DNA from: Lutibacter sp. B1
GTDB taxonomy: Bacteria; Bacteroidota; Bacteroidia; Flavobacteriales; Flavobacteriaceae
Direction of reading: 5' to 3'
NCBI RefSeq assembly: GCF_012524075.1
Contig: NZ_JAAZUI010000016.1
Location: 1 to 64,000, forward strand
Length of the DNA: 64,000 bases
Below are positions 1 to 64,000 of the stretch, in pieces; within the stretch, counting starts at the first letter, position 1, and each line of letters begins with the position of its first letter. The position numbers were made by a program, and so were the translations under genes. Below the pieces are notes generated by a model. That model ran no database searches, had not been told where the DNA came from, and saw only the letters and a list, made by a program, of their open reading frames with translations.

Positions 1-136
1 TAATTATTGGTGTTCCTTTTCCGAAAAACTCTTTTTCTTTATTTAGACCGTTCTTAAAATCAAAATAGTTTCCAATTTCACCTTCCATCCACTCCCCACT
101 AAACTCAGGAAATCTCAAATTTGGAATGCAAGCTAT
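1..136 (-). pseudogene. hsdS: hsdS target-recognition fragment (start-less, probably silent cassette), runs off the window
   Basis: Read leftwards on the minus strand, the frame is open from 136 to the window edge. It encodes PNLRFPEFSGEW, then GEIGNYFDFKNGLNKEKEFF and GKGTPII. LRFPEF followed by FKNGLNK..EFFGKGTPII is the typical start of a type I specificity-subunit (HsdS) target-recognition domain. An in-frame TAA lies at 137-139 and no ATG precedes the conserved part, so this copy cannot start normally. Established: start-less hsdS cassettes next to a tyrosine recombinase are donors for DNA inversion that changes methylation specificity. Inferred: the expressed hsdS and hsdM lie left of the window. 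Alternative: a simple degraded hsdS. Confidence 0.8.
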
Positions 137-187
137 TTAATTTCCCTTTGTTTATCTTTTGAGATTATAAATCTTAAAACCAAAAAA

Positions 188-1114
188 ATGAGCAGCCAAA
201 AAACAATTTCAGAAATCACCATTTTATGGAAAACAGACAAAAAACAGTATGTAAAAAAATCGAGTTATGCAGCATATGCACTTTTAATCGAAAACCATTT
301 ATTACCAGCTTTTGGTAACAAATACAGTATTGAAGAAGCAGAAGTACAAGCCTTTGTATTTCAAAAATTAGCACAAGGGCTAAGCCAAAAAACCATTAAA
401 GACATAGTAATTGTGCTAAAAATGATTCTAAAATTTGGTGCTAAAAACAATTGGGCAACAAACACACCGTTAGATATTCAATACCCTACACAACGAGAAA
501 AACAACAATTAGAAGTGTTAAGTCGTAACCATCAAAAACAAATTATGACCTATATAGAAACCCATTTCACCTTTCGTAGTTTAGGAATTTACTTATGTTT
601 AAGTACAGGAATGCGTATTGGTGAAGTTTGTGCACTTACTTGGGAAGATCTAAATACCGACACTGGAATTATAAAAGTAAACAAAACCATACAGCGTATT
701 TACACTATTGAAGACAAAATTCGCAAAACAGAACTCATTATAGATACTCCGAAAACTAAAAATTCAATTCGTGAAATCCCTATGAGTCGATATTTATTGA
801 AAATGCTAAAACCCATCAAAAAAATTGTAAACAGTTCTTTTTTTGCACTCACAAATGATGCAAAACCAACAGAACCCAGAACCTACCGCAGTTATTACAA
901 AAACTTTATGAAAGATTTAGGAATGCCTCACCTCAAATTTCACGGACTCCGACACAGTTTTGCAACTCGATGTATTGAAAGTAAATGCGATTATAAAACC
1001 GTAAGTGTATTATTGGGGCATTCTAACATAAGCACCACTTTAAATTTATATGTACACCCAAATTTTGAACAAAAGAAAAAAGCAATTTACCAAATGTTTA
1101 GGTCATTGAATTAA
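188..1114 (+). CDS. Tyrosine recombinase/integrase, probably the hsdS invertase
   Basis: A 308-residue phage-integrase family protein. An N-terminal SAM-like core-binding domain (about 8-85) is followed by a catalytic domain. The catalytic residues are visible: R143 in STGMRIGEV, a lysine near 189-191, H252 and R255 in FHGLRHSFATR, H278 in LLGHSN, and nucleophile Y288 in LNLYVHP. It starts with ATG 51 bases from the hsdS fragment, divergent from it, and lies upstream of abi and hsdR. Small recombinases of this size inside type I restriction loci invert hsdS segments, so a local invertase is likelier than an island integrase. An island integrase cannot be excluded because a tRNA gene borders the accessory region at 13.4 kb. 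Confidence 0.92.
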   Translation: MSSQKTISEITILWKTDKKQYVKKSSYAAYALLIENHLLPAFGNKYSIEEAEVQAFVFQKLAQGLSQKTIKDIVIVLKMILKFGAKNNWATNTPLDIQYPTQREKQQLEVLSRNHQKQIMTYIETHFTFRSLGIYLCLSTGMRIGEVCALTWEDLNTDTGIIKVNKTIQRIYTIEDKIRKTELIIDTPKTKNSIREIPMSRYLLKMLKPIKKIVNSSFFALTNDAKPTEPRTYRSYYKNFMKDLGMPHLKFHGLRHSFATRCIESKCDYKTVSVLLGHSNISTTLNLYVHPNFEQKKKAIYQMFRSLN

Positions 1115-1232
1115 TATTGGTTACTTATCGTATTGCAAAGCAATTTAAGGCAAATCTACAAATAAGCAATTGAAAAATGGTTGAAAAAAACCTTTTTAGA
1201 AAAGCAATTCTGTAATTAAATATAGAAATATT

Positions 1233-1263
1233 GTACTTATAAGTACAAAAATACGTACATTTG
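1233..1263 (+). promoter_or_regulatory. Probable promoter with embedded 14-bp palindrome, upstream of the abi gene
   Basis: The perfect palindrome GTACTTATAAGTAC lies at 1233-1246. A TACATTTG element matching the Bacteroidetes -7 consensus (TAnnTTTG) lies at 1256-1263, and TTG at 1231-1233 is a possible -33 element with a somewhat long spacer of 22 bases. The palindrome occupies the space between the two boxes, as an operator would. Downstream, the leader holds complementary arms ACACACC (1271-1280) and GGTGTGT (1309-1316), so the 5' untranslated region before the ATG at 1406 is probably folded. Confidence 0.5.
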
Positions 1264-1405
1264 CAGTAACAGTACACACCACGCTACCCATTTGAACAGC
1301 GTCCCAGGGTGTGTCTTTTGCTTTTACACCTTTATTTTTTTCTTAACAAATTTACTTCCACACTCAGTAATTTTAAGTAAATTAGTTGCTGTTTTAAAAT
1401 TACCT

Positions 1406-2317
1406 ATGTTTAAGAAAATTGCAACCACAATCCCCCAACAAATAGAGCTTCTAAAAGAAAGAGGTTTACTAATTTCCTCGAACGATAAAGCTGAAAAATA
1501 CCTATCACATATTAGCTATTACAGGTTAGGTGAATATTGGTATGTAATGCAACAAGATAAAGAAAATCATATTTTTAAACCCAATAGCAAGTTTACCGAT
1601 GTAATTTCATTATACAACTTTGATGCTCAATTACGTATTTTATTATTTGATATAATCGAAAAAATTGAAATTAGCCTTAGAACTAAATTAATTTACCATT
1701 TATCACACGAAATAGACCCTTGGTGGTTTCAAAATTTTACTCATTTTTATGACAGTCTTGCATTAGTAAAAACATTAGCCAATTTAGAAGACGAACTCTC
1801 ACGAACTAAAGACATTACTATCAAAAATCACAAGAAGAAACATAAAGATGATTTACGCTACCCACCAGCTTGGAAGTCATTAGAACAAACAAGTTTTGGA
1901 GCTTTATCAAAATTATATGGTAATCTAAAACACACTGTTAATTCTAAAGACACCATTGCAAAAGAGTTTGGTGCAGTAAACCATACGTATTTACCAAGTT
2001 GGCTACAATCCATAGCACAAATACGAAACTATTGTGCACACCATTCTAGGCTATGGAATAGAAATCTTCCTGGAACCGTAAAATTACTTTCAAATCCGCC
2101 TAACCCTTGGATACGTGACAAAGAAAATGTACCTAAACAACACGAATTTCAAAAATTATATGTGCATTTATGCTTAATGAAGTATTTAATTAACACCATT
2201 CAGCCTAATAACAATTTCACAGAAAGACTAAACAACCTATTTGTAACCTATCCAAATGTTGATCCAAATGCCTTAGGTATGAAACCTAATTGGCAACAAG
2301 AACCATTATGGAAATAA
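1406..2317 (+). CDS. Abi_2 (AbiD/AbiF-like) abortive-infection family protein
   Basis: The first ATG that fits the family is at 1406 (MFKKIATTIPQQIELLKERG). The longer open frame begins with a TTG and hydrophobic residues unlike the family. The product has 303 residues. It has the Abi_2 hallmarks: TIPQQIELLKERGL, the SHISYYRLGEYWY segment, FDAQLRILLFDIIEKIEISLRT, and a C-terminal IRNYCAHHSRLWNR. That last RxxxxH-type HEPN-like motif suggests RNase activity (known for HEPN proteins, inferred here). It lies 10 bases before hsdR in the same direction, so it is probably co-transcribed and carried as a second anti-phage layer within the restriction locus. Confidence 0.88.
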   Translation: MFKKIATTIPQQIELLKERGLLISSNDKAEKYLSHISYYRLGEYWYVMQQDKENHIFKPNSKFTDVISLYNFDAQLRILLFDIIEKIEISLRTKLIYHLSHEIDPWWFQNFTHFYDSLALVKTLANLEDELSRTKDITIKNHKKKHKDDLRYPPAWKSLEQTSFGALSKLYGNLKHTVNSKDTIAKEFGAVNHTYLPSWLQSIAQIRNYCAHHSRLWNRNLPGTVKLLSNPPNPWIRDKENVPKQHEFQKLYVHLCLMKYLINTIQPNNNFTERLNNLFVTYPNVDPNALGMKPNWQQEPLWK

Positions 2318-2327
2318 AAAAATAGTT

Positions 2328-5180
2328 ATGAGTACACAACCAGAGCAAATTTTAGAAAATAAATTGGTTGCTCAATTAGAAAAACTAAGCTATGAAAAAG
2401 TCATCATTAAAGATGAAAAATCGCTTATCTCTAATTTAAAAGCACAATTAGAAAAACACAATAACATCACTTTTTCAAACAAAGAATTTGAACGTGTATT
2501 AAATATCTTAAGCAAAGGTTCTGTTTTTGAAAAAGCCAAAACACTAAGAGAAAAACAACATATTGTAAAAGATAATGGTGACGACCTTTATTTTGAGTTT
2601 TTAAATAGTGAGCATTGGTGTCAAAATCAGTATCAAGTAACACATCAAGTAACAATTGAAGGTAACTATAAAAACCGCTACGATGTTACGCTATTAATAA
2701 ACGGATTACCCTTAGTTCAAATAGAATTAAAACGGAGAGGCTTAGAAATGAAAGAAGCCTTTAACCAAATAAATCGCTATCAACGGCATTCATTTGGAGC
2801 AAATGCCGCACTGTTTCAGTACGTTCAAATATTTATCATTAGCAATGGTGTAAACACCAAATACTACGCAAACAACAGGCATCAATCTTTCAAACAAACA
2901 TTCTTTTGGACCGACAGAGAAAATAAGCGTTTAACTAATATTTTAAATGGGTTTACAAGTGATTTTTTAGAACCTTGCCATATCTCTAAAATGATATGTA
3001 AATACATTGTTTTAAATGAAACTCATAAAATATTAATGGTACTTCGCCCCTATCAATTTTATGCTGTGGAAGCTCTAATTGACAGAGTAAAAAACAGTAA
3101 TAAAAACGGTTATATTTGGCATACTACAGGCTCAGGAAAAACATTGACATCGTTTAAAGCAAGTCAAATAATTATGAAAATGCCACAAGTTAAAAAAGTG
3201 GTATTTGTGGTAGACAGAAAAGATTTAGATTACCAAACAACAAAAGAGTTCAATAGCTTTAGTAAAGGAAGTATTGGTGGAACCGACAATACAAAAGCGT
3301 TGGTAAAACAATTTTCTGATGATACCAAATTAATAGTAACCACCATTCAAAAGTTAAATACCGCAATTAGTAAAAAGCAGTATTTAAATAAAATGGAAAA
3401 ACTTAAAGAGGAACGAATTGTATTTATTTTTGACGAATGCCATAGAAGTCAGTTTGGCGATACACACAATCGTATAAAAGCATTTTTCAACAACATTCAG
3501 CTCTTTGGATTTACAGGAACGCCCATTTTTGCAGACAATGCTGTTAAAAATGAATTAGGAAAGCGAACCACTGAAGAACTTTTTGGGAAAAACTTACATA
3601 AATATGTAATTACTGATGCTATAAAAGATGAAAATGTACTCAAATTCTCGGTTGAATATGTAGGTAGATACAAACAAAAAGAAAGTGCCACCGAAATTGA
3701 TATTGAAGTAGAAGATATTGACACGAAAGAGTTAATGGAATCTCCAAAACGTTTAGAGAAAATTGCAGATTATATTATAGCAAATCACAAAAGAAAAACA
3801 CACAATCAAGAATTTACTGGAATGTTCTGCGTGAGCAGTGTAAATACCTTAATCAAATATTACGATATTCTACAACGTAAAAAAGAGGAAGGGAAACACA
3901 ACTTTAAAATTGCAACAATTTTTAGCTATGTAGCTAATGAAGATGATGCCGATGCCAATGGTTTTATTCCGGAAGAAGTATCTGTTGTTGAAGAATCTCC
4001 TGCTTTATACGGTTTACACAAACACAGTAGAGAAAAATTAGATGAGTACATCGTACAATATAATGAAATGTTTGGAGCTAATTTTTCAACAAAAGACAGC
4101 CAATCATTTTATAATTATTACAATGATATTTCCAAGAAAGTTAAAGAACGTAAAATTGATATACTATTAGTTGTAAATATGTTTTTAACAGGTTTCGATA
4201 GTCCACCTTTAAACACCTTGTATGTTGATAAAAACCTAAAATATCACGGTTTAATTCAAGCATATTCAAGAACAAATAGAATTTTAAATGAGCAAAAATC
4301 ACAAGGTAATATTGTAGTATTTAGAAACCTAAAAAAAGTAACAGACCAAGCAATTACACTTTTCAGTAATAAAGATGCTATTCCTGTAATTATTATGGAA
4401 CCTTACATTGATTATGTAAAACAATTTAATGAAGCATATATTGAATTATTAAAAATAACACCAACCATTAACAGTGTAAATAATTTAGCAAGCGAAGAAG
4501 ATGAATTGGCATTTATTCAAGCATTTAGAACATTAATGAGGCTTAAAAATACAATGTCAACTTTTGCTGATTTTAAATGGGAAGATTGCGCAATGAATGA
4601 GGAGTTATTCAATGATTTTAGAAGTAAATACTTAGACTTGTGGCAAAAAGTAAAATTTGACCATAATAAAGAAAAAGTATCTATTTTAGAAGATGTTGAT
4701 TTTGAATTAGAATTAATTCATAGAGATGAAATAAACGTAACTTATATATTAAAACTCTTAGCTGGTTTAAAAGATTCCAAAAAAGAGGATCAAGAAAAAA
4801 AGAAAAAAGAAGTACTTGATTTATTAGCTGGGGAAGCTCATTTAAGAAGCAAACGTGAATTGATTGAGAAATTTATTTTGGAAAATCTCCCTGAAATAGA
4901 AGACCCTGATACTATTCCTCAGGAGTTCGATAAATTTTGGAGTACCGAACAGCAAAAAGCATTTAATGATTTAGTGAAAGAGGAAAAATTATCTTCAACC
5001 AAAACTCAAAAATTAATTGAAGATTATCTATTTGCAGAACGGGAACCATTGAGAGATGAAGTTTTAAATTTAATAGAGGGAGATAAACCTTCGGTTTTAA
5101 AAAGAAAAAAAATTGGAGATACCATTCTTAAAAAAGTACTGAATTTTGTTGAAACTTTTGTAAATGGGTTTGATAGTTAG
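2328..5180 (+). CDS. hsdR: Type I restriction endonuclease subunit R
   Basis: A 950-residue motor/nuclease subunit of a type I restriction system. The N-terminal nuclease domain has the PD-(D/E)XK signature: D119 in NRYDVTLLING, and E133 and K135 in QIELKRRG, followed by a QINRYQRH motif. The SF2 helicase core has Walker A HTTGSGKT (265-272), the DECH box at 369-372, and GFTGTP. VNMFLTGFDSP and QAYSRTNR are the later helicase motifs. A charged C-terminal region would contact HsdM. All key residues are intact, so the enzyme should be active if hsdM/hsdS (not in the window) are present. It lies between abi (10-base gap) and the DUF5655 protein. Confidence 0.96.
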   Translation: MSTQPEQILENKLVAQLEKLSYEKVIIKDEKSLISNLKAQLEKHNNITFSNKEFERVLNILSKGSVFEKAKTLREKQHIVKDNGDDLYFEFLNSEHWCQNQYQVTHQVTIEGNYKNRYDVTLLINGLPLVQIELKRRGLEMKEAFNQINRYQRHSFGANAALFQYVQIFIISNGVNTKYYANNRHQSFKQTFFWTDRENKRLTNILNGFTSDFLEPCHISKMICKYIVLNETHKILMVLRPYQFYAVEALIDRVKNSNKNGYIWHTTGSGKTLTSFKASQIIMKMPQVKKVVFVVDRKDLDYQTTKEFNSFSKGSIGGTDNTKALVKQFSDDTKLIVTTIQKLNTAISKKQYLNKMEKLKEERIVFIFDECHRSQFGDTHNRIKAFFNNIQLFGFTGTPIFADNAVKNELGKRTTEELFGKNLHKYVITDAIKDENVLKFSVEYVGRYKQKESATEIDIEVEDIDTKELMESPKRLEKIADYIIANHKRKTHNQEFTGMFCVSSVNTLIKYYDILQRKKEEGKHNFKIATIFSYVANEDDADANGFIPEEVSVVEESPALYGLHKHSREKLDEYIVQYNEMFGANFSTKDSQSFYNYYNDISKKVKERKIDILLVVNMFLTGFDSPPLNTLYVDKNLKYHGLIQAYSRTNRILNEQKSQGNIVVFRNLKKVTDQAITLFSNKDAIPVIIMEPYIDYVKQFNEAYIELLKITPTINSVNNLASEEDELAFIQAFRTLMRLKNTMSTFADFKWEDCAMNEELFNDFRSKYLDLWQKVKFDHNKEKVSILEDVDFELELIHRDEINVTYILKLLAGLKDSKKEDQEKKKKEVLDLLAGEAHLRSKRELIEKFILENLPEIEDPDTIPQEFDKFWSTEQQKAFNDLVKEEKLSSTKTQKLIEDYLFAEREPLRDEVLNLIEGDKPSVLKRKKIGDTILKKVLNFVETFVNGFDS

Positions 5181-5240
5181 AAAACTTTATTATTGAAGTG
5201 TTTCAAACTTAATTTTATTAGTCATAAAAATAAAAATAAT

Positions 5241-6143
5241 ATGAATTTATATCTATATAGTAAGAATAAGGTAAAAAGTGTTAAAGAAAACCCTTTTAAA
5301 TTAGAAAAAGAGATACAATCTATTTTTGAAAACAACTTAAATGACATCACTGGTTTACAAATAGTTAAATCCGAATTTACAATAAAAAACAAACGTGTAG
5401 ATACATTAGCTTATGACAAAGTATCAAATGCTTTCATTATTATCGAATACAAACGAAGTAAAAACATCAGTGTCGTAGATCAAGGGTTCACCTACTTAAG
5501 TTTAATGTTAGAAAATAAAGCTGATTTTATTGTAGAATATAATGAAACATTAAAAAGTTCCATAAAACGTACAGATGTTGATTGGAGTCAAACACGTGTA
5601 ATTTTTGTTTCAACAGGTTTTACTGAAAATCAAAAAACCGCAACTAACTTTAAAGATATTGCTATTGAGTTATGGGAAATAAAGCGTTATGAAAACAATT
5701 TAATTAGTATTAATCAAATTAAGAAAAGTAAATCCGCTGAAAGCATTAAACCCATTACTGCGACAAATGCGATGTTAAATGCTGTAACCAGTGAGATAAA
5801 AGTTTATACTGAAGAAGACCATACAGCTAATAAATCTGATGAAATCATTGAATTATATGAAACTTACAGAAATGCAATTACAAACTTAACCGATGATATT
5901 GAAATAGAACCTAAAAAGCTATACATAGCCTTTAAAAAGAACAAAAACATTGCGGATATTGTAATCCTTAAAAAAGGATTAAAATTATTTATAAACCTCT
6001 CAAAAGGAAATTTAAACGATCCAAAAAAATTAATGAGAGATGTCTCTAACACAGGTCATTGGGGGAATGGTGATTATGAGTTAGTAATAAAAAACACAGA
6101 TGATTTAGAATATATAATGAGTTTGATTAAACAAGCTATTTAA
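5241..6143 (+). CDS. PD-(D/E)XK nuclease-like protein with C-terminal DUF5655 domain
   Basis: I chose the ATG at 5241 (MNLYLYSKNK). The upstream in-frame start is a TTG in poor context, and the family begins at this sequence. The product has 300 residues. The N-terminal half has a nuclease-like pattern with D54 (KRVDTLAYD) and E69-x-K71 (IIIEYKRS). The C-terminal half, from about residue 200 (ELYETYRNAI through HWGNGDYELVI), resembles DUF5655. Genes of this kind often follow type I restriction genes. Here it follows hsdR by 60 bases on the same strand, which suggests an accessory role in the locus (inferred). Its biochemical function is unknown to me. Confidence 0.78.
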   Translation: MNLYLYSKNKVKSVKENPFKLEKEIQSIFENNLNDITGLQIVKSEFTIKNKRVDTLAYDKVSNAFIIIEYKRSKNISVVDQGFTYLSLMLENKADFIVEYNETLKSSIKRTDVDWSQTRVIFVSTGFTENQKTATNFKDIAIELWEIKRYENNLISINQIKKSKSAESIKPITATNAMLNAVTSEIKVYTEEDHTANKSDEIIELYETYRNAITNLTDDIEIEPKKLYIAFKKNKNIADIVILKKGLKLFINLSKGNLNDPKKLMRDVSNTGHWGNGDYELVIKNTDDLEYIMSLIKQAI

Positions 6144-6272
6144 ATAACACCCCATAAAAGGAAAAAGGGAATTGCACCACAAGCACCACGCTATACTTCC
6201 TTTTCTAAACTCATAAAAGCTAAAAAATTAACTGAAGTATTTTAAAATTAATAATCTAAAAATTGCTTTGCT

Positions 6273-7874
6273 ATGGCATTTGAAGAAAAAGAACATAAAA
6301 AAAATCAATACCAAAATGATTGGGCTAAAGATTTAAAAGGTGAACCTATCCACATTAATAATGCAAAAAGTGGTGCTAATGGGTATTATTGTTTAGGTTG
6401 TGACAAAGAAATGCAAGCTGTAAAATTTAAAAACCCAAAATATCAATCATATTATAGACATCACGCTCAAAACATTGATAAAGAAAATACAAAATGCGTT
6501 GTTGCAAGTAGGAAATACAGAGTGCGTTTAGCTGCTTTTATATTAAATCGTATTAAGTTTATCAATGCTCCTCCAGTTTATAAATATCCACCTATTAACG
6601 AAGATGGTTTACCTATGTTCTTGAAAGGTAGAGAAACAATAAATGCACACTCAGTTGTTTCTGAACTCACATTTTATGAAGATGAACAAGGTAATATTCT
6701 GCACGGAAAAAACCCAACAATTGAAGACAGGTATTTATTAGTAAGACCAGATGTTACTTTTTTTGATGCAAAAAATGAACCAATATTATTTATTGAGTTT
6801 GTAATTACCCATAAACTTACAACTGAAAAAAAAGTAAAATTAAACCGATTAGGTATTAATACTGTTCAAATAATTATTCCAAAAGTACCCGAAGAAGAAA
6901 TAGAAAAAGCATTAAAATCATCAAGAAAATATAAATGGATATATAATGAACTCGAAGCAAACACCACATACATATCAGTTTCCGAAGGAAATTCAGAAGG
7001 AATATCACCAATTGATGAAATCCAAAGAAAACTTTTTGAAGAATCTTTCAAATGCCGAACAGCTCAAATTAACCAACTCGTACGCAATATTAACAAGTGC
7101 CTACGTTCAGAATCGTACAGACGAACTGAACGACTCTTTGAATCAGAGCTATCAAGACTTTCGAATAATCGAAAAGCAGCTCAACAAAGATTGGGAGAGT
7201 TGGAAAAACAACATAGAGAAAATGCACTTGATAGAAATAGAGAAACTCACTCAAAAATTAAAAACGAATACTCAAATCTGGAAGAAAGATATAACAACAA
7301 AAATCAAGAACTTCAACAAGCTACCGAAGAATACTACTCCGACCAGCGAGTTAGAGAATCAATTGAATATCATATTGAACAAGAAGAATCAGCTATCAAG
7401 CGAATTGAACAAGAAACAGATGAATTTGGAGCAAGAGCTCAACTTGCTGAAAACAGAATGGGTGAAGAAATTTGGGAACAATTTAGAACAGATACAGAGC
7501 AAATTGAAACAAGAATTGAAGATGTCAGAACAGATAGAGCAAAACTTGAAGAAAAAGTACAATCCTCAATTAATGAAGATATTAAATCAGCAGAACGAAA
7601 ACATCAAGAATCTAAAAGAGATTTTGAAGGAAAAATCAATCTTGAAGAAAACGAAATTACAAGAATTGAAGGAGAACAAAACAGCCTTGAATCAACAACT
7701 CTCAATGAACTTAGAAAAGGACTTGATGAAAATTCCCCAGAATTGTCCACAAGAATTAAAACTCTATTGGAAGTACGAAGAGTGGCAAGCGATTTTGAGG
7801 TTGCAAAATGCGAAGAAGAATTTTATAAAAGAGTTGAAAAGTTCTTTAACAAAAAAACTTGGTCACGAGGGTAA
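6273..7874 (+). CDS. CoiA-like zinc/nuclease protein with long C-terminal coiled coil; 3' end probably frameshifted
   Basis: A 533-residue protein. The N-terminus has C40-x2-C43 and YRHH near 61-64, the pattern of the CoiA zinc motif. A nuclease-like stretch follows with D160 (VRPDVTFFD) and E175 (ILFIEFVIT). Residues about 240-525 are rich in E, R, K and Q and predict a long coiled coil. Codon use (GAA, ATT, AGA, CTT) matches the neighbours throughout. The frame ends at 7874, just after a run of seven A at 7851-7857. Dropping one A would extend the protein to 552 residues, ending LEWFIDTYNNEIKQIKL, with a stop overlapping the next ATG. The function is probably DNA-related defence (inferred). 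Confidence 0.7.
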   Translation: MAFEEKEHKKNQYQNDWAKDLKGEPIHINNAKSGANGYYCLGCDKEMQAVKFKNPKYQSYYRHHAQNIDKENTKCVVASRKYRVRLAAFILNRIKFINAPPVYKYPPINEDGLPMFLKGRETINAHSVVSELTFYEDEQGNILHGKNPTIEDRYLLVRPDVTFFDAKNEPILFIEFVITHKLTTEKKVKLNRLGINTVQIIIPKVPEEEIEKALKSSRKYKWIYNELEANTTYISVSEGNSEGISPIDEIQRKLFEESFKCRTAQINQLVRNINKCLRSESYRRTERLFESELSRLSNNRKAAQQRLGELEKQHRENALDRNRETHSKIKNEYSNLEERYNNKNQELQQATEEYYSDQRVRESIEYHIEQEESAIKRIEQETDEFGARAQLAENRMGEEIWEQFRTDTEQIETRIEDVRTDRAKLEEKVQSSINEDIKSAERKHQESKRDFEGKINLEENEITRIEGEQNSLESTTLNELRKGLDENSPELSTRIKTLLEVRRVASDFEVAKCEEEFYKRVEKFFNKKTWSRG

Positions 7875-7928
7875 AACTCTTGAATGGTTTATAGATACTT
7901 ATAACAATGAAATTAAACAAATAAAACT

Positions 7929-8504
7929 ATGAAAATTAACATTTTAACAATTAAAAAAACGAATCTTACAGAATTTATCCATCATTGGTCAAAACTATAT
8001 TCATACTCCAACGAAACATCATATTACAATGCTATAACAAAAGAAGTATTTGAATTAAATGATATTCAAAACTTGTACGTTTGGAAAAATGGAATGAAAT
8101 TAAGTACATTAAAGCAAATATCATTAGATAACAAAATTAAAGCTAAACTCACGATAATTAATAATTTTAAATCAAAAAATGAAATAGATTTAGCAGCTTT
8201 TAAAAAGGAGTTTAAAAACCTTTCAGCCGTTTGGAAAATATTTTTATTACATACTATTAAACCAAATAAATATCCAATTTACGACCAACACATTCATAGG
8301 GTTTTTTTATTTATTCATAATGAAGATTGGAGTAATATTTCAAATGATACTGTAACAAATAAAGAAAAAGAATTATTTTATTTTGATAGATATTTACCAT
8401 TCGTTAAATCAATTAATTATTCCAATTTAAAGAATTTAGACGAAGCCTTTTTTGCATTCGGTCAGTTTCTAAATACACGTAATTATGCAAAGTTACTTGA
8501 GTAG
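7929..8504 (+). CDS. Uncharacterised protein with HhH-glycosylase-like motif
   Basis: A 191-residue protein I cannot assign firmly. The segment WKIFLLHTIKPNKYPIYDQH followed by IHRVFLF resembles the conserved centre of OGG/HhH-GPD-like base-excision proteins, where an aspartate sits in a YPI-D-H context. The rest is lysine-rich without clear motifs or membrane segments. Its ATG overlaps by ATGA the stop reached by the one-base-shifted frame of the preceding CoiA-like gene, which suggests the two were translationally coupled and work together. Confidence is high that it is a gene and low for its function. Confidence 0.6.
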   Translation: MKINILTIKKTNLTEFIHHWSKLYSYSNETSYYNAITKEVFELNDIQNLYVWKNGMKLSTLKQISLDNKIKAKLTIINNFKSKNEIDLAAFKKEFKNLSAVWKIFLLHTIKPNKYPIYDQHIHRVFLFIHNEDWSNISNDTVTNKEKELFYFDRYLPFVKSINYSNLKNLDEAFFAFGQFLNTRNYAKLLE

Positions 8505-8654
8505 TGTTAATAAAATTGCCATTTATTAAATCGAATCTAAAAAAAAATACTTGTTAAAAGAACTATATTTGTGTATTGAAAAACCAATATTCCGATTCCA
8601 AAACAATCGAAATAGTTAATAAATTGCTAAAAAATAAACCCACAGGTTGATTTA

Positions 8655-9203
8655 ATGAAAATAATTGATACATTTGCAATAGTAGAAGACAGTTTGTATT
8701 CAGTTCAATATGAATCTGAAGCAATACACGAATTTGCAAAATGTTTTGAATTATGGAACGATCCAATTTATTTAAGAGAATTTTTTGAACTTCACATAGA
8801 AGATTTAAACAACGACTTTTGGAATGGCATAACTATTGAAGATGCCATTCAAAAAACAAGAGAAGATGCTAAACTTTTAGAAAAGGAATTATTGTACATT
8901 GCAGAAATAGGAAAAACAAAAAGACTTGAAACATTATCTACCTTATTTGAACCCTTATCAAAGGGCGTTATCGAAGATTATGAGAAAGACAAAGCCAAAG
9001 GATTAAAAAAACCCAGTTGGCTTCGTATATACGCAATCAGAATTGAAGCTAACTTTTATGTTATTAGTGGTGGAGCAATAAAACTTACACCCAAAATGAA
9101 TGAAACAAACCATTTAATATTAGAATTAGAAAAACTTGAATGTACACGTAAATACCTTCTTGATGATGATAATGATGATTTAAATTTTGCAGAATTAAAA
9201 TAA
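8655..9203 (+). CDS. Probable RelE/HigB-fold toxin of a toxin-antitoxin-chaperone operon
   Basis: A 182-residue acidic protein. The core WLRIYAIRIEANFYVISGGA, followed by IKLT and a helical HLILELEKLE, has the strand-strand-helix pattern of RelE/ParE/HigB toxins (R-x-Y-A-I-R, then Y-V-I-xGGAIK). It is longer at the N-terminus than canonical toxins (about 100 residues). It is 16 bases upstream of an XRE-type HTH protein, the HigBA gene order, which is then followed by a SecB-like gene. A possible -7 element TATATTTG lies at 8564-8571. The toxin assignment rests on motif and gene order and could be wrong. I am confident it is a gene. Confidence 0.6.
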   Translation: MKIIDTFAIVEDSLYSVQYESEAIHEFAKCFELWNDPIYLREFFELHIEDLNNDFWNGITIEDAIQKTREDAKLLEKELLYIAEIGKTKRLETLSTLFEPLSKGVIEDYEKDKAKGLKKPSWLRIYAIRIEANFYVISGGAIKLTPKMNETNHLILELEKLECTRKYLLDDDNDDLNFAELK

Positions 9204-9219
9204 CAAACAAACCGTAAAA

Positions 9220-9780
9220 ATGAGCATTTCGAATATAAAAAATAAACTAAAGAAAAATTCAAAAAAAGATACATCTTGGATTGATAAGGCTAAATGGCGT
9301 AAAGAAAATGAAGCTTGGCTTGATATTTCTTTTGATATTGCTGTGAGTGTTATGTCTGCTTTAAAGGCAAACAAATCAAATAATATAACTCCTGGTAATC
9401 AAAGAGAATTAGCAATTGAAATGGGTTGCTCAGCTCAGTACGTAAATAAATTATTAAAAGGAACTGAAAATTTACAATTAGAAACTATTACTAAAATTGA
9501 AAGAATTTTAAATATTAAACTTATTGAAGTACCTAAAACTTCAGTTGTAAATTCATTTGATTTCCCTAATTTAACATTTGATTCTTTTAGTGAATCCTTT
9601 AATGAATTTATAAGTAATTCATTGTCAAATAATGATATTATAATCAGTTCATTATTTGACAATAATAAAGAGCCAATGACTGTCGGTAAAGTACAATTAA
9701 ATTATAATACGCCTCTTATTGAAGAGCAAAAGGTCACTTATAAATGTACAAGTGTTGAACACCTTAAATTAGTAGCATAA
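9220..9780 (+). CDS. HTH (XRE-type) antitoxin with C-terminal extension
   Basis: A 186-residue protein. Residues about 45-105 form an XRE-type helix-turn-helix (NQRELAIEMGCSAQYVNKLL, then LETITKIERIL), the DNA-binding part of HigA-like antitoxins. The C-terminal 80 residues (NSFDFPNLTFDSFSESFNEF and onward) are hydrophobic, serine/asparagine-rich and low in complexity. In known toxin-antitoxin-chaperone systems such an extension is the chaperone-addiction segment bound by a SecB-like protein. It follows the toxin-like gene by 16 bases and its stop overlaps the next start by one base, implying coupled translation. It probably autoregulates the operon (inferred). Confidence 0.72.
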   Translation: MSISNIKNKLKKNSKKDTSWIDKAKWRKENEAWLDISFDIAVSVMSALKANKSNNITPGNQRELAIEMGCSAQYVNKLLKGTENLQLETITKIERILNIKLIEVPKTSVVNSFDFPNLTFDSFSESFNEFISNSLSNNDIIISSLFDNNKEPMTVGKVQLNYNTPLIEEQKVTYKCTSVEHLKLVA

Positions 9781-10229
9781 TGTCTAAAGAGAAAAATGGT
9801 GTAGGATTTTCATTGGCAAAGATAAACACAATGCAATTTGCCATTATTAAGGATTCATTTAAAGAAGGTCTACCTGTTAACTTAGATTTAAATATTAAGT
9901 TTGGTTTAAATGTTGAGCATAAAGTTTTATCAGTCTTTTTTACTTTTAAACTTTTACAAGAAAAAAATCCTTTTTTAATAATTGAGGTTGGTAATTATTT
10001 TAATATCGATGGTGATTCTTGGTCTAAATTTATTGATGAAAATAATAATACCATCACTTTCCCAAAAGGTTTTGCAAGCCATTTAGTATTACTTACTATT
10101 GGCACTACAAGAGGTGTTTTACATAGTAAAACAGAAAACACACCATTTAATAAATTTGTGCTCCCAACGATTAATGTAAATGAATTAATAAAAAGTGATG
10201 TTACCCTTAAAACTATTATTGAAGATTAA
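9780..10229 (+). CDS. SecB-like chaperone of a toxin-antitoxin-chaperone operon
   Basis: A 149-residue protein, the usual SecB length. The order of elements fits the SecB fold: paired strands around VNLDLNIKFGLNVEHKVLSV and FFTFKLLQEKNPFLIIEVG. A helix with SHLVLLTIGTTRGVLHSKTE and the terminal FVLPTINVNEL then match the SecB ending (long helix, then proline-rich LPPIN-type tail). Its ATG overlaps the antitoxin stop (TAATG), so translation is coupled. In known TAC systems the SecB-like chaperone holds the unstable antitoxin. I infer the same here. The family call is by pattern only. Confidence 0.62.
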   Translation: MSKEKNGVGFSLAKINTMQFAIIKDSFKEGLPVNLDLNIKFGLNVEHKVLSVFFTFKLLQEKNPFLIIEVGNYFNIDGDSWSKFIDENNNTITFPKGFASHLVLLTIGTTRGVLHSKTENTPFNKFVLPTINVNELIKSDVTLKTIIED

Positions 10230-11254
10230 TTAAAATACCATTTACAGCAGTATTTCTCTTTCTAATCGTCATTGCGAACGCAGTGAAGCAATCACATCAT
10301 TAATAACTATTCAGCTAAAATTAAACTAAAAATACAGCTTCCAATTCCCCACAGTAAGAGCTTGAAAAAAGCACTTACTTTTTGCCTTTGCGCTTTCTGA
10401 AATTCGTTTCCATAAGAAACAGTAGTACAAGTCAGAAACATTCGTGCAGGTAATAAGGTGTTCGTCAGTTGCTCCATTTTGTTCCATAAAATACAATTAA
10501 AAATGCTCCGTTGTCACATTTGTACTTGACGTTCGTTGCACTACAATTTGTGTTCCAGTAGGTACTCATTGCAGTGCACTCACTTATTTTATTACACACA
10601 TTTCACGCTTTCCTCACCCACAGCTATCTTTTGTACCCAAACCCTTTAATGTTTTGCTACGCAAGATTTTTTATTGGGTACAACCGCTGCTTCATAATTT
10701 TGGCTCGCCTGCTGCTCACTTCGGGCTGATTAGGTTGTCACAGTTTTTGATTGCAGCCATTTTGCATATAAAATAAACCGTTGCAAGTATTTATACTATC
10801 CGATGAATATAGATTAATTCAAAACTCAAATAACATTCATTTTCAATTTACACAACGGATTTATTACATATTGCAAACGCTCACAAGAGCAATGTATTCC
10901 GTTCATCATTACTCGTTTTTGGTACTTTGCCAATTTGAGTTTAAACACTAATTATCTTCCAAACAAGCCAACAACAAAAAACCAACTACTACCAACCAAA
11001 GCAAAGTACACAACACGTTCCATTCTTCACTTCATAAATTGCCCTTGCCTTTACCACCGCATCAAAAACACCGCCAACCTTGCGTGTACCACGTAGTTGT
11101 TGCACGTACTTATGCCGATGGCAACGTACTTTTGCCCCAACACCCTACGTTCAACTCGCCAGGCGGCACGCCTTAATGCTATCGCATTATTGCTCTCGAA
11201 TACCTGCAAACAGAAACATTTTGTATTTTAGTTTTAAACATTAAAATAGATATT
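10230..11254. other. 1,025-base gene-free stretch with higher G+C than its surroundings
   Basis: I see no convincing reading frame on either strand. Composition is visibly richer in G and C than neighbouring genes. It holds a REP-like sequence at 10267-10293 (CATTGCGAACGCAGTGAAGC core with ATTGC/GCAAT ends). It also holds a perfect 10-bp inverted repeat, TTGTACCCAA (10631-10640) and TTGGGTACAA (10674-10683), around 33 bases. It could be the residue of an excised or decayed mobile segment, or an unrecognised structured RNA. No function is assigned. Confidence 0.5.
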
Positions 11255-11548
11255 ATGATTTCAAAAACAATTCAAATTCAAGAAATTACAGTTGATGAAT
11301 TAGCAAATAAAGTTGCTGAAAAATTACTCTGCAAAATTGAATTATATCTTAAAGAATATGCAACTAAAGACGATGAAATCTTTTTGTCCAGAACAGAAAC
11401 TGCCAAATTTTTAAAAGTAGATTTATCTACAATTCACAATTGGACAAAAAGAGGAAAATTAATAGCCTATGGTTTTGGAGCCAAAGTTTATTATAAGAAG
11501 ATTGAATTATTAGATACTTTAGAAAACAACAGGCTTCATCCAAGATAA
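11255..11548 (+). CDS. Excisionase/MerR-like helix-turn-helix protein
   Basis: A 97-residue protein. The N-terminal half (ITVDELANKVAEKLL and following) is helical. The C-terminal half is an HTH_17-type DNA-binding domain: FLSRTETAKFLKVDLSTIHN, WTKRGKLIAYGFGAKVYYKK. Such small proteins accompany mobile elements in Bacteroidetes, acting as excisionases or regulators. Its position between a 1 kb gene-free stretch and the DUF6266 gene fits an island remnant. No partner integrase is adjacent. The nearest is at 188-1114. Confidence 0.82.
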   Translation: MISKTIQIQEITVDELANKVAEKLLCKIELYLKEYATKDDEIFLSRTETAKFLKVDLSTIHNWTKRGKLIAYGFGAKVYYKKIELLDTLENNRLHPR

Positions 11549-11953
11549 AAATAAAAAAAGTCAGCAAAATTTGATTGTTCCCTACGCCAGCCACACTACA
11601 GCTATCAAGGTCAAGCCCTACGGGTTTTGAAAAAAATCTCCACCTCACAAATATTTGTTTTCAATTATTTATAAAAACATAGGTAGTATTTTTCTCAAAA
11701 ACCTTGACAGCCTATCCCCCACAACCAATAAGCTTGCTTTCTTTTTTCTTTTTCTTTTAAAATTGAAGTAATTAAAAAAATAAAAGTTGCATTTATACAA
11801 CGTAATTTTTCAAATACAAGTAAATCACAACAAAAGAGGGCAATACAGACCAATAAGATGTAAAAAGTATAACAAATCCCTAAATTTGATATATTAAAAG
11901 CAAAGCCGAGTAAAGTCCGTATCAAGTTCGAATGTAATTTAAATTTTAGTAAA
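11549..11953. other. 405-base intergenic stretch
   Basis: No convincing gene on either strand. A 76-codon minus-strand frame (11695-11925) is hydrophobic, has no family resemblance and lies in AT-rich filler. A TAAATTTG -7-like element at 11881-11888 could drive the DUF6266 gene starting at 11954. Confidence 0.5.
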
Positions 11954-12589
11954 ATGGGTAAAATAAATCAAGGAATCCTGGGCGGATTATCAGGTAAAGT
12001 AGGAAATGTAATTGGAGGATCGTGGAAAGGTATCGACTACCTTAGAATTAAACCTTCAAGTGTAGCAAATCCAAAAACAGAAGGACAAGTAAATCAAAGA
12101 AATAAATTTACTGCAACATTAGAATTTTTACAACCTAATATTGAATTTATTCGAGTAGGCTATAAAGGTTATGCTGTGAAGCAAACAGCATTTAATGCAG
12201 CAATGAGCGAAGTACTAAACAATGCTATTGAAGGAACTGCTCCAAATTTCACAGTGAATTACGCTGAAGCATTATTAAGCAAAGGCTCATTAAAAGGAAT
12301 GCTAAATGGTGTTTTTGATGTATCTACAGGTACTCAAATTGAATTTACGTGGGACAATAATTCAAATGACATAAATGCCAATGCTGAAGACAAAATGATT
12401 TTCTCTGTATATAACCCTACAAAAAAAGAATCATTGGTTGAATATGGATCTACAAGAGTTAATGGAGCAGTCATAAAAGTACTTCCAAATAATTTTTCAG
12501 GTGATTTGGTACACGTATTTACAGCCTTTGAATCAATAGATGGAAAAGTATCAAACAGCACATATTTAGGTTCTGGTACGGTAGCTTAG
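11954..12589 (+). CDS. DUF6266 family protein
   Basis: A 211-residue protein with the characteristic start MGKINQGILGGLSGKVGNVI followed by GGSWKGIDYLRIKPS, diagnostic for the DUF6266 family of Bacteroidetes. No signal peptide or membrane segment is visible. The C-terminal half is strand-rich with an Ig-like pattern (IEFTWDNNSNDINANAEDKM, FSVYNP). Family function is unknown to me. These genes commonly occur in accessory regions. A strong terminator follows at 12615. The convergent neighbour at 12642-13253 is a broken gene. Confidence 0.85.
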   Translation: MGKINQGILGGLSGKVGNVIGGSWKGIDYLRIKPSSVANPKTEGQVNQRNKFTATLEFLQPNIEFIRVGYKGYAVKQTAFNAAMSEVLNNAIEGTAPNFTVNYAEALLSKGSLKGMLNGVFDVSTGTQIEFTWDNNSNDINANAEDKMIFSVYNPTKKESLVEYGSTRVNGAVIKVLPNNFSGDLVHVFTAFESIDGKVSNSTYLGSGTVA

Positions 12590-12614
12590 TTTTTAGACCT
12601 AATATTGTAAAATG

Positions 12615-12643
12615 CCGCTACATTAAATTGTAGCGGTTTTTTT
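12615..12643 (+). terminator. Intrinsic terminator of the DUF6266 gene
   Basis: A perfect 8-bp stem, CCGCTACA (12615-12622) with TGTAGCGG (12629-12636), a 6-base loop and seven T. Confidence 0.92.
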
Positions 12644-13253
12644 ATCTATACCTACCAATTTCTAATTCTTTTCTTAATTCATAGTCTGACATTGTATGAT
12701 AATCTTTTCTACCAATATCTCTTTCTTCAATTGCCTTTTGCCTTCTGTAATACAAATATGAATTAAAATAACCAGCTCGTAGGGTAATATAAATTCTCTG
12801 AGTATCACCTTCAAATGTATGCTCAACACTATCAACATAAAACATCCCTGTACCCACTTTTGAATGAACAAAAGTAAAATCAATTTAATCTCCAATTCTT
12901 GGCAGATAGTTTAACTTCTTACATTTTTTTTGTGCATAATTATCAAAATAACGGACAAAGAAAATAAGCTCAACTTTTCCAAACTCAAATATAAAGTCAA
13001 GACTTTCATCATCAAATAATTTATAATACATCTCTTTAATCAACTTACTAAGTTGTGAATACTTAATATTTAAAGTTTCCGAAATTTCTTTAATCGTTGG
13101 AAGCTTTAAGTCATTATCATTTAAATAATCCTTTGCAAAAATTAAATCAAGAAATAATTTATATTTCGGTTCATCTTTAAATGCTCTGATTACCTGCTCC
13201 TTAATAATCAAAATATCGATTATTGCACGTTTTGTAGAATAAAATGTTAACAT
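12642..13253 (-). pseudogene. Uncharacterised gene interrupted by an in-frame stop
   Basis: One minus-strand frame runs from ATG at 13253 to the stop at 12642, broken only by a TAA at 12885-12887. Before the stop there are 122 residues, including an HTH-like LPTIKEISETLNIKYSQLSK and FFVRYFDNYAQKK, ending NYLPRIGD. After it the same frame gives IDFTFVHSKVGTGMFYVDSV and then EHTFEGDTQRIYITLRAGYF, 80 residues that read as continuous protein. A one-base change of TAA to a sense codon would give about 203 residues. I recognise no family. Alternatives are two separate short proteins (the second from GTG at 12857) or a sequencing error. Confidence 0.62.
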
Positions 13254-13342
13254 TTTTCTATTAAAATTATAAAAAAACGCTTGAAATATAAGTAATTATT
13301 ACAGAAATATTGTGGGGATAATGTGGGAATATTCTAAAAAGT

Positions 13343-13382
13343 AAAAACCTTAACTCTCTAATAATAAGATTGTTAAGGTTTT
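13343..13382 (-). terminator. Terminator downstream of tRNA-Asp
   Basis: Inverted repeat AAAAACCTTAAC (13343-13354) with GTTAAGGTTTT (13372-13382). On the minus strand the hairpin is followed by T-rich sequence, 17 bases past the tRNA 3' end. Confidence 0.7.
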
Positions 13383-13398
13383 AATTTGCTTTTTTAAG

Positions 13399-13472
13399 CG
13401 GTCTGGACGGGACTCGAACCCGCGACCCCATGCGTGACAGGCATGTATTCTAACCAGCTGAACTACCAAACC
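13399..13472 (-). tRNA. tRNA-Asp (GTC anticodon)
   Basis: Read on the minus strand, the 74 bases fold as a tRNA. The acceptor arms are GGTTTGG and CCAGACC with discriminator G. The D-arm region is TAGTTCAGCTGGTTAGAAT. The anticodon stem-loop is CATGC-CTGTCAC-GCATG with anticodon GTC, and the T-arm region is CGCGGGTTCGAGTCCCG. CCA is not encoded. Its 3' end faces the accessory region at 1-13.3 kb, the usual side for island integration. Confidence 0.95.
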
Positions 13473-13537
13473 GTTGCTCTTAGCGGATGCAAATATAATA
13501 GCGTTTTTTGTATTTGCAAAGGTTTTTTATAAAAATA

Positions 13538-14461
13538 TTATAAAAATCTTTTTCTGCTTATCAGATATGAAATTAACACCTGATGAAACCCTTTATGAAT
13601 ATCAACAGGTACATAATCAATTTTATATTGCATACACTTCAATTTCAGACTATTAAAATAATTTTCAACAGTATTCTTATATTGATTTTTAACTGATGAA
13701 GCATATAAATTTATCTCTTCGCCTGTTTCTACATCAACAAATTTTTTCGGCGAATTTTCAAAATCAAAGTCTAATTCCAGCTTTCCATCAAATGTATGGA
13801 ATAGTACAACCTCGTGCTTATTGTACTTTAAATGTCGTAAAGCTTCAAAAAGTTCGTTCTCACTTTTTGTAGTTTGAAACATATCAGTAAACAAAAAAAT
13901 CAAAGACCGTCTATGTATTTTTTCAGAGATCTCATGTAAAATCTTATAAGTATCAGTTAACGTAGTTGATGTATTATTAATTAAACTCTCTAACTGAGTT
14001 AACAACATTCTTCTATGTCTTTCACTACCTTTTGCAGGTGCGTAATAATCATTTTTATCACTATAAATACTTAAGCCAACAGCATCTCTTTGTCTTTTTA
14101 ATATTTCCATTAGCGATGCAGAAGCCAATGCTGAAAATGATATTTTTGATAAGTTCTCTAAAGAAGGATTTTTAATAATTGGAAAATGCATAGATGCCGA
14201 ATTGTCAATAATTAAATGGCAACGCAAATTAGTTTCTTCCTCATATTTTTTTATAAATAGCTTTTTAGTTTTAGCATATAATTTCCAATCTATATGTCGG
14301 GTGCTTTCTCCATTGTTATACAATCTGTGTTCAGCAAATTCAACAGAAAACCCATGAAACGGACTTTTATGCATTCCTGTTATAAAACCTTCAACCACCT
14401 GATTTGCAAGCAATTCAAGATTATTTAATTCTGATATCTGATTTACCGATAAAGCACTCAT
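13538..14461 (-). CDS. DUF58 domain protein (MoxR-associated, VWA-like)
   Basis: A 307-residue cytoplasmic protein with the DUF58 core RLYNNGESTRHIDWKLYAKT and, after it, a von Willebrand A-like metal site LIIDNSASMHF. FTDMFQTTKSENE contributes a later metal-site strand. DUF58 proteins normally pair with a MoxR AAA ATPase in aerotolerance (Bat)-type clusters. No MoxR gene is adjacent here, so the partner is probably elsewhere. Downstream on this strand the next feature is the tRNA. Upstream is trxA, separated by a terminator, so it has its own promoter. Confidence 0.88.
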   Translation of the reverse strand: MSALSVNQISELNNLELLANQVVEGFITGMHKSPFHGFSVEFAEHRLYNNGESTRHIDWKLYAKTKKLFIKKYEEETNLRCHLIIDNSASMHFPIIKNPSLENLSKISFSALASASLMEILKRQRDAVGLSIYSDKNDYYAPAKGSERHRRMLLTQLESLINNTSTTLTDTYKILHEISEKIHRRSLIFLFTDMFQTTKSENELFEALRHLKYNKHEVVLFHTFDGKLELDFDFENSPKKFVDVETGEEINLYASSVKNQYKNTVENYFNSLKLKCMQYKIDYVPVDIHKGFHQVLISYLISRKRFL

Positions 14462-14493
14462 TTGTTAAATAGCTATTTGTAAATATACTATTT

Positions 14494-14525
14494 AAAAAAA
14501 AAAGCTCAACAAATAATGTTGAGCC
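14494..14525 (-). terminator. Terminator of trxA
   Basis: Stem GCTCAAC (14504-14510) with GTTGAGC (14518-14524), 7-base loop. On the minus strand it is followed by about ten T. Confidence 0.88.
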
Positions 14526-14551
14526 TTTTTTAAATTATTACAATTCACATT

Positions 14552-14869
14552 TTATAAATGTGACTCTATTTTTTGTATATATGTTGCTTTTGGTGCTACA
14601 CCAACTTGTTTTTCAACAACTTCTCCATTTTTAAATACCAATACAGTTGGAATATTTCTAACACCGTATTTAGCTGCGTACTCTTGATTTTCGTCAACAT
14701 CTACTTTAGTAATTACCGCTTTTCCTTGGTATTCTGTAGTTAGTTCATCCATAATTGGAGCAACCATTCTACATGGACCACACCAAGCTGCCCAAAAATC
14801 AACCACTACAGGTTTGTCAGAGTTTAATACTACTTCGCTAAAAGTAGCGTCTGTTACTTCTAATGCCAT
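14552..14869 (-). CDS. trxA: Thioredoxin
   Basis: A 105-residue single-domain thioredoxin with active site WCGPC (C30 and C33) in FWAAWCGPCRMVAP, the cis-proline motif RNIPTVLVFKNGE, and normal length. It is a cytosolic disulfide reductase that supplies electrons to enzymes such as PAPS reductase, which is encoded nearby (cysH). A terminator follows. It stands alone between DUF58 and metF. Confidence 0.97.
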   Translation of the reverse strand: MALEVTDATFSEVVLNSDKPVVVDFWAAWCGPCRMVAPIMDELTTEYQGKAVITKVDVDENQEYAAKYGVRNIPTVLVFKNGEVVEKQVGVAPKATYIQKIESHL

Positions 14870-14988
14870 ATTATATTTTTTTAGTTATTTATTTCTATTT
14901 AAATTATTTTACAAAAGTAAACAAATATTTTACCAACACAATTCAACTTATATTACTTTTATTTATAAAACTATTAACAAAACCAATT

Positions 14989-15942
14989 TTAAAAAATCTC
15001 TTTTGCTATTGCTTTAATATTATCAGATTTTCCCATAGAGTAAAAATGAACCACAGGCACACCTCTAGTAATTAACTCTTTAGACTGTTTAATAGCCCAT
15101 TCAACACCAACAGCTCTAACTTGGCTATTATTTTTACACTTTTCAATTTCAAGTATTAATTCTTCAGGTAAATCTAATTTAAAAACTTGTGGTAATATTT
15201 GTAAATGACGTTTTACAGCAATAGGTTTTATACCCGGAATAATAGGAACCGTAATTCCAATAGCTCGTGCTTTTTCAACAAAATCAAAATACTTTTTATT
15301 GTCAAAAAACATTTGAGTAACCACATAATCTGAGCCGGCATCCACTTTTTCCTTTAAATAACGTAAATCCGTATCTAAACTAGGCGACTCCATATGTTTT
15401 TCCGGATAACCGGCAACGCCAATACAAAAATTCGCATTATAAGGAGTTTCAATAATTTCATGCAAATATTTCCCTTTATTCAAATTTTTAATTTGTTTTA
15501 CAAGCTCAACAGCATAATTATTTCCATCTTTCGTGGGTGTAAAATATTTTTCATGCTTCATTGCATCACCACGTAGAGCCATCACATTATCCAACCCTAA
15601 ATAATGACAATCAACCAATACATATTCTGTTTCTTCCTTAGTAAAACCTCCACACAATACATGTGGTATAGCATCAACATTGTATTTATACTTTAACGAA
15701 GCACAAATACCCACAGTACCGGGTCTCATCCGTGTAATTTTTCTATCAAAAAGCCCGTCTTTATCAATATACACATACTCCTCTCTCGAAGTTGTAACAT
15801 CAATAAACGGAGGATTAAACTCCATTAACGGATCAATATTATTATACAATTCCTGAATATTTTGCCCTTTTTGCGGGGGCACAATTTCAAAAGAAAACAA
15901 TGTGTTGCCTTTTGCCTGTTTTATATGTTCTGTAACTTTCAT
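14989..15942 (-). CDS. metF: Methylenetetrahydrofolate reductase
   Basis: A 317-residue TIM-barrel flavoenzyme that makes 5-methyl-THF, the methyl donor for MetH. Characteristic segments are TLFSFEIVPPQKGQ at the start, VMALRGDAMKH, and YVVTQMFFDNKKYFDFVEKA. Length is normal. It lies downstream of the metH halves on the same strand and may be read from the same SAM-I-controlled promoter. However, 270 bases containing an interspersed repeat separate it from metH, so a separate promoter is possible. Confidence 0.96.
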   Translation of the reverse strand: MKVTEHIKQAKGNTLFSFEIVPPQKGQNIQELYNNIDPLMEFNPPFIDVTTSREEYVYIDKDGLFDRKITRMRPGTVGICASLKYKYNVDAIPHVLCGGFTKEETEYVLVDCHYLGLDNVMALRGDAMKHEKYFTPTKDGNNYAVELVKQIKNLNKGKYLHEIIETPYNANFCIGVAGYPEKHMESPSLDTDLRYLKEKVDAGSDYVVTQMFFDNKKYFDFVEKARAIGITVPIIPGIKPIAVKRHLQILPQVFKLDLPEELILEIEKCKNNSQVRAVGVEWAIKQSKELITRGVPVVHFYSMGKSDNIKAIAKEIF

Positions 15943-16027
15943 TGTATTAGTTGTTGATTGTTAGTTATTGGTTTTTTGTAAAATCACCTAATAAAAAACA
16001 ACACATTTTTTTATTTCTTTTTAATAT

Positions 16028-16108
16028 GGGCGTTCCCTTTCAGGTCGCGCTTTCCGTTATATCTTTTTAAAAAATTAAAAAGGATGCCACTACAATCGCT
16101 AACGCAAA
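16028..16108 (+). repeat. Interspersed repeat, copy A
   Basis: It begins GGGCGTTCCCTTTCAGGTCG and ends CAATCGCTAACGCAAA, with a variable middle that forms a TTTTTA/TAAAAA hairpin. The same ends occur in opposite orientation at 31325-31423, with a different inner hairpin. It lies between metF and metH. Confidence 0.75.
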
Positions 16109-16189
16109 ACAGAGTACTTTTTAGTAGCAAATGTACGTTTTTAGCTAATTTATTTTATAACTTTTTCACTTCTCACTTCTCACTTATAA

Positions 16190-16213
16190 TCCCCCCTTCG
16201 GGGGCTAGGGGGC
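16190..16213. repeat. GC-rich palindromic box 1 (metH 3' flank)
   Basis: Read on the minus strand, it is GCCCCCTAGCCCCCGAAGGG ending in GGGA, immediately after the metH stop. Stem CCCCC..GGGGG around TTCG/CGAA. Related boxes occur at 17646-17671 and 19741-19770, with a looser one at 18038-18056. Confidence 0.7.
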
Positions 16214-19200
16214 TCACGCTAAATTTGGGTTTAACCATTTTTTAGCTTTTTCAACACTTATGTCTTTCCGTTTTGCAAAATCCTGCACTTGATCTTCAGT
16301 TATTTTACCCAAACCAAAATATTTTGCATTTTCATTTGCAAAATAATAACCTGACACTGCCGATGCTGGCCACATTGCCAAACTTTCCGTTAACGTAACA
16401 CCAATTATTTTTTCTACACTTAACAACTCCCAAATAGTTTCCTTTTCTAAATGATCCGGACACGCAGGATAACCAGGAGCTGGTCTAATCCCTTTATATC
16501 CTTCTTTTATCAAGTCATCATTCGATAAATTTTCATCTGTGGAATATCCCCAATGTTTTGTACGTATTTGCTTGTGTAAATATTCCGCAAAAGCTTCTGC
16601 AAATCTATCTCCAATAGCTTGTACTAAAATGGCATTGTAATCATCATCTGCTTCTTTATATTTTTTAGCCAACTCATCTACACCAAAAATTGCCACACAA
16701 AAAGCACCTATATAATCTATTTTCCCTGTTTCTTTTGGTGCAATAAAATCTGCTAAAGCAATATTTGGAGCTCCTTCACGTTTTTCTAACTGCTGACGTA
16801 ACGTTCTAAAAACAGCTATTTCTTTTCCTTTTTTCTGAACAGAAATATCATCATCATTAATAGTATTGGCTTCAAACAATCCAAAAACACCTTTTGGTTT
16901 TAGTAATTGTTTTGCAATAATTTTTTCAATCATTGCTTGGGCATCGTTGTATAAATGCGTAGCCTGTTCTCCCACAACTTCATCTGTTAAAATCTCAGGA
17001 AATTTACCGTGCAAATCCCACGATAAAAAAAACGGACGCCAATCTACAAATGGTAACAACTCTTTTAAACTTAATTGTTTTAACATTTGTACACCCATTT
17101 CTTTAGGTTTTACAACAGGTGTTGTTTCCCAATCAATTTCAAATTTATTAGCACGCGCTTTGTCTAATGAAACATACGATTTTGTTTTCCCTCGTTTTAA
17201 AAACTTTTCACGAAATTCATCATAATCCTTTTTTAACTTTGCAACATATTCATTTGCTGTTTTTTTATTTAATAAATCACCTACAACAGTAACCGCTCTT
17301 GAGGCATCATTTACATATACCACCGCATTTTTATATTCAGGATTTATTTTCACAGCTGTATGTGCTTTGGATGTTGTTGCACCTCCAATCATTAATGGAA
17401 TGGTGAAATTTTGACGTTCCATTTCTTTTGCCATATATACCATTTCATCTAAAGAAGGTGTTATAAGTCCTGATAAACCAATAACATCTACATTTTCTTC
17501 TTTGGCTCTTTGAATAATTTTTTCAGGAGGTACCATCACTCCTAAATCTACAATTTCGTAGTTATTACAGCCTAAAACTACACTCACAATATTTTTACCA
17601 ATATCATGAACATCTCCTTTTACTGTTGCCATTAATACTTTTCCAGCCCCTCTCATCCCCGAAGGGGAAGCCTCCAAAGCTTCCTTTATTTTTTTTAATA
17701 CCAAATCAAGATTTGACAATACTTCATCATTAGCGAATCTAATTACACGATACCCTTCTCCTTCTAACCAAATGGTTCGTTCTTCATCACTCGATTTATT
17801 TTCAGGCAATTGATGAATTGACCCATCTATTTCTATTATTAAATTGACTTTTAAACAAATAAAATCAACTATATAATTCCCAATAATATGTTGCCTTCTA
17901 AATTTATATCCTTCTAATTTTTTCCCACTTATTACATTCCATAATAACGCCTCTGCCTGAGTTGGCTGATTTCGCATTTTTTTTGCGTATTCTTTAAGCG
18001 CACCATAAATAACAGGATTTGCAGTTTCCCAATAATAAGTTCCCTTGGGGGATTTAGGTTTTTTTTTCGCTGCTTCAATAAAAGGTTGTAGATAGGCAAC
18101 AGCTTTTTTCATTACACGTGCAGACTTTACTACTTGTGGTAAAAACATTTTTCCGGCACCAAATAAATCTCCTACCACATTCATTCCTATCATTAGATTT
18201 CCTTCAATAACTTCAATAGGTTGCGTAGCCGCTAATCTGGCTTCTTCTACATCATCAATAATATAAGCGTCAATTCCTTTTACCAACGAATACGTAATAC
18301 GATCTTGTAAAGAACCTTCTCTCCAAGATAAATCTATTTTATGCTCTTTTGCTTCTCCTTTAACAGTTTCTGCAAACGCTAACAATCTTTCAGTAGCATC
18401 ATCTCTTCTATTTAAAATAACGTCTTCTACATATTCTAACAAATCTTCCGGAATATCATCATACACCTCTAACATTGAAGGATTTACAATTCCTATATTC
18501 ATACCGGCTTGTATTGCGTGATATAAAAACACTGAATGCATTGCTTCCCTAACTACATTATTCCCCCTAAAAGAAAACGAAACATTACTTACACCTCCAC
18601 TAACACTTACATTTGGTAAATTTTTACGTACCCAACGTGTAGCTTCAATAAAATCGATAGCATTTCTCTTATGCTCATCCATTCCTGTTGCAACAGGAAA
18701 AATATTTAAGTCAAAAATGATATCTTCTGAAGGAAAGTGAACCGTATTAACTAAAATATCATACGAGCGTTTGGCAATTTCAATTCTTCTTTCATAATTA
18801 TCGGCTTGCCCAACCTCATCAAAAGCCATAACTATAACTGCTGCTCCGTAACGTTTTATTTTTTTAGCTTCCCAAATAAATTTTTCTTCACCTTCTTTTA
18901 ATGAAATTGAATTTACCACACATTTTCCCTGCACAACTTGCAATCCTGCTTCTATAATTTCCCATTTAGAACTGTCAATCATCATAGGAACACGACAAAT
19001 ATCTGGCTCTGCAGCAATCAAGTTTAAAAAACGAACCATAGATTCTTTTCCGTCAATCAAACCATCATCCATATTAATATCAATAATTTGTGCGCCACCA
19101 TCTACTTGTTCTCGTGCTATTTCCAAAGCTTCGTCAAACTTTTCTTCTTTTATCAAACGTAAAAACTTACGAGATCCCGCTACATTTGTACGTTCACCAA

Positions 19201-19261
19201 CATTAATAAAGTTACTTTCAGGTGTAATTATTAAAGGCTCTAATCCTGATAGCTTTAGCAT
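16214..19261 (-). CDS. metH: Methionine synthase, pterin/cap/B12/activation part, with an inserted DUF559 domain
   Basis: I start at ATG 19261 ([18 protein letters not shown]). An upstream in-frame ATG at 19315 overlaps the preceding stop but adds 18 residues ([13 protein letters not shown]) encoded by a low-complexity spacer. The protein has 1,015 residues against about 885 expected. Domains in order are pterin-binding ([13 protein letters not shown]), B12 cap, a 138-residue DUF559 insertion (17645-18058), cobalamin-binding with GDVHDIGKN, and the SAM-dependent activation domain ([12 protein letters not shown]). The homocysteine-binding domain is a separate upstream gene. Catalytic motifs are intact, so it should function despite the insertion. 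It transfers methyl from methyl-THF to homocysteine through B12. Confidence 0.95.
17646..17671. repeat. GC-rich palindromic box 2 (metH-distal edge of the DUF559 insertion)
   Basis: Contains AGCCCCTCTCATCCCCGAAG followed by GGGAAG. The CCCCGAAGGGG palindrome matches box 1 after the metH stop. Confidence 0.65.
18038..18056. repeat. GC-rich box 3 (metH-proximal edge of the DUF559 insertion)
   Basis: AAATCCCCCAAGGGAACTT read on the minus strand. It is a CCC..GGG palindrome, less similar to boxes 1 and 2, at the opposite edge of the insertion. Confidence 0.5.
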
Positions 19262-19311
19262 CTTTTTATGGTTATTGGCTATTGGTTGTTGGTTGTTGGT
19301 AACTAAATCTA

Positions 19312-19668
19312 TCATAATTTTTTATAATAATTAATAAAACCATTTAACAATTTTTTACAACAAACAATTTGCTCTAATATTAAATTTAACTCTTCCAATG
19401 ATATATATTTTAAATCGTTAGATAAATACATTTGTGTTTCCAACTCAAATAAAGATCCACGAGAAATATGAAGAAAATGTATTGTGTCTTTTGAAGTATT
19501 TCTACCACATCCTTCAGCTATATTTGAAGGAATTGACACAGCACTTCTCCTCATTTGATTCGTAATTCCATAAACTTCTTCCTGCGGAAATTTTTTACTA
19601 TATAAATATACTAAACTAACTAATTTTCTTGCTTCACTCCAAACCTCTAAATCTGTATATGCTTGCAT
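19312..19668 (-). CDS. Four-helix-bundle protein (S23 / intervening-sequence protein family)
   Basis: A 118-residue all-helical protein with family signatures [36 protein letters not shown] and [19 protein letters not shown]. The family was first seen as ORFs in 23S rRNA intervening sequences and is now found as many stand-alone mobile-like genes. Molecular function is unknown. It lies between the two halves of metH. Its TGA overlaps an ATG at 19315 in frame with the downstream metH part, and it is flanked by low-complexity spacers (TTGGTTGTTGG-like). This looks like a cargo gene that has entered the metH operon. Confidence 0.9.
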
Positions 19669-19739
19669 TTTTAAATTTTGATTAATCCTATACGTATTCT
19701 TAAACCTCTAACAACCAAAAACTATCAACTACCAACCTT

Positions 19740-20753
19740 TTAAACTCCATCTTCGGGAGTAAGGGGACTTTTTCTTGGTTTATAATTCTTCACCAAATCA
19801 GCAATTGCTTTGATATGCGCCGGAGTAGTTCCACAACAACCTCCTATTATATTTACCAAATTCTTTTTTAAATATTCTTCAATTTGAGCTGCCATATATT
19901 CCGGCGTTTCGTCATATTCTCCAAAAGCATTTGGTAACCCTGCATTTGGATGTGCTGATATTGCAAACTCCGTTTTTGATGCAATTGCTTCCAAATGCGG
20001 TTGTAATAAATTTGCGCCTAAAGCACAATTAAAACCTACTGTAAGTAAAGGAATATGCGAAACTGAGATTAAAAATGCCTCTGCTGTTTGACCAGACAAC
20101 GTACGCCCACTAGCATCCGTAATGGTACCACTAAGCATAATTGGAATATCAATCTTACGTTCCTCTTTAACTTCTTCAATTGCAAATAAGGTTGCTTTGG
20201 CATTTAAAGTATCAAACACTGTTTCAACCAACAATAAATCTACACCACCATCAATTAACGCTTCTATTTGTTGTTTATAGGCTATTCGCAATTCATCAAA
20301 AGTTACAGCCCTAAATCCCGGATCATTTACATCCGGAGACATACTTGCCGTTCTATTTGTTGGGCCTATTGAACCTGCTACAAAACGTGGTTTTAACGGA
20401 TTTTTAGCCGTAAACTCCTGTGCAACTTCTTTTGCTATTTTGGCAGACTGAAAGTTTAGCTCGTACACATATTTTTCCATTTCATAATCGGCCATAGCAA
20501 TGGTTGTGCTTGAAAACGTATTGGTTTCAATAATATCTGCTCCTGCTTCTAAGTATTTTTTATGAATTTCTTTAATAATTTGAGGTTGTGTTATAGAAAG
20601 CATATCATTATTTCCTTTTACCGAAATATGAAAATTTTTAAACTGCTCGCCTCTATAATCTTCTTCCGTTAAATTATAACGCTGAATCATAGTTCCCATA
20701 GCACCATCAAGCACTAAAATTCGTTCTTTTAATAATTGTTGAATTTCTTCCAT
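19740..20753 (-). CDS. metH: Homocysteine S-methyltransferase domain of split methionine synthase
   Basis: A 337-residue stand-alone N-terminal MetH module. [20 protein letters not shown] opens the barrel. Zinc/homocysteine ligands are the cysteine in VGFNCALGA and the paired cysteines in [14 protein letters not shown]. With the downstream gene it makes a full cobalamin-dependent methionine synthase as two polypeptides, as in other flavobacteria (from family knowledge). The last ten residues ([10 protein letters not shown]) are encoded by a degenerate GC-box repeat, so the C-terminus may have been extended by a repeat insertion. A SAM-I riboswitch precedes it. Confidence 0.95.
19741..19770. 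repeat. GC-rich box 4 (within the 3' end of the homocysteine-methyltransferase gene)
   Basis: On the minus strand it reads GTCCCCTTACTCCCGAAGAT then GGAGT, a degenerate version of box 1. It supplies the final codons and ends at the stop. Confidence 0.55.
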
Positions 20754-20821
20754 ATTTATTATATTACATAAACTTTTGAATTATTAATAAGGAAGAGTTT
20801 ACTAGGGTGAAGTTTTCTAGT

Positions 20822-20920
20822 GTTATCTGCCCACATTATGCGGTAGAATGTAGCACCTTCTTTAAAAATAAAGGGTTGCTAAGGCTTCAACAGGTCTATT
20901 CCCTCTGCCTTTCTTAATAA
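20822..20920 (-). ncRNA. SAM-I (S-box) riboswitch upstream of metH
   Basis: The minus-strand RNA has the SAM-I core in order: GCAGAGGGAATAGACC, GTTGAAGCCTTAGCAACC, AAGGTGCTACATTCTACC and closing GATAAC, which pairs with GTTAT at the 5' end. The ATG is about 70 bases downstream. No U-run terminator is clear, so control may be translational or through the small ACTAG/CTAGT hairpin. A probable promoter lies upstream: TTTG at 20979-20982 and TTTATTTG at 20951-20958, 20 bases apart on the minus strand. Confidence 0.93.
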
Positions 20921-21124
20921 CAATTATCAATTAGTTTATGAACCTGACTGCAAATAAACAGCATATTCTGTTTATTTACAAACAATGTGTATTTATTTCA
21001 CCTATTTACATATAAAAAGAATTAATTAATACTCACTAAATGTCAGGTTGTCAGTTTTATAGCTTTGGCATATAACTTGAAATTAAATGTATAAACTGAA
21101 TTATTAATTTTAAAATTTTGAGTT

Positions 21125-21568
21125 ATGTTACCAGTAAAAAGAAATCTGTTACCAACCATCTCGAGATTTTTTGATGATGATTGGGATTCGTTATTCGATT
21201 TTTCTAATCGCAATTTTTCTACAACACAAACCACACTACCTTCTGTAAATATAAAAGAAACTTCTAATGAATTTGTGGTTGAAATGGCTGCGCCAGGTAT
21301 GAAAAAAGACGATTTTCAAATTGAATTGAACAATAATGTACTTACTATAAAAAGTGAGACAAAAAATGAAAAAGAAGAAAAAGATAGTGAAAACTATACC
21401 CGAAGAGAGTTTAGTTATCAATCTTTTCAACGTTCATTTAACCTCAATAATCGTGTAATTGACGATTCTAAAATTGAGGCAAAATACTACAATGGTATTC
21501 TTAACATCCTTCTACCTAAAAAAGAAGAGGTTAAAGCAAAACCTACTCGTCAAATTGAAATTGTATAA
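21125..21568 (+). CDS. Small heat-shock protein (Hsp20/alpha-crystallin)
   Basis: A 147-residue ATP-independent holdase. The alpha-crystallin domain spans about 40-145, with VEMAAPGMKKDDFQIELNNN, FNLNNRVID and the conserved YYNGILNILLPKK near the C-terminus. The N-terminal arm (RFFDDDWDSLFDFSNR) mediates oligomerisation in the family. It is divergent from the metH operon and ends in a strong terminator. Confidence 0.95.
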   Translation: MLPVKRNLLPTISRFFDDDWDSLFDFSNRNFSTTQTTLPSVNIKETSNEFVVEMAAPGMKKDDFQIELNNNVLTIKSETKNEKEEKDSENYTRREFSYQSFQRSFNLNNRVIDDSKIEAKYYNGILNILLPKKEEVKAKPTRQIEIV

Positions 21569-21576
21569 TACAAATA

Positions 21577-21608
21577 AAAAAGGGTGGAAATATTTCCACC
21601 CTTTTTTA
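21577..21608. terminator. Terminator between hsp20 and cysH (convergent)
   Basis: Stem GGGTGGAAA (21582-21590) with TTTCCACCC (21593-21601), flanked by A-run and T-run, so usable from both sides. Confidence 0.93.
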
Positions 21609-21616
21609 TATATTTT

Positions 21617-22234
21617 TTAAGAATGTAAACCACACTCTCTGTTTTCTAAAACTTTAGTTGGATCAAAATACACAAACTCATTTGGTAAATTATGCTGATT
21701 TAAATATTCATCTAATTCTACATCTGACCAATAATAAAACGGACTTACTTTTAAAAGACCTTCTTTTCCTACTGAAACAATATCAATACTATCTCTAAAA
21801 GCAGTTTGTCCTTTTCTTAAATTAGTGAACCAAACATCCGGCTTATGCTCTTTCATGGCTCTGTTAAAAGGTTCTAATTTAACTTGGTTGGTAAAAACTT
21901 TATGCATTGGATCGTCAATATCAGGAATACCCATTATAGCATCTCTATATGCAGCAGTTTGTTTAGGCACATATAAAAATACATTTAAATTTAAACCTTC
22001 AATCAGTTCATTTGCATGAGCATACGTGTTAACTGTATTATAACCTGTATCGCACCAAATTACTTTTATGTCTTTTTTAACTTGTTTACAAGCATATAAA
22101 ATTGCAACCTCATAAGGTCTGAAATTTGTAGTAACTAAAGGATTTTTTGCAATTTCTATTGCCCAAGCTATTATTTGCTCAGGAGATTTATAACGTAACT
22201 CTTTATTAATTTGTTTAAGGTTTAAATTTTTCAT
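21617..22234 (-). CDS. cysH: Phosphoadenosine phosphosulfate reductase family protein
   Basis: I start at ATG 22234, which forms an ATGA overlap with the upstream stop. A start 12 bases earlier is also possible. The product has 205 residues. PP-loop type nucleotide site region VIWCDTGYNTVNTY and the terminal catalytic ECGLHS are present. The CC...CxxC iron-sulfur cysteines of plant-type APS reductases are absent, so thioredoxin-dependent PAPS reduction is expected. The product is sulfite for Cys and homocysteine synthesis, fitting the surrounding methionine genes. Length is short for the family (about 240). Confidence 0.9.
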   Translation of the reverse strand: MKNLNLKQINKELRYKSPEQIIAWAIEIAKNPLVTTNFRPYEVAILYACKQVKKDIKVIWCDTGYNTVNTYAHANELIEGLNLNVFLYVPKQTAAYRDAIMGIPDIDDPMHKVFTNQVKLEPFNRAMKEHKPDVWFTNLRKGQTAFRDSIDIVSVGKEGLLKVSPFYYWSDVELDEYLNQHNLPNEFVYFDPTKVLENRECGLHS

Positions 22235-22485
22235 TGTTTTCCCCATTTAATAATATTCCAAATTCTTTCGTGAAAAAAATATAAAAGCATTTTAGTAATT
22301 AATTCTATTGAACCTATAGCTAACGCAAGTGTAACTTTACCTGTAATAATCCAAGAAATTATTATTGTATCTATAGTTCCAACAATTCTCCAACTTATAG
22401 ATTTTACAATACTTCGTATTGGTTTCTCACAATTACTTGAGTTATTCAAGTTATTTTTTGTTTTCTTTAAAAAAAAATCGATCAA
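22231..22485 (-). CDS. DUF2061 domain membrane protein
   Basis: An 84-residue protein. The DUF2061 motif is RSIVKSISWRIVGTIDTIII followed by SWIITGKVTLALAIGSIELI, with two probable membrane helices and a terminal HERIWNIIKWGK. Its stop overlaps the cysH start by four bases, so they are translationally coupled. DUF2061 genes often sit next to sulfate-assimilation genes (family knowledge). Function is unknown, with a sulfate-related membrane role possible. Confidence 0.9.
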   Translation of the reverse strand: MIDFFLKKTKNNLNNSSNCEKPIRSIVKSISWRIVGTIDTIIISWIITGKVTLALAIGSIELITKMLLYFFHERIWNIIKWGKQ

Positions 22486-22615
22486 ATATCATTTCCTTTA
22501 CCAATATGCTTTATTCCAAGTACAAACATACAAAAAAAAATAATACCCTATTAATTCGATAGACTTTTAGATTGAAATGTTTGTTTATTATAATGTGTTT
22601 TAAACTTCAATTAAA

Positions 22616-23785
22616 TCATACATTCAAAGCTTGATCTAAATCTTGAATAATATCAGAAATACTCTCCAAACCTATTGAAATTCTCACCAAACCCGGAGTA
22701 ATACCCACAGCTAATTGATCTTCTACAGCTAATTTACTATGCGTTGTAGACGCCGGATGTGTAACAATAGTTTTAGTATCACCTAAATTAGCTGATAACG
22801 AACACATTTTAATGGCATTTAAAAATTTCTTACCTGCTTCAATACCTCCTTTTATTTCAACAGCAATAATATTACCGCCTAATTTCATCTGTTTTTTAGC
22901 TGTTATATATTGTGGATGAGAAGGTAAAAAAGGATATTTAACATTTGATATTTTAGAATGATTTTCTAAAAACTCAGCAACTTTTAAAGCGTTTTCGCAA
23001 TGTTTTTCAACACGAACTGCCAATGTTTCTAAACTTTTAGACAATACCCAAGCATTGAATGGTGATAATGACGGGCCCGTATTACGTGAAAACAAATATA
23101 TTTCACGTACCAACTCAGCTTTTCCAACAACAATACCTCCTAAAACTCTTCCTTGTCCATCCATTAATTTTGTAGCTGAATGCACCACCAAATCGGCTCC
23201 AAATTTTATAGGCTGTTGTATGTATGGCGTTGCAAAACAATTATCTATAATCAACAATAAATTGTGCTTTTTTGCAATATTGCCTAACAATTCTAAATCT
23301 ATAATATCAACTCCAGGATTTGTTGGAGATTCTGCATATAGAATTTTTGTTGAAGGTTTAATTAAGCTTTCTATCTCTTTAGGATTATTAATATCAAAAT
23401 AGGAAGTTTCAATATTCCACTTTGGAAAGTATTTTGTAAACAATGTGTGTGTTGAACCAAAAACTGAACGAGCCGAAACAATATGATCCCCGCTGTTTAA
23501 TAAAGCTGCGAAGGTTGAAAATATAGCAGCCATTCCTGTAGCAAATGCATAACCGTCTTCGGCACTTTCCATTTTTACCACTTTTTCAACAAACTCTGTA
23601 ATATTTGGATTGCTAAAACGAGAATAAATATTTCTACTTTTTTCTTCCGTAAATGAAGCTCTCATATCTTCAGCATCTTCAAACACAAAACCTGAAGTAA
23701 CGTACAATGGTGTTGAATGCTCTTGAAATTGTGAGCGCTCTAATTGCGTTCTTATTGCATCGGTTTCAAAATTTTTTTTATCCAT
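22616..23785 (-). CDS. metZ: Trans-sulfuration enzyme, probably O-succinyl/O-acetylhomoserine sulfhydrylase
   Basis: A 389-residue Cys/Met-metabolism PLP enzyme. The PLP lysine is in LVVHSATKLMDGQGRVLGG. DNCFATPY and ATGMAAI are conserved cofactor/substrate motifs. It lacks clear cystathionine-lyase features. It follows the metX-thrA fusion by 150 bases on the same strand, so it probably shares the second SAM-I riboswitch. It forms homocysteine from activated homoserine and sulfide. The exact acyl preference cannot be read from sequence. A second, more distant sulfhydrylase (metY) is 4 kb away. Confidence 0.9.
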   Translation of the reverse strand: MDKKNFETDAIRTQLERSQFQEHSTPLYVTSGFVFEDAEDMRASFTEEKSRNIYSRFSNPNITEFVEKVVKMESAEDGYAFATGMAAIFSTFAALLNSGDHIVSARSVFGSTHTLFTKYFPKWNIETSYFDINNPKEIESLIKPSTKILYAESPTNPGVDIIDLELLGNIAKKHNLLLIIDNCFATPYIQQPIKFGADLVVHSATKLMDGQGRVLGGIVVGKAELVREIYLFSRNTGPSLSPFNAWVLSKSLETLAVRVEKHCENALKVAEFLENHSKISNVKYPFLPSHPQYITAKKQMKLGGNIIAVEIKGGIEAGKKFLNAIKMCSLSANLGDTKTIVTHPASTTHSKLAVEDQLAVGITPGLVRISIGLESISDIIQDLDQALNV

Positions 23786-23884
23786 TATTCTAATAATTTA
23801 ATCTCATCTTAATCTTTCCTAAATGGGGTATAGAAACTTTAATTTTTTGTTTAACTGTTGTATCGTTTAAACTTTTTGTCTTTG

Positions 23885-23907
23885 GGCTTCGACTCCGCTC
23901 AGCCACC
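23885..23907 (+). repeat. Short interspersed repeat, copy 1
   Basis: GGCTTCGACTCCGCTCAGCC then ACC, with GGCT/AGCC ends forming a small hairpin. It matches 22 of 23 positions with 56619-56641. Confidence 0.65.
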
Positions 23908-23934
23908 AAAATACAAATTACCTAATTAAGACTT

Positions 23935-26900
23935 TTAATTTTTATCTGCTAATCGTAAAATATCGCCAAAAACACCTCTTGCTGTTACCGCAGCTCCTGC
24001 TCCTGCTCCTTGAATAACTATTGGTTTTTCTCCATAAGATTCTGTAAATATTTCAAAAATTGCATCAGCTCCTTTTATTTGTCCTAAAGGACTATTGCTT
24101 GGTACTGATATTAATTTTACTTCTAAATTTCCTTTATCTTTTTGTAGATCACCCGACAAATCTCCAATATACCTTAAAACGTAATTATCTTTTTGATCTT
24201 TTTTAAGTTTTTGGTAATATACATCCATCTCATTTAAGTTAGTTAAAAACTCCTGCGGAGTTCCTTCTCTTAAATTTTCAGGAATTAGATTTTCAATTTT
24301 AACATCTTCAAATTCATTTTGTAAATCCAACTCACGAGCTAAAATTAATAGTTTTCTGCCAACATCATTTCCGCATAAATCTTCTCTAGGGTCAGGTTCC
24401 GTATAACCGTTTGCAATTGCTTCTTTTAAAATTGCACTAAAAGGTACGTTCTTTTCAGAATAATTATTAAATAAATAACTTAAAGATCCTGAAAAAACAC
24501 CTCTTATCCGAGTAATATTTTCTCCTGATTCGTGTAAAACTTTAATAGTTTCAATTAATGGTAAACCCGCTCCAACATTTGTTTCGTACAAATAGGTTTT
24601 TTTATTTTCTTTAATTTTTTTACGTAATTCTTTATAGGAAGAATAGTTTACAGTATTTGCAATTTTATTGGAAGAAATCAAATCAAATCCATTTTCTACC
24701 AATTCAATATAATTTTTAATAAAATGTTGGCTGGCTGTATTATCTATGGCAATTAAATTCTCTAAATGATTAGTTTCAGCATAATCGATTACTGTATTAA
24801 TTGTATAATTTTCAAAAGCTTTGGTTTCCAATTCATTTTTCCAATTAGCAGTAATTCCATTTTTATTCAATAAAACTTTGGTAGAATTTGCTACTGCAAA
24901 TATGTTTAAATTGATGTTTTTTCGTTTTAATATATTGTTTTTGCTTTCTAAAATTTGATTAATTAAAGTACCACCAACCAAACCTTTCCCAAAAATTGCA
25001 ATATTCACATTTTTGGATACTCCAAAAATTTCACCGTGAATAACATTTACCGCTTTTTTTAAATCGTCTTTTTTAACTACCAAACACACATTTTCACCGG
25101 TAACCGTATTGTTTATTAAAACCGGCGTAATATGATTTTTTATTAAGGCGCTATACGGTTGATGAAATGATTCCAATGTTTGACCAACTATAGAAATAAC
25201 CGATACATTATCAGTAACATAAATTTGGCTTATATCTTTGGTTTTAAAATCGTCTTTAAATTCGCTCTCCAAAACCTTTTTTGCTTTAAAACCGTTATGT
25301 GCATCAACTACAAATCCAATACCTCTTTCTGAAGATCCTTGCGAAATAATACTTATACTTATATTTTCTTTGCCCAATGCAGTAAAAATTCTTCCGTCTA
25401 CACCAACTTTTCCTAACAAACCTCTACCAATTAAATTTACAAGTGCAACATCTTCTTGTACTGACAGTGATTTTATACCACCTTCAGCTTCTAAACTAAT
25501 TAGCGTCCCTTCACTTTTAGTGTCAAATGTGTTTAAAATACGTAAAGGAATATTTTTTTCAATTAAAGGAATGATGGTTTTAGCATGTAAAATGTTTGCC
25601 CCAAAATTTGCCATTTCATTAGCTTCCTGATACGAAAGTTTTTTAATTGGTTGTGAATTTTCAACCAAATTAGGATCTGCCGTATAAATTCCATTTACAT
25701 GCGTATAATTTTGCAACTCTTTGACATTTAAAAAATTAGCAATTAATGCAGCGGTATAATTACTGCCATTTCTACCTAAAGTTGTTGTTTCTCCTTGTAA
25801 ATTTGAAGCTATAAAACCGGTTAAAATTTGTGTTTCATTTTTATCACAATTGGCAAAATATTGAATTATATTTTCTTCTGAAATACTTTCTATTGGTACA
25901 GCTTGACCAAATTGGTCATCGGTTTTAATCAATGTTCTTGAATCTACAAAATTTGCTTTTATTCCTCTTTTATTTAAAAGATTAGCTATTATTTTTGCTG
26001 ATAAAATTTCGCCTTGAGACAATACTTGATCTTTTACTTTTTTACTGTAATCTCCCAACAATTTTACACCTCTAAAAATCTCATCCAACAGTTGAAATTC
26101 ACTTTTAAAATCTACCGTTTTATCAACTTCAATTTGATACTTTTTAAATTGTTCAAATTCTTCTAAATAGGGTAAATTATTTTTTGCTTTTTCTAAAATA
26201 GCCTCTAACAAATCTGTAGCATTACCTCTTGCCGAAACTACTACAACTACTTTTTCACCTTCTTTTAATTTTGAAGAAATAATAGTTAACGCTCTTTCTA
26301 AACCATCACCATTAGCTAATGATTTTCCTCCAAATTTTAGAACTATCCTTTTATTTTTTTTTGAAGTTTTATTAAAAATTGGCTCTATAATTTTTTCTAA
26401 CTGTTTGTATTCTATTAAAAAGGCATCGTGTCCGTGAACAGAATTAATTTCATTATAGGTAACATTTGGGTGTGTTAATGCCAATTGTTTATGTGTTTCT
26501 TTGTTTTCTTCGGCAGTAAAAAACAAATCGGAATCTACTCCAATAATATGAATATTTGCTTTTATGGTGTCTAAAACATTTTCATTTCTCCCTTTGGTAA
26601 CATCAATAGTTTTTAACAATTGATTCATTAATTTATAGGCTGATAATTGAAAACGTTCTTGTAATTTATTACCGTGATGCAACAACCAGCTTTCTACATT
26701 AAATATCTGCAATTCTTCATTTTTTGAACGATGAAATCGCTCTTTAAAAGATTCAGGAGTTCTGTAACACAACATGGCATGCATACGAGCATCATGCACA
26801 GGATTGCTGGAATTGATTAAAAATTGTTCTTGAATTTGACAGTTTGCAATTAGCCAATCGGTAGATTTCCAATCTGTTGCAATAGGTATTAAGTGCTTTG

Positions 26901-27324
26901 TAATTATAGGATTCAGCACTGCCATTTCCCAAGCTATACCACCTCCTAAAGAACCACCTATAATTGCATATAATTCTTTAACAGTTAATTTATCCAGTCC
27001 TTTTAAAAATATATTGGCAATATCTCTTGCCACAAAATCTTTATAATTATCAATTACAAAACCATCGTAACCATTACCGGGAATATTAAAAGCTAATACT
27101 GTATATACTTTTGTATTAATTACTTTGTTTTCACCTATTAAATCTTTCCACCAACCATTTTCTCTTGCAACATTAGAGTTTCCGGTAAGTGCATGGTTTA
27201 CCAAAACAAGAGGTGCAGTATGCAATTTTTTTCCAAATAGTTGATAGGAAAGCTGTATTTCTTTCACTTCTTTTCCCGATTCGGTTATAAAACCAGACAA
27301 CTTTATATATTTTAATTGACTCAT
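23935..27324 (-). CDS. Homoserine O-acetyltransferase-like / aspartokinase / homoserine dehydrogenase fusion
   Basis: Start ATG 27324 (MSQLKYIKLS). The upstream start is TTG. At 1,129 residues it joins three enzymes. Residues 1-325 form a MetX-like alpha/beta hydrolase with GGSLGGG nucleophile elbow, acid in GVDSDLFF and histidine in VHGHDAFLIE. Then comes aspartokinase (RIVLKFGGKSLANG) with ACT domains around 645-790. The homoserine dehydrogenase starts at NIAIFGKGLVGGTLIN. Together they run aspartate phosphorylation, homoserine formation and homoserine acylation (the semialdehyde step is elsewhere). A SAM-I riboswitch precedes it, tying all three activities to SAM. ACT domains imply end-product inhibition. 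Confidence 0.95.
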   Translation of the reverse strand: MSQLKYIKLSGFITESGKEVKEIQLSYQLFGKKLHTAPLVLVNHALTGNSNVARENGWWKDLIGENKVINTKVYTVLAFNIPGNGYDGFVIDNYKDFVARDIANIFLKGLDKLTVKELYAIIGGSLGGGIAWEMAVLNPIITKHLIPIATDWKSTDWLIANCQIQEQFLINSSNPVHDARMHAMLCYRTPESFKERFHRSKNEELQIFNVESWLLHHGNKLQERFQLSAYKLMNQLLKTIDVTKGRNENVLDTIKANIHIIGVDSDLFFTAEENKETHKQLALTHPNVTYNEINSVHGHDAFLIEYKQLEKIIEPIFNKTSKKNKRIVLKFGGKSLANGDGLERALTIISSKLKEGEKVVVVVSARGNATDLLEAILEKAKNNLPYLEEFEQFKKYQIEVDKTVDFKSEFQLLDEIFRGVKLLGDYSKKVKDQVLSQGEILSAKIIANLLNKRGIKANFVDSRTLIKTDDQFGQAVPIESISEENIIQYFANCDKNETQILTGFIASNLQGETTTLGRNGSNYTAALIANFLNVKELQNYTHVNGIYTADPNLVENSQPIKKLSYQEANEMANFGANILHAKTIIPLIEKNIPLRILNTFDTKSEGTLISLEAEGGIKSLSVQEDVALVNLIGRGLLGKVGVDGRIFTALGKENISISIISQGSSERGIGFVVDAHNGFKAKKVLESEFKDDFKTKDISQIYVTDNVSVISIVGQTLESFHQPYSALIKNHITPVLINNTVTGENVCLVVKKDDLKKAVNVIHGEIFGVSKNVNIAIFGKGLVGGTLINQILESKNNILKRKNINLNIFAVANSTKVLLNKNGITANWKNELETKAFENYTINTVIDYAETNHLENLIAIDNTASQHFIKNYIELVENGFDLISSNKIANTVNYSSYKELRKKIKENKKTYLYETNVGAGLPLIETIKVLHESGENITRIRGVFSGSLSYLFNNYSEKNVPFSAILKEAIANGYTEPDPREDLCGNDVGRKLLILARELDLQNEFEDVKIENLIPENLREGTPQEFLTNLNEMDVYYQKLKKDQKDNYVLRYIGDLSGDLQKDKGNLEVKLISVPSNSPLGQIKGADAIFEIFTESYGEKPIVIQGAGAGAAVTARGVFGDILRLADKN

Positions 27325-27408
27325 TTTCAATTATATTTTCAATTATATTTTAAAAGATTATAGCAGTTAACTTTTTAACCTTCGTTAAAACCATATAAAG
27401 TTGTTATC

Positions 27409-27442
27409 AAAAAAAACGTGGAAAATTACGTTAAGTAATTTA
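27409..27442 (-). promoter_or_regulatory. Possible expression platform of the metX-thrA riboswitch
   Basis: Just past the aptamer the RNA holds an AAATTAC/GTAATTT hairpin followed by a U-run (eight A at 27409-27416 on the plus strand), consistent with a terminator switched by SAM. Confidence 0.5.
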
Positions 27443-27446
27443 GCTT

Positions 27447-27548
27447 GGTTATCTATCCATAAAATGGTAGAATTTAGCACCTTCTTTACAAAGTAAAGGG
27501 TTGCTAAGGCTTCTCCGGGTCTATTCCCTCGGCCTTTCTTGATAACAA
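27447..27548 (-). ncRNA. SAM-I (S-box) riboswitch upstream of the metX-thrA fusion
   Basis: The minus-strand RNA has the core elements GTTATCAAGAAAGGCCGAGG, GGAGAAGCCTTAGCAACC, AAGGTGCTAAATTCTACC and closing GATAAC. It is about 80% identical by eye to the metH copy at 20822-20920, with the same order and spacing. Confidence 0.93.
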
Positions 27549-27621
27549 CATTCAATAAGTTTATGAACTAAGTGGCAAATTAACGGATTAAAAATTTCTT
27601 AAACAATACTTTTTAGAAAGA

Positions 27622-28911
27622 TTAACTTACCAATAATGAAACTTCTTTAAAAGCAGCTTCTAAATCATTTTTTAAATCATCAATATCTTCAATTCCAACT
27701 GAAAGTCTTATTAAATCTTTCGTAACTCCTGATGATACTTGTTGCTCATCCGAAAGTTGTTGATGTGTGGTACTTGCAGGATGAATAATTAAAGATTTGG
27801 TATCTCCAATATTTGCCAATAATGAAAATACTTTTACTGTATCAACTATAGTTTTGGCAGCTTCAAAACCTCCTTTTACACCAAATGATAAAACTCCGCT
27901 TTGCCCTTTAGGTAAATATTTTTGTGCATTATTATAAGATTCATGAGACTCTAATCCCGGATAACTCACCCATTCAACTTCTTTTTGTTGCTCTAGCCAG
28001 TTAGCCAATTCTAAAGCATTTTTACTATGCTTTTCTAATCGTATTGGTAAAGTTTCCAATCCTTGAATTATTTGAAACGCATTGAATGGGCTTAAAGCTC
28101 CTCCAAAATCACGCAAACCTTCCAATCTAACTTTTGCAATATATGCCGCTTCTCCTAAAGCTTCACTGTAAACCAATCCGTGATACCCTTTTGAAGGTTC
28201 TGTAAATTCAGGAAACTTTCCATTAGTCCAATCAAAATTCCCTCCATCAACAATTGCTCCTCCTAAAGAATTTCCCTGTCCACCAATAAATTTTGTTAAA
28301 GAATAAACAACAATATTTGCTCCGTGCTTAATTGGATTTAGTAAATATGGCGTTGCAACTGTATTATCTACAATAAATGGAATTTTACTTTCAGTTGAAA
28401 TCTGTGAAATTGCTTCAATATCCAATACATCTAATTTTGGATTTCCGATGGATTCAACAAAAACTGCTCGTGTATTTTCTTGAACTGCTTCTTTAAAATT
28501 TTGAGGATTTGAAGCATCAACAAATGTTGTTGTTATTCCAAGCCTTGGTAACGTAACATTTAATAAATTGTATGTACCACCATACAATGTACTTGATGCA
28601 ACAATATGGTCTCCTGCTTTTAATAAAGTTAACAATGCTGTTGAAATTGCCGATGTGCCTGATGCAAAAACTGCGGCTCCAATTCCTCCATCTAAAGCCG
28701 CTAAACGCTGTTCTAAAATATCGTTTGTTGGGTTGTTTAAACGTGTATAAATAAACCCTGGTTCAGCTAGTGAAAATAAATTAGCTGCGTGTTCGGTATT
28801 ATTAAACACATACGATGATGTTTGATAAATAGGTACCGCTCTGGTTCCTGCCGTTTTTGAGGTATCATGACCTGCGTGTAATGCTTGTGTTGAAAATTTT
28901 TGTGTACTCAT
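27622..28911 (-). CDS. metY: O-acetylhomoserine (thiol)-lyase / aminocarboxypropyltransferase
   Basis: A 429-residue PLP enzyme making homocysteine from O-acetylhomoserine and sulfide. The PLP lysine is in NIVVYSLTKFIGGQGNSLGG. The insert around GKFPEFTEPSKGYHGLVYSE is typical of the long MetY family and absent from the shorter MetZ. DNTVATPYLLNPI is the cofactor motif. It is transcribed alone, upstream of the metX-thrA operon, behind a leader with two Met/Cys-rich peptides and two terminators. No SAM riboswitch is seen before it, unlike metX-thrA. Confidence 0.95.
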   Translation of the reverse strand: MSTQKFSTQALHAGHDTSKTAGTRAVPIYQTSSYVFNNTEHAANLFSLAEPGFIYTRLNNPTNDILEQRLAALDGGIGAAVFASGTSAISTALLTLLKAGDHIVASSTLYGGTYNLLNVTLPRLGITTTFVDASNPQNFKEAVQENTRAVFVESIGNPKLDVLDIEAISQISTESKIPFIVDNTVATPYLLNPIKHGANIVVYSLTKFIGGQGNSLGGAIVDGGNFDWTNGKFPEFTEPSKGYHGLVYSEALGEAAYIAKVRLEGLRDFGGALSPFNAFQIIQGLETLPIRLEKHSKNALELANWLEQQKEVEWVSYPGLESHESYNNAQKYLPKGQSGVLSFGVKGGFEAAKTIVDTVKVFSLLANIGDTKSLIIHPASTTHQQLSDEQQVSSGVTKDLIRLSVGIEDIDDLKNDLEAAFKEVSLLVS

Positions 28912-28944
28912 AATTTAATTTTTTAAAGTTTTAATTTATTTAAT

Positions 28945-28983
28945 AAAAAAGTCCCTTTGGTTTAGGTATTACCAAAGGGACTT
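28945..28983 (-). terminator. Attenuator terminator 2 in the metY leader
   Basis: A perfect 13-bp stem, AAGTCCCTTTGGT (28949-28961) with ACCAAAGGGACTT (28971-28983), a 9-base loop and T-run (28945-28950 as A on plus). It lies 28 bases upstream of the metY ATG. The segment GGTATTACC (28965-28973) is complementary to GGTAATACC (29018-29026) in the end of leader peptide 2, a candidate antiterminator that reaches the loop and the top three stem pairs. Confidence 0.92.
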
Positions 28984-29009
28984 AAATCATTTTTGATTTT
29001 TTATTCCAT

Positions 29010-29102
29010 TCAATTCAGGTAATACCATAACATTATGCTACACATCATTTGCATAGGCATACAACAGTTGTTACACATACTATTTTGGAATATTGACTTC
29101 AT
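29010..29102 (-). CDS. metY leader peptide 2 (30 residues, Met/Cys-rich)
   Basis: ATG at 29102 to TGA at 29010. Residues 9-24 read MCNNCCMPMQMMCSIM, giving six Met and four Cys in sixteen residues, an extreme composition in this genome. The ORF ends 27 bases before attenuator terminator 2, the classical geometry of ribosome-mediated attenuation: stalling on Met or Cys codons would leave downstream RNA free to refold. Too short for normal gene callers. It starts just after terminator 1. Confidence 0.8.
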   Translation of the reverse strand: MKSIFQNSMCNNCCMPMQMMCSIMLWYYLN

Positions 29103-29119
29103 TTTTTGTTTTATAGAAT

Positions 29120-29146
29120 AAAAAAGCCTCTGAAAAATTCAGAGGC
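29120..29146 (-). terminator. Attenuator terminator 1 in the metY leader
   Basis: A perfect 9-bp stem GCCTCTGAA (29126-29134) with TTCAGAGGC (29138-29146), 3-base loop, then TTTTTT on the minus strand. CAGAGG in leader peptide 1 (29187-29192) is complementary to CCUCUG of its 5' arm, a candidate antiterminator. Confidence 0.92.
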
Positions 29147-29172
29147 CTCTATTAATTTATATTTTTTAAATT

Positions 29173-29241
29173 TTAAACAATAGTGTCCTCTGCGTAAATT
29201 TTACACATCATAAAACACATTTTGTTTAAAATAGCATTCAT
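29173..29241 (-). CDS. metY leader peptide 1 (22 residues, Met/Cys-rich)
   Basis: ATG at 29241 to TAA at 29173, with KMCFMMCK at residues 7-14, so three Met and two Cys in six codons. The stop is 27 bases before attenuator terminator 1. The codons after the Met/Cys cluster contain CAGAGG, which can pair with the terminator's 5' arm. The ATG lies about 20 bases after the -7 element, so the 5' UTR is very short, as in known amino-acid leader peptides. Confidence 0.78.
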   Translation of the reverse strand: MNAILNKMCFMMCKIYAEDTIV

Positions 29242-29261
29242 TTTTCTTCGTTTTATTGCAA

Positions 29262-29292
29262 CAAATGTAATTACATTTTTTTATTAAACAAA
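29262..29292 (-). promoter_or_regulatory. Bacteroidetes-type promoter of the metY leader
   Basis: On the minus strand, TTTG (29292-29289) and TACATTTG (29269-29262) are separated by 19 bases, matching the TTTG / TAnnTTTG consensus and spacing. The first leader ATG follows 20 bases later. Confidence 0.8.
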
Positions 29293-29344
29293 TTTTTAAA
29301 AATAAAAATCTAGTTTTTTTATGATAATTGTATGTAAGTTTTTA

Positions 29345-29352
29345 TAAATTTG
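29345..29352 (+). promoter_or_regulatory. Probable -7 element of the metK promoter
   Basis: TAAATTTG matches TAnnTTTG, 17 bases before the SAM-II-like aptamer. No good -33 element at the right spacing, so confidence is moderate. Confidence 0.45.
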
Positions 29353-29369
29353 TACCCAATAAATTATTA

Positions 29370-29413
29370 GAGGAAGGATTTGACTGATTGCAACCTCATT
29401 AAAAAATGCTAAA
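29370..29413 (+). ncRNA. SAM-II-like (SAM-alpha) riboswitch upstream of metK
   Basis: Stem 1 GAGG (29370-29373) pairs with CCTC (29394-29397) around GGATTTGACTGATTGCAA. An A-rich linker and then GCTAAA (29408-29413) follow. GATTTG-AC, TTGCAACC and GCTAAA in this order and spacing are the SAM-II conserved positions. Downstream, GCAATCAAATC (29446-29456) can pair with the GATTTG..GATTGC segment, a possible alternative fold as expression platform. It lies 84 bases upstream of metK, a natural target. Confidence 0.75.
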
Positions 29414-29496
29414 GCAGTAATAATTTACTTCTTTTAGCGACCAACGCAATCAAATCAAAATCATTTTTCAATTTAAATTAAACATAAATTAGAATT

Positions 29497-30753
29497 ATGC
29501 CATATTTATTTACATCCGAATCTGTTTCGGAAGGACATCCTGATAAAGTTTCTGATCAAATTTCTGATGCTTTGGTTGACAATTTTTTAGCGTTTGACGA
29601 AAACTCTAAAGTAGCTTGTGAAACTTTGGTAACAACAGGACAAGTAGTTTTAGCCGGAGAAGTAAAATCTAACACCTATTTAGATGTTCAAAAAATAGCA
29701 AGAGATATAATCAATAAAATTGGTTACACTAAAAGCGAATATATGTTTGACGGTAACTCTTGCGGAGTTTTTTCGGCAATACATGAGCAATCTCAAGACA
29801 TAAATCAAGGTGTAGACAGAGGTTCTAAAGAAGAGCAAGGTGCAGGTGACCAAGGAATGATGTTTGGTTATGCTACTAATGAAACTGAAAACTTTATGCC
29901 TTTAGCTTTGGATTTAAGCCATAAAATTTTACAAGAATTAGCCGAATTACGTAGAGAAAATAATGAAATCTCATACCTAAGACCAGATGCTAAAAGTCAA
30001 GTTACCATAGAATATACCGATGATAATGTGCCGTTAAGAATTAAAGATATTGTAGTATCTACTCAACATGATGAATTTAACTCAAATGATGAGTTAATGT
30101 TAATAAAAATTAAAAATGATATTATTACAATATTAATTCCAAGGTTAATAAAAAAATTACCGGACAGCATTAAAGCTTTATTTAATGATAGCATAACTTA
30201 CCATATTAACCCTACCGGTAAATTTGTGATTGGAGGACCACATGGAGATACCGGCTTAACCGGTAGAAAAATTATTGTTGATACTTATGGCGGTAAAGGA
30301 GCTCATGGTGGTGGTGCATTCTCAGGAAAAGACCCAAGTAAAGTTGACCGTAGTGCAGCTTATGCCACCCGACACATAGCTAAAAATTTAGTTGCAGCCG
30401 GAGTTGCCGATGAAATTTTAATTCAGGTTTCGTATGCAATTGGAGTTGTAAAGCCTATGGGTATTTATGTGAATACTTATGGTACTTCTAAAGTTAATTT
30501 GTCTGACGGTGAAATAGCTGAAATTGTTGAAGAATTATTTGATATGAGACCTGCAGCTATTGAAGAACGTTTAAAATTACGCCAACCTATGTATTTGGAA
30601 ACTGCTGCTTACGGACATATGGGACGTAAAAATGAAATTGTTACCAAAACTTTTGAAAATGTTGACGGAACCAAGAAAACACTTGATATTGAACTATTTA
30701 CTTGGGAGAAATTAGATTATATTGATGCCATTAAAAAAGCATTTAACTTATAA
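29497..30753 (+). CDS. metK: S-adenosylmethionine synthase
   Basis: A 418-residue enzyme making SAM from methionine and ATP. Signatures are [20 protein letters not shown] at the N-terminus, [12 protein letters not shown] for the methionine site, and [19 protein letters not shown] for the phosphate-binding loop. Length is normal for Bacteroidetes. It is divergent from the metY leader and preceded by a SAM-II-like riboswitch, so its product should feed back on its own synthesis. A terminator follows. Confidence 0.98.
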
Positions 30754-30773
30754 TCAAATAAGTAACGAATTTG

Positions 30774-30811
30774 AAAGCCAATAAAAAAACTTAGTTTTTA
30801 TTGGCTTTTTT
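30774..30811 (+). terminator. Terminator of metK
   Basis: AAAGCCAATAAAAA pairs with TTTTTATTGGCTTT across CTTAG, followed by a T-run. Confidence 0.9.
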
Positions 30812-30990
30812 TATAGTTTATTTTTTTAGTTAAAAAAATGAATATTTTTATTAAAAACAACTTCTTTTTTTTACACATTAAAGTTTATTTGAGTAATTTT
30901 TAAGAAATTGTTAATATTTTGATTTTCATAACTTTTACACACTTTCTGTGTAAAATAATTGCTACTTTAGCACTTAAAATTACTATAATC

Positions 30991-31287
30991 ATGGCTATAA
31001 AAAAACAATTTTTAAAAAGTAAACCTGTTTGTAAAGTAACTTTTACAGTTACAGCTCCGGAAGCTACAAATGTTTCAGTTGTTGGTGATTTTAATGAATG
31101 GGATATTAAAGCTGCTCCTTTAACTAAATTAAAAAACGGAACTTTTAAAGGTACTTTAGATTTAAAGAAAGATGTTTCTTATGAATTTAGATATGTAATT
31201 GATGGCGTTTATGTTAATGATGATGAGGCTGATGATTACATTTGGAATGCACATGCTGCCGATGAAAACGGTATTTTAGATTTGTAA
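30991..31287 (+). CDS. Isoamylase early-set / glycogen-binding domain protein
   Basis: I start at ATG 30991 (MAIKKQFLKSK). The 24 residues before it come from promoter-like AT-rich DNA. The product has 98 residues. A CBM48-like fold is evident: VTFTVTAPEATNVSVVGDFN EWD-type segment, then KNGTFKGTLDLKKDVSYEFR and YVIDG. Single-domain versions occur widely in flavobacteria; in larger proteins this fold binds alpha-glucans or AMPK subunits. Cytoplasmic with no catalytic domain. Possibly a regulator or binding module (inferred). Confidence 0.9.
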   Translation: MAIKKQFLKSKPVCKVTFTVTAPEATNVSVVGDFNEWDIKAAPLTKLKNGTFKGTLDLKKDVSYEFRYVIDGVYVNDDEADDYIWNAHAADENGILDL

Positions 31288-31324
31288 AAATCTGCTTTAA
31301 ACGTTATTAACTTAATGTTTGCTG

Positions 31325-31423
31325 TTTGCGTTAGGGATTGCGCTATTGTTTAAGCTCTTTTTACAGTTGAAATTCAACTGTAAAAAAGCGAGTAGCAAAA
31401 GCCCGACCCGAAGGGTAACGCCC
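31325..31423 (-). repeat. Interspersed repeat, copy B (inverted relative to copy A)
   Basis: Read on the minus strand it begins GGGCGTTACCCTTCGGGTCG and ends CAATCCCTAACGCAAA, matching the ends of 16028-16108. The middle has a perfect hairpin, TTTTTACAGTTGAA (31359-31372) with TTCAACTGTAAAAA, that may double as a terminator for both convergent genes. It abuts the stop of the barrel gene. Confidence 0.78.
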
Positions 31424-34092
31424 TATAAATTATACTTTACCGAGAACATCCATAAACGTGGTTGGATATAGTACAGTGATGTTGAATTACTATCGGAAAT
31501 TTCGTTATAACTATCAGTATTCATTGAGGTGTTATTGGTTAAATTATCTACCGAAACTTTAAACTCCCATTTGCTGTCTTTTTGTTGATAGTACAAATTG
31601 GCATTTAAAAATGAATACTCATTTTTAACTGTTTTTTCGTCGTTTTTATAATTGTAATAACTGTAGTCGGCAGTTAAAATAAAGTTTTTTAAGAAGCCTA
31701 TTTCCATGTTTGCAAAAGGCCTGTCGGTTGTACTGCCTGTTTTTGAATATTCGGAAAATGATTTTTGATAACCTACCTCAAAATTTGGTGCATCTTTAAA
31801 TTTGGTAGCAACACTGCCTTGGTAACTGTGTGAAATTGTTTTAGATTTTATTCGTTCATTATTCACAATATTGTTAAAAATTGAGTTTGAAAAATTTGCA
31901 CTGAAATTGGTTTTTAATTTACTGTAGGTTTTTCCGTACCTAACATTTGCAGAGAAAGTTTCGTCTGCAAATTTTGAGTTAACAGGATACGAAATTCTAT
32001 CAACTCCAATTAATTCTGTGTTATTTTTAACTCCATCTAACTTTTTTGTATAATTAACTGACGCCATTAAATTAGTAAAAGAAAACATACTAAAACTAAA
32101 GTAACTTAGCGAATAATTATGGTAAAGTGAGTTGTCTAAATCTCTGTTTCCGCTTGTTAATGATGAATAATTTGAAATTAAATATCCTTCGGCAATATTA
32201 TCAATATCAGAAAATTGAGTGGTAATTGAGTAATTGAAACGTAAACTTTCTGATGATTTGAACTGTAAACGAGCATATACATCTGGCAATAATTTGGTGC
32301 TATTCTGTTTATTTACACTATGTAACTGTGTATCTTTAGTTGTATAATGATGCAATGTTAATCCCGGATTAAATGTAAAAATTCCCGAAATCATTTTATA
32401 ATGTAAGCCTACAAATACATCAGAAAAATTAAAATCTACATCGTTGTTTAAAACTTCATCATTAAAATTTAACGTAGTGCCGTTATCTAAATTTTGTGAG
32501 ATATGAGAGTTTAACTGTTGCTTACTTAACGTTGTTCCTACCGAAAGATTTATGTTGCTTTTTTGAGTTAAGAGGTAATAATAATCAATTTTTGCATCGA
32601 ATTTATTTGTGGTTGTTTTTTTCTTTTGAAGAATATCATACAAACTTTCTTCATCGGATGAAGGAATAATTTCAAAAGGTTGTGTAAATGCTAATGAATT
32701 GTATAATGGTTTATCTTTTTGATAGATGTGTTGTACTTCGGCCGAAAGAATATTTTTCTCATTTAATGTATAATACACATTAAAGTTTTGATTTAATGAA
32801 AAAGGTTTTTCTTCTTTATTGGTATCTACTGATCCTCGATTGGTTGATGTAACATCATTTATTTCAGTTTGTTCAGATATTTTTCCGAAAATATCGTAGT
32901 CTATATGCAAATTAGTGCCAGGCTCGTAAGTTGTACTGAATTTTACCATCCCCAATTTACTGCCTTGTGTTGCCGATGTTGTACTTTCTTCAGTTAAGCC
33001 TGTTTTATTATAAACCGTATTTGACTCGGTAAACATATCGGTTTCAGAATCATTTGCAATGGCAAAACCATTAAAATCTAACGATTTTTTGGGCACTAAA
33101 CTAAAGTTTACAGCCCCAAATTTTGAAGTAATTTCCTGAGCTCTGTTATTTTGTGTGGTCATAAATCCTAAACCACCTGATGAAACATTAAAACTTGTTC
33201 CGCTCCCACTCATTGCTCCTCGTAAACCGCCGGTAAATCTAAAATAATCGCGCATTGTAAATGGCGCGTCACCTATATTGTTAAAATCGGCTAAAACATT
33301 GATACTTTTTTCCGGACTGTAATAAAACAGTTTAGGTTTTGCCAAATATTTTTCGTTTTCTCCTCCGCCTGCATTTATTTCTCCAAACCAAAATCGTTTT
33401 TTACCTTGTTTCAATTTTATGTTTATGGCAATATTATCTTCGTTATTGGTAACAGCTCGCATACTTGAAACTTCGTTGTAATTTTTAAGCACTTGTACCT
33501 TATCTATAGCGCTTGCAGGAATATTTTTGGTTGCCAATTTGGAATCGCCATCAAAAAATTCTTTTCCTTCAACCAATACTTTTTGTACTTTTTTTCCTTC
33601 AACTTCAACTTCCCCATTATCGTCCACATCAATACCCGGTAGTTTTTTTAGTACATCTTCTAATTTTTTTTCTTTGCCTGAGGTGAACGAATCGGAATTA
33701 TAAACAATAGTATCACCTATAACTTTTACAGGCATTTCATAAGTTATTTCAACTTCTTTTAAAGATTCGTTAGATTCTTTTAAGGTAATATCCTTCTTCA
33801 AATCTTCTGATGAATTTTCTACAGTTATGTCGATAGTTGTAGTATCAAAACCTAAATAACTTATTTTTAAAGTATATTGTTCATTTTGCTCTAAACTTAA
33901 TTTATAATTTCCTTTAGAGTCTGAAATGGAATACGATTGTAAAAATTGTGTTCCTTTTTTAAAGGCTATTACATTTGCCATTTCCAGTGGTTCACCTTTT
34001 TCGTTTGTAACAACTCCTTCAAGTTTTATACTTTGAGATAAAGCAACTAAAGGCATTATTGCAAAAAACAGTACAATTGCTATTTTTTCCAT
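31423..34092 (-). CDS. Outer-membrane beta-barrel protein with carboxypeptidase-like N-domain
   Basis: An 889-residue protein. The signal peptide is about 1-20 (FFAIMPLVALSQS). A CarboxypepD_reg-like domain follows (IKLEGVVTNEKGEPLEMANV). A plug-like region comes next (VLKKLPGIDVDDNGEVEVEG, KKVQKVLVEGKEFFDGD), then a long barrel ending in an aromatic-asparagine strand (MFSVKYNL). This is the TonB-receptor-like family without a clear ligand. Two GLPGLI genes lie upstream on the same strand, a common partnership in Bacteroidetes, probably one transcription unit. Ligand unknown. Confidence 0.9.
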   Translation of the reverse strand: MEKIAIVLFFAIMPLVALSQSIKLEGVVTNEKGEPLEMANVIAFKKGTQFLQSYSISDSKGNYKLSLEQNEQYTLKISYLGFDTTTIDITVENSSEDLKKDITLKESNESLKEVEITYEMPVKVIGDTIVYNSDSFTSGKEKKLEDVLKKLPGIDVDDNGEVEVEGKKVQKVLVEGKEFFDGDSKLATKNIPASAIDKVQVLKNYNEVSSMRAVTNNEDNIAINIKLKQGKKRFWFGEINAGGGENEKYLAKPKLFYYSPEKSINVLADFNNIGDAPFTMRDYFRFTGGLRGAMSGSGTSFNVSSGGLGFMTTQNNRAQEITSKFGAVNFSLVPKKSLDFNGFAIANDSETDMFTESNTVYNKTGLTEESTTSATQGSKLGMVKFSTTYEPGTNLHIDYDIFGKISEQTEINDVTSTNRGSVDTNKEEKPFSLNQNFNVYYTLNEKNILSAEVQHIYQKDKPLYNSLAFTQPFEIIPSSDEESLYDILQKKKTTTNKFDAKIDYYYLLTQKSNINLSVGTTLSKQQLNSHISQNLDNGTTLNFNDEVLNNDVDFNFSDVFVGLHYKMISGIFTFNPGLTLHHYTTKDTQLHSVNKQNSTKLLPDVYARLQFKSSESLRFNYSITTQFSDIDNIAEGYLISNYSSLTSGNRDLDNSLYHNYSLSYFSFSMFSFTNLMASVNYTKKLDGVKNNTELIGVDRISYPVNSKFADETFSANVRYGKTYSKLKTNFSANFSNSIFNNIVNNERIKSKTISHSYQGSVATKFKDAPNFEVGYQKSFSEYSKTGSTTDRPFANMEIGFLKNFILTADYSYYNYKNDEKTVKNEYSFLNANLYYQQKDSKWEFKVSVDNLTNNTSMNTDSYNEISDSNSTSLYYIQPRLWMFSVKYNL

Positions 34093-34134
34093 TTATTCGT
34101 TATAATTTTTAATAAGATATAATTGACACTTACT

Positions 34135-34995
34135 TTATCCTCTTATTCTAAAATGTTGACCTCCATCATTTTTCTGACGCTCATTTCTAAATCTTTCTCT
34201 CATTTCGATCATTTTTTCTTTCATTATTTCATCAAATTCAGCTTGAGTAACCTCTTTTCCTTTTTTAGGTTCCGATATTTCTACTTTTTCTTTAGGATTC
34301 ATCACAATTTTAGTACACAATATTTGAGTATTTCCTGCACTTACTTCAAGTATTAATCCGGGTAAACCCCAATAATTAGCCGGTCCGTTACTTACCGGAA
34401 TATCTAATGTATACCAGGCAGTAATAATAACATCAACCATTTCTTTAGGTTTATCTTCTTTATTTTCCTCTTCATCATTTGAAGGAGGTCCAAACTTAAG
34501 AGCTTCTTTCTTTTCTTCTTTTATAACTGCTGTAGCTTTAAAACACATATTATTACCAATCATTTTGGTTTCTTGCTCCATCTTCCACGCGTAAGGTGTT
34601 AATTCATCAACAATTAAAAAGTTTTTCCCACTAAACTCTTGTTCTTTTACTAACCTTTTTTCAAGTATATTTTTATACTGTTTTCCTGAAGAAGCACCTC
34701 CCATCATCATAAAACGCATACCTCCTCTTCCTCCATTAGATTGATCTAATTTTTCTTCTTCTTTATAAATAGATGCAGTTTTATCAAAAGTTAATACATA
34801 GGTTTTTTCAAGTTGATTTTTCATCATTTCTTGAATGCGTTTAACTCTGTCAGCCGGAATTCTTGAATCATCAAAATTAACATCCAACTTTGTTTTGGTT
34901 TGGTAAACTGCCATTCCTTGAAAATCTTGCGCAATAACGGATGTTGATATAAATAATACGGCCACAACTATGTTTTTAAAAAATACACTCTTCAT
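34135..34995 (-). CDS. GLPGLI family protein
   Basis: A 286-residue secreted or periplasmic protein. The signal peptide ends near SVIAQDF. The diagnostic NYWGLPGLILEVSAGNTQIL motif is near residue 200. It also has a glycine/methionine-rich stretch (GGRGGMRFMMMGGASSGKQY). The function of the family (Porph_ging) is not established. It lies 42 bases upstream of the barrel gene and 117 after a paralogue, so it is probably co-expressed. Confidence 0.93.
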   Translation of the reverse strand: MKSVFFKNIVVAVLFISTSVIAQDFQGMAVYQTKTKLDVNFDDSRIPADRVKRIQEMMKNQLEKTYVLTFDKTASIYKEEEKLDQSNGGRGGMRFMMMGGASSGKQYKNILEKRLVKEQEFSGKNFLIVDELTPYAWKMEQETKMIGNNMCFKATAVIKEEKKEALKFGPPSNDEEENKEDKPKEMVDVIITAWYTLDIPVSNGPANYWGLPGLILEVSAGNTQILCTKIVMNPKEKVEISEPKKGKEVTQAEFDEIMKEKMIEMRERFRNERQKNDGGQHFRIRG

Positions 34996-35112
34996 TTTTA
35001 CAATTGTTTTTAAATCTATTTAAACAAATATATTTGCTGCCTTTTAATTTTACAGCCAAAAATATGTTAAACTACTATAGAGATTAGACTCAAAATAATT
35101 GTAAGGTTTAAT

Positions 35113-35925
35113 TTAACCACCTATTTTAATTTCAATAGTATTCCCATTCCCTTTTTTTCTTCCACTTGAAAATTTCTCTATCATTTCCTTTTGCTTTTTT
35201 TCGCTTATTTTATCAAATTCAATCTGAGTTACTTTTTTTCCTTTTTTTGGTATTTCAAATTCTATCTTTTTCTCCGGATTTAAAATTAATTTATTGCATA
35301 AATACATTTTTTTGCCCACAATCATTTCCATTATTAATCCCGGTAACCCATAATATTTATCGGGTCCGTGTGTTACCGGTATTTCCGGTGTATACCAAGC
35401 AATTATATTTTTAGTTTTCACCTCCTTTTTACCTGTTTTAAATTCAACATCCTCATACGTTTCAACAGCGGTTGCTTTATAACAAGTATAATTCCCTATT
35501 ATTTTACTTTCATTTTCTAATTTCCAATCTGTTTTTTCCATTCTATCCGAAATTAAAAATTGCTTTCCCATTAAATCACGAGAATTCACAAATGTTTCAG
35601 TTTGTGTATTTTTATATAATTTACTTCTGTCACCTGCAATTGTAATTGTTAAGCCACCTGAAGAAACTTCAGGCTTATCTAATTGCTCTTCTTCTTTATA
35701 AAACGATTCTGTTTTATTAAACTTAAGCTCATAAACTTTTTCAAATTGTTTTTGTAACATTTCTTGAATAGCCTGTTGTTGACTAAAATCTGTTTTTGTG
35801 CTATCCATTGTTAAATTGACAACTTGTTTTGTTTGGTATATTGCTATTCCTTGAAAATCTTGCGAAAAAAGAGTACCAATAAACAAAAAGAAAATTCCTA
35901 TAAAAAGATATGCTTGTTTTTTCAT
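35113..35925 (-). CDS. GLPGLI family protein (paralogue)
   Basis: A 270-residue paralogue of the next gene. Signal peptide to about residue 21 (FFLFIGTLFSQDF), with the motif KYYGLPGLIMEMIVGKKMYL. Both share the DFQG-AIYQTK start and the KKGKKVTQIEFD end, so they are tandem duplicates. It is divergent from the histidine kinase/response regulator pair. TAGATTTG (35960-35953, minus strand) is a possible -7 element. The phased repeats in the shared intergenic region suggest control by that response regulator (inferred). Confidence 0.93.
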   Translation of the reverse strand: MKKQAYLFIGIFFLFIGTLFSQDFQGIAIYQTKQVVNLTMDSTKTDFSQQQAIQEMLQKQFEKVYELKFNKTESFYKEEEQLDKPEVSSGGLTITIAGDRSKLYKNTQTETFVNSRDLMGKQFLISDRMEKTDWKLENESKIIGNYTCYKATAVETYEDVEFKTGKKEVKTKNIIAWYTPEIPVTHGPDKYYGLPGLIMEMIVGKKMYLCNKLILNPEKKIEFEIPKKGKKVTQIEFDKISEKKQKEMIEKFSSGRKKGNGNTIEIKIGG

Positions 35926-35981
35926 TGTTTAGAATTATTTATAATTACTTCACAAATCTAAACGCTATTGTTCTAACTTAA

Positions 35982-36010
35982 TGTTAATGAGTGTTAACGA
36001 GTGTTAACAC
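35982..36010. promoter_or_regulatory. Three phased TGTTAA repeats, candidate response-regulator operator
   Basis: TGTTAA occurs at 35982-35987, 35992-35997 and 36002-36007, exactly 10 bases apart, and the last copy lies in the perfect palindrome GTGTTAACAC (36001-36010). Tandem direct repeats one helical turn apart are the usual binding pattern of OmpR-family regulators. The region separates the GLPGLI operon from the kinase/regulator genes. Confidence 0.6.
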
Positions 36011-36046
36011 CAATAATTTATTATTTTTAAATAGTACATTTGAAAT

Positions 36047-37666
36047 GTGAAGACAAAAAAATACAACTGGATTTTATATTTAATTACAGTAACAATTTTT
36101 ACCACTATTGCTGTACAAGTGTATTGGAATTATAAAAATTACCAATTAAATAAAAATAGAATTGTCAACGAGATTCAAATTAGTTTTGATAATTCAATCG
36201 AAGAATATTATGCGGAATTGGCTAAAGCAAATTACATCACGATAATTGACAACGACAGTTTATCTACTGCCAATCATTTTTTTGAAGATGTTGCTTTTGA
36301 TTCTATTTTTAACGAATCAAGAATAAAGAAAACAAATTCAAAAAAACAAAAGTTTTCTAAAAATAAAAGATCTGAAAATACTGAAATAAAAATTAATACT
36401 GAAGAGTCAAAAAATAACCTAAAATTTGATTCTCTTTTTATAAATATTACAGAAGAAACAAACAAACGCACACAAAGTACTTTCCCTATAAATAACGATA
36501 CTATTACTAAATTTACGAATTTAAATGATGATGAAACTACCGGTTATACATTTGATAAAAAAAATAAAACTGTTAGTAAAGTAACCGTAATTAGAGGGAA
36601 AAAAGCTGCTGACAGTATTAAATTATTAAAGGGATTGAAAACCTTATTTGTATCAATTAACAAAGATACTATTGAGTACGAAAAACTAGATTCTTTATTA
36701 CAAAAGCAGCTTCAGCAAAAAAATATAAATCTTGAGTTTGCTATTCATCATTTAAAAAAAGATACGCTTTTTTACTATTCAAATAACTCAATTACAACTA
36801 AAAACCTCGTTGTAAATTCAAAATCTACCTATATTAAGCCTAACAATAAATTACAACTTTACTTTAAAAATCCCTCAACAGAAATTTTAAAAAGAAGTGT
36901 TTCTGGAATACTAATTTCGTTACTACTTTCATTAGCAATAATTTCATCTTTGTTTTATCTTTTATATATCATAAAAAATCAAAAACAACTAGCAGAAATT
37001 AAAAATGATTTAATAAGTAATATAACTCACGAACTAAAAACCCCCATTACCACTATTTCAACTGCTTTAGAAGCTCTTAAAAATTTTAATGCATTAGAAG
37101 ATAAAACTAAAACAGAAAATTACATTTCTATTGCAAACGCTCAAGTAACTAAACTAAATGTAATGGTTGAAAAAATATTGGAAACAGCTACTTTAAATCA
37201 AGAAGAATTATCTTTAAATAAAGAACCTATTGATATTCATAAACTCCTGAAAAATTGTATAAATAAATACCAAGTTATAAATCCTGAAAAAAAAATTATT
37301 TATAAAAATATGATTGATTCCACGCTACTTAATTTAGATAAATTTCACTTTGAAAATGCTATTTCAAATATTATAGATAATGCACTAAAGTATGGTGGAA
37401 ATAAGATATGTATTGAATTATCCAAAACAAAAAACAGTATGATAATACTCTTTAAAGATAATGGAAATGGAATTCCAAAAAATCAAAAAGAGAAAATTTT
37501 TGAACAATTTTATAGAATTCCAACAGGAGATACACATAACGTAAAAGGATTTGGAATTGGATTGTATTACACAAAAAATATTATTGAAAAACACAATGGA
37601 AATATTACCGTTATTTATGATAAAAAAAATAAAACCGTATTTAAAATTGAGTTGTTAAATGAATAA
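36047..37666 (+). CDS. Sensor histidine kinase
   Basis: A 539-residue membrane kinase starting with GTG (no usable ATG; MKTKKYNWILYLITVTIF fits related kinases). TM1 is at about 8-26. A long lysine/asparagine-rich periplasmic domain spans about 27-285 and TM2 about 286-308. HisKA has H328 in NITHELKTPITT. HATPase motifs are NAISNIIDNALKYGG, DNGNGIPK and GFGIGLYY. A TACATTTG -7-like element at 36035-36042 lies only five bases from the GTG, so the mRNA may be nearly leaderless. It overlaps the regulator gene by eight bases. Confidence 0.94.
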   Translation: MKTKKYNWILYLITVTIFTTIAVQVYWNYKNYQLNKNRIVNEIQISFDNSIEEYYAELAKANYITIIDNDSLSTANHFFEDVAFDSIFNESRIKKTNSKKQKFSKNKRSENTEIKINTEESKNNLKFDSLFINITEETNKRTQSTFPINNDTITKFTNLNDDETTGYTFDKKNKTVSKVTVIRGKKAADSIKLLKGLKTLFVSINKDTIEYEKLDSLLQKQLQQKNINLEFAIHHLKKDTLFYYSNNSITTKNLVVNSKSTYIKPNNKLQLYFKNPSTEILKRSVSGILISLLLSLAIISSLFYLLYIIKNQKQLAEIKNDLISNITHELKTPITTISTALEALKNFNALEDKTKTENYISIANAQVTKLNVMVEKILETATLNQEELSLNKEPIDIHKLLKNCINKYQVINPEKKIIYKNMIDSTLLNLDKFHFENAISNIIDNALKYGGNKICIELSKTKNSMIILFKDNGNGIPKNQKEKIFEQFYRIPTGDTHNVKGFGIGLYYTKNIIEKHNGNITVIYDKKNKTVFKIELLNE

Positions 37667-38339
37667 TCTTGTAAAAATTTTACTAGCTGAAGATGAGCCT
37701 TCTTTAGGTAGAATAATTAAAGAAAGTTTAGAATCCCGAAACTTTGAAGTTTTACTTTGTTTAGATGGTGAAGAAGCATATAAAACATACAAAAAAGAAA
37801 AACCTCTTTTACTAGTTTTAGATGTTATGATGCCAAAAAAAGATGGTTTCACATTGGCTAAGGAAATTAGACAAGAAAACGCCTCTATTCCTATTATTTT
37901 TTTAACATCTAAATCACAAACGCGAGATATTGTTGAAGGGTTTACTATTGGTGGTAATGATTATTTAAAAAAACCCTTTAGTATGGAGGAGCTTATTGTT
38001 AGAATTAATGCCCTTTTAAAAAGAACTAAACTTGAGTATAAAGATGAACAAATCCAATTGGGTAATTTTATTTTCAATTTAAAAAATCAAACAATTCAAT
38101 TCAATTCAAAAACAGAAACTTTAACTCATAGAGAAGCTCATTTACTCTATTATTTATTAAAAAATAAGAATCAAATATTAGATCGATCTTTCATTTTAAA
38201 AAAATTATGGGGCGATGATGATTTTTTTAACGCACGAAGTATGGATGTTTTTATAACAAAGCTTCGTAAAAAACTAAAAAAAGATCCTAAAATTCAAATA
38301 ATTAACGTTCGTGGTTATGGATATAAACTAATTTTTTAA
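37659..38339 (+). CDS. OmpR/PhoB-family response regulator
   Basis: A 226-residue protein. The receiver domain has acidic pocket EDE (11-13), phosphoacceptor D55 in LVLDVMMPKKDG, T in FLTSKS and K in YLKKPF. A winged-helix effector domain follows (LTHREAHLLYYLLKNKNQIL, RSMDVFITKLRKKLKKD, VRGYGYKLIF). It overlaps the kinase stop by eight bases, so the pair is coupled. The likely target is the phased TGTTAA site upstream of its own operon and the divergent GLPGLI genes. Confidence 0.95.
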   Translation: MNNLVKILLAEDEPSLGRIIKESLESRNFEVLLCLDGEEAYKTYKKEKPLLLVLDVMMPKKDGFTLAKEIRQENASIPIIFLTSKSQTRDIVEGFTIGGNDYLKKPFSMEELIVRINALLKRTKLEYKDEQIQLGNFIFNLKNQTIQFNSKTETLTHREAHLLYYLLKNKNQILDRSFILKKLWGDDDFFNARSMDVFITKLRKKLKKDPKIQIINVRGYGYKLIF

Positions 38340-38413
38340 AGTGTTGTATTTGTTTAAATAAATCATGAAAAATTTATTTATCTTAGCATTTTAACTTTCA
38401 TCGAAAATTGATT

Positions 38414-39028
38414 ATGCACGTAGCTATTGCCGGAAATATTGGAGCAGGAAAAACCACGTTAACAAAACTTTTAGCCAAACATTACAAATGGGATCCTCAT
38501 TTTGAGTCTGTTGATGAAAATCCTTACTTAGATGATTTTTACAGTGAAATGGAACGTTGGTCGTTTAACTTACAAGTTTACTTTTTAAATAGTAGATTTC
38601 GACAAATACTCGAAATTAGAGAAAGTGGGAAAAATATCATTCAGGATAGGACTATTTATGAAGATGCTCGAATTTTTGCACCAAATTTACACGCTATGGG
38701 TTTAATGCCTAATAGAGATTTTAACAATTATGAATCTCTTTTTGAATTAATGGAACGTTTGGTTACTCCACCCGATTTACTTATTTATTTAAGAGCTTCT
38801 ATACCTACATTGGTTGGACAAATTCATAAAAGAGGAAGAGATTATGAAAATTCTATAAGCATTGATTATTTAAGTAGATTGAATGAACGCTATGAAGCAT
38901 GGATATCTAAATATCAAAAAGGGAAATTATTAATTATTGATGTAGATAATTTAGACTTTGTTGAAAACCCAGAAGATTTAGGTTCTATTATTGATAAAAT
39001 TGATGCACAAATACACGGATTATTTTAA
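38414..39028 (+). CDS. Deoxynucleoside kinase
   Basis: Start ATG 38414 (MHVAIAGNIGAGKTTLTKLL). An upstream TTG adds only two residues. The product has 204 residues. The P-loop is GNIGAGKTTL, with ExxxENPYLDDFY substrate site, RTIYEDARIFA, the LIYLRASIPTLVGQIHKRGR lid segment and a DxxDF C-terminal motif. It phosphorylates deoxynucleosides for salvage. Specificity is not readable. A second copy of this domain is fused to FolK at 55488-56612. It ends in a bidirectional terminator. Confidence 0.93.
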   Translation: MHVAIAGNIGAGKTTLTKLLAKHYKWDPHFESVDENPYLDDFYSEMERWSFNLQVYFLNSRFRQILEIRESGKNIIQDRTIYEDARIFAPNLHAMGLMPNRDFNNYESLFELMERLVTPPDLLIYLRASIPTLVGQIHKRGRDYENSISIDYLSRLNERYEAWISKYQKGKLLIIDVDNLDFVENPEDLGSIIDKIDAQIHGLF

Positions 39029-39040
39029 AAATTACTTATA

Positions 39041-39069
39041 AAAAAGCTCGCCAATGGCGAGCTTTTTTA
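39041..39069. terminator. Bidirectional terminator between the kinase and hppA
   Basis: Stem GCTCGCC (39046-39052) with GGCGAGC (39056-39062), 3-base loop, A-run before and T-run after. Confidence 0.93.
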
Positions 39070-39084
39070 TTAACCTTTATTTTA

Positions 39085-41490
39085 TTATTGGGCCTTCTTA
39101 ATTATTTCTTCTTTAACCTCAATTTTGTTAGTTTCAACTTTAACATTTTTAAGACTATCTAGTTTCGCTTTTACTTCTTCTTCAGTCCCTTCAAAAACTT
39201 TTTCATCAATAGTCGTTTGTCCATTCTCAGTAGTAATAGTTGAAACTACTGCTTTTACTTTTCCGTCTTCAACATTAATCATTTCAATTTTAACTTCTTT
39301 TGTAATCTCATTAGAAACAACTTCTGTAACAGATTTATTATTCATATATTCTGAGACTTCTTCAGAAGATAAAGTTATACTTGGAGCAATTACCAATGCT
39401 ACTACCGACATTAATTTGATTAAAATATTTAATGATGGACCTGATGTATCTTTAAACGGATCACCAACCGTATCACCTACTACAGCTGCTTTATGAGCAT
39501 CGGAACCTTTACGCCCTTCACTTTCAATCATTTTTTTTGCATTGTCCCAAGCACCTCCAGCATTAGCTTGAAAAATAGCCATTAAAACCCCAGTTGTTGT
39601 TACTCCGGCTAATAAACCTCCCAACATTTGAGCTCCACCAACAAAACCTACAGCAACAGGAACTACTAACGCTAACAAACCCGGTAATATCATTTCTCTT
39701 AACGAAGCATTTGTAGAAATCGCCACACATTTTTCGTATTCTGCAACACCATGTGCCGCATCAAATATTGCTCTATCTTCTTTAGTTGCTTTTGAAATAT
39801 CAGAATCATATTTACGCATAACTTCTAAAGCAGCTTTTAAGGCCGGAATATCTCTAAATTGACGACGAACTTCTTCTATCATTGCCATCGCTGCTCGTCC
39901 AACAGCATTCATAGATAAAGCCGAAAATACAAATGGCAACATACCACCAACTAACAAACCTGCCATAATTTTAGGTTGTGAAACATCTATTGTAGGTACA
40001 TTGGCAGTTTTCATAAATGCTGCGAATAATGCTAAAGCTGTTAATGCAGCAGAAGCAATAGCAAAACCTTTACCTATAGCTGCTGTTGTATTACCTACAG
40101 CATCAAGTTTATCAGTACGTTCACGAACTTCTTTAGGCAATTCTGCCATTTCAGCAATACCTCCGGCATTATCAGATATTGGACCATAAGCATCTATCGC
40201 TAATTGCATACCTGTATTTGCCAACATACCAACCGCTGCTATTGCAATACCATATAACCCTGCAAAATAATGAGAAACTATAATTGCTGTTGCAATTAAT
40301 AGAATTGGAATTGCAGTTGACATCATACCAACTCCTAAACCTGCAATTATATTTGTTGCCGAACCTGTTTCAGATTGCCTTACAATTGATGTAACTGGTT
40401 TTGTTCCTGTTCCTGTATAATATTCAGTAATTTTACCAACTAAAAAACCGGCTATCAAACCTGCCAAAGTTGCTCCAAAAACGCCCATAGAGCCAAAAGG
40501 CAATCCTTCTAAAGAATTAGGAATCATAGCGTTTATTATAAAATAAGAAGCTATAATCATTAAAGTACCAGATCCAAATTCACCTAAATTTAAAGCTTTT
40601 TGAGGTGATCCCCCTTCTCTAACTTTTACAAATAAAGTTCCTAAAATTGACATTACAATACCTACTGCTGCTAAAACCAATGGTAAATAAACAGCACCTA
40701 ATCCGTTAAAATCAGGGGTAATTATCAAAGCACCCAATACCATTGTACCAATAATTGAACCAACATACGATTCAAATAAATCGGCTCCCATACCTGCTAC
40801 ATCACCTACATTATCACCTACATTATCAGCAATAGTTGCCGGATTCAAAGGGTGATCTTCAGGAATACCTGCTTCAACTTTACCAACAAGATCTGCACCA
40901 ACATCAGCCGCTTTAGTATAAATACCTCCACCTACACGAGCAAATAACGCAATTGATGAAGCTCCTAATGAGAACCCTGAAAGTACATTTAAAACCATTG
41001 GAATATTATCTGCTCCGGGCCAAATATTTTGATAAATCATAAACAAACTGCTTAATCCTAAAACACCTAAACCAACAACACCTAATCCCATTACTGAACC
41101 ACCTGCAAAAGCTACTTCTAGCGCTTTCCCTAATGATGTTCTTGCTGCATTTGTTGTACGTACATTCGCTTTAGTTGCAACTTTCATTCCAATAAAACCT
41201 GCTAAAGCTGAACAAAATGCACCAACTATAAATGATAGTGCAACCATTCCATTAGAACCTACCTCATGTTGGCCTTTAAAATATAATAAGATTGCAACAG
41301 CTACTACAAAAACAAATAAAATTTTGTACTCTGCTTTTAGAAAAGACATTGCTCCATCAGCAATATTTTTTGCTATTCTTGACATCGTTTCATTACCTTT
41401 ATCTTGTTTTGAAACCCATGCATTTTTTATAACAACAAATACAAGAGCTAAAACACCAAATAATGGTAAATAGTTTACTAAAATTTCCAT
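39085..41490 (-). CDS. hppA: Membrane-bound ion-pumping pyrophosphatase
   Basis: An 801-residue, roughly 16-helix protein that couples PPi hydrolysis to H+ or Na+ export. Catalytic motifs are [40 protein letters not shown] and [28 protein letters not shown] carries alanine where K+-independent enzymes have lysine, so a K+-dependent type is expected. About 90 extra acidic residues follow the last helix (from [10 protein letters not shown]), absent from the minimal family. A cytosolic pyrophosphatase gene follows upstream on the same strand, separated by a terminator. Confidence 0.96.
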
Positions 41491-41549
41491 ATTTTAATTG
41501 TTAGGTTTAATTTTTTTAGAATATATAAAATTACGAAAATATAATAGAT

Positions 41550-41588
41550 AAAAAAAACCATCCTTATTTTTAAAGATGGTTTATTTTT
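41550..41588 (-). terminator. Terminator of ppa
   Basis: AAACCATC (41555-41562) with GATGGTTT (41575-41582). On the minus strand a long T-run follows. Confidence 0.88.
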
Positions 41589-41615
41589 TATAGGTTTATT
41601 TTATAAATATTACAA

Positions 41616-42143
41616 TTATATTGTAAACGTCCTCTTTTTCTTATGCTCACTAGTTTCATAACGATCTATTGCTGTTTTAACTAATTCACACGCTTCTTCT
41701 ACATTACCCCAACCTCCAACATCTACTTTTTTATCTTCTAAATCTTTATAAACTTGAAAGAAATGTTCTATTTCTTTTACTTGATGCGGATTCATATCTT
41801 CGATATCATTTAATTGATTCCATACAGGATCTGAAACCGGCACACAAATAATTTTTTCGTCTGGTCCTTTTTCATCTGTCATGTGGAAAACTCCTATTGG
41901 TTTTACCTCTACAACACACATTGGGAAAGTAGGTTCACTTCCTAATACTAAAACATCTAACGGATCTTTATCTAATGCTAATGTTTCCGGAATAAAACCG
42001 TAATCACCAGGATACATCATTGATGAAAACAGCATTCTATCAAATCTGATTTTATGTAAAACAAAATCGTATTCATATTTATTTCTACTTCCTTTCGGAA
42101 TTTCTATTAAAACATCAAATGTTTTGCTATTTTTAACACTCAT
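41616..42143 (-). CDS. ppa: Inorganic pyrophosphatase (soluble, family I)
   Basis: A 175-residue cytosolic PPase. Motif YPGDYGFIPETLALDKDPLD contains the metal-binding aspartates (D-x-D-P-x-D type). KGPDEKIICVPVSDP and EIEHFFQVYKDLE are conserved. It has the normal bacterial length. Adjacent to the membrane pyrophosphatase, giving two enzymes for the same substrate with different energy outcomes. A terminator separates them. Confidence 0.97.
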   Translation of the reverse strand: MSVKNSKTFDVLIEIPKGSRNKYEYDFVLHKIRFDRMLFSSMMYPGDYGFIPETLALDKDPLDVLVLGSEPTFPMCVVEVKPIGVFHMTDEKGPDEKIICVPVSDPVWNQLNDIEDMNPHQVKEIEHFFQVYKDLEDKKVDVGGWGNVEEACELVKTAIDRYETSEHKKKRTFTI

Positions 42144-42214
42144 TTTCTTTTATTTTTACTTTTTTACAATAATACAAAAATTCATTAAAGTTTAAAGGTT
42201 TAAGTTTTATATTT

Positions 42215-44716
42215 TTAAAAATGAAAACCAAATGCACCTTTAATAGCAAAATTATCTGAGCCGGGTGTATCTTTATAATTACCTCTCCAACTAAAGTCTA
42301 ATCTAAAAACTTTAAATATATTACCTATTCCAACACTATATTCATAATATCCTTTTGTTGGTGCAACGTAGTTAACAATTGTAGTTGAAGCATTTAATTC
42401 TCTATTTTTATCAGAAATATCTCCCCACACACTTTTAACACCTATAATTTCTCGTAAATTTAGCTTTCTAAGTAAAGGTACTCTTGAAAGTAATCGCCCA
42501 TTAAAATTATGTTCAAAATGTATGGATGCATATGAATCAGTTATAAATTCGTAATAATCTAACAAAGCATATGTATTTTCAATAGTGAAATATGACTGAT
42601 TCCCAGGCACAACGTTTAATAAACTGATGGGTACTTCTCCAAACGTTTTACCTGCTTCAAAAGTAGCAAACGTTCTTCCAAAACCACCAATTAAAATTGG
42701 TTGACGATAGAAAAATTGTAACTTTTGATAATCAAAATCACTATCTAACAAACCTTTTATCCCTTTTGAATAATTTAAAAGTATTGTTGAATAATTATCA
42801 GATACTTCATTTCTTTCAACGCCATATCCTATTGTTTTTCTGTTAGGAGTATATCGTATTGAAAAATCGATTTCAGATTGAATAACATCAGATTTTTTAA
42901 TATTATTTTCTTTATCTACCCAATAGTCTATATTAAATGTTTCCGGTGATGCTGTTTTTAAAGTTCTATAGGAAGCTCCTAAACGAAAATATAGATTTTT
43001 TTTAGGCTCTATTGATACAAATGCATTTGATAAATTAATTGAAGTAAGCTTACTATTATCTCCACTGGCAAAAAATGCTGATGAAGCAAAACTTCTTCCT
43101 AAAACATCGTTAGTTGTTGTTAAACTTACACCTATTTGTTCAACATCTCGCCTATTACCTAAGCCAACTATAACTCTATTTTTTGGATTTAACATCCATT
43201 TCCCTGAAACACCATATTTAATTTGATGATCGTCAAAACCATAAGCAGTGTATCCTTGCAAACGCCAAAGGTCATTACTTCCAAAATAAGTTCTACCTCC
43301 TACACGTATTCGCAACCCTTCAACATCATTTTTCCCAAAAGTTGAATAAATTGGGCCATAATCAAAATTATTAAATTCAATATATCCTGAACCTAAAATT
43401 TCAACTAAATTGTATATTTTTTTAAATTTAGGAACTGTTACTAAGGTATCTAACAAAGTGTAAATACCTTGCTCATTTTCATTTAATTTTTCATGTCTGT
43501 TTTCTTCCCAATAAGCATCTTCTTTATTATAAATTTTAGTATCGTAAGGATTTACTTCTTTTGCATAAAAATCGTCATCTTTCTCTTCATTGAACTTGTA
43601 TTTTTTATACATCGTTGTTCTTCTTCCATACACTCCTTTTGATTTGTTTTTTTTATTCAAACTAAAATCTGACAACATATGATCTCTTTTTAATAAAAAA
43701 ACAGAATCATTTAACACATCAAACTCCTGCTCAATATAAATATCTTTAACCCAGTTTATATTAGCACTTTTGTTCGCTTGCATATTAATTTCTTTAATTG
43801 CAAAAGTGGTGTCGTTTACCCAAAAATCTCCTTTAAAAGTTAATTCTCCTTTTCTTCGAGGATAGTACAAAATATTATAGCACCATTTATTATCAATAAA
43901 TGCACTATCTGTAAGCACGTAATTATAGGTAGAAATACCTGCTGCTTTTGAAATTGGGCTTACAAAACTTTTATCAAAAATTTTAATATAACTGTCATAA
44001 ACGTTATAATCTACATACAAATCTTTAATAAATGCTATTACATTTTGGTTATTACCAAAACCTGAGTTTTTGTTGGCTACTATATCTTCTCTAAATTTTC
44101 TTCCCCCTTTATTTTTACCATAAGAATTATAAACAGACTCATTAATAAAAATTGGTAAAAAAGTTTTCCCTGTGATATTTGAGGTATCAACTCCTTTAAA
44201 AATAAATTCCATTCCATTAAATATCTTACTATTTATCATTGCACTGTCAATATTGTTCATATCAAATTCAAGCTTTTCGTACTTTTCATATTGATATTGA
44301 TCAAATAAATAGATACCGTTTTTACGTTCTCTTGCCCAAATCTTCTTTAAAATAGCAATGGCAGGATTTCCTTTTTTCTTAACTTTTCCACTATAAATAA
44401 AAACTTCTTTTAACATTGAAGCCTCTTCTTTTAATGTAATTGTTATATTGTAATCTCTGCTTTTTACAGGAATTATTTTATTTTCAAAACCTAAAAAAGA
44501 TACTTCTATTTGGTTGTATGTTTTATCAGATTCTAAATAAAATTCACCATTTTCATCAGAGACTGTTCCTATAGTTGAACCAACAAAAAGTATGTTTGCA
44601 AATGGTATGGGTTGATTCTGTTCATCTACAACAGAGCCGCTTATTTTTACCTGTGCAAAACCTACAGAAAAAACAAATAAAAAAAGGAAACTAAGGGATT
44701 TAATTTTTCTTATCAT
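42215..44716 (-). CDS. DUF5686 / carboxypeptidase-like regulatory domain outer-membrane protein
   Basis: I start at ATG 44716 (MIRKIKSLSFLFLFVFS); an upstream ATG lies inside a terminator. The product has 833 residues. It has a signal peptide, a CarboxypepD_reg-like domain (VKISGSVVDEQNQPIPFANI), then a DUF5686 barrel ending in FRLDFSWRGNY..FGFHF. Outer-membrane protein of unknown ligand. A strong terminator ends three bases before the ATG, so expression needs readthrough from pdhB or an unseen promoter inside the hairpin region. Confidence 0.9.
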   Translation of the reverse strand: MIRKIKSLSFLFLFVFSVGFAQVKISGSVVDEQNQPIPFANILFVGSTIGTVSDENGEFYLESDKTYNQIEVSFLGFENKIIPVKSRDYNITITLKEEASMLKEVFIYSGKVKKKGNPAIAILKKIWARERKNGIYLFDQYQYEKYEKLEFDMNNIDSAMINSKIFNGMEFIFKGVDTSNITGKTFLPIFINESVYNSYGKNKGGRKFREDIVANKNSGFGNNQNVIAFIKDLYVDYNVYDSYIKIFDKSFVSPISKAAGISTYNYVLTDSAFIDNKWCYNILYYPRRKGELTFKGDFWVNDTTFAIKEINMQANKSANINWVKDIYIEQEFDVLNDSVFLLKRDHMLSDFSLNKKNKSKGVYGRRTTMYKKYKFNEEKDDDFYAKEVNPYDTKIYNKEDAYWEENRHEKLNENEQGIYTLLDTLVTVPKFKKIYNLVEILGSGYIEFNNFDYGPIYSTFGKNDVEGLRIRVGGRTYFGSNDLWRLQGYTAYGFDDHQIKYGVSGKWMLNPKNRVIVGLGNRRDVEQIGVSLTTTNDVLGRSFASSAFFASGDNSKLTSINLSNAFVSIEPKKNLYFRLGASYRTLKTASPETFNIDYWVDKENNIKKSDVIQSEIDFSIRYTPNRKTIGYGVERNEVSDNYSTILLNYSKGIKGLLDSDFDYQKLQFFYRQPILIGGFGRTFATFEAGKTFGEVPISLLNVVPGNQSYFTIENTYALLDYYEFITDSYASIHFEHNFNGRLLSRVPLLRKLNLREIIGVKSVWGDISDKNRELNASTTIVNYVAPTKGYYEYSVGIGNIFKVFRLDFSWRGNYKDTPGSDNFAIKGAFGFHF

Positions 44717-44719
44717 AAT

Positions 44720-44749
44720 AAAAAAACCTTTCAAGATTACCTTGAAAGG
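44720..44749 (-). terminator. Terminator after pdhB, directly before the DUF5686 start codon
   Basis: Stem CCTTTCAAG (44727-44735) with CTTGAAAGG (44741-44749), 5-base loop, then seven T on the minus strand ending three bases from the ATG at 44716. Confidence 0.88.
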
Positions 44750-44774
44750 AATTTATAACGCAAATTTTTTGCTT

Positions 44775-45755
44775 TTATTTTATATACATTACTTCTTTTA
44801 CCGCTTTTACAACATCATTTGCATTTGGCAACCATTCTTCTAATAATACAGGAGAATATGGAGCCGGAGTATCAGCAGTAGTAATTCTTTTAATTGGTGC
44901 ATCTAAATAATCAAATACATTTTCTTGTACTTGATAAGTAATTTCTGAAGACACACTGGCAAATGGCCAAGCTTCTTCTAAAATTACCAATCTGTTTGTT
45001 TTTTTAACAGAAGTAAAAATTGCTTCAAAATCCATTGGTCTTATAGTACGCATGTCTAAAATTTCACAAGAAATTCCTTCTTTTTCTAAAATATCAGCCG
45101 CCTTATAAGCTTCTTTAATAATTTTACCAAAAGAAACTATAGTAACATCTTTTCCTTCTCTTTTTATATCGGCCACACCTATTGGTAAAATATATTCACC
45201 TTCAGGAACTTCACCTTTATCACCATACATTTGCTCAGATTCCATAAAAATAACAGGATCATCATCTCTAATTGCAGCTTTAAGCAATCCTTTTGCATCG
45301 TAAGGATTAGACGGTACAATTACTTTTAATCCCGGAGTATTTGCAAACCAATTTTCAAATGATTGTGAATGTGTAGCACCTAATTGTCCGGCAGAACCTG
45401 TTGGTCCTCTAAAAACAATTGGACAATTTAACTGTCCGCCAGACATTTGTCTGATTTTAGCAGCGTTATTTATAATTTGATCTATACCTACTAAAGAAAA
45501 GTTAAATGTCATAAATTCAACAATTGGTCGGTTTCCATTCATTGCTGACCCAACAGAAATACCTGCAAAACCAAGCTCGGCAATTGGAGAGTCAATTACT
45601 CTTTTTGGACCAAATTCATCTAACATCCCTTTAGAAGCTTTATATGCACCATTATATTCAGCAACCTCTTCTCCAATTAAGAAGATAGACTCATCTCTAC
45701 GCATTTCTTCACTCATTGCTTCACAAATAGCTTCTCTAAATTGTATTGTCTTCAT
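44775..45755 (-). CDS. pdhB: Pyruvate dehydrogenase E1 component, beta subunit
   Basis: Start ATG 45755 (MKTIQFREAICEAMSEEMRR); the upstream start is TTG. The product has 326 residues. Transketolase-like pyrimidine domain: FLIGEEVAEYNGAYKASKGM, SPIAELGFAGISVGSAM, FRGPTGSAGQLGATHSQSFE. C-terminal transketolase domain from about 190 ends with ITTADTPAPYSPVLLEEWLP. With an alpha subunit (not in the window) it decarboxylates pyruvate on TPP for lipoyl transfer. Terminator downstream. Confidence 0.93.
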   Translation of the reverse strand: MKTIQFREAICEAMSEEMRRDESIFLIGEEVAEYNGAYKASKGMLDEFGPKRVIDSPIAELGFAGISVGSAMNGNRPIVEFMTFNFSLVGIDQIINNAAKIRQMSGGQLNCPIVFRGPTGSAGQLGATHSQSFENWFANTPGLKVIVPSNPYDAKGLLKAAIRDDDPVIFMESEQMYGDKGEVPEGEYILPIGVADIKREGKDVTIVSFGKIIKEAYKAADILEKEGISCEILDMRTIRPMDFEAIFTSVKKTNRLVILEEAWPFASVSSEITYQVQENVFDYLDAPIKRITTADTPAPYSPVLLEEWLPNANDVVKAVKEVMYIK

Positions 45756-45829
45756 TTTATCTGTTTTTTGGAAGTGCAAAATTAAGTATTCTTAATTTAG
45801 TTTCAAATAAAAATCTACACAATAAATTT

Positions 45830-45847
45830 TACTATGCGCGCATAGTA
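45830..45847. promoter_or_regulatory. 18-bp perfect palindrome upstream of etfBA
   Basis: TACTATGCGCGCATAGTA. A possible -7 element TACATTCG lies at 45864-45871, so the palindrome covers the -33 position of the etf promoter. A closely related palindrome is at 62956-62973. Confidence 0.65.
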
Positions 45848-45922
45848 TTTTAAAAAAAATTGTTACATTCGTAAAAAAGTATATAAAAGCTTGTAATTTT
45901 ATAAAAACCAAATAATAATAAA

Positions 45923-46669
45923 ATGAAAATATTAGTTTGTATTAGTCACGTTCCAGATACTACATCAAAAATCAATTTTACTGAAAATGATTCAAAATTT
46001 GATAGTACTGGCGTGCAATATGTTATTAATCCATATGACGAGTTTGTTTTAACAAGAGCAATGTGGTTTAAAGAAAAACAAGGTGCTACAGTTACAGTTG
46101 TTAATGTTGGAAATGTAGGTACTGAACCTACTTTGCGCAAAGCTTTGGCAATTGGTGCCGACGATGCTATACGAGTTAACACTGAAGCTACTGATGGTTT
46201 TGCTGTTGCAAAAGAATTGGCTGAAGTTGTTAAAAATGGTGGTTACGATTTAATACTTGCCGGTAAAGAATCTATTGATTATAATGGTGGAATGGTACCG
46301 GGAATGTTAGCTGCTATATTAGATTATAACTTTGTAAATGCTTGTATAGGTCTTGAAGTTGAAGGCGATAAAGCTATAATTTCACGTGAAATTGACGGCG
46401 GAAAAGAAGTTTTATCTTCTAATCTGCCATTAATAATTGCAGGGCAAAAAGGCATAGTTGAAGAAAAAGATTTACGTATACCAAATATGCGCGGTATAAT
46501 GATGGCTAGAAAAAAACCTTTAACTGTTTTAGAACCAACAACTGGAGAAGTTACAACTTCAATAGTTTCATTTGAGAAACCGGCAGCAAAATCTGCTTGT
46601 AAAATGATTGATGCCGAAAATGTTGATGAGCTTATTAACTTATTGCATAATGAAGCTAAAGTAATTTAA
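45923..46669 (+). CDS. etfB: Electron transfer flavoprotein, beta subunit
   Basis: A 248-residue protein that binds AMP and pairs with EtfA to pass electrons from acyl-CoA dehydrogenases. ETF-beta start MKILVCISHVPDTTSKINF; INPYDEFVLTRAMWFKEK; LAGKESIDYNGGMVPGMLAA; SREIDGGKEVLSSNLPLIIA. Normal length. It is followed by etfA after 78 bases. A palindromic site covers its promoter, suggesting repression tied to fatty-acid use (inferred). Confidence 0.96.
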   Translation: MKILVCISHVPDTTSKINFTENDSKFDSTGVQYVINPYDEFVLTRAMWFKEKQGATVTVVNVGNVGTEPTLRKALAIGADDAIRVNTEATDGFAVAKELAEVVKNGGYDLILAGKESIDYNGGMVPGMLAAILDYNFVNACIGLEVEGDKAIISREIDGGKEVLSSNLPLIIAGQKGIVEEKDLRIPNMRGIMMARKKPLTVLEPTTGEVTTSIVSFEKPAAKSACKMIDAENVDELINLLHNEAKVI

Positions 46670-46747
46670 TAAATTTCTGTTGAATTATTTATCTGTTAAA
46701 CTGTAAAAAAACATTTTAACAACTTAACAATTAAAAAATAAAAATAT

Positions 46748-47710
46748 ATGTCAGTTTTAGTATATGCCGAAACATCGGAAGGAAAATTTAAAAAATCAGC
46801 TTTTGAAGTAACATCATACGGAAAAAAAGTTGCTGAGCAATTAGGAACTAATGTAGTTGTGTTAGCTATAAATTCAAGTGATAATTCATTATTATATAAA
46901 TATGGTGCAGAAAAAATATTAAATGTAGCTAACGATACACTTAAAACTTTTAATGCCAAAATTTATGCTAATGTAATTAAACAAGCTGCTGAAAGAGAAA
47001 AATCAGAAATCATAATAATTGATTCAAATTCAAACGGTTTATATTTAGCTCCTTTAGTTGCTGTAAATTTAAATGCCGGTTATACAAGTAATGTTATTGC
47101 ATTACCAACTTCAACTTCACCATTTACCGTAAAAAGAAAATCATTTTCAAGTAAAGCATTTAGCAATACACAAATAACTACAGAAGTTAAAGTACTCAGC
47201 TTGTCAAAAAACTCTTTTGGATTGGTTGAAAACGAAGTATCGGGTAGTATTGAAAATTTTGAACCTGTTGTAGTTGAAAGTAATTTAAAATCAGATTCAA
47301 TTCAGCAAACATCAGGAAAAGTTACTATTGCAGATGCCGATATTGTAGTATCTGGAGGAAGAGGACTAAAAGGCCCTGAAAATTGGGGAATGATTGAAGA
47401 ATTAGCTGATGTTTTAGGCGCTGCCACAGCTTGTTCAAAGCCGGTATCTGACTTAGGTTGGAGACCTCATAGCGAACATGTTGGACAAACAGGTAAGCCG
47501 GTAGCATCAAATTTATACATTGCGGTTGGAATTTCAGGAGCAATACAACATTTAGCAGGAATCAATTCTTCTAAAGTTAAAGTTGTAATAAATACTGACC
47601 CTGAAGCTCCTTTCTTTAAGGCTGCAGACTATGGTATTGTTGGTGATGCTTTTAATGTTGTTCCTAAATTAATTGAAAAGTTAAAAGAATTTAAGTCAAA
47701 TAACGCATAA
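46748..47710 (+). CDS. etfA: Electron transfer flavoprotein, alpha subunit
   Basis: A 320-residue protein carrying the FAD. The C-terminal FAD domain has VVSGGRGLKGPENWGMIEEL, ATACSKPVSDLGWRPHSEHV, GQTGKPVASNLYIAVGISGA and INTDPEAPFFKAADYGIVGD, all typical. It is second in the etfBA operon and ends with a long-stem terminator. Confidence 0.96.
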   Translation: MSVLVYAETSEGKFKKSAFEVTSYGKKVAEQLGTNVVVLAINSSDNSLLYKYGAEKILNVANDTLKTFNAKIYANVIKQAAEREKSEIIIIDSNSNGLYLAPLVAVNLNAGYTSNVIALPTSTSPFTVKRKSFSSKAFSNTQITTEVKVLSLSKNSFGLVENEVSGSIENFEPVVVESNLKSDSIQQTSGKVTIADADIVVSGGRGLKGPENWGMIEELADVLGAATACSKPVSDLGWRPHSEHVGQTGKPVASNLYIAVGISGAIQHLAGINSSKVKVVINTDPEAPFFKAADYGIVGDAFNVVPKLIEKLKEFKSNNA

Positions 47711-47731
47711 TTTTGTTAAATTGTGCCTCTT

Positions 47732-47789
47732 AAAAAAGGCTGTCTAATTATTGGACACGTAAGTCCTTTGATTAGACAGCCTTTTTTTC
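47732..47789 (+). terminator. Terminator of etfBA
   Basis: AGGCTGTCTAAT (47737-47748) with ATTAGACAGCCT (47771-47782), an inner GGAC/GTCC stem, and a run of T. Confidence 0.93.
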
Positions 47790-47801
47790 TAATTTTAACT
47801 T

Positions 47802-48410
47802 ATGAGTTTAGTTCGTCTAAATATTAAAGGGATATCATACAGCCAAACACAAAGTGGCGCTTATGCGTTAGTTTTAAGTGAAGTTAATGGAAACAGAACA
47901 TTACCTATTGTTATTGGAGCTTTTGAAGCACAATCAATAGCTATTGCTCTAGAAAAAGAAATTAAACCACCTCGACCATTAACACACGATTTGTTTAAAA
48001 GTTTTGCAGACAGATTTCATATTATTATAAAACAAGTGATAATTCACAAATTGGTTGACGGTGTGTTTTATTCAAGTTTAATTTGTGAACGTGATAATAT
48101 CGAAGAAATAATAGACACCAGAACATCTGACGCAATTGCATTGGCAACACGTTTTAATGCTCCTATATTTACTTATGAAAATATTTTAGATAAAGCAGGT
48201 ATTTATTTAAAAATTAAAGATGAATTATCTACAGAAAAAGAAAATATAGGAATTGAAAGCTTGATTGAAGAAACTCCCATACAAGAATCCTCTTTTTCAA
48301 AAGACACACTTAAACAATTAAATGAAAAATTAGAGAAAGCTGTTCAAGATGAAGATTATGAATTAGCTGCAAAAATTCGTGACGAAATAACTAAACGCTC
48401 CTCAAAATAA
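47802..48410 (+). CDS. Bifunctional nuclease family protein (DUF151) with UVR motif
   Basis: A 202-residue protein. Residues 1-140 are the BFN domain: GAYALVLSEVNGNRTLPIVI, GAFEAQSIAIALE, DARTSDAIALATR-like TRTSDAIALATRFNAPIF. The C-terminus (LNEKLEKAVQDEDYELAAKI, RDEI) is a UvrB/UvrC-type UVR helical hairpin. This fusion is usual in Bacteroidetes. Cytoplasmic. Biological role is unclear in bacteria. It is 9 bases upstream of the nucleoside transporter gene. Confidence 0.9.
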   Translation: MSLVRLNIKGISYSQTQSGAYALVLSEVNGNRTLPIVIGAFEAQSIAIALEKEIKPPRPLTHDLFKSFADRFHIIIKQVIIHKLVDGVFYSSLICERDNIEEIIDTRTSDAIALATRFNAPIFTYENILDKAGIYLKIKDELSTEKENIGIESLIEETPIQESSFSKDTLKQLNEKLEKAVQDEDYELAAKIRDEITKRSSK

Positions 48411-48419
48411 CTTAAACAC

Positions 48420-49814
48420 ATGATAAAAAAACTAAGTTTGTTTGCTCTTTTCTTTTTTAGTTTAACTTCAATTAATGCACAAGAAACCGTCCAAAATACA
48501 ATAATAGATAATCAGGGCTTTTCAGTAAACTCTTTATGGAGAGGTTTATTAGGAATGATTTCTCTAATCCTTTTGGCTTATATATTAAGTTCTAACAGAA
48601 AAGGTATAAATTGGAAAACTGTGGGAGCTGGTTTATCTGCCCAATTATTAATTGCAATAGGTGTTTTAAAAGTTCCATTTATACAGAAGGCTTTTGAATT
48701 TGTTGGTGGTATTTTTACCAATATTTTAGATTATACCGCTGCCGGTAGTGAATTTTTATTTGGTGGGCTAATGAATATAAATTCTTATGGATTTATTTTT
48801 GTTTTTCAAATATTACCTACAATAATATTCTTCTCTGCTTTAACATCATTATTATTTTATCTTGGTGTTATTCAGGTAATAGTAAAAGGAATGGCCTGGT
48901 TACTTACTAAACTTTTGAAAATATCCGGTGCTGAAAGTCTATCAGTAGCAGGAAATATATTTTTAGGACAAACCGAAGCTCCTTTAATGATTAAAGCATA
49001 CTTAGAACGTATGAATCGTTCAGAAATATTATTAGTAATGATTGGAGGTATGGCTACTGTTGCTGGAGGTGTATTAGCAGCCTACATTGGCTTTTTAGGT
49101 GGAAATGATCCTGCTTTACGCTTGCATTTTGCCAAACACTTATTAGCTGCATCTGTAATGGCAGCTCCGGGAGCAATTGTAATTTCAAAAATGCTGTATC
49201 CACAAACTGAAGAAATTAATACTGATGTTGAAGTTTCTCAAGATAAAATTGGCGCAAATATTTTAGATGCTATTGCTAATGGTACAACAGAGGGCTTAAA
49301 ACTTGCAGTTAACGTTGGTGCTATGCTTTTGGTTTTTGTTGCAATTATAGCAATGTTAAACGGAATTATAGGATGGGTTGGAGAAATAACTACTTTAAAT
49401 AGTTGGGTAGCTGTAAACACTCCTTATCAACAACTTTCACTAGAATTGATATTAGGAACCATATTTTCACCACTCATGTGGTTAATTGGTGTTGCTAAAG
49501 AAGATATGATGCTAATGGGGCAATTATTAGGTATTAAACTGGCTTCAAGTGAATTTGTTGGTTATGTTCAGCTTGCTGAATTGAAAAATATTGCAAGTGC
49601 TACACATTTTACTTATAATAAATCAATAATAATGGCAACGTATATGCTTTGTGGCTTTGCTAACTTTGCATCAATAGGTATTCAAATTGGTGGTATTGGA
49701 TCTTTAGCTCCGGGGCAAAGAAAAACATTGTCTGAATTTGGAATAAAAGCTCTAATTGGTGGATCTTTAGCATCATTACTTTCAGCAACTATCGCCGGAA
49801 TGATTATAGGTTAA
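48420..49814 (+). CDS. Concentrative nucleoside transporter (NupC/CNT family)
   Basis: A 464-residue protein with an N-terminal signal-like helix (MIKKLSLFALFFFSLTSINA) followed by about 9-10 membrane helices. CNT motifs are GAESLSVAGNIFLGQTEAPL and the later FSPLMWLIGVAKEDMMLMGQ, CGFANFASIGIQIGGIGSLA. Imports nucleosides with Na+ or H+. The neighbouring thyA and deoxynucleoside kinases fit nucleotide salvage. It probably shares a transcript with the BFN gene. Confidence 0.94.
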   Translation: MIKKLSLFALFFFSLTSINAQETVQNTIIDNQGFSVNSLWRGLLGMISLILLAYILSSNRKGINWKTVGAGLSAQLLIAIGVLKVPFIQKAFEFVGGIFTNILDYTAAGSEFLFGGLMNINSYGFIFVFQILPTIIFFSALTSLLFYLGVIQVIVKGMAWLLTKLLKISGAESLSVAGNIFLGQTEAPLMIKAYLERMNRSEILLVMIGGMATVAGGVLAAYIGFLGGNDPALRLHFAKHLLAASVMAAPGAIVISKMLYPQTEEINTDVEVSQDKIGANILDAIANGTTEGLKLAVNVGAMLLVFVAIIAMLNGIIGWVGEITTLNSWVAVNTPYQQLSLELILGTIFSPLMWLIGVAKEDMMLMGQLLGIKLASSEFVGYVQLAELKNIASATHFTYNKSIIMATYMLCGFANFASIGIQIGGIGSLAPGQRKTLSEFGIKALIGGSLASLLSATIAGMIIG

Positions 49815-49892
49815 TTTTTTATTTCATCATTTTTTTAATATTTTAACTCAATTACCGTTATAAATAATATAGTTATAAAAGGGGATTTATAA

Positions 49893-50717
49893 ATGAAACA
49901 ATATTTAGATTTAATAAAACACGTTAAAGATAACGGCACATTAAAAGAAGATAGAACAGGTACAGGAACAAAAAGTGTTTTTGGCTATCAAATGCGTTTT
50001 GATTTAAGTGAAGGTTTCCCTATGTTAACAACAAAAAAATTACACTTAAAATCAATAATTCATGAACTTTTATGGTTTTTAAAAGGAGAAACCAATATTG
50101 AATATTTAAAAAATAACAATGTTAAAATTTGGGATGCATGGGCTGATGAAAACGGAAATTTAGGTCCGGTATATGGGCATCAATGGCGTAACTGGAATAG
50201 TGAAGGAATAGATCAAATTAGTGAAGTAATTGAAACTATAAAAATAAATCCCGACAGCAGAAGACTATTAGTTTCTGCATGGAATCCAAGCGTTTTACCT
50301 GACACATCAGTTACATTTTCTGAAAACGTTGCTAATAATAAGGCTGCTTTACCTCCTTGTCATGCATTTTTTCAGTTTTATGTTGCTGACGGAAAATTAT
50401 CTTGTCAACTATACCAACGTAGTGCCGATATATTTTTAGGAGTTCCGTTTAATATTGCCTCTTATGCTTTATTAACTATGATGGTAGCTCAGGTTTGCAA
50501 TCTAAAACCTGGTGATTTTATTCATACCTTTGGCGATGCACATATTTACAGCAACCACAAAGAACAAATAGATTTACAATTATCAAGAGAACCCAGAAAA
50601 CTTCCAAAAATGGAATTAAATCCTGCTGTTAAAAATATCTTTGATTTTACATTTGAAGATTTTAAACTAGTAGATTATAATCCTCATCCGCATATAAAAG
50701 GGAAAGTTTCTGTTTAA
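49893..50717 (+). CDS. thyA: Thymidylate synthase
   Basis: A 274-residue enzyme: dUMP plus methylene-THF to dTMP. Motifs: [20 protein letters not shown], active-site cysteine in [33 protein letters not shown] and the C-terminal [11 protein letters not shown]. Normal length. Upstream of folA, which recycles the dihydrofolate it produces. Two small genes lie between. Confidence 0.98.
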
Positions 50718-50791
50718 AATAAAAAAATTAAATAAATTACTAAAGTTAAATTGCTTTTTAATAATTTTATAATTGAAAAAAATCAAAAACT

Positions 50792-51025
50792 ATGGACACC
50801 GTATTACAACTAAAAAATAAAATAATTCAAAGAGTTCTTCAAATAGATGACATTAATCTATTAAAGTCAATTGAGTATTTATTTAGTACTTCTAATGCAA
50901 ATCTTTCTAAATTTTTATCATTTGCAAACGATAGATTACAAAACGAAAACTCAAACGAAAGTGAAAACTCAGATGATATAGATAATTATAATGACTACAT
51001 TAAAGAATGGGTTAAAAACATGTAA
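50792..51025 (+). CDS. Small uncharacterised helical protein
   Basis: A 77-residue acidic protein beginning MDTVLQLKNKIIQRVLQIDD and rich in N, S and D toward the end. The N-terminal helix resembles small antitoxin-like proteins of Bacteroidetes (L-K..II..V..IDD..LL), but no toxin gene is adjacent. Two bases separate it from the 2TM gene, so the two are co-transcribed with thyA/folA. Function unknown. Confidence 0.7.
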   Translation: MDTVLQLKNKIIQRVLQIDDINLLKSIEYLFSTSNANLSKFLSFANDRLQNENSNESENSDDIDNYNDYIKEWVKNM

Positions 51026-51027
51026 TT

Positions 51028-51441
51028 ATGAATCCATCTAATGAACAGTATGAATTATTTGAAAATGCCAGAAATCGTGTAAAACAAAAGAAACGATTAT
51101 ACTTTCATTTTGTGGTATTTCTTATTGGATCTGTATTTCTTATAGTAATTAATAAAGTTTTAAAAATAGGTGAAACTGTAGCCGAAGATTGGTTTGTTTG
51201 GGCAATTATCTTATGGTTATTTTTTTGGATATTACATTTTGTAAACGTTTTTATAACCAATAAGTTTATGGGTAAAGAATGGGAACGTAAACAAACAGAA
51301 AAATTAGTAAAAAAACAAGAGTTAAAAATTGCTAAATTAGAAGACAAAATAACTAAAGAAATTAAATTTACTGCAGAAAACACGAATAGTGAAGAATTAA
51401 AAAAAAAGGAGAACACCCAAAGCAATTTAAATCAAGAATGA
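51028..51441 (+). CDS. 2TM domain-containing protein
   Basis: A 137-residue protein. The 2TM domain has NAR.RVKQKKRLYFHFVVFL, a first helix LIGSVFLIVINKVL, a second helix WFVWAIILWLFFWILHFVNV, and the typical KFMGKEWERK after it. The C-terminal tail is a charged coiled coil. The family is common in flavobacteria, function unknown. Its stop overlaps the folA start by four bases (ATGA). Confidence 0.92.
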   Translation: MNPSNEQYELFENARNRVKQKKRLYFHFVVFLIGSVFLIVINKVLKIGETVAEDWFVWAIILWLFFWILHFVNVFITNKFMGKEWERKQTEKLVKKQELKIAKLEDKITKEIKFTAENTNSEELKKKENTQSNLNQE

Positions 51442-51920
51442 TTACTATAATAGCTGCAGTTGCTAAAAACAATGCATTAGGAAAAGACAATAAACTTATT
51501 TGGTATTTACCTGCCGATTTGCAACGATTTAAAAAAGTTACCTCAAATCACCATGTAATAATGGGCCGAAAAACTTATGAATCGTTAGGCAAACCTCTTC
51601 CTAACAGAACAAATATTATTATCACACGCAATACAAACTATAAAGCTAAGGGTTGTATTGTGGTTAATTCGTTACAAGAGGCTATTACAGCTGCAAAAAA
51701 TGATGAAAATCCTTATATTTTAGGAGGAGCAGAAATATATAAGCAAGCCATAAAAATTGCCGATAAACTTGATTTAACTTTCATTCATCATACATTTGAA
51801 GCTGATGCTTTTTTCCCTGAAATAGATACTAGTATATGGAAAGTAACTAGTAGAGAAGACTTTAAGGCTGACGAGAAAAACAAATACGATTACAGTTTTG
51901 TTACCTATATAAAAAAATAA
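51438..51920 (+). CDS. folA: Dihydrofolate reductase
   Basis: A 160-residue enzyme reducing dihydrofolate with NADPH. Motifs: IAAVAKNNALGKDNKLIWYL with the catalytic acidic residue in LPADLQRFK, HHVIMGRKTYESLGKPLPNR, and ILGGAEIYKQAI for NADPH. Normal length. Coupled to the preceding 2TM gene by ATGA overlap, and in one cluster with thyA. Confidence 0.97.
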   Translation: MITIIAAVAKNNALGKDNKLIWYLPADLQRFKKVTSNHHVIMGRKTYESLGKPLPNRTNIIITRNTNYKAKGCIVVNSLQEAITAAKNDENPYILGGAEIYKQAIKIADKLDLTFIHHTFEADAFFPEIDTSIWKVTSREDFKADEKNKYDYSFVTYIKK

Positions 51921-51971
51921 AGGGTGCAATAAAATTACACCCCTTATCACCCTTGAATAATCAAATTTAAT

Positions 51972-52562
51972 TTATTTTCTTATATCTTTTATAACTGATT
52001 TTCCTTCACTTGTTAAAAGCAATTTGTACTCTCCTTTTTCAAGTCGTGAAATATCCAGTTTACGCTCTAAATTTATTGACCCTGATAATTCTTCACTAAA
52101 TATTAGATTAAAATTTGAATCGTACATTACTATTTTAAGAGGAGCTTCATTTAAAGCCAATTTTGAAATATAAACTTTATCATTATTAACTCTTACCACA
52201 GGTTTAAAGTAAACGCTCTCGTTTTCATTATTTAAAACAACTTTAGTAGCATCAACATAAACAGGTATTGTTTTTACTTTAGTGTAAGTATCAATTTCAA
52301 AATAATAATTTCCACTAGGCAATGTTTTTAAATCATACTTTCTAGAAAAAACATTTTTTTCTACTGTTTCTTTATATAAAATAACACCTTGGCTATCTTT
52401 AATATATACATCAATCGCTTTGTCAAAATTGTTTAATGTTAAATTAACCTGCTTAGCACTCGTTGTGTTAATTTTAACACTTGGATCATCATTCTTAGCT
52501 ATACCAACTACTGTAGTCAGTAATATTGCTACCAATACGCATTTTTTAATTAAACTTTTCAT
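51972..52562 (-). CDS. Secreted Ig-like/strand-rich protein of unknown function
   Basis: A 196-residue protein. The signal peptide ends near GIAKNDDP. Two strand-rich repeats (YDLKTLPSGNYYFEIDTYTK and LDISRLEKGEYKLLLTSEGK) resemble the DUF3244/Por-secretion-tail type of sandwich domain of Bacteroidetes. No catalytic motif. It is divergent from the AraC regulator gene, with a 34-bp palindrome between them that may control it. Confidence 0.8.
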   Translation of the reverse strand: MKSLIKKCVLVAILLTTVVGIAKNDDPSVKINTTSAKQVNLTLNNFDKAIDVYIKDSQGVILYKETVEKNVFSRKYDLKTLPSGNYYFEIDTYTKVKTIPVYVDATKVVLNNENESVYFKPVVRVNNDKVYISKLALNEAPLKIVMYDSNFNLIFSEELSGSINLERKLDISRLEKGEYKLLLTSEGKSVIKDIRK

Positions 52563-52662
52563 AATTATTATATTTTTTAATTAGTATGGGACAAATGTAT
52601 AGGTGTTTTATACGTTGAACTACTACAATTTTTTCTTATTTATATGCTATATTGATACTTAT

Positions 52663-52696
52663 TTCTATATTAACTTAACGTTAAGTTAATATAGAA
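52663..52696. promoter_or_regulatory. 34-bp perfect palindrome between divergent genes
   Basis: Two 17-base arms without a spacer. The left arm is TTCTATATTAACTTAAC and the centre is TTAACGTTAA. It lies 100 bases from the secreted-protein start and 73 from the AraC-gene ATG. TATTTTTG at 52741-52748 is a likely -7 element for the AraC gene. No T-run follows, so it is operator-like rather than a terminator. Confidence 0.6.
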
Positions 52697-52769
52697 TATA
52701 AAAATGTGAAATTAATATAGTTTTAGATATTTTTTATATTTATTTTTGTAGTATTAGAAGAAAACTCAA

Positions 52770-53648
52770 ATGAAAAAAAACAAGCCTGCATTTGAAAAAA
52801 TTAGTCCGGAATTTGGAAGTTCACTACTTGTAAAACAACACAATGAAAATATTGTGAACAATTTACCTTTTTGGCATTTTCATCCTGAACTTGAATTGGT
52901 TTATGTAAACAAAGGTAAAGGTAAAAGACATATAGGAAGCCATTTATCTTACTTCAACAATAGTCAGTTAATTTTGATAGGAGCTAATTTGCCACATAGT
53001 GGTTTTACCGATAGATTTACAACTAACGGATCGGAAACTATAATTCAATTTAAAGAAGGTTTTTTAGGTGAACATTTTTTTGATATTCCTGAAATGCAAC
53101 AAGTTAAAAACCTTTTTGAAAGGGCTAAAAAAGGTATTTTGTTTGGAATTGAAACTAAAAAATTATTAGGTGAAAAAATTGAGATGCTTATAAAATACCA
53201 AGGAATTGAAAGAATTATTAGAATTTTAGAGATTTTAAAAGATTTAGCACTCTCAAAAGAATATACGTTACTGAATGTTGATGGTTTTGCTTTTGAAGTT
53301 GAACCACAAGACAATAAAAAAATTGATATTATTTTTGGCCACGTAAGTAAAAACTTTAAACAACAAATTACTTTAGATGAAATTTCTGAAAAAGTTAGTA
53401 TGACTGTTCCTGCTTTTTGCCGATATTTTAAAAAAGTAACAGGTAAAACATTTACACAATTTGTAAATGAATTTAGAATAGTACATGCCACAAAATTACT
53501 TGCTGAAAACCCTACAAGTATTACAGATATTTGCTTTGAAAGTGGCTTTAATAACTTTTCTCATTTCAATAAATTATTTAAACAATTTACCGGTAAAAGT
53601 CCTTTAAAATACAGAAATGAGATGAAACAATTAGTAACTCAAAAATAG
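52770..53648 (+). CDS. AraC-family transcriptional regulator
   Basis: A 292-residue protein. N-terminal cupin sensor domain (FWHFHPELELVYVNKGKGKR, LILIGANLPHSGF). C-terminal double helix-turn-helix (ITLDEISEKVSMTVPAFCRY, FKKVTGKTFTQFVNEFRI, ITDICFESGFNNFSHFNKLF). This combination usually senses sugars or small acids. Target unknown; the divergent secreted-protein gene is a candidate. It converges with sppA with only two bases between stops. Confidence 0.95.
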   Translation: MKKNKPAFEKISPEFGSSLLVKQHNENIVNNLPFWHFHPELELVYVNKGKGKRHIGSHLSYFNNSQLILIGANLPHSGFTDRFTTNGSETIIQFKEGFLGEHFFDIPEMQQVKNLFERAKKGILFGIETKKLLGEKIEMLIKYQGIERIIRILEILKDLALSKEYTLLNVDGFAFEVEPQDNKKIDIIFGHVSKNFKQQITLDEISEKVSMTVPAFCRYFKKVTGKTFTQFVNEFRIVHATKLLAENPTSITDICFESGFNNFSHFNKLFKQFTGKSPLKYRNEMKQLVTQK

Positions 53649-53650
53649 CA

Positions 53651-55405
53651 TCAATTAATTTCAATAATATAAGGTAAGCGTGCTTGTATGCCTTTTATAG
53701 TTGATATTCTTTTTATAGATTGATATATCTTATAATTCTCTTCACCTAATTCTTCAATCAATATTTTTTCTTTAGATTTTACAAATGGAAGATTGCTGAA
53801 TTTTTCATCTAAATCAACTTTATAACTTGGATAATTACGCACTTTATAATTGGTAACTTCTGCTAAATCAGCAGCATACGATACAGCATCTTCTAAATTA
53901 CCCAATTCATCAACCAGCCCAACATTTAAAGCTTCAACACCAGACCAAACTCTACCTTGCGCAACGCTGTCAACCTTCTGAATATCCATATTTCTACCTA
54001 AAGAAACTCTTTCTAAAAATGTAGTATAAACTTCTTCAACACTTTCTTCAGTTACAATTCTAAACTCATCAGTCATAGGTTCAAAAATACTATAATCTGC
54101 ACCTTTATTAGTACTAACTTGTTCTGCATTTATTCCAATATTGGACGCCAATTTACTAATGTTGGGAATGGTTCCAAAAACACCTATAGAGCCTGTAATT
54201 GTAGTTGGTTCAGCAAATATTCTATCTGCATTACAAGATAAATAATAACCTCCTGAAGCGGCAACATTTCCCATTGAAACCACAATTGGTAATTCTTTTT
54301 TTGTAAGTTCTAACTCTCTCCAAATTAATTCTGATGCTAAAGCGCTTCCTCCAGGTGAATTCACTCTTAGTACAACTGCTTTTACATCTCTTGAACTTCT
54401 TACTTTTTGTAAAGACCTGATTATTAGTTCTTGTCCTATAAAATTTTCATCACCTTTACCATAAATAATTTCACCTTGAGCATAAATTACTGCAATTTTA
54501 TCGGCAGCTGTAGAAGCTATTCGTCCTTTTCCTGTAGAAATATAATCATCAATTGAAATAATATTTAAATTATCATCAGTTGTTTTTCCGGAAGCTAATT
54601 TTAATTTATCGTTATACTGATCTAAATAAATAGTTTCATCAACTATATTATTTTCAATGGCTAATTTAGAATTCCGAGCCAGTAAATTATCGGCTATATT
54701 GTTTAACTCTTCAGGTGTTTTATTTCTATTTTTAGAGATGTCGCTTACAATTTCATTCCAAATTGAAGTGAGATATGAAGAAATTTGATTTCTATTTTCT
54801 TCACTCATGGTATTGGTTAAAAATGGTTCTACAGCACTTTTATATTTACCATGCCTTATAACTTCCATTTTAACACCTGTTTTTTCTTGAAAATCGCTAT
54901 AAAAAAGAACTTCTGATGATAATCCTTTAAAATCAACAGCTCCAACAGGATTGATAAAAACCGAATCGGCTACAGAACTCAAATAATATGCTTTTTGATT
55001 GTAAGAATCAGCATAAGCAAAAATAAATTTACCTGTTTCTCTAAATTCATTTAATTTGTTTCTAATAGCTTGTGTTTGAGCAATTCCGGCATTAACATTT
55101 TCAAGAAAAATACTTATACCTTTAATATTATCATCCGTTTTAGCATTTTCAATAGCGTTAATAATAGCTTCTAATCCAATTTTATCTTTATTCAAACCTA
55201 AAATTTCATCAAAAGGATCTTCACTTTTTGGTGCATAATCTTTAACTGTTTTATCTAATTTAATTTCTAATACAGTATTATTTGTAACCGAAACTTTATC
55301 TACTTCACTAAAAGCTGATACCACTACGGCAAACAACATAAAAATTATTCCTAAAGCTATTAAAGTTCCAATAATTGATGCTAGTAAGTTTCTTAAAAAT
55401 TTCAT
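53651..55405 (-). CDS. sppA: Signal peptide peptidase SppA (67K type)
   Basis: A 584-residue inner-membrane serine protease. TM helix near the N-terminus (LLASIIGTLIALGIIFMLFA). Two tandem SppA domains: the first supplies the lysine (AYADSYNQKAYYLSS) and the second the serine (GNVAASGGYYLSCNADRI, followed by GSIGVFGTIPN). It clears signal-peptide remnants. Divergent from folK. Confidence 0.95.
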   Translation of the reverse strand: MKFLRNLLASIIGTLIALGIIFMLFAVVVSAFSEVDKVSVTNNTVLEIKLDKTVKDYAPKSEDPFDEILGLNKDKIGLEAIINAIENAKTDDNIKGISIFLENVNAGIAQTQAIRNKLNEFRETGKFIFAYADSYNQKAYYLSSVADSVFINPVGAVDFKGLSSEVLFYSDFQEKTGVKMEVIRHGKYKSAVEPFLTNTMSEENRNQISSYLTSIWNEIVSDISKNRNKTPEELNNIADNLLARNSKLAIENNIVDETIYLDQYNDKLKLASGKTTDDNLNIISIDDYISTGKGRIASTAADKIAVIYAQGEIIYGKGDENFIGQELIIRSLQKVRSSRDVKAVVLRVNSPGGSALASELIWRELELTKKELPIVVSMGNVAASGGYYLSCNADRIFAEPTTITGSIGVFGTIPNISKLASNIGINAEQVSTNKGADYSIFEPMTDEFRIVTEESVEEVYTTFLERVSLGRNMDIQKVDSVAQGRVWSGVEALNVGLVDELGNLEDAVSYAADLAEVTNYKVRNYPSYKVDLDEKFSNLPFVKSKEKILIEELGEENYKIYQSIKRISTIKGIQARLPYIIEIN

Positions 55406-55487
55406 ATCAATATTTTACAAATGTTTATAAATTGAATTACAAAGATATGTTTTTATATAATACTTTTCTTTTCTTTGTATCCACTTT

Positions 55488-56612
55488 ATGCAAATATTGA
55501 GAACAACATATTTATCATTAGGAAGTAACCAAGGAAACAAGCTTGAAAACTTACAGCAAGCAGTTGATTTAATTGGTGAAATGATAGGTTCTGTTACTAA
55601 AATTTCTTCGGTTTTTAAAACCGCTTCGTGGGGTTTTGAAAGTGATGATTTTTTAAATTTATGTATTAAAGTTTCTACAGGTTTAAATCCGGAAAACTTA
55701 CTAAAATCAATTCATGAAATTGAACATATATTAGGACGCAAAAGAACTTTAGAAAAAAATTACAAAGCACGCACTATTGATATTGACGTGTTGCTTTTTG
55801 ATAATGAGATTATTTTTTCGAAAGAATTGATAGTTCCTCATAAAGATATGCTAAATCGTAGGTTTGTAATGGTTCCTTTAGCTGAAATTGCTCCAAATTT
55901 AATACATCCTATTACAAAAGAACGCTTACAATTATGTCTTGAAAATTGTACTGACGAAAGTTTTGTTGAAAAAACAGATCTTAAATTAATTAGGCCAATT
56001 TCGATTTCTGAAAAATACAATTACATTGCTATTGAAGGAAATATTGGAGCAGGAAAAACATCATTAACAAAAATGATTGCTGAAGATTTTAATGCTAAAA
56101 CGGTCTTAGAACGTTTTGCCGATAATCCGTTTTTACCAAAGTTTTATGAAGACAATGAGCGTTATGCTTTTCCTTTAGAAATGAGTTTTTTGGCAGACAG
56201 ATATCAGCAACTTTCTGATGACTTAGCTCAGTTTGATTTGTTCAAAAATTTTATTGTTTCTGATTATTACATTTTTAAATCACTCATTTTTGCGCAAGTT
56301 ACTTTACAAAATGATGAATACTTTTTATACAGAAAAATGTTTGATATAATGTATAAAGAAATTTCGAAACCCGATTTATATATTTATTTATACCAAAACA
56401 CTCCTCGATTGATAGAAAACATAAAAAAACGAGGAAGAGATTACGAACAAAATATTGCTCCGGAATATTTAGATAAAATACATCAGGGTTATTCTAATTT
56501 TATTAAAACTGAAGAGAATTTGAAAACCTTGATTATTGATGTTTCAGACAAAGATTTTGTAAATAATACAGAAGATTATAAAGAAATTATCAATAAAATC
56601 AAAAATGCTTAA
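55488..56612 (+). CDS. folK: FolK-deoxynucleoside kinase fusion
   Basis: A 374-residue two-enzyme fusion. Residues 1-165 are HPPK: TTYLSLGSNQGNKLENLQQA, RKRTLEKNYKARTIDIDVLL with catalytic aspartates, and HKDMLNRRFVMVPLAEI. Residues about 180-374 are a deoxynucleoside kinase: YIAIEGNIGAGKTSLTKMIA, the ERFADNPFLPKFYED site and KKRGRDYEQ lid. It joins folate synthesis and nucleoside salvage in one chain. A stand-alone paralogue of the second half is at 38414-39028. Followed by a short repeat. Confidence 0.95.
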   Translation: MQILRTTYLSLGSNQGNKLENLQQAVDLIGEMIGSVTKISSVFKTASWGFESDDFLNLCIKVSTGLNPENLLKSIHEIEHILGRKRTLEKNYKARTIDIDVLLFDNEIIFSKELIVPHKDMLNRRFVMVPLAEIAPNLIHPITKERLQLCLENCTDESFVEKTDLKLIRPISISEKYNYIAIEGNIGAGKTSLTKMIAEDFNAKTVLERFADNPFLPKFYEDNERYAFPLEMSFLADRYQQLSDDLAQFDLFKNFIVSDYYIFKSLIFAQVTLQNDEYFLYRKMFDIMYKEISKPDLYIYLYQNTPRLIENIKKRGRDYEQNIAPEYLDKIHQGYSNFIKTEENLKTLIIDVSDKDFVNNTEDYKEIINKIKNA

Positions 56613-56618
56613 ATAAGT

Positions 56619-56641
56619 GGCTTCGACTCCGATCAGCCACC
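56619..56641 (+). repeat. Short interspersed repeat, copy 2
   Basis: GGCTTCGACTCCGATCAGCC then ACC; GTGGCT/AGCCAC arms make a 6-bp stem (56617-56640). It matches 23885-23907 at 22 of 23 positions. Confidence 0.65.
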
Positions 56642-56648
56642 CAAAAAA

Positions 56649-56984
56649 TTACTTTTTTAACTCTAGCTTTTCAGCAAAATAATCACAAAAATCACGCATA
56701 GTTGCACTCATTTTATCATCACCGGTAGCTCGTTCAAAAGTATTTGCCATTGAAACCAATGTTTGATGAAAAAACTGCTTCATTTCGTCCATAGGCATAT
56801 CTTTGGTCCACAAATCCATTCTAAGCGTATCTTTTGTTTTTGTATCCCAAACCGAAACCATTAAAGCTTTAGCTTCTTCATTTGCTATATTTCCATCATC
56901 AGCAGTCCAATTAATTGCTTCAGGTATTTTATTTTCATCTAATCCAACCGTAAATTCAATTTTTGATGTTTGTTTTATTGCCAT
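56649..56984 (-). CDS. gldC: Gliding motility protein GldC
   Basis: A 111-residue protein: IEFTVGLDENKIPEAINWTA, DLWTKDMPMDEMKQFFHQTL and ATMRDFCDYFAEKL are the GldC signatures. Gene order gldB-gldC with TAATG overlap is the flavobacterial arrangement. GldC stabilises or aids gliding in this group (established in related species) but is not always essential. Confidence 0.95.
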   Translation of the reverse strand: MAIKQTSKIEFTVGLDENKIPEAINWTADDGNIANEEAKALMVSVWDTKTKDTLRMDLWTKDMPMDEMKQFFHQTLVSMANTFERATGDDKMSATMRDFCDYFAEKLELKK

Positions 56985-57940
56985 TATTTTTTTGGTTTAT
57001 ATTTTGAATTTTTAAAAATTTCTTCAGTATTTGTTTGTAAAAGTTGTTGCAAATTTACGTTATTATTTTTCATATAAGCTCTTACAATTTGCCAACCAAT
57101 CCAAACACCAACTCTACCCGGTGAATCTTTATCAATATCAATATAAAATTTAGAAAAAGGAGCATCTGTAATAAAACGTGTTTGCAAATCTAAATCTGTA
57201 CTATACAACATTTCATTTTCAATAAAATACTTCCATATTTGTTCTTCGTTGGCATTTACCCATTCCATTTTTTCGGTACTATAACCCATTTTTTGAGCAT
57301 CAGAAATATCGGGTAAATAACTGTCAATCAAATACATTTTTTTTCCTTCAGCAATAATAGAATTTAAAAACTGTCGCTGATTATTGGGTTTATAATAATT
57401 CTCACTAATAGCATTAGCCATATCTACAACTAACTGAGATTTATCATAATTTTGAGCTAAATACATTGGAAAATCTTGATAAACTTCACTGTTTTTACCT
57501 AAATACATATCTAACGATACCAGCAACAAACTATCGGCATAAATAACTTTATTTTGATAATCTAAATTGTTTATTAATGTTATTATTTTGGGTGATTTAA
57601 AATTTGGATGATAATATTTCACATGCTTAAATAAGTCTATAATCTGAAGTTTTTCATTATCAAAGTTTTCAAACACTTTTTGTGCTTTATTGAACAGTAT
57701 TACTCCTTCTTCGTCAGTAATTTTTTGCAACCAAATACTATCATTTTCAATTGGAAATAAGTACGGATATTGTTTTTTTAATTCCTGTAATGTTTTTTCA
57801 TTTGCAGTAAAAAATTTTTGATCGAACCTGTCAATTAATACTTCAACATCTATATCTGATACATCTACTTTTGTAGTTTCTTTATTTTTACATGAAAATA
57901 TTGATAATAAAATAATTGCCAGAGTAATAATTTTGTTCAT
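56984..57940 (-). CDS. gldB: Gliding motility lipoprotein GldB
   Basis: A 318-residue lipoprotein; signal with lipobox-like LLSIFSCKN (cysteine 17). DVDVEVLIDRFDQKFFTAN-like segment early, PMYLAQNYDKSQLVVDMANA and a C-terminal RVGVWIGWQIVRAYMKNNNV, all typical for GldB. Needed for gliding and type IX secretion in related species. One-base overlap with gldC means translational coupling. Divergent from nadE. Confidence 0.95.
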   Translation of the reverse strand: MNKIITLAIILLSIFSCKNKETTKVDVSDIDVEVLIDRFDQKFFTANEKTLQELKKQYPYLFPIENDSIWLQKITDEEGVILFNKAQKVFENFDNEKLQIIDLFKHVKYYHPNFKSPKIITLINNLDYQNKVIYADSLLLVSLDMYLGKNSEVYQDFPMYLAQNYDKSQLVVDMANAISENYYKPNNQRQFLNSIIAEGKKMYLIDSYLPDISDAQKMGYSTEKMEWVNANEEQIWKYFIENEMLYSTDLDLQTRFITDAPFSKFYIDIDKDSPGRVGVWIGWQIVRAYMKNNNVNLQQLLQTNTEEIFKNSKYKPKK

Positions 57941-57999
57941 TAATTTCTATATTTACACTTCTTTTTTTAAAACGTTAAAGTTACTAAATTAGTTTAATT

Positions 58000-58791
58000 A
58001 TGAATGCTGAAAAAATTGTTGATTATATTGTTACTTGGTTAAAAGATTATGCTGTTAATGCTAAATTAAATGGTTTTGTTATTGGTATTTCCGGAGGAAT
58101 TGACTCTGCCTTAACCTCAACGCTTTGTGCTAAAACAGGTTTACCGGTATTGTGCCTTGAAATGCCTATACACCAAGCCAAAAATCAAATAAGCAGAGCG
58201 TATAACCATATTGAATGGCTACAAAAAAACTTTAAGCATGTATCAATGATGCAAGTAAATTTAACTCCTGTTTTTGATAGTTTGGTAGCTTCATTTCCTC
58301 CTGTTGAAGATGAAGAACAGCGCTTTATGTCACTTGCTAATACACGTGCAAGACTTAGAATGACTTCGCTTTATTATTTTGCAGCTTTACATGGTTATTT
58401 AGTAGCCGGTACCGGAAATAAGGTAGAAGATTTTGGAGTAGGTTTTTATACAAAATATGGTGATGGCGGAGTAGATTTGAGTCCAATTGCCGATTTAATG
58501 AAATCTGAAGTATACGAACTAGCGAAATATTTAGGTATTAACAACGAAATTATTAAAGCCGCACCAACTGATGGTTTATGGGGTGATGATAGAACTGATG
58601 AAGACCAACTTGGCGCAAGTTATGACGAATTAGAATGGGCTATGAAGAAAGATGAGCTAGGGAAAACTGCTTTAGACTTTGAAGGTAGACAAAAAGATGT
58701 TTTTTCTATTTACAAAAAACTGAATGCTACCAATAAACATAAAATGATTCCGATACCGGTTTGTGAGATTCCTGAAGAGTTTAAAAAATAA
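58000..58791 (+). CDS. nadE: NAD synthase (ammonia-dependent)
   Basis: A 263-residue enzyme. The PP-loop ATP site GFVIGISGGIDSALTSTL is followed by VAGTGNKVEDFGVGFYTKYG, DLSPIADLMKSEVYELAKYL and PTDGLWGDDRTDEDQLGASY. It lacks the glutaminase domain, so it uses free ammonia. Its last 11 bases overlap the end of dnaG on the opposite strand. Confidence 0.97.
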   Translation: MNAEKIVDYIVTWLKDYAVNAKLNGFVIGISGGIDSALTSTLCAKTGLPVLCLEMPIHQAKNQISRAYNHIEWLQKNFKHVSMMQVNLTPVFDSLVASFPPVEDEEQRFMSLANTRARLRMTSLYYFAALHGYLVAGTGNKVEDFGVGFYTKYGDGGVDLSPIADLMKSEVYELAKYLGINNEIIKAAPTDGLWGDDRTDEDQLGASYDELEWAMKKDELGKTALDFEGRQKDVFSIYKKLNATNKHKMIPIPVCEIPEEFKK

Positions 58792-60772
58792 TAACTCTGT
58801 TAAGTCTTTCATTTAAGTTTTTACTTAAAAAAGTATAATCTACTATTGTTTCTAAAATTTGATCTCGGTTAGAATCGTTTGCTTCAAGTATTGTATTTCT
58901 TAGAGTGTTAATTTTTTTCTCAATCAAAATGCGTCTTAGATTATAAATCGCATCCAATACCATTTTAGATAAGTCGCTTTTTTTACTTTTTATATAAATT
59001 TCTTTGCGCTCCCAGTTGCTTAAAATATATTTTTCATCATCCATCAAAATACTCGTAATTAAAGTAGAAATATCATTATTTGAATGATTCACTAATGAAT
59101 CTACCGATATTTTTTCACTTTGATTTAACTGATTGATAACTTCATAATAAATCTGTTTGAAAGTTTCATCGGTAAATTCTACTTCATCTTCTTGTAAACT
59201 CAAATAAACTTCATTAGAAACCACATTGCTGAACTTTACTTTTTTAACAGGCTGTGAATCGTGGGCATCAATAGTTTCTCCTTCAACAAAATCAACAAAA
59301 TCAACTTCATTATTTCCATATAACAACAAAATTTTGATAATTTCTCTCTCGTATTTTTTTAATTCGTCAATTTTTTTAAACTGAGGTGTTTTTTCTAAAA
59401 TAGGAGTAACAGGCTTTTCAATATTGGGCCTTTGAGATAACTCTCGTCTTTCTTTTTTATCAATTTGCGCCAGTTCGTTAAATAATACATTTTCAGAAAT
59501 ATCCATAATTCTGGAACATTCTTGAATGTATACTTCACGCTGAATTCTATCGGGTATTTTAGAAATACTTACAACAATATCTCTAATTAATCCTGCTTTT
59601 TTTACAGGATCGTTTTTAGCTTCTTCCATCAATAACGACACTTTAAAATTGATAAAATCTTGTGCGTTATTGTTTAAATATTCCTTTAACTCTTCATCAC
59701 TAACTTTTTTAGCAAAACTATCAGGGTCATCACCTTCAGGAAACATTACCACTTTTACATTTAAGCCTTGTTCAAGAATTAAATCTATCCCTCTAATTGA
59801 AGCTCTAATACCCGCTGCATCACCATCAAAAAGAATGGTAACATTCTTTGTAAGTCGATTTATCAATCGGATTTGATTTTCGGTAAGCGCTGTACCGGAT
59901 GAAGAAACTACATTTTCAATACCGGATTGGTGAAATGAAATTACATCAGTATAACCTTCAACCAAATAACAGTTATCTTCTTTTGCTATACTTTTTTTAG
60001 CGTAGTAAATACCGTATAAAATATTACTTTTATGGTAAATTTCACTTTCGGGTGAATTTAAGTATTTTGCTGCTTTTTTGTCGTTAGTCAAAATTCTTCC
60101 GCCAAAACCAAGCACTCTTCCACTCATACTGTGAATAGGAAACATAACACGCCCTTTGAAACGGTCAAATTGTTTTGTACCTGTTGATGAAAGCAAATCT
60201 TGCTTAACTATAGTAAGTCCTGTAGATTCTAAATATTTTAAATTATACCCTTTATTTAAAGCTTCTGTAGTAAACGCTTCCCATTCATTTAAAGAGTAAC
60301 CTAATTGAAATTTTTTAATAATATCATCGGTAAAACCTCTTTCTTTAAAATAACTTAATCCAATTGCTTTACCTTGTTCATTTTCAAATAATATATTATG
60401 AAAATAATCTCGGGCAAATTCTGAAACCAAAAACATACTCTCACGTTCATCAGCCTGATGTTTTTGTTCATCAGATTGTTCGGTTTCTTCAATTTCAATA
60501 TTGTATTTTTTTGCTAAGTAACGTATAGCTTCAGGGTAAGAATAATGTTCGTGTTCCATTAAAAATGAAACAACATTACCTCCTTTTCCTGTACTAAAAT
60601 CTTTCCAAATTTGTTTAACGGGCGATACCATAAATGACGGTGTTCGTTCTTCCGAAAAAGGGCTTAACCCCTTAAAATTACTACCCGCTTTTTTTAGCTG
60701 AACAAATTCACCAATTACCTCCTCTACACGAGCAGTTTCAAAAACTCTATCTATGGTATTTCTGGTAATCAA
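58781..60772 (-). CDS. dnaG: DNA primase
   Basis: A 663-residue protein. The N-terminal domain has the primase fold (VIGEFVQLKKAGSNFKGLSP, ERTPSFMVSPVKQIWKDFST) but the zinc ligands of DnaG (CPFH...CxxC) are replaced by S and K, so no zinc is bound. The TOPRIM domain is intact: NNVVSSSGTALTENQIR-like, ILFDGDAAGIRASIRGID with the catalytic acidic residues. C-terminal helicase-interaction domain. It synthesises replication primers. Loss of the zinc site appears typical of flavobacterial DnaG (family knowledge, not checked). Confidence 0.94.
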   Translation of the reverse strand: MITRNTIDRVFETARVEEVIGEFVQLKKAGSNFKGLSPFSEERTPSFMVSPVKQIWKDFSTGKGGNVVSFLMEHEHYSYPEAIRYLAKKYNIEIEETEQSDEQKHQADERESMFLVSEFARDYFHNILFENEQGKAIGLSYFKERGFTDDIIKKFQLGYSLNEWEAFTTEALNKGYNLKYLESTGLTIVKQDLLSSTGTKQFDRFKGRVMFPIHSMSGRVLGFGGRILTNDKKAAKYLNSPESEIYHKSNILYGIYYAKKSIAKEDNCYLVEGYTDVISFHQSGIENVVSSSGTALTENQIRLINRLTKNVTILFDGDAAGIRASIRGIDLILEQGLNVKVVMFPEGDDPDSFAKKVSDEELKEYLNNNAQDFINFKVSLLMEEAKNDPVKKAGLIRDIVVSISKIPDRIQREVYIQECSRIMDISENVLFNELAQIDKKERRELSQRPNIEKPVTPILEKTPQFKKIDELKKYEREIIKILLLYGNNEVDFVDFVEGETIDAHDSQPVKKVKFSNVVSNEVYLSLQEDEVEFTDETFKQIYYEVINQLNQSEKISVDSLVNHSNNDISTLITSILMDDEKYILSNWERKEIYIKSKKSDLSKMVLDAIYNLRRILIEKKINTLRNTILEANDSNRDQILETIVDYTFLSKNLNERLNRVIIF

Positions 60773-60826
60773 TTTAAGTAAGTTGTATTTTTAAAGTTTT
60801 CTAAATTACAAAATTAAATAAAAAAA

Positions 60827-60864
60827 TCACCCTTTAGTTTATAAAGGGTGATTTCTATTTTAAA
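60827..60864 (-). terminator. Terminator of clpX
   Basis: AAATCACCCTTTA (60834-60846) with TAAAGGGTGATTT (60852-60864), then a T-run on the minus strand. Confidence 0.92.
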
Positions 60865-60878
60865 GCTTCATAATTATC

Positions 60879-62120
60879 TTATGAAGCGGCCTTTAACTTT
60901 TTTAACGTTGACTTGTTTATTTTGTCTTCAGCGTATTTTTTTGTAACTTTTATTTCTTTCTCGTCCGATCCGGGCATTTCAAACATAGCATCAGTTAAAA
61001 TTGCCTCACAAAGCGAACGCAAACCACGAGCTCCTAATTTATATTCAACAGCTTTATCTACTATATAAAGTAGTGCAGTTTCATTAATTGTAAAATCAAT
61101 ACCATCCATTTTAAATAATTTTTGATATTGTTTTATGATTGAATTTTTAGGCTCGGTTAATATTGCTCTTAACGTATATGCATCTAACGGATTCATGTGA
61201 GTTAGTACCGGTAAACGACCAATAATTTCAGGTATTAAACCAAATTCTTTTAAATCTTTTGGTATAATATATTGCAACATATTTCCTTTGTCAATCTTAT
61301 CTTTTTTGATAGAAGCACTATAGCCTATAGCTTGTCGATTCAATCTTTTTTCAATTATTTTATCAATTCCTGAAAATGCTCCTCCGGCAATAAATAAAAT
61401 ATTTTTAGTATCTACTTCTATAAATTTTTGATCAGGATGTTTTCTTCCTCCTTTTGGCGGTACATTTACTACAGAACCTTCTAATAATTTCAACAAAGCT
61501 TGTTGTACACCTTCACCGGAAACATCTCTTGTTATAGATGGATTATCTCCTTTACGTGCTATTTTATCAATTTCATCAATAAAAACAATTCCTCTTTCAG
61601 CTTTCTTAACATCGTAGTCCGCAGCTTGTAATAAACGAGTTAAAATAGTTTCAACATCTTCACCTACATAACCGGCTTCTGTTAATACTGTTGCGTCAAC
61701 TATACAAAATGGCACATTTAACATACGTGCTATTGTACGAGCAATTAATGTTTTTCCTGTACCGGTTTCACCTACTAAAACTATATTACTTTTTTCAATT
61801 TCAACATCTTCTTTTTCTTTAGAAGCAGGCTGTAATAAACGTTTATAATGATTGTAAACTGCAACTGATATTACTCTTTTTGCCTGATCCTGACCAATCA
61901 TATATAAATCAATAAATTCTTTGATCTCTTTTGGTTTTTTTACGATTAACTCAGAAGTAAGTGCAGAAGATTTATGTTGACTTATTTCTTCCATTACAAT
62001 ACCATGAGCCTGTTCTATACACTTATCACAAATGTGTGCATCTAAACCTGCTATAAGTAAATCAGTTTCCGGCTTTTTTCTACCACAAAACGAACATTCT
62101 AATACTTCATCTTTTGCCAT
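60879..62120 (-). CDS. clpX: ATP-dependent protease ATPase subunit ClpX
   Basis: A 413-residue AAA+ unfoldase. N-terminal four-cysteine zinc finger ([25 protein letters not shown]). Walker [12 protein letters not shown], Walker [12 protein letters not shown], arginine-finger/sensor segment around [22 protein letters not shown]-type [16 protein letters not shown] and the IGF-like ClpP loop (NRQAIGYSA) are present. It is 61 bases downstream of clpP, usual order clpP-clpX, so one transcript. Confidence 0.98.
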
Positions 62121-62181
62121 AATCTTTGTTCTTGATTTTATTTTGTTGGTTATACTTTTTTATGCTGATAACCTAATTTTA

Positions 62182-62841
62182 TTATTTTCTAATTAAAACT
62201 TCATCAATCATACCATAAGTTTTTGCTTCTTCGGCTTTCATCCAATAATCACGGTCAGAATCTGCATGTACTTTCTCAAGTGTTTGCCCTGAATGTTTTG
62301 AAATTATTTGGTACAATTCTTCTTTTAATTTTAATATTTCACGAGCCGTAATTTCAATATCACTGGCTTGTCCTTGCGCTCCACCTAACGGTTGGTGGAT
62401 CATAACACGTGAATGTGGTAAAGCTGAGCGTTTTCCTTTGGTTCCCGCACACATTAATACGGCTCCCATTGATGCTGCCATTCCTGTGCAAATAGTAGCA
62501 ACATCAGGCTTAATAAACTGCATAGTATCGTATATTCCTAATCCGGCATAAACGCTGCCTCCGGGAGAATTTATATATATTGAAATATCTTTTGAGCTAT
62601 CTACACTTTCTAAAAACAATAATTGTGCTTGAATTATATTGGCAACATATTCATCAATTGCCGTTCCTAAAAATATAATTCTGTCCATCATTAATCGTGA
62701 AAACACATCCATTTGAGCTACGTTCAATTGACGTTCTTCAATAATATATGGAGTAACACTACTCACCAAAGTATCGTAATGCATACTGCTAATTCCTTGG
62801 TGTTTAGTTGCAAATTTTTTGAATTCTTTTCCGTAATCCAT
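62182..62841 (-). CDS. clpP: ATP-dependent Clp protease proteolytic subunit
   Basis: A 219-residue serine peptidase. Catalytic serine in [20 protein letters not shown], histidine in [20 protein letters not shown], aspartate in ADSDRDYWM. The N-terminal part before [16 protein letters not shown]-like sequence is a propeptide extension. Upstream partner of clpX. The divergent intergenic region holds a palindrome. Confidence 0.98.
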
Positions 62842-62955
62842 TTTTCAGGTTTTAAAATGTTAAGTGTGTAAAGATAAGAAGTATTTATTTATTTTGAACG
62901 CAATTTGAAATTTGAATGATTTTGGATTTAAAAAAACATTAATTCTTTTGTTTTT

Positions 62956-62973
62956 TATTATGCGTGCATAATA
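62956..62973. promoter_or_regulatory. 18-bp near-perfect palindrome between clpP and a secreted-protein gene
   Basis: TATTATGCGTGCATAATA, differing from the etfBA site at only three positions, of which the outer two changes are symmetric. TATCTTTG at 62982-62989 is a -7 element for the rightward gene, so the palindrome overlaps its -33 region. Confidence 0.65.
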
Positions 62974-63027
62974 TTTTTCTTTATCTTTGAGTACCTTATT
63001 TAATTTAACTTATCAAAACAAAACATT

Positions 63028-63534
63028 ATGAGATTTAAATTAATTACACTGATACTATTTCTTTTTTCATCAAGTATTTACAGCCAAGAATTTGAAAATG
63101 GCTCTATTATAACACAACGTTATGACACTATTACTAATGTGAAAGTTAAAAAAATGAGCGATTCAAAAAGCTTACTTCATATAACTTATATTGACACCAA
63201 TGGAGAAGAACAAAACCCTGATATTGAATCAATAAAATACTACACAAGAGGTAATGAAATATTTACTCGTATTTATAGTTCTGGTGAAATGATACTTGTT
63301 AAACAGCTTACCTCTGGAAAAAAATTAAATTTATTCGAAAGAGATTATAATGGAAGTAAAGTGTATTATGTTGAAAAAGTTTTTGATGAAACAATTAAAG
63401 TACCTTCTTCTAAAGGAAAATTTAAAAAAGTATTAAGTGCTTTTTTAGATGATACACCACACGTTTCTGAAAAAATAAAATCGGAAGAATTAAGCGATAT
63501 CAATGAAATTGTAACCCTATATAATAATATGTAA
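63028..63534 (+). CDS. Secreted protein of unknown function
   Basis: A 168-residue protein with a signal peptide (MRFKLITLILFLFSSSIYSQ). The remainder is strand-rich (ITYIDTNGEEQNPDIESIKY, GNEIFTRIYSSGEMILVKQL) with no recognised motif. The palindrome overlapping its promoter suggests co-regulation with etfBA (inferred). A terminator follows. I do not recognise a family. Confidence 0.75.
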   Translation: MRFKLITLILFLFSSSIYSQEFENGSIITQRYDTITNVKVKKMSDSKSLLHITYIDTNGEEQNPDIESIKYYTRGNEIFTRIYSSGEMILVKQLTSGKKLNLFERDYNGSKVYYVEKVFDETIKVPSSKGKFKKVLSAFLDDTPHVSEKIKSEELSDINEIVTLYNNM

Positions 63535-63553
63535 CAATTTGGTTTTAGTTAAT

Positions 63554-63590
63554 AAAAGGTTCAAAGGTATTTTATCTTTGAGCCTTTTTT
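63554..63590 (+). terminator. Terminator of the 63028-63534 gene
   Basis: GGTTCAAAG (63558-63566) with CTTTGAGCC (63576-63584), one G-U pair, then six T. Confidence 0.85.
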
Positions 63591-63650
63591 ATTTTAAATA
63601 CTCTTTTATGGAGTTTTTAGGTATATTTGATTTCGAAAAATTATAAAATA

Positions 63651-64000
63651 ATGAAATTACCCTATAAATTCTACATCCTATTATTTCTATTTAATATTTC
63701 TCTTAAAGCTCAAAATTACCAACAAAATTTAAGTACTATAGATATTGAACATTATAAATTGGCTATTGAAGTTAACGATTCAACTAACAGCATCAATGCA
63801 AAAATGGCTATTTCACTAAAATTTAAAAAGAATGTAACAGCGTTTAATTTAGACTTTGTACAAAAAGATTCTACCGGCAAAGGGATGACTATTGAGTATA
63901 TTTTACAAAACAACGATACTGTTCCGTTTATACATTCAAACAATACAATTAAAATAACAACTAAAAAGCCTAATTTAACTGATGTTTTTACGTACACCAT
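63651..64000 (+). CDS. Secreted M1-type (aminopeptidase N-like) metallopeptidase, N-terminus; cut by the window edge
   Basis: ATG at 63651 stays open to the window end (116 codons). It has a signal peptide (FYILLFLFNISLKAQ) and then DIEHYKLAIEVNDSTNSINA, KMAISLKFKKNVTAFNLDFV and GKGMTIEYILQNNDTVPF. This pattern (Y.L.I.V.., then a strand-rich saddle domain) opens flavobacterial M1 peptidases. The zinc-binding HExxH motif would lie beyond the window, so the family call is tentative. TATATTTG at 63622-63629 is a likely -7 element. Confidence 0.72.
   Translation, partial: MKLPYKFYILLFLFNISLKAQNYQQNLSTIDIEHYKLAIEVNDSTNSINAKMAISLKFKKNVTAFNLDFVQKDSTGKGMTIEYILQNNDTVPFIHSNNTIKITTKKPNLTDVFTYT

Follow-up and report, generated by a model that had tools for sequence, protein, structure and literature searches.

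The metY gene of Lutibacter sp. B1 is preceded by a leader made up of two consecutive units, each consisting of a short open reading frame (ORF) rich in Met and Cys codons and an intrinsic terminator with whose 5' arm the 3' end of that ORF can pair. We consider it highly probable (roughly 0.88) that metY is controlled by two trp-type attenuators in series, which would sense charged tRNA-Met and charged tRNA-Cys. The parts of the leader were located computationally in a stretch of 64,000 nucleotides, referred to here as the window, and were then compared with metY loci and related leaders from other genomes.

The metY leader and its surroundings

A promoter, two ORFs, two terminators and metY itself had been named in an earlier, sequence-only reading of this DNA, and all of them were found in their places on the minus strand (Table 1). 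We take the TTTG-N19-TACATTTG motif to be a promoter of the Bacteroidota type. Met or Cys accounts for 5 of the 21 internal codons of ORF 1 and for 10 of the 29 of ORF 2, and the leader folds with a z-score of -8.26, as good a value being reached in 0 of 100 shuffles. Terminator 1 was recovered by a consensus terminator scan; terminator 2 is absent from the list produced by that scan because its loop of 9 exceeds the limit of 8. Two details of the earlier reading need correcting: the stop codon and the terminator stem are separated by 26 bases in both units, not 27, and the remark that the second antiterminator invades only three stem pairs was too pessimistic, as RNAduplex gives 9 + 3 + 3 pairs at -14.8 kcal/mol, which take in bases of the 5' arm of terminator 2. 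The proposed pairing of CAGAGG in ORF 1 with the 5' arm of terminator 1 holds up in the comparative analysis described below.

A search with 4227 Rfam families at the gathering score returned zero matches within 28945-29292, and a riboswitch (SAM-I or SAM-II) or a T-box was rejected as the metY leader on this ground. The leader is thereby the odd one out in SAM-controlled surroundings, since metX, the metH-like gene and metK all have SAM riboswitches (Table 1). Only two SAM-I riboswitches were found in the 3.42-Mb assembly, before metX-lysC-hom and before the metH-like gene, and a scan of the same genome with both covariance models introduced below identified the metY leader as the only Met/Cys leader of its kind. 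The metH-like gene itself is split into two pieces, of 337 aa and 1033 aa, that flank a separate 118-aa ORF (window 20753-16214, minus strand), the pieces being presumptively named from their sequence, and a Flavo-1 RNA (RF01705) lies at 16039-16110 on the minus strand, just downstream of the second piece.

Table 1. Positions in the window of the metY leader, its parts and the neighbouring riboswitches
Feature	Position	Strand	Basis
Putative promoter, TTTG-N19-TACATTTG	TTTG 29292-29289; TACATTTG 29269-29262	-	Sequence
Leader ORF 1, MNAILNKMCFMMCKIYAEDTIV, 22 codons, contains KMCFMMCK	29173..29241 (including stop)	-	Sequence, relatives
Segment 1 of unit 1, ATTTTAAACAA	29222..29232	-	1:2 helix with 29180-29170; fold and swap test
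Partner of segment 1, across the ORF 1 stop codon	29170..29180	-	Fold and swap test
Antiterminator strand 1, CAGAGG, ORF 1 codons 17-19	29187..29192	-	Comparative pairing
Terminator 1	29122..29150	-	9-bp stem GCCTCTGAA/TTCAGAGGC at 29146-29126, then U-run
Target of CAGAGG in terminator 1, CCTCTG	29145-29140	-	Sequence and pairing
Leader ORF 2, MKSIFQNSMCNNCCMPMQMMCSIMLWYYLN, 30 codons, contains MCNNCCMPMQMMCSIM	29010..29102 (including stop)	-	Sequence, relatives
Antiterminator strand 2, GGTATTACC, 3' end of ORF 2	29018..29026	-	Comparative pairing
Terminator 2	28949..28983	-	13-bp stem, loop AATACCTAA, then U-run
Target of antiterminator strand 2 in terminator 2, GGTAATACC	28973-28965	-	Pairing
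metY, Cys/Met metabolism PLP enzyme (PF01053), regulated gene	27622..28911	-	
SAM-I riboswitch between metY and metX-lysC-hom	27446..27548	-	Rfam
SAM-II riboswitch before divergent metK	29364..29422	+	Rfam
SAM-I riboswitch before the metH-like gene	20923-20820	-	Rfam

Distribution among metY loci and probable exchange with SAM-I

The comparison set comprised the best 80 of 455 metY relatives, taken from other genomes. A Met/Cys leader ORF with a terminator stands before metY in 24 of these 80 loci; both units are present in 16, unit 1 in 23 and unit 2 in 17, and the eight single-unit leaders lack either unit 2 (L003 and six Flavobacterium loci) or unit 1 (L024). Conservation in relatives had been proposed as a check on the leader, and the two ORFs do recur with their Met/Cys codons, as do the terminators and antiterminators of both units. 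The SAM-I riboswitch (S-box, RF00162), which senses SAM directly and without a leader ORF, occupies the same place directly upstream of metY in 49 of the 80 loci, and the two never occur there together (0/80). SAM-I is found downstream of metY in 16 of the 24 leader loci. Neither sensor precedes metY in 7 of the 80: L008 is a contig end showing a unit-2-like terminator, L053 has a SAM-II riboswitch before metY, and L005, L030, L047, L051 and L061 have neither SAM-I nor a recognisable leader upstream of metY and SAM-I downstream.

When the leader label is mapped on a protein tree of metY with 81 rows, 5 changes are needed, 3 of them forced by well-supported branches, compared with a mean of 21.8 for shuffled labels, of which 0 of 500 were as low. 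These label changes suggest that leader and SAM-I have replaced one another more than once, although metY may instead have been transferred together with its own leader.

Predicted pairing of each ORF with its own terminator

In each unit the terminator that follows the ORF has a 5' arm (and loop) to which the 3' end of that ORF can pair. The first set used to compare own with swapped partners held 24 unit-1 rows (23 loci and the window) and 18 unit-2 rows (17 loci and the window); in L026 and L046 the terminator finder had missed the unit-2 terminator, which was placed by eye. Own partners paired at -12.3 kcal/mol against -9.8 for swapped partners in unit 1, and at -13.4 against -9.9 in unit 2, with 0 of 5000 permutations as good in either case; with one row per group, the corresponding numbers were 0/5000 (14 rows) and 1/5000 (13 rows). 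Held-out units were gathered with covariance models in which the terminators are the only base pairs modelled and the sequence is that of the whole leader, and rows whose similarity ratio to an earlier row reached 0.8 were dropped (13 of 33 and 5 of 22); own-partner pairing was again better in the less similar rows that were left (20 and 17 rows, 0/5000 each).

The paired strings, given as antiterminator strand and target, are CAGAGG/CCTCTG in the window, GCAGCG/CGCTGC in L026 and L035, AAAGGC/GCCTTT in L046 and GCGGG/CCCGC in L028. Across the alignments, 77.2% of cells are paired in unit 1 and 81.5% in unit 2, against 36-51% and 33-53% in slid registers, and in both units the number of paired cells and the covariation score were reached in 0 of 500 shuffles. 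Two-sided changed pairs (4) and further pair types (9) are unexceptional in unit 1, where 105 and 123 of 500 shuffles reach them, whereas in unit 2 both are exceptional (6 and 10 of 500). RNAalifold returned only the terminators from the unit alignments, and the alternative pairings were tested separately. The 1:2 helix of unit 1 is specific to its locus (own against swapped partners -11.47 and -7.81 kcal/mol, 0/5000), whereas its unit-2 counterpart is weak (14 and 141 of 5000). Because the 1:2 helix is locus-specific as well, unit 1 has the whole 1:2, 2:3 and 3:4 set of a trp attenuator.

Codon content, spacing and a probable shared transcript

Met and Cys together make up 24.2% of the internal codons in unit 1 and 30.4% in unit 2, compared with 2.7% in the window's ORFs of at least 150 aa, an enrichment that is partly one of selection, at least two internal Met/Cys codons having been required of collected units. 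Their share is also raised in frame +1, to 9.9% and 11.8%.

In the 57 unit-1 leaders the last Met/Cys codon lies a median of 12 nt (IQR 11-12) before the predicted antiterminator core, the core 12 nt before the stop codon and the stop codon 16-39 nt before the terminator. The ribosome reaches about 12 nt ahead according to excerpts of PMC4833913 and PMC3641672, so that with this spacing a stall would just free the antiterminator strand and a ribosome at the stop codon would cover it. The 40 unit-2 leaders are looser, with a median of 4 nt (IQR 4-13) from the last Met/Cys codon to the core and 5 nt from core to stop codon, and stalling at the last Met/Cys codons would, at this shorter distance, cover part of the strand. 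The promoter motif TANNTTTG occurs in the 45 nt preceding ORF 1 in 32 of 57 unit-1 leaders (median position -28; 2.1% in shuffles) and in 0 of 40 unit-2 leaders before ORF 2; its presence before the first ORF and absence before the second indicate that both units most likely lie on one transcript. The locus-specific pairing, this distribution of the promoter motif and the target genes described below together lend support to the serial Met/Cys attenuators that the sequence-only reading had put forward.

A model of the switch

When Met-tRNA and Cys-tRNA are plentiful, a ribosome translating each leader ORF would proceed to its stop codon and cover the antiterminator strand, which lies in the last codons; the terminator would then form, and RNA polymerase would halt at the first terminator or else at the second. 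Under a shortage of charged tRNA-Met or tRNA-Cys, a ribosome stalled at the Met/Cys codons farther upstream would leave the antiterminator strand free to pair with the terminator's 5' arm, and the polymerase would continue. In an untranslated unit 1 the 1:2 helix would fold around the antiterminator strand, which would make termination the default. Since the polymerase must pass both terminators, the two units would be expected to act multiplicatively.

A partial-transcript model, which is a feasibility sketch in that it picks the most favourable among several stall positions and leaves a longer strand free, gives the antiterminator a median gain of 9.5 and 13.8 pairs in the stalled state and of 0.9 and 1.8 with the ribosome at the stop codon. 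Once both arms are present, the terminator has an equilibrium probability of about 0.93 in the model (0.92 and 0.96 in the window) even with the ribosome stalled. This counts against the proposed switch at equilibrium; antitermination would have to be kinetic, and we infer a switch that is set before the 3' arm of the terminator is transcribed.

Collected units and their target genes

The two covariance models, R1 and R2, provided a wider collection of units. A unit was obtained from 33 of 34 R2 loci (L110 yielded none, though leaders are visible there) and from 22 of 25 R1 loci (the exceptions being L135, L136 and L141). Loci L123, L140, L143-L152, L176, L179, L181, L182, L187 and L191-L194 were omitted; most of these turned out on inspection to lack a unit of this kind, L192 being a true metY leader among them, and the places covered by L181 and L182 are also in L153 and L154. 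The resulting 55 units are a selected set in which many entries come in pairs from a single leader and L177 and L186 are the same unit, present in both the R1 and the R2 sets. The next gene is metY-like for 41 of them and metX-like for 4 (45 of 55 together), another gene for 9, and was not found for one (L173, tallied as "other"); "metY" here means that, of the two references, metY was the best match, and it includes a distant paralogue (L116, 37%).

Most targets other than metY and metX would also fit a Met/Cys signal. A nitrite/sulfite reductase-type gene is the target in two genomes of another family, each with two Met/Cys leaders (L177/L186 and L190), and the gene of L177, on which this was tested, has domains PF01077 and PF03460. 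In L174 the target is a hexapeptide transferase with a PALP enzyme after it, a pair that we read as serine acetyltransferase and CysK, and OsmC-like genes follow in L175 (tested) and in L189 (by sequence, with a metB-like ORF next). In L153 (G317, 757-4371) a 948-aa TonB receptor lies between the units, so that unit 1 precedes the receptor and unit 2 precedes metY. An ORF that we presume to be transposase-like stands at 2144 in L112 (G007), near the contig end, behind a tandem leader where metY is expected. A further Met-rich leader, MKNFYRRNMIMMNKCMKMYQLFYGQKRKS, was seen at 1682 in L156 (G022) upstream of genes that include a Peripla_BP_2 protein and a permease-like ORF, a set that could serve B12 or iron uptake.

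The model tallies themselves (at E <= 1e-3, 47/349 for R2 and 70/349 for R1; in the class, 10/395 for R2 at 1e-4 and 15/395 for R1 at 1e-5) do not equal true leader counts, because weak matches are mostly not Met/Cys leaders: twenty weak-match stretches included seven with a Met/Cys unit (L153-L157, L170, L171), six that lie before ilvD-/ilvE-like genes and seven without anything of the leader kind.

We lean, with some reserve, towards the view that in Bacteroidia serial Met/Cys attenuators form a portable module for sulphur genes (metY, metX, the sulfite reductase-type and cysK-like genes, perhaps uptake genes), one that reads two charged tRNAs, multiplies the effects of its terminators and has been exchanged with SAM-I several times. 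If so, an exchange with SAM-I would shift the signal of a gene from SAM to charged Met and Cys tRNA, and the leaders would offer both a case of riboswitch and peptide sensor trading places at one gene and a naturally occurring system in which to measure the combined action of serial attenuators. Attenuation of the trp type requires the coupling of transcription to translation, and the module, if real, would bear on such coupling in Bacteroidota.

Alternative explanations

The same attenuators might sense only methionine, through charged tRNA-Met, with the Cys codons secondary. Met codons do outnumber Cys codons in both units (210:98 in unit 1 and 228:131 in unit 2), some of the unit-2 Cys codons fall in the pairing strand TATTGCC itself and so contribute to the Cys count there, and no Cys codon precedes the antiterminator in either unit of L075 or in unit 2 of L006. 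Cys, however, makes up 0.6% of the residues of the window's ORFs and yet about one third of the Met/Cys codons of the leaders, and Met/Cys leaders also precede the sulfite/nitrite reductase-type gene and the transferase/cysK-like pair; a methionine-only sensor thus strikes us as possible and rather doubtful.

The sensing of both charged tRNAs by attenuation can also be set against explanations that dispense with it. Control could act through translation or Rho, as excerpts of PMC1262725 suggest for Rho in mycobacterial Cys-rich leaders, which have no conserved terminator hairpins, but this is improbable for leaders whose two units both have strong U-tailed terminators with 5' arms that pair specifically with ORF segments. 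It is less credible still that the ORFs encode small functional proteins, such as metal- or thiol-binding peptides of the MxxM/CC sort, placed by chance in front of ordinary terminators: short Met/Cys-rich peptides do resemble metal-binding motifs, but these peptides vary widely outside the Met/Cys run and the terminator-pairing codons, each ORF has an end whose pairing is specific to the terminator of the same unit, and metY or metX is the next gene for most of the collected units. Each hairpin is an intrinsic terminator of the standard kind, and one might take the two for the plain 3' ends of neighbouring transcripts with the ORFs as chance frames in AT-rich DNA; the neighbouring metK is divergent, however, and the ORF recurs in company with its codon content, its spacing and its antiterminator, as does the locus-specific pairing, which leaves this explanation next to no credence.

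Relation to known systems

The trp, his and leu attenuators share with the metY leader a short ORF with a run of regulatory codons, a U-tailed terminator, a biosynthetic target gene and the 2:3 and 3:4 pairings, to which unit 1 adds 1:2; unlike them, the metY leader combines Met with Cys codons, has two units in series and belongs to Bacteroidota. Mycobacterial polycysteine leader ORFs are reportedly the subject of Canestrari 2020. As portrayed in excerpts of PMC9031893, PMC9094748 and PMC1262725, they share Cys codons in a leader ORF and sulphur genes as targets, but they are leaderless, have no conserved terminator hairpin and come from another phylum, and these excerpts make no mention of Met codons. 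A uORF before cysS, uORFC-8-2, has two tandem Cys codons ahead of an intrinsic terminator, and differs in being a single unit with Cys only, in proteobacteria, with cysteinyl-tRNA synthetase as its target (PMC8632094, in excerpt). Two short ORFs that are each an attenuator, mgtM and mgtP, also precede Salmonella mgtCBR; these respond to ATP and proline, and their stem-loops are unlike intrinsic terminators according to the excerpted text of PMC3641672, whereas the metY leader has intrinsic terminators and the same two amino acids in both units.

A literature search confined to open-licence PMC papers, and hence weak evidence of absence, found no Met/Cys tandem leader. Lopatovskaya 2010, on attenuation across bacteria, could list Bacteroidetes leaders. 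An older attenuator screen leaves Bacteroidetes unmentioned in the excerpted main text (PMC2965389), and small ORFs of B. thetaiotaomicron have been noted as reminiscent of leader peptides (PMC7366714, in excerpt). In the same family as Lutibacter, a transcriptome of Flavobacterium psychrophilum gave strong clues to leader-peptide attenuation before amino-acid biosynthesis operons (PMC9723704, in excerpt); the main text of that paper contains neither "methionine" nor "metY". The statement in the sequence-only reading that no tandem Met/Cys attenuator has been described stands as far as the open-licence literature goes, and it has to be narrowed, as mgtCBR is a tandem precedent and leader-peptide attenuation in a flavobacterium was already suspected. 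The class of mechanism is old; the combination of Met with Cys as the signal, the serial arrangement of two intrinsic terminators, the occurrence in Bacteroidota and the trading of places with SAM-I mark this leader as a novel form of it.

Other leader peptides found by the models

A weak match to both models in the same genome, L082 (G000:C115:20700-20820, reverse), was set aside as a His leader, not a Met/Cys leader: MNFIQSHHHFHTGTQAR is followed by the terminator ACCCGTTTGAGAAAATCAAACGGGT with a U-run, before a gene that is presumably hisG-like. Lutibacter sp. B1 seems, from this sequence, to use leader-peptide attenuation for his as well. The six weak-match stretches before genes that we take to be ilvD- or ilvE-like comprise L161, L162, L165, L166 and L168, which are weak R2 matches before ilvD-like genes, and L169, on the reverse strand of which an Ile/Val-rich leader, MNNIKNIVIIIVIINSPPS, and then a terminator-like hairpin lie ahead of a presumed branched-chain aminotransferase-like ORF at 1672, the leader being 271 nt upstream of that ORF.
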